Position numbers and translations under genes: made by a program. The notes under the pieces were generated by a model that made no database searches, was not told where the DNA came from, and was given only the letters and a program-made list of their open reading frames with translations. A DNA stretch of 20,929 nt, from the IMG/VR virus record IMGVR_UViG_3300030108_005658, positions 1 through 20,929 of that record, one strand, 5' to 3'. Below, one piece after another: positions 1-20,929 of this stretch. This stretch comes from a virus. How positions within the stretch are numbered: position 1 is the first letter of the stretch; the number at the start of each line of letters is the position of its first letter.

Positions 1-808
1 CATCTTTTGTTCTTATGAACATATCTGAAGATGTTCCATGTCCTTCAACACCAATAAGTTTTCTACCTGCTGGTGTATCCCACACAACCTCTCCTATATT
101 ATCTCCATATACTTCTTTTATCCAAGACGCTGTATTTACCGCAGCATTAACCCATTTTTCATTTAAGATTTTATCCTTATCTTTTGCTATTTTCATTAGC
201 TCTGATTTAATTTCATCAATGTCTCTATTTTTTAATAATTCTCTAAGCACATAATGAACAGCTGCTTCACCAGCTCTTGATTCTGCAGTTCCTGCACCAA
301 CTCCCTTTTCACCTTTCTTTTCTGCTTGAGCTTTAGCATCAGCCGTAGATAAATTCATTTGACTATCGGTGGTTTCGTGGTCTTCATTTCTTAAATCTTC
401 ATTAGAGGTTTTAGGTTTTGTTTCTTTTTTATCATCACCTTTTTTATCCATTGGATTTTTATCAACTTCCATACCAGGTGTGGTATCGGTTTCAGTTTCA
501 CCACCCTCTTGTTCATATTCTTTTGCAGCTTTTTCTTGGTCTACTTTTTCATGTGAACCATCTTCAATACCTTTTTCATAATTATCTTTGTTTTTATATT
601 GAACGATTCTTCCACTTTCTTTTGAACGAGAATAATATACTTGTTCTTCAAATAAATTTTGTATAAACTCAAAAATAAATCGATTTGGTAAATTCAATTC
701 TTCCATTGATTTTTTTAATTCAAATATGTGTAGTGGATTTTTAACGTTAGGCATTCCATCGTGTACACGATACGCCCATTCTGTAAGTATTTTATCTATT
801 AAATTCAT
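1..808 (-). CDS. Acidic protein of unknown function (3' end outside window)
   Basis: An open frame begins with ATG at 808-806, one base after the polymerase stop, and runs without a stop to the window edge, giving about 269 residues of an incomplete protein. The start has only a weak ribosome site (AGG about 7 nt upstream) and is probably translationally coupled. The first ~60 residues look globular (start MNLIDKILTEWAYRVHDGMP). Residues ~60-165 are a highly charged, Lys/Glu/Asp-rich, low-complexity linker. From ~170 a second folded part begins with a helix containing ESRAGEAAVHYVLREL, and the visible end contains HGTSSDMFIRTKD. A conserved helix Glu and a later Asp in a beta strand would fit a PD-(D/E)XK-like nuclease fold, but the decisive E-x-K part lies outside the window. 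It may equally be a virion structural protein. The function is unknown. Confidence 0.8.
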   Translation of the reverse strand, partial: MNLIDKILTEWAYRVHDGMPNVKNPLHIFELKKSMEELNLPNRFIFEFIQNLFEEQVYYSRSKESGRIVQYKNKDNYEKGIEDGSHEKVDQEKAAKEYEQEGGETETDTTPGMEVDKNPMDKKGDDKKETKPKTSNEDLRNEDHETTDSQMNLSTADAKAQAEKKGEKGVGAGTAESRAGEAAVHYVLRELLKNRDIDEIKSELMKIAKDKDKILNEKWVNAAVNTASWIKEVYGDNIGEVVWDTPAGRKLIGVEGHGTSSDMFIRTKD

Positions 809-809
809 G

Positions 810-2123
810 TTATAACCTATCGGTAATATTTTTCATATCACCATAATTTAATCCCATTTGAGATTTTGTGAAATGTTTTCCTTCTTCTAATATGTTTTTA
901 ATTTCTGTCAAAGTTTCTACTCCGTCTTGTTTAGAAAAATCAAAGAGGAAACTATCATATCCATATAAAACCAATTTAGTGTGTTTAGTTAATAAATAGT
1001 CTTGAATAGATAAAATCTTCTTAATATTTGATTCTGTCTCATATGCTTGTATCAAATAGTTAAAAACTTTATTTCTATTTAAGTCATCATAATTATCGTA
1101 TGTAAGTTTCCTTCTATAAATATCAGTATAAACACAATTATGTGTATTTATTTCATTCCATTTTGAATTAATATATTTATGAACTAAATCAAAAAATAGT
1201 ACTTTTTCTCTTGTTTCTTTATCAATTCCACCATACAATAATCTAAATGTTCTAGCCTTTGACTCTTGATATGAACAACCATAACGCTCTGCGAGGTGTT
1301 CGTGTACTGAATCACTACAAAACCTATAGTCAACCAAATCACCTATTAACCTCAAGTGATATGCATCAAAGTCAAATTCAACCAAATAATCATTTTCAGG
1401 TATAATAGATTTTCTCTTTTCTGGTGGTAGAGCTGCAAAGTTTACAGTTCCAAATGCATTTGATGGACGACCTGTGGTTGTGGTTAGATTGTAGTTGGAA
1501 TACAATTTACCATTCGATATATGTTTTTTGACTCTTAGGTCAAATATATCACACACGTCATTGGACACCTTTACACCATTTTTTTCTATATTGTAAAAAG
1601 CCTTTATCTTATCGAGTGCTCCACTATTTTCAAACCAACCCTCATCATCAATAAGTGGATTTAAATCTTTTTGTGCCCATTTCAATATCTTATCTGAAAC
1701 CTCATCACAATACTCTTTGTGTTTGCTTATTGGTATGATTTCGTTAAGTTTTTTTACATTGTAGTATTTATTACTCAGGAAATCTATTGCATTGTTTCTC
1801 ACTTCCAAGTCTAAAGGTTTTCCATGTAACCACCAATGTCCTATATTTACATCAAAAATACATCTATATTCAGGCAATATTGGTAATAGTTTTTTAGCAT
1901 CAGGTGTCATAACAATCTGTTTATCATCCATTAGAAATGAGTAATCAACCATATATTGATTGGAATCTGGATGTTTTTGAGGTAAGATATAACTCTTTGA
2001 TGAATCCCAATTATCCACATCGTTTCCATGAATTTCTCTAATATAAAGTAGCGACAACTTGTTATTCTTATGTAGTGGATGTAAGAATGGATCTGAATAT
2101 ATGGGTATAGCAATATAAATCAT
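810..2123 (-). CDS. Family A DNA polymerase domain, exonuclease-less
   Basis: The 437-aa product carries the ordered landmarks of a family A (Pol I-type) polymerase. A TTTTGRPS box lies at ~215-221 (compare TATGRLSS, with R219 matching E. coli R668). Motif A is DFDAYHLR at 251-258 (compare DYSQIELR), preceded downstream of TGR by NFAALP (compare NLQNIP). A helix with VHEHLAERYG leads to motif B, KARTFRLLYGG at 289-299 (compare KAINFGLIYG, retaining Lys, Phe, Tyr and Gly). Q359 matches Q849. Motif C is YDSFLFDF at 389-396 (compare HDELVFEV). Both catalytic Asp positions, D251 and D390, are kept. The Glu of motif A is His, and the HDE of motif C is YDS. The N-terminal ~200 residues show no recognisable 3'-5' exonuclease motifs. 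The start ATG at 2123 has only a weak ribosome site. T4 relatives replicate with a family B enzyme, so this would be an additional or specialised polymerase, oddly placed after the hub gene. Confidence 0.8.
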   Translation of the reverse strand: MIYIAIPIYSDPFLHPLHKNNKLSLLYIREIHGNDVDNWDSSKSYILPQKHPDSNQYMVDYSFLMDDKQIVMTPDAKKLLPILPEYRCIFDVNIGHWWLHGKPLDLEVRNNAIDFLSNKYYNVKKLNEIIPISKHKEYCDEVSDKILKWAQKDLNPLIDDEGWFENSGALDKIKAFYNIEKNGVKVSNDVCDIFDLRVKKHISNGKLYSNYNLTTTTGRPSNAFGTVNFAALPPEKRKSIIPENDYLVEFDFDAYHLRLIGDLVDYRFCSDSVHEHLAERYGCSYQESKARTFRLLYGGIDKETREKVLFFDLVHKYINSKWNEINTHNCVYTDIYRRKLTYDNYDDLNRNKVFNYLIQAYETESNIKKILSIQDYLLTKHTKLVLYGYDSFLFDFSKQDGVETLTEIKNILEEGKHFTKSQMGLNYGDMKNITDRL

Positions 2124-2129
2124 ACTACA

Positions 2130-2138
2130 ATATATAAA
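2130..2138 (-). promoter_or_regulatory. Degenerate copy of the intergenic AT element
   Basis: ATATATAAA on the plus strand matches the first nine bases of the 12-base element found exactly in five other gaps. It sits in the 40-nt gap between the hub and polymerase genes, about 10 nt upstream of the polymerase ATG. Its placement matches the other copies, but the match is short and AT-rich, so it could be chance. Confidence 0.25.
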
Positions 2139-2163
2139 CTTTTATGTTAAAAAACAAGCTTTT

Positions 2164-5100
2164 TTATGGCCACCACGAACCATTTTCATCAGGATTACTA
2201 TGTCCCTTGTTTCCCACACAACAACAATTTTGTTTATTTGGTCCAGTGTAATCTTGTCCGTCTTGAAGACCAAATCCATCGGCTTGACACCAATCTCTTG
2301 GATCAACATCTTGATGAGTATCAGTGTATAAATCAACAGCTGTTTTTCTTTCTTGAGTTCCATCATGACCAACGTAACCACCACATCTAAATTGACCTTC
2401 AAAGTCTCCTGTTTCACATTCAAATGTATAAAATTCAAAAGGAGCTCTAGGATTAGTAGGATATGGTAGATAGTTCCAATTCCTCAAATCACAAGGTTCA
2501 TTAGCATCTGGATCATACATTGGATCACCCTCTATCATACATCCCACTCTACGCATAGGTGGTGATTCTTCTTCATCCACTCCACCACCTGTGTCACCAC
2601 CTGTATCTCCACCTGTTCCATTATCTGTAGAGCCACCCTCATCTCCTGGTATAAAAGGTGTTGTTGGTTCAAACTGAATATAACTTCCTTCTGCACCACC
2701 TAAATATTTATCAAAAAAATTGTCTATGTTATCAATATAATAAGGGCAACTTTCATCACATTCAGATTCCTGTGAACTAGTATCATCAATACCTGGTATA
2801 TTGAACTCAGGAATAAGAAATTTTGCTGTTTTTCCTTTGCTTCCATCATACTCCCAACCTCCTATTGGATCTAATTGGTCAAACCCCAAAGATTCACCAA
2901 TAACGGAATTTCTAAATTTCTCTTTTACAGATTCTGCAAAAGTTCCACCAAGAAGTCCCACAGAATACTCAGATCTACCTGGTTGTCCTGGACCATTCCA
3001 TCCCCAACAACAAGGATCAGGATAATTAGCCACTCCACCAAGACCAGTGGCAAAACTAAAATTAGCATTCAAATACTGTTGCATCAATGAACCACCTGGT
3101 TGGTCACCACTATTAATGTCAAAATTTTGAAAATATATATTATGGTCAAATTTTGAAAGTTTTTGGTTCCAAGCTTGAGAACTTGAAAAGTTTGTATCTT
3201 GTTCATCATTTAATGGAACTAACATATAAAATGCATATGGAACTAATTCAGAGACATTATTGAACACTAACATATACAATTCATCAGATTTTATATTTAT
3301 TCCAGCTGGTAAAAGTCCTCCCACAACATCATATCCACTAAAAGCAAATTCTGTAATAGTTGGATAAATTAATTGTCCTATTGACGTAGGAACATCCCCC
3401 AAATTAGCGGCATAAATCCAACCCTCACCTGCTGCAATGTTAAGGGTTGGTCCATCAAGGTCATAATTACTCCAAAGAGGATCAACCACTGTTGGAGCAT
3501 CATATAAAAAATAATATTTATTTATACAATTTATATCAGATACCCAATCGGGTGCAAATATTCTATCCCAAAAATCATGACATCGTTCAACTTTTGTTCC
3601 CCCACTAGAGGCTATAAATGGTTCATTATTTTGTTCACTGAAACCTCGAACGTATGGGTAACCAATCAACATACTGTAATTAGTATTTAATGATCCGTAC
3701 AAATGATAAGCGGGAAAAGCTATTTTTACACTATCCTTTCCCTTATTGTATTCTTGTATTGCCACTTTGTTTCCTCTCACAAGAAAAGCTTCATCATTTA
3801 AAAAAGTAAAATTATGATTTTTCAAACTTACAGGTTTTTCTATCGTCACCAAATCCATTAATTTATCAACAGGCATCCCTACATATTGACCACCATCTAA
3901 AAAATTATCATCTCTATTGAAATCTAATTGAAAAACATCCTCCACCCATTCAGGCATTGCAACACCATATGTTAAATCACCTGGTTCAGCCTGTTCATAA
4001 TACAATTCATTTTCAAGATTGGTCATTTCATTAACTGTTTTTATATCAAACTCTTTAATTTCACTTTGGGAATCTATTTTATCCGTACTGGTTCCTACGA
4101 TAGATTTTAAAAACTCTGGAGATAAAACAACGTCTGAATAAGGTTTATATAATTCTTTAGATTTCAAACTATCTCTTCTTATTCTCATCACGGTTTCAAA
4201 CGTTGTGTACCACCCATCAGAGTTTATGTCTTGAGAGACTTTTACAACCTGAAAATAAACATTGTTTCTATAAAGTTCTGGTAAATAATTTACCTTAAAT
4301 AAATCTCCAGGTTGAATCGATGATATTCCGTATATGGTTAAACTAAGTGATATTGGGAGTGCAGTTGCACTCGTTTTTACCTCATCTCCCTCTACAAACT
4401 TACCAGTGAAAAAAGCTTGTTGAGCCAAAACTCTATGATATTCACTAATACTGTCTGCAGCATAAATGTTTAACATATTATAATATTCAGAAGTTTTTTT
4501 CTGTACATTTTCAGAGGAAATATCTTTACTCGATGGTTGAGTTGTTGATGATCCATCTCCCTCTTCTCCATCCTCATCAGGATTTGGGACAATGTTTTCA
4601 CCATCACTAAATGGTGACACAAATTCACTTAGGGTATGACCATCATAAGTGGTTGCAACAGTTCTTGACTTACCCATTAAATTTAAATCTTCAACTAATT
4701 TTCCATATCTTCCAAATAAATTTTTATTTTCAGGACCAGTTCTACCTCTTAATTTTTCCACATGAGAAAATATATCTAATTCATTCATGTAAGTGAAATA
4801 ATAATCTGTTATTTCACCGTCTGAATCATCTCCACCAAAACTTGACAATAAAGAGTGTGCAGCCATATATTTTTGAATATTTGTGCCATTTGGAAATACT
4901 TGATTTTTAGAACTTAAATTTTGAATCGCATACATGTTTCCAACATCACCTTCTGGTATACTTAAATTCACATCATAACTTTTAACTATTGAACTATTGG
5001 ACATCACATCAAATGTAAAAAGTTTATCATAAGCATTTTCATCATCTTTTTCTAAACTATCATAATTATAGTCACTCACTGATATGGAACTATCATTACC

Positions 5101-7035
5101 TGGACTTTGAGTTATTCTTAAATCAAATATATCTCCTGAATCCTCATTTATTTTTTCTAAAATTAATTCAATTGCCTCTCTAACAGATTCTGAATGATCA
5201 AAAGCTTTTTTAATAATATTAACATTAATGAATATTTCTCTTAATGGTATTCTTTTAGCAAATATATCAGTTTTAGTGTAATCTGATAAATCTCTCATCT
5301 TATCAAATTCTTGATACTTTGGTGGAGTTTTATTTAGTCTAAGATAACTCGCATAAGTATATCCCTCTTCATCAGCATCTCTTGGTAATTTTCCAACTCG
5401 AGCACTATAACTATCATGCCAATACTCTGGATATAAAAATACAGGAACGTCAGCATGAGGTCCATATTCCTGTCCATAGTTAATAATATCTTCTTGTCTC
5501 TTTCTAAATTGTTTAATCCAAGGCACAAATGAGTCTTGTGAATTCATAGATATTTCAAAATTTAAATGGTCGGATTTATTAATATCATCTACAGTTTCCC
5601 CAAAACCTAACTCTGAATTTATAACCTTATCTTCAAATAATCCAAATGAAATAAAATTTAAATCATCATATTTTTTATTCATGAAAATTCCATATGGGAC
5701 GGATAAATCATATGCGTTTTCAGGATTATCCTCATCATTTTCAGTCCTATTAACTCCAGGAGTTAAGTCGTCTTCAAGTCCAAATGATTTTCTGGCAAGA
5801 GCTCTAATGGTTTTTTGAAAATCCTCTATATTGTTTGTGCTTGAATTATAATCCGGTAATGAACCTGTAAGAATTCCTCTTTCTTGATTTGAACTTACTT
5901 GATATAATCCCTCAAATGTTATCAAATGGTCTAATATATAAGATACTTTTCGAGCAATATTTGTTTCTTCAGTGTTTTGATTTAATAAAGCTGTATTTCT
6001 TGAGGTAATTGTTAAACTACATTCAATACTACCATTCTCTTGTATTTTCGAATCATAAGATTGAACGATACCAACCAAAGTATCTACAAGTCCTTGTTGT
6101 GAACCTACCCATCCATTTTTATCAAATAATTTGTTTTGAATTCCACTTAAACCATTATACTCCTTACTCTCATCCAAAAAATTTCTAGGATCATATAATT
6201 CAATATTTTCATTACTCCATCCAAAATCAAGAAATATTTGAGCTCCTGGTTTTAAAAAAAATTTATTATATATTTTATCAAAATCATAAAAATTATGAAC
6301 TGTAAAATTTATTGTGGTTTTTCTTATTTCTCCTATCGCACCTTGAGTTTCAGAAGACACTGAGGTAATTCCAGCTCCTGGTTTTAAAAATTCATTGTTT
6401 TGACCTATATAACCATGTGTGGGGTGAAAATAAGGAGCATTATGTTCTTCTGGAAATAAAACCTCATATGAATCAGAGGGAGTTGAATATCTTTCTTGAT
6501 TAGGATACAAGGTTCCAACGTCATGTGAATTAACTTGATATACTTTTGTTTCAAATGGCCTATCTGGAACTTGTGGATCTAATTCATCAGATATGTAATG
6601 TTGTTGTCTTTGAACATCCCAATCTATGGGGGTATTAGGAAAATCCGTTTGTAATTTTTTCTTTTGATCCTGTATAGCTTTATTTCTATCTGTGATAGTT
6701 CTTGAATCTTCAGGTCCAAATCCCTCAGCACGTGGAAAGTATATTTTCTTTTCAACTTTTTTAATTAAATTAACAGCTGTCCACATTCTGGTAAATGGAG
6801 ACCTCGAACCTAATTCATATGAACCATCAAATTGATTATCCAAAAGTTCACCATAAGTGTAGAAACCTTGATTTGATTCACCACCTCCTGTGACTCTACT
6901 ATCTTTATAACTTGAGTCCTTTATTTCTTCATTTGGAGATTTTAAAGTAGATGAGGCTCTTTGTCTAGCTTCTAATATTTTTTTAACTCTAATGGGGATG
7001 TCAGAACCTAAAACTCTTTTGTTTATTGTTGGCAT
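2164..7035 (-). CDS. Baseplate hub (gp27-like) with long Cys-rich C-terminal extension
   Basis: This 1623-aa protein is the largest in the window. The first ~960 residues look like a tail hub. An early segment has GAIGEIRKTTINFTVHNF and PGAQIFLDFGW, and the segment near residue 893 (LSLTIYGISSIQPGDLFKV, then YFQVVKVSQ and W-T-T-FET) is the signature ending of gp27/gpD-type hub domains. That fold forms the trimeric platform joining tube and spike. Residues ~960-1465 are of unknown fold. A Gly/Asp/Thr linker (GGDTGGDTGGG) at ~1480 separates a terminal domain with eight Cys, including a CCC triplet near the end. T4 gp27 is about 390 aa, so this protein is about four times longer, and no separate gp5-like spike is seen nearby. 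ATG lies 1 nt after the LysM gene stop, with AAGG upstream. The hub call is firm; the role of the C-terminus is inferred only to be spike- or host-facing. Confidence 0.75.
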   Translation of the reverse strand: MPTINKRVLGSDIPIRVKKILEARQRASSTLKSPNEEIKDSSYKDSRVTGGGESNQGFYTYGELLDNQFDGSYELGSRSPFTRMWTAVNLIKKVEKKIYFPRAEGFGPEDSRTITDRNKAIQDQKKKLQTDFPNTPIDWDVQRQQHYISDELDPQVPDRPFETKVYQVNSHDVGTLYPNQERYSTPSDSYEVLFPEEHNAPYFHPTHGYIGQNNEFLKPGAGITSVSSETQGAIGEIRKTTINFTVHNFYDFDKIYNKFFLKPGAQIFLDFGWSNENIELYDPRNFLDESKEYNGLSGIQNKLFDKNGWVGSQQGLVDTLVGIVQSYDSKIQENGSIECSLTITSRNTALLNQNTEETNIARKVSYILDHLITFEGLYQVSSNQERGILTGSLPDYNSSTNNIEDFQKTIRALARKSFGLEDDLTPGVNRTENDEDNPENAYDLSVPYGIFMNKKYDDLNFISFGLFEDKVINSELGFGETVDDINKSDHLNFEISMNSQDSFVPWIKQFRKRQEDIINYGQEYGPHADVPVFLYPEYWHDSYSARVGKLPRDADEEGYTYASYLRLNKTPPKYQEFDKMRDLSDYTKTDIFAKRIPLREIFINVNIIKKAFDHSESVREAIELILEKINEDSGDIFDLRITQSPGNDSSISVSDYNYDSLEKDDENAYDKLFTFDVMSNSSIVKSYDVNLSIPEGDVGNMYAIQNLSSKNQVFPNGTNIQKYMAAHSLLSSFGGDDSDGEITDYYFTYMNELDIFSHVEKLRGRTGPENKNLFGRYGKLVEDLNLMGKSRTVATTYDGHTLSEFVSPFSDGENIVPNPDEDGEEGDGSSTTQPSSKDISSENVQKKTSEYYNMLNIYAADSISEYHRVLAQQAFFTGKFVEGDEVKTSATALPISLSLTIYGISSIQPGDLFKVNYLPELYRNNVYFQVVKVSQDINSDGWYTTFETVMRIRRDSLKSKELYKPYSDVVLSPEFLKSIVGTSTDKIDSQSEIKEFDIKTVNEMTNLENELYYEQAEPGDLTYGVAMPEWVEDVFQLDFNRDDNFLDGGQYVGMPVDKLMDLVTIEKPVSLKNHNFTFLNDEAFLVRGNKVAIQEYNKGKDSVKIAFPAYHLYGSLNTNYSMLIGYPYVRGFSEQNNEPFIASSGGTKVERCHDFWDRIFAPDWVSDINCINKYYFLYDAPTVVDPLWSNYDLDGPTLNIAAGEGWIYAANLGDVPTSIGQLIYPTITEFAFSGYDVVGGLLPAGINIKSDELYMLVFNNVSELVPYAFYMLVPLNDEQDTNFSSSQAWNQKLSKFDHNIYFQNFDINSGDQPGGSLMQQYLNANFSFATGLGGVANYPDPCCWGWNGPGQPGRSEYSVGLLGGTFAESVKEKFRNSVIGESLGFDQLDPIGGWEYDGSKGKTAKFLIPEFNIPGIDDTSSQESECDESCPYYIDNIDNFFDKYLGGAEGSYIQFEPTTPFIPGDEGGSTDNGTGGDTGGDTGGGVDEEESPPMRRVGCMIEGDPMYDPDANEPCDLRNWNYLPYPTNPRAPFEFYTFECETGDFEGQFRCGGYVGHDGTQERKTAVDLYTDTHQDVDPRDWCQADGFGLQDGQDYTGPNKQNCCCVGNKGHSNPDENGSWWP

Positions 7036-7036
7036 T

Positions 7037-7330
7037 TTAGTAACCTTTTGCTTTTTCTATTGTAGTTGGTATTCTTAAACTTGTCCCTGCTGGAATGTTC
7101 ATTGTTTTTAAATTATTTACTCTTGCTATGAACCACCACAAATTTGGATCACCATAAAATCTTTGTGCTAAATTATCACATCTGTCACCCATGGTTGATA
7201 TAAAGTACATATCATCATCACGTTCAGGAACCACATCATAAATAGTTGTCGCATAATATTTTCCTGTATTTTGTCCACTGTTTTCATTATAATTTACAAT
7301 TTTCGTATTTCTATATCTTTTTACTGACAT
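7037..7330 (-). CDS. 53: gp53-like LysM baseplate wedge/hub protein
   Basis: The 97-aa product has a LysM domain in its C-terminal half: GDRCDNLAQRFYGDPNLWWF, then ARVNNL and a closing G-TSLRIP. The YGDP-LWW-IA-xN pattern is typical of the LysM domain of T4 gp53 and P2 gpX-type baseplate proteins, which clamp the hub and tube initiator region rather than bind peptidoglycan freely. T4 gp53 is about twice as long, so this is a minimal LysM form. The ATG overlaps the preceding stop (TAATG), and GGAGG lies 8 nt upstream, indicating translational coupling. Its position between a tube-initiator-like protein and the hub matches the usual baseplate core order in contractile tails. Confidence 0.8.
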   Translation of the reverse strand: MSVKRYRNTKIVNYNENSGQNTGKYYATTIYDVVPERDDDMYFISTMGDRCDNLAQRFYGDPNLWWFIARVNNLKTMNIPAGTSLRIPTTIEKAKGY

Positions 7331-9450
7331 TAATAGTCCTCCACATCTCTAGAAACTAAACTGGCTTTTCTATCACCCAATCTAGCATCAGTGGCCCTTA
7401 AATTATTTCTTTGTTTTCTAGACCATCTTTCACTATTTGGTTTAAACTGACCATTGTAGCCATAGAATTTAGTACCATATCCAGGACTAAATCTTCCCTC
7501 TTGGTTTGATTCATGTATTACCTGTAAGGATATAGCAGCAGTTACGTATTTAGGAACTCTAGCTCCAGCGACTGTTTCCCAAACTCCTTCATCTGGAATA
7601 GTATAGGTTAGAGATTTAATCCATGTTAATTGTTCTTTATTAATATCACCATATAACTCACCCATTCTAAATTTTACCAGTGGGGGTTTCATTCTATATT
7701 GTTTTTCAGCTCCTGCACCATACCCACTCATCCCAACGTCTTGCATATATTGTGGATAACATAAAGATGTTAAATGGTTTAATTTATTATAAATCATTTG
7801 TAATTCGTCTTTAGTGTGTGCAAAAATTTTAAGAATAAATGATAAATCCCTTTCACCTCTTTCATAAACCCAAACAGGTTCACTTCTTCCTATGTAGTTG
7901 GTTTGAGCCCAAGACGGACTAACATTTTCTGTTATACCTGAAACATAAGCTCTGAAAAATAAATACTGGTCTGACCTTAAATCTTTAAAATAAAGTGGCA
8001 TCCCTTGTTTTTCACCTTCAATATTAAATTCTAATCCACTTGCAACTCCACCGGATGAATCTTCACCATCAATGTCCACTGTTTTTGTACGATAAGTACT
8101 TGCTTTTAGTTGAAATCCTGATATTTTTTGAGCAAGTGTAAATTTATCTCCCCCAAGATATGGTTTAGGAATGTTGTTTAATTCTGGACTTCGTGTTGCA
8201 GCTCCAACTAAACGAGATTGAAATCTTATAAGACTATCACCATTACCACCAAGACCACCGTAACCTGGAGTAGTATTTCCCCCTCTTATACTGTCCTCAA
8301 ATAAAAACGGAACGGTGTTCATTCCGTAATATGGATTATTCACTCTTCCATACTCACTAGATACCGTATCGGAAGTACCAGTTAAAGTGACTTCAGGTAA
8401 TCCACTTCGTGTGAGTGTAGATGGTGCACCAATTCCTAATGACCTTGCTATTGGACTAACTGATGCTAAAGTTGATAAAAAATTATATCCTCGATTAAAT
8501 CTTTGAGGAACTATTCTTAAACTATCACCGTGATAATTTGCAAAATCACTAAATGGACCAGTTAATCTATAAGCTGGAAGGTCTTCTAAATCTTGACCTA
8601 CAGACGCTCTAACAACAGAGGTTGGAATCACACTAGTTAAATTTTGTCTAAGTGTAAAAGCAATACCAGCTGGTGATGATAAAAAACTAGTGATTCTTTG
8701 AGTGTCGACTGAAGACCTAAAGAATGGAACCGACCTATTTCCTTTATTTAACTCTCTACCCACATCACCAATTGGACTAACTATGTAAGGTTCAGAGTCA
8801 GCTAATCCAAATGTAGAATTTCTATAATTTTTTGATAATCCACTAAATATACCTGTGGCTCTAGGATTTTTAATATTCAAACCCTCTCTACTAACATTAC
8901 CACCATAAGTGTATGGACTAAATCCATTAAAAGAACTACCATCGTCTTTTGGAGTGTGGTCGTTATTGTACAAAGAAAAGTAACCTTGAGATGCTCTTAA
9001 ATCTATACCAAGTCCACCTAAATCATTATCTGAAGTTCTATAAGCTTCAGTACCTATTAAATCATTCCCCTTTTCACTCTGAGGTGTGAATAAATTATCA
9101 AACTTACCAGCGGTGGAATAATCGGTTACCAGTTCAGGAGTATGTATGGTTCCAGCATAAGTATTTTTACTATTTATTTGAATACGATTGTTTTTTGGAA
9201 CTCTAGGATCAAATGTTTGCATTCTAAAAGCTGGTAAATCAGATGCTGGAGTATAATTAAAACTTGAAGGAACTCCAATGAATGATGATGGTAGTCTTGA
9301 GAATTGGTCAAGTATTGGAGTTGTTGTGGGCGTAGATATGTCAGAAACTAAATTAGATTGACCTGTGTTTAATGGCTGATTTCTCTGATAGTCTTCAGCT
9401 AATTGAGGTAAATTCTCATTAAAAATACTATCTAAATTTTCTAAACCCAA
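7330..9450 (-). CDS. Baseplate / tube-initiator-like structural protein, TTG start
   Basis: The 706-aa product starts at TTG, 12 nt after the tape measure stop. GGAGAG lies 5 nt upstream, and the only nearby ATG (in GAGATGAAT) hits a stop after four codons, so TTG is the best start. Residues ~1-460 are rich in Gly, Asn, Ser, Pro and Tyr, with little predicted regular structure. Residues ~480-660 look folded: YFKDLRSDQYLFFRAYVSGI, then YIGRSEPVWVYERGERDLSF, a long helix with DELQMIYNKLNHLTSLCYP and a closing strand AAISLQVIHE. This fold pattern, immediately before a LysM protein and the hub, resembles the tube-like initiator proteins (T4 gp48/gp54, Afp7 type) that seed the tail tube on the baseplate. 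I infer that role from context and pattern. The long N-terminal extension is not explained. Confidence 0.65.
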   Translation of the reverse strand: MGLENLDSIFNENLPQLAEDYQRNQPLNTGQSNLVSDISTPTTTPILDQFSRLPSSFIGVPSSFNYTPASDLPAFRMQTFDPRVPKNNRIQINSKNTYAGTIHTPELVTDYSTAGKFDNLFTPQSEKGNDLIGTEAYRTSDNDLGGLGIDLRASQGYFSLYNNDHTPKDDGSSFNGFSPYTYGGNVSREGLNIKNPRATGIFSGLSKNYRNSTFGLADSEPYIVSPIGDVGRELNKGNRSVPFFRSSVDTQRITSFLSSPAGIAFTLRQNLTSVIPTSVVRASVGQDLEDLPAYRLTGPFSDFANYHGDSLRIVPQRFNRGYNFLSTLASVSPIARSLGIGAPSTLTRSGLPEVTLTGTSDTVSSEYGRVNNPYYGMNTVPFLFEDSIRGGNTTPGYGGLGGNGDSLIRFQSRLVGAATRSPELNNIPKPYLGGDKFTLAQKISGFQLKASTYRTKTVDIDGEDSSGGVASGLEFNIEGEKQGMPLYFKDLRSDQYLFFRAYVSGITENVSPSWAQTNYIGRSEPVWVYERGERDLSFILKIFAHTKDELQMIYNKLNHLTSLCYPQYMQDVGMSGYGAGAEKQYRMKPPLVKFRMGELYGDINKEQLTWIKSLTYTIPDEGVWETVAGARVPKYVTAAISLQVIHESNQEGRFSPGYGTKFYGYNGQFKPNSERWSRKQRNNLRATDARLGDRKASLVSRDVEDY

Positions 9451-9462
9451 TTCATCTCTCCA

Positions 9463-16253: not shown

Positions 16254-18065
16254 TTATTCAGGAAACGATGCACCTGTTGGTTGTATTGTGAAATCTAGTA
16301 CTATAAATTCAGCAGTTCTTGTTGGTTGTAAGAATAATTGACCAACCATTTGATTCCTATCTATGGTATCAGGTGTGTTATTCGTTTCATCCATCACCAC
16401 TCTAAATGCACTCAATCCACTTTGTGATTGAACTTGTTCCAAAAATGGATTAACAATTGCCAAAAATCTTCTTCGTGTTGCCGCTGTGTTCTGTTCAAAA
16501 ACAAGAAATCTAGATGATGAAGCTATAAATTTCTTGACTCTAATTAATAATCGTCTAACATTAATTCTATCCAATGCTGATGATTTTTTCTGTAATGTTT
16601 TTTGTCCAAATACCGTTACACCTTGACCAGGAAATGTTGCGATTGGATTGACGTTTGAATCATATAATGTATCCCTATCAGCCTGAGTTAGTTTTCTTTC
16701 AGCCTGAATTGCAACATCAATACCACCACGATTTAAACCTGCTGGAGCGAACCAAGGATGAGCAACTCTATCATTGAATGCATATATTCCACCTAATACT
16801 ACTGATGGTGGCACCCATCTTTGAGTTCCACTAACTAAGGTATCAGGTACTTTAATCCAAGGCCAGTAAACAGCTGCAAAGTTTGAATCTCTAGTCTCAG
16901 CCTCTGCCGTAACCTCAGTTACATTACTACTATATGGAACAGGATCAAGTATTGCAAAACAGTCTGCTCTTTCTTCACATACATCGATAATTTTTGAAGC
17001 CACGGTGGTATGTAATTTCGATACAATACCTGGAGTTAATATTAAATTAATATCATATTCATCTTGATTTGATAATAAATCTAGTGCCTCTTGATAAGAG
17101 GAAAGTCCTTCAGTAGCTGCTGTTGGATCAAATCCTTGTGTATTATTTTCAGTTATATTTTCATAGAAATTAGCTGGTTTAACTCCTGTTCTAGTTCCAT
17201 TATGATTACCCAATGCATCAAATCCACTAAATCCATCTGCACCTCCCGCAAATCCACCATTAAATGAACCACTACCACTATGAGGTAGAGAAGATGATGC
17301 TGCATTTACTCTAATAGTTCCATTTTCATCTAAATAATCAACTGTCTCACTGACTGAATCAACTCTTACGTACTTTGACTTATTTGGATAAGAACCACTT
17401 AATTGTAAAAATGGTTTACCGGAATCAAATCTTAAAGTTTGAACTTGGTCACCAACCATTTTTGATATAAAATTTGTAGAATTAGGATCTAATGTAACAT
17501 TATTGTATGTTTCTAATATTTGTTTTCTTTTATGTGTATCATCACCTCTTCTGATTAAAAGAGTAAATGTTCCTCTTTTTTTGTTTATATTGGATACCTC
17601 ATATCTAATATTATGTTTAGAACCACTGATAAGAATGTTATTCGTTCTAGCAGTGGTGTCAGAATTATTCATTATTGTCCCATCAGCTAAGGTTGTAAGT
17701 TGAAATGAAACTCCACTTCTACCATCCTCTGTTATATCACCAGCTGCACTACTTGTCATAACAGAAGCGGTAGCTGGTGCAAATGCACCATCCATAATCC
17801 TTACGACCGTTAAAGTGTCTGAATTTCTTAAATATTGTTCTGCAGTGTGTGATGTTAAAAATTGAACTTGAGTTGAACCACTTTTAAATGCATCTCCAAA
17901 TTTTTGTTGATATTCTGCAAATGATGTTACCACAGTTGGAACTAGAGCAGGTCCTTTGACCGTTGGTCCTATTAGTGCCGCTCCTATGTTAGCTACTGCT
18001 GATGGTAAAAATGTTTGATCTATTTCGTTTGTAAATACTCCGGGGGAAATTACTTTTTCGGCCAT
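16254..18065 (-). CDS. 18: Tail sheath protein, short paralogue (603 aa)
   Basis: This is the second gp18-family protein, first in transcription order. It has the same conserved frame as its 760-aa neighbour: VISPGVFTNEIDQTFLP at the N-terminus, SHTAEQYLRNSDTLTVVRIM at ~72-91, a central INLILTPGIVSKLH segment, a NPIATFPGQGVTVFGQKTLQ stretch and a C-terminal VVMDETNNTPDTIDRNQMVG. It lacks the ~160-residue insertion after VVRI. The two genes differ at many third codon positions, so the duplication is old, but an exact match of about 28 bases near their 5' ends may reflect gene conversion or strong constraint. AGGAG lies 9 nt before the ATG. A leader of about 60 nt separates it from an AT element. 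Confidence 0.93.
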   Translation of the reverse strand: MAEKVISPGVFTNEIDQTFLPSAVANIGAALIGPTVKGPALVPTVVTSFAEYQQKFGDAFKSGSTQVQFLTSHTAEQYLRNSDTLTVVRIMDGAFAPATASVMTSSAAGDITEDGRSGVSFQLTTLADGTIMNNSDTTARTNNILISGSKHNIRYEVSNINKKRGTFTLLIRRGDDTHKRKQILETYNNVTLDPNSTNFISKMVGDQVQTLRFDSGKPFLQLSGSYPNKSKYVRVDSVSETVDYLDENGTIRVNAASSSLPHSGSGSFNGGFAGGADGFSGFDALGNHNGTRTGVKPANFYENITENNTQGFDPTAATEGLSSYQEALDLLSNQDEYDINLILTPGIVSKLHTTVASKIIDVCEERADCFAILDPVPYSSNVTEVTAEAETRDSNFAAVYWPWIKVPDTLVSGTQRWVPPSVVLGGIYAFNDRVAHPWFAPAGLNRGGIDVAIQAERKLTQADRDTLYDSNVNPIATFPGQGVTVFGQKTLQKKSSALDRINVRRLLIRVKKFIASSSRFLVFEQNTAATRRRFLAIVNPFLEQVQSQSGLSAFRVVMDETNNTPDTIDRNQMVGQLFLQPTRTAEFIVLDFTIQPTGASFPE

Positions 18066-18124
18066 TGAAGGTTCTCCTAATTAATTTTGAGGTAAAAATA
18101 CCGCATGCATTGATGCATTTTTTC

Positions 18125-18136
18125 ATATATAAATAT
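18125..18136 (-). promoter_or_regulatory. Intergenic AT element, copy 4
   Basis: This is an exact ATATATAAATAT copy (plus strand), extended here to a near-palindrome CATATAT-AA-ATATATG, in the 109-nt gap before the short sheath gene. It leaves a leader of about 60 nt containing a small GGTA-TTTT-TACC hairpin and a strong AGGAG site. It is the most plausible site from which sheath transcription could start. Confidence 0.5.
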
Positions 18137-18174
18137 ATGATTTTAACTCCAAACAATAAATTTTTTTTCAATTA

Positions 18175-18453
18175 TTAAGATTTATTTGGTGTAAATACAG
18201 AGGTGTCTGGATTTAAACTTCCATCTCCGTATTTTTCGGTAATTTTATTTAAGAATTCTTTCTCTTCTTCAGTTGTTTTTTTAAATTGCTCTTGAATATC
18301 ATTTGTTGATTTATCTAATGATATTAATTGTTCTTCTAACCTTAGACGAGCTATATGCACTTGTCCAAAATTTGATTGAATTTCAAAGTATTTGTTTTGA
18401 AACTCTTTTACTTTATTCATTTCTTCTTCTGTGAACTTTACTTCTTCCGCCAT
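18175..18453 (-). CDS. Small coiled-coil protein upstream of sheath
   Basis: The 92-aa protein starts at the ATG at 18453, preceded by GGAGG at 6 nt; an ATG four codons earlier actually overlaps that ribosome site. It is acidic at the start (MAEEVKFTEEEMNKVKEF) and mainly helical, with heptad-like hydrophobic spacing through residues ~10-75 (YFEIQSNFGQVHIARLRLEE). It ends in a short polar tail. No enzyme motif or membrane segment is present. In T4 the terminase genes 16 and 17 lie between 15 and 18; here only this small gene does. I do not recognise the family. A sheath or neck assembly partner is a guess. Confidence 0.8.
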   Translation of the reverse strand: MAEEVKFTEEEMNKVKEFQNKYFEIQSNFGQVHIARLRLEEQLISLDKSTNDIQEQFKKTTEEEKEFLNKITEKYGDGSLNPDTSVFTPNKS

Positions 18454-18477
18454 TATAACCTCCATTTTATTTATGTT

Positions 18478-18489
18478 ATATATAAATAT
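18478..18489 (-). promoter_or_regulatory. Intergenic AT element, copy 5
   Basis: This is an exact ATATATAAATAT copy (plus strand) in the 60-nt gap between the gp15-like gene stop and the small coiled-coil gene. It ends 24 nt before the chosen ATG at 18453, leaving a short leader with GGAGG. Confidence 0.5.
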
Positions 18490-18513
18490 ATATTAAATTT
18501 TCAAAAAAGTAAT

Positions 18514-19392
18514 TTATTTTGTTTTTAAATCTGTGTTTATTTGATAATCCGTTGCATCACCTTCAACACCAAAAACGACTTTTGATGGAACTAGTTCTTT
18601 TCTCATATTTGATATTTTGTTTGTAACTATGGAATTCATATACTCTGGTAATAAATAAGCTTTTGTCAATACATTGAACGTTGACTTAATAAATCTCTCT
18701 CCAGCTTCTGACATTTCTGAAGCATCTGATATGTTTTCTATTACTGATAAAAACTTCAGGTCTGTTGCTCCTCCCCAATAAGTATGACTGTAATCCACAA
18801 AAGACTCTATGATTGGATTCATTTGTTCAATGAAGTTTGTCCACACTATGAATTCATAAGTTATGTCAGAATAAGTTGGCATAGATGTTACAATGTTTTC
18901 ATTAGCTGGTTTTATACCTTGTAAAACTGAAAATCTATCGTATTGATTTTCTTTACTCCAACTTGAATTTCTAACAACACTTACAAACTTATTTTGAACA
19001 TCATGAGAATAAGATTGTCCTGATAATTCATTTCTTGAAACCTCAACTCTTTTCAATACAATGAGTGGTAAAATTAAAGAGCCATTTTTATCTCTTAGTA
19101 CTCCTCTTTGTCTAACAGACTTCCACCTTTCCTCGTTTCCATAATAAACAGGTATTTTAATTACTTCATTGGCCTCTCTTACAGTTGGTTTCATTATATT
19201 TTTAACATGGTTTATCATAGATGTGTCGACATCTTTTAAAGTTATGGAATAATTATCAGAAAAATTACTACCAGGAATAACGGTTGTTTCACTATTACCC
19301 CTAATAGTAGTATTTTTAGTTGATATTTGGTCAACTCTGTTAACTGATTCTTTATTTACCACCTGTTTGTTTGTTATTCTATTAACGGCCAT
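18514..19392 (-). CDS. 15: gp15-like tail terminator / sheath stabiliser
   Basis: The 292-aa product resembles T4 gp15 (272 aa). EVIKIPVYYGNEERWKSVRQ at ~77-96 corresponds to the IRVPITYASKEHF part of gp15. ILPLIVLKRVEVSRNE corresponds to ILPRINLHLVDFSYN. MPTYSDITYEFIVWTNFIEQ with the following MNPIIESFVDY corresponds to the gp15 strand-helix (IKMIYELSIFTRYEDDMFQI). gp15 forms a hexamer that caps tube and sheath and joins the tail to the head. The N-terminal ~60 residues are polar and probably disordered. The ATG overlaps the end of the preceding gene by 11 nt with only a weak GAG site, so coupling is likely. Confidence 0.8.
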   Translation of the reverse strand: MAVNRITNKQVVNKESVNRVDQISTKNTTIRGNSETTVIPGSNFSDNYSITLKDVDTSMINHVKNIMKPTVREANEVIKIPVYYGNEERWKSVRQRGVLRDKNGSLILPLIVLKRVEVSRNELSGQSYSHDVQNKFVSVVRNSSWSKENQYDRFSVLQGIKPANENIVTSMPTYSDITYEFIVWTNFIEQMNPIIESFVDYSHTYWGGATDLKFLSVIENISDASEMSEAGERFIKSTFNVLTKAYLLPEYMNSIVTNKISNMRKELVPSKVVFGVEGDATDYQINTDLKTK

Positions 19393-19762
19393 TTCGTTTT
19401 CTCAATGCTTTTAGTTTATCTTTTTTAGTTTTAACCTTACCTTTAAATTCCTCTGATTTGACTGCATTTTGGTCAACCGTTGATATTGCAATCTCTCTTT
19501 GTATATCTACCTCAACGGCTTTTGTACCTGTCTGACTATCTGTACCTATATTATCTATCTTATTCATCAACTTACCCATCATCTGTTCCATTTGTAAATT
19601 ACCAGTTGGTTCAGGTGTGTAAATATGTTTTCTTTCACCATAGACATCATCTTCCATCACATTACCATCCACTTCTTTTTTAGGTTTTGGAGTCGGTTGA
19701 AAATTACCATCCTTTTCATTAAACTTTGTAATTTTTTTATGTGTTATTCTTTGAACAGCCAT
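19382..19762 (-). CDS. Unknown 126-aa neck-region protein
   Basis: The ATG follows the LamG gene stop directly (TAATAATG), with AAAGGA about 8 nt upstream. The protein is highly charged. It has Lys/Pro-rich (FQPTPKPKKEVDG) and acidic parts, a helical middle with Met (LQMEQMMGKLMNKIDNI) and a very basic end (KTKKDKLKALRKRNGR). It looks mostly extended or helical with no enzyme motif. Its first residues (MAVQRITHKK) closely match those of the gp15-like protein that follows (MAVNRITNKQ), suggesting a shared docking peptide or a local duplication. I do not recognise the family. From its position it is likely a neck or head-tail joining accessory protein. Confidence 0.75.
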   Translation of the reverse strand: MAVQRITHKKITKFNEKDGNFQPTPKPKKEVDGNVMEDDVYGERKHIYTPEPTGNLQMEQMMGKLMNKIDNIGTDSQTGTKAVEVDIQREIAISTVDQNAVKSEEFKGKVKTKKDKLKALRKRNGR

Positions 19763-19764
19763 TA

Positions 19765-20929
19765 TTAATATCCTTTAATTGCTTCCCAAGTTGGAAGTCC
19801 TGTACCATCGGTTTCAAGTGTTCCATTATTACTATTACCTGAATGGTCAATAATAGTATTTCCACTACCTTCATTCATTTTCCAATATCCTACAAGATTA
19901 CTAGCACCTGTATGGTCATAATTAATACCACCATTATACACTTCTTGTGCAAAACTTGTACCTTTGTCTGTATCATAAATAGCTACTTCATCAAGACCAC
20001 AATCCCATCCTCTGTTAAAATCTCCACTTAAATTACGAGCTCCTAACATTAAACCAGTTGTTCCACCACCTCCTTGACTCCAGTCTAAATTATTTGTTTT
20101 AATGAGTTCACCATTCATATATATATTAAGTTCTGCATTATCACCTGTATCTGTACGGTTAGCATATGTTATTACAAAATTAATCCAATTACCTGTTTTT
20201 AATGAATTATCATCATTAAGTAAGTGAGAAAGGTTTGAATTAGTATTAACTCCCATTGATGCATAGGTGGTTCTTATCCTTTCACCACCAACACCAACAA
20301 ATATTGCTTTACTTGTGTTAATACCAAATGAAAATCGTTGGTTATTATTATGTTTTCTACCGAGTGCAAACATAGGTACGGTATCACTTTCTGAAGTAGA
20401 TACTGCATCTGGTCTAACCCAATAAGAAACCGTAAACCCTAATCTAAGGTTAACACCATTGTCATCTGGTTTAAAACCAGTTTGTACATAAGCTCTATTT
20501 CCTTCTTGACCACCGAATTTTATGTTGTAATTTTCAACAACAGGTGCAACTCCACCTCTTCCTTTTTTATATCTAAGTCTATCTATTAAAAGATTATTTT
20601 CTTGAAATACTTTTTTAGCTAAACTTTCATTTATTTGAAATAAGTAATTACTCTCTGGTATTTCTAACCAACTCATCCAATCTAATTTTACATTACCTTG
20701 TTTTTGTTTTGATACTTCTACTAATGTAGGAATTAAATTTGTACTATCCACAATGTCCATTTTTTTAATTTTATCTTCATATAATTTTTTTGTATTAAAA
20801 GCAGTTTTATTTGTTAACCATTGTGATTCTAATTCTTGTTTTAAATTTTCAATAATTCTATCTTTTTCTGCCAACTCATCTTGATATTGAGCTTTAAAAG
20901 ATTTTATATCTCCCACAGGTTTAGAAATA
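19765..20929 (-). CDS. LamG-domain virion protein (5' end outside window)
   Basis: The frame is open to the window edge. A GTG at 20916 is available but has no ribosome site, and codons upstream of it (ISKP) remain open, so the true start is probably outside. In the visible ~387 residues, an N-terminal coiled coil (~10-60, with EKDRIIENLKQELESQWL) precedes a concanavalin A/laminin G-type lectin domain from ~130 to the end. The landmarks are FTVSYWVRP, NWINFVITYANR, ELNIYMNGELIKT, GLMLGARN, GLDEVAIYD and the closing LVGYWKMNEGSGNTIIDHSG. Such domains bind carbohydrate or decorate surfaces. Next to the neck genes, it could be a neck fibre, head decoration or adhesin. The domain call is firm; the role is inferred. 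Confidence 0.85.
   Translation of the reverse strand, partial: ISKPVGDIKSFKAQYQDELAEKDRIIENLKQELESQWLTNKTAFNTKKLYEDKIKKMDIVDSTNLIPTLVEVSKQKQGNVKLDWMSWLEIPESNYLFQINESLAKKVFQENNLLIDRLRYKKGRGGVAPVVENYNIKFGGQEGNRAYVQTGFKPDDNGVNLRLGFTVSYWVRPDAVSTSESDTVPMFALGRKHNNNQRFSFGINTSKAIFVGVGGERIRTTYASMGVNTNSNLSHLLNDDNSLKTGNWINFVITYANRTDTGDNAELNIYMNGELIKTNNLDWSQGGGGTTGLMLGARNLSGDFNRGWDCGLDEVAIYDTDKGTSFAQEVYNGGINYDHTGASNLVGYWKMNEGSGNTIIDHSGNSNNGTLETDGTGLPTWEAIKGY

Follow-up and report, generated by a model that had tools for sequence, protein, structure and literature searches.

A divPolA1-type family A DNA polymerase with a family-wide histidine at the steric-gate position, encoded between baseplate and replication genes of phages

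The closest described system is divPolA1, the second polymerase of immuto-like phages, reported from 14 genomes, three of which are GOV records (Yutin et al., 2024, Virol J 21:200, PMC11348598). In the passages of that paper that deal with it, divPolA1 keeps a conserved palm, but its thumb is truncated and its exonuclease inactivated; it is accompanied by a regular PolA, PolB or PolC, and has replication genes downstream. A second enzyme treated there, divPolA2, is likewise a divergent, exonuclease-free additional PolA found beside PolB, but is set apart by its description, in which the gene context varies and the N-terminal domain is unrelated (PMC11348598). Our literature searches found no paper naming divPolA1 besides Yutin et al. 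(2024), in its published and preprint forms.

Here we describe a member of this family in the window, the whole 20,929-nucleotide stretch of viral DNA that was analysed (IMG/VR record IMGVR_UViG_3300030108_005658). A preliminary description, made from the sequence alone, had proposed a divergent family A polymerase of 437 amino acids at 810–2123. The gene is real and lies on the minus strand (Table 1); the plus-strand reading of the same interval contains many stops. A tblastn search with the window protein matches gp001 of Flavobacterium phage immuto, annotated as “DNA polymerase family A” (33.8% identity, 86% of the query, E=1e-49), and also Microcystis phage Mel-JY01 and a 484-kb uncultured phage record (LR756508). 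Single-sequence searches of Pfam, PHROGs, NCBIfam and PDB with the window protein gave no match. With a profile of 30 sequences, Klenow was matched at E=5e-4, and a profile of 61 sequences performed more weakly (best E=0.012, to Taq). The Pfam DNA_pol_A model does not match the window protein but does match 10 of 30 family members (best 4.6e-11), and the immuto member scores 43.9 bits against a cut-off of 34.3.

The window protein is a member of divPolA1, the family already published by Yutin et al. (2024). It shares with the published enzymes homology to immuto, a degenerate exonuclease, a conserved palm, a regular PolA or PolB alongside and replication genes behind. Marine members are not new to that study, since its 14 genomes include the GOV records. 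Against those 14 genomes we place hundreds of loci in three groups, and both the Mel-JY01 group and the promoter and terminator elements described below fall outside the passages of PMC11348598 on divPolA1.

The IMG/VR scans yielded overlapping sets of stretches: 395 confirmed with the window protein, at least 515 with the family profile, 312 with the immuto member and 109 with the Mel-JY01 member; the scan with the LR756508 member found none. Dropping partial and duplicate genes from 315 family hits left 198 distinct full-length sequences, which together with the window and the named members make up the 200 rows used for all conservation counts. Sixty-two representatives were selected, and the alignment derived from them (A2) has 61 rows, L241 being left out; the catalytic residues are invariant also in 61 representatives under 83% identity. 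The three groups (marine, to which the window belongs, immuto and Mel-JY01) are labelled by the query that fetched each locus. In the tree, the immuto and Mel-JY01 groups each form a single branch and the marine set needs two changes. One scan of genome contigs with the family alignment returned no cellular relatives, which says little, because it relied on short peptide patterns and a control scan for regular PolA was also empty.

Table 1. Position of the polymerase gene, its motifs and its immediate neighbours in the window
Feature	Position	Strand	Basis
Next gene, running off the window; constant N-terminal part of ~55 aa and variable C-terminal part	1..808	(-)	ORF, family clusters
divPolA1-type family A DNA polymerase gene, 437 aa, ATG start	810..2123	(-)	ORF list, immuto gp001 homology, AF2 model, PDB matches
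Motif C, Y389-D390-S391 (Y389 at H881 position)	951..959	(-)	200-row conservation
Motif B, Y285...K289...F293...Y297-G298 (Y285 at R754 position)	1230..1271	(-)	200-row conservation
Motif A, D251-F-D253-A-Y-H256-L	1353..1373	(-)	D251, D253, H256 200/200; ungapped alignment to Klenow
TGR box region, T217-G218-R219-P220 (R219 = Pol I R668 in alignment)	1464..1475	(-)	200-row conservation
Promoter-like element GCTTGTTTTTT...TTATATATTG in the spacer from the hub stop to the divPolA1 start; a Shine-Dalgarno sequence is absent	2124..2163	(-)	Conserved pattern; putative function
Preceding gene, 1623-aa baseplate hub-like protein, no Pfam match	2164..7035	(-)	ORF and Pfam search

Structure prediction, the check that the preliminary description had proposed, returned a Klenow-like polymerase. 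The AlphaFold2 model, built from 61 aligned rows, has a mean pLDDT of 92.7 and a pTM of 0.91. Its best Foldseek match in the PDB is the Klenow-type polymerase 1kfd (E=6.8e-16), and VIA-align superposes it on KlenTaq (4n56) with a Z score of 27.3 and an rmsd of 3.2 over 354 aligned residues. The match runs the whole length of the fold, from model residue 1 to 432, and only DNA polymerases are found among the best 50 Foldseek matches and the VIA-align matches. In the predicted model, a degenerate exonuclease domain (residues 1 to ~125) is followed by the thumb, palm and fingers, and this N-terminal part aligns in VIA-align with the exonuclease region of Klenow-type enzymes. The columns of exonuclease motifs I and II (7–9 and 79), mapped by eye with motif III outside the mapping, contain no Asp or Glu in the 200 rows. 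An earlier reading of this protein as having no recognisable exonuclease therefore holds for the activity, whose acidic residues are absent, but not for the domain, which is present in degenerate form. A loss of proofreading in divPolA1 is supported by these sequences. Unlike Pol I, the window protein has only 437 residues, has lost the exonuclease acids and has no 5′ nuclease domain, a FEN-like gene being encoded nearby.

The TGR box and motifs A, B and C, as read previously, occur in order and with the residues where they had been placed, and both catalytic aspartates are kept throughout the family. D390, like the three motif A residues counted in Table 1, is invariant in all 200 distinct full-length relatives. 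The same is true of R219 and P220 in the TGR box, where T217 is present in 198 rows and G218 in 104 (Ser in 94), and of K289, F293, Y297 and G298 in motif B, where Y285 is found in 198 of 200. In motif C, Y389 is also invariant, and position 391 is Ala in 117 rows and Ser in 83. Further invariant residues are Q359, E362, T363, N366 and Y387, with N355 conserved in 199 rows. The open reading frame is not a chance one, given the invariance of D251, K289, Y297 and D390, the confidence of the model and the Klenow-type best matches in the PDB.

Alignment to Klenow, ungapped within each motif, shows that R668, D705, K758, F762, Y766, N845, Q849 and D882 are kept, and that His stands in place of E710, Tyr in place of R754 and H881, and Ala or Ser in place of E883. 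R754 and H881 contact the triphosphate in Pol I. The His at the E710 position, the steric gate, is His256, so the previously noted exchange of the motif A Glu for His extends to every one of the 200 members. All 65 distinct regular PolAs of immuto-like phages retain Glu, Arg and His at the E710, R754 and H881 positions, and divPolA1 is set apart from them by the replacements. E710 and F762 are reported to be highly conserved among PolA enzymes, and E710 to bar ribonucleotides in Pol I, in the passages of PMC9324360 that concern these residues. The absence of a steric-gate Glu thus distinguishes divPolA1 from the canonical Pol I type, although that Glu is typical of family A and does not define it. 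The reading of the usual HDE of motif C as YDS in the window protein is confirmed, but its Ser is not odd: Tt72 pol, an active phage enzyme, also has D-S there, with Ser at the E883 position (PMC9324360).

The replaced residues His256, Tyr285 and Tyr389 would surround the incoming nucleotide. Two of them being invariant and Tyr285 nearly so, they predict an altered handling of its sugar and triphosphate, and might mean a substrate other than dNTPs. Relative to the published description of divPolA1, the family-wide exchange of His for Glu and the Tyr residues at the H881 and R754 positions are new here; the words “steric” and “histidine” are absent from the main text of Yutin et al. (PMC11348598) and of its preprint, a statement that covers the text and not the figure alignments.

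The window contains one continuous run of minus-strand tail genes, with the divPolA1 gene behind them. The run encodes a tail tube protein (PHROG tail tube, E=2.7e-28), a GH108 lysozyme, a T4 baseplate protein, a gp53/LysM-like wedge protein, sheath-like proteins (identified by eye) and the hub-like protein. Two adjacent sheath-like genes (13952–16234 and 16254–18065; 760 and 603 aa) have, by eye, very similar N- and C-terminal parts and different middles, and the start of the run (19765–20916) encodes a protein with a Laminin_G_3/ConA-like lectin domain (E=6e-14). Among loci with enough flank, a member of the hub family lies upstream of divPolA1 in 74 of 75 marine, 39 of 39 immuto and 34 of 34 Mel-JY01 cases; the immuto gene in this place is annotated as a carboxypeptidase. 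In the Mel-JY01 group, divPolA1 starts 3–15 nt (quartiles) behind the preceding gene, and the corresponding distance in the marine group is 42–49 nt (quartiles).

Downstream, replication genes follow in all three groups. Where 7 kb of flanking sequence is available, gp32, UvsX and FEN lie within 9 kb in 24/25 loci of the marine group, 17/17 of the immuto group and at least 21/22 of the Mel-JY01 group, and DnaB in 20/25, 17/17 and 21/22, respectively. A stretch 98.3% identical to the window over 11 kb (L005) extends beyond the edge of the window and there encodes gp32 and UvsX. The gene directly after divPolA1 in the marine group starts 0–1 nt behind it (for example L069:877-2187 and L043:11249-13276) and joins a constant N-terminal part, EWAYRVHDGMPNPKNPLH..., to a variable C-terminal part, for which 100 examined genes gave 16 clusters; the examples searched had no Pfam, PHROG or NCBIfam match. 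A protein of 130–150 aa with the core HRKK.SNTLYTIN.LN (for example L036:12767-13162, L001:1346-1801 and relatives) is also encoded downstream in 25/25 marine, 17/17 immuto and 13/22 Mel-JY01 loci. The model of a 132-aa representative (cl2) has a pLDDT of 94.3 and matches nothing in the PDB at E<=0.001. In one contig, a Mom-family protein is encoded a short way behind the DnaB helicase gene (L036:20013-20672; Pfam PF25680, E=1.1e-39).

The spacer in front of divPolA1 carries different signals in the three groups. The pattern TTG[TC]TT-N14-19-TRTATT, which was written after seeing the sequences, occurs upstream of divPolA1 in 57 of 76 distinct marine regions; upstream regions of other gene families have none, except immuto gp32 (3/43), and shuffles give a mean of ~0.05. 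Shine-Dalgarno sequences precede none of the 76 marine divPolA1 genes, versus 65 of 65 for gp32. These patterns suggest that marine divPolA1 has its own promoter, perhaps with a leaderless start. In the immuto group, 40 of 52 regions have, ahead of the gene, a stable hairpin followed by a T-run (−14.9 to −15.3 kcal/mol in three single examples), and matches of the promoter-like pattern overlap this terminator hairpin. The marine regions lack such a stable hairpin (window z +1.3; 1/75 passes). None of the 48 Mel-JY01 upstream regions has the promoter-like element, and this group shows no terminator either.

These signals bear on the earlier view of the gene as late-expressed and closing a tail operon. 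For the window’s group a late tail gene is unlikely, given the marine promoter-like element, the terminator in immuto and the replication genes, gp32 and UvsX among them, that follow; in the Mel-JY01 group, where the gene sits so close behind its neighbour, a link to the tail operon is possible. The T4 late promoter TATAAATA has 8 matches in the window against 3.6 expected, and 3 of 100 shuffles have as many. The coding-strand sequence ahead of structural genes is TATTTATA, a candidate late promoter that precedes five genes of the tail run (window ~11828, 13303, 13902, 18128 and 18481). None of the 76 upstream regions of marine divPolA1 contains the motif (TATAAATA/TATTTATA), and in the immuto group it precedes the gene that follows divPolA1 in 44 of 48 regions; as TATTTATA it lies upstream of the cl17 family in 31 of 31 marine regions. 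As it also stands in front of other genes, we do not call it a proven late promoter.

The suggestion that this is a second polymerase is borne out: divPolA1 accompanies the main DNA polymerase of the phage and does not replace it. A separate main polymerase is carried by all three named records and by 17 of the 20 longest related contigs, a set comprising all fetched contigs of at least 84 kb minus the immuto record’s own copy (L164). It is PolB in nine contigs and a full-size PolA, in frames of 778–796 aa, in eight. Immuto has a 777-aa PolA with an exonuclease domain (DNA_pol_A_exo1, E=1e-10). In the other two named records the enzyme is PolB: in Mel-JY01 it occupies an 855-aa frame, and in LR756508 it comes in several pieces, which extend over two long frames (LR756508.1 259363-267278) with the matching pieces far apart, as if interrupted by inserts. 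With a PolB protein as query, 7 of 24 records were matched, G010 among them. The three remaining contigs (G001, G003 and G035) have neither another polymerase nor UvsX, and divPolA1 lies within 4 kb of the contig end; with UvsX missing and the contig stopping so soon after the gene, truncation at this point is probable, and we reject them as cases of divPolA1 as sole replicase. The window, a fragment, yielded no PolB, and in the contig (G010) that holds a 90%-identical relative (L011) PolB lies ~13 kb downstream. The small polymerase therefore stays while the main one differs between relatives. A profile–profile comparison of divPolA1 with the regular PolA of the same phages was not significant (probability 0.3%, E=0.2, 65 columns). 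The phages with divPolA1 are T4-like in their tail genes (gp19-, gp53- and baseplate-type matches), and many have PolB. T4 gp43 is a replicase with proofreading and belongs to family B, a different polymerase family from divPolA1.

We favor a model, at a probability of about 0.5, in which divPolA1 is an accessory, exonuclease-free polymerase and acts beside FEN, SSB and a recombinase to fill gaps or to extend recombination intermediates. Its gene would open a replication-recombination block encoding the gp32 SSB, the UvsX recombinase, a FEN-like 5′-3′ exonuclease and a DnaB-type helicase. Pol I would in effect be split over two genes, with the FEN-like neighbor clearing RNA primers or flaps and divPolA1 filling gaps or extending 3′ ends in intermediates made by UvsX, and bulk copying would be left to PolB or the full-size PolA. 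Polymerase activity is predicted from the conserved catalytic residues, the gap-filling role is proposed from gene order alone, and the putative promoter would allow early expression. Yutin et al. read the same gene order as pointing to a replication role and find it less obvious what the “regular” polymerases do, in their passages on divPolA1 (PMC11348598). Their argument, together with the constant replication-gene context of all three groups, speaks for a reversal of roles, with divPolA1 as main replicase and an accessory part for the regular PolA or PolB. We consider this improbable: divPolA1 has no proofreading acids, whereas the regular enzymes are full-size with an exonuclease, as in immuto, and the PolB of one contig (G002) has canonical motifs, as read by eye. 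That divPolA1 is catalytically dead and serves as a replisome scaffold would fit the replaced nucleotide-contacting residues and the retention of a degenerate exonuclease domain, but a dead enzyme would have no need of two metal-binding Asp and a motif B Lys that are invariant in 200 of 200 members, and we give this very little weight. No more credible is an enzyme packaged in the virion or associated with the tail and delivered with the DNA. The position directly behind the baseplate hub gene in the window and the short gap in the Mel-JY01 group invite this idea, but the marine promoter-like element, the terminator that intervenes in immuto and the replication genes that come next all weigh against it.

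A ribonucleotide-tolerant or RNA-synthesising polymerase, taking NTPs and making RNA or mixed products that would serve in priming, in short RNA patches or in transcription, is a less remote alternative, though still an unlikely one. It draws on the replacement of residues that the regular PolAs of immuto-like phages retain and on the role of E710 in barring ribonucleotides (PMC9324360); Yutin et al., in the passages on these enzymes, raise an RNA polymerase reading for divPolA2 and not for divPolA1 (PMC11348598). It is doubtful, too, that the invariant His in place of the Glu gate and the two Tyr make divPolA1 accept NTPs or another non-standard nucleotide; if they do, the enzyme would lay RNA-containing patches or extend primers beside the main replicase. 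Against NTP use, the TGR box and the equivalents of Pol I F762 and Y766 are retained, the His could still exclude a 2′-OH, and no single-subunit RNA polymerase appears among the best 50 Foldseek matches or the VIA-align matches. A primase is also not missing: a separate TOPRIM primase homologous to immuto gp091 is encoded in 11 of 23 records (three named phage records and eight contigs), the other 12 being contigs classed as linear and often fragments, which weakens divPolA1 as a plain primase. The DNAG_N model was a poor probe here, with matches in 3 of 23 records, two of them over the cut-off.

An accessory polymerase working beside the main replicase remains the reading that we prefer. Hundreds of phage contigs retain an exonuclease-free second polymerase, be their main replicase PolA or PolB, and, being retained beside either, divPolA1 probably has a task that the main replicase leaves undone. 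Two points keep their interest: the division of labor between the two polymerases and the family-wide exchange of His for Glu. The substrate of divPolA1 is worth testing, because every member has His where others have the rNTP-excluding Glu. If the exchange alters sugar selection, nature would have run an experiment on the steric gate against ribonucleotides, and the enzyme might serve as a tool; if it leaves sugar selection unaltered, divPolA1 would have another way to exclude rNTPs.
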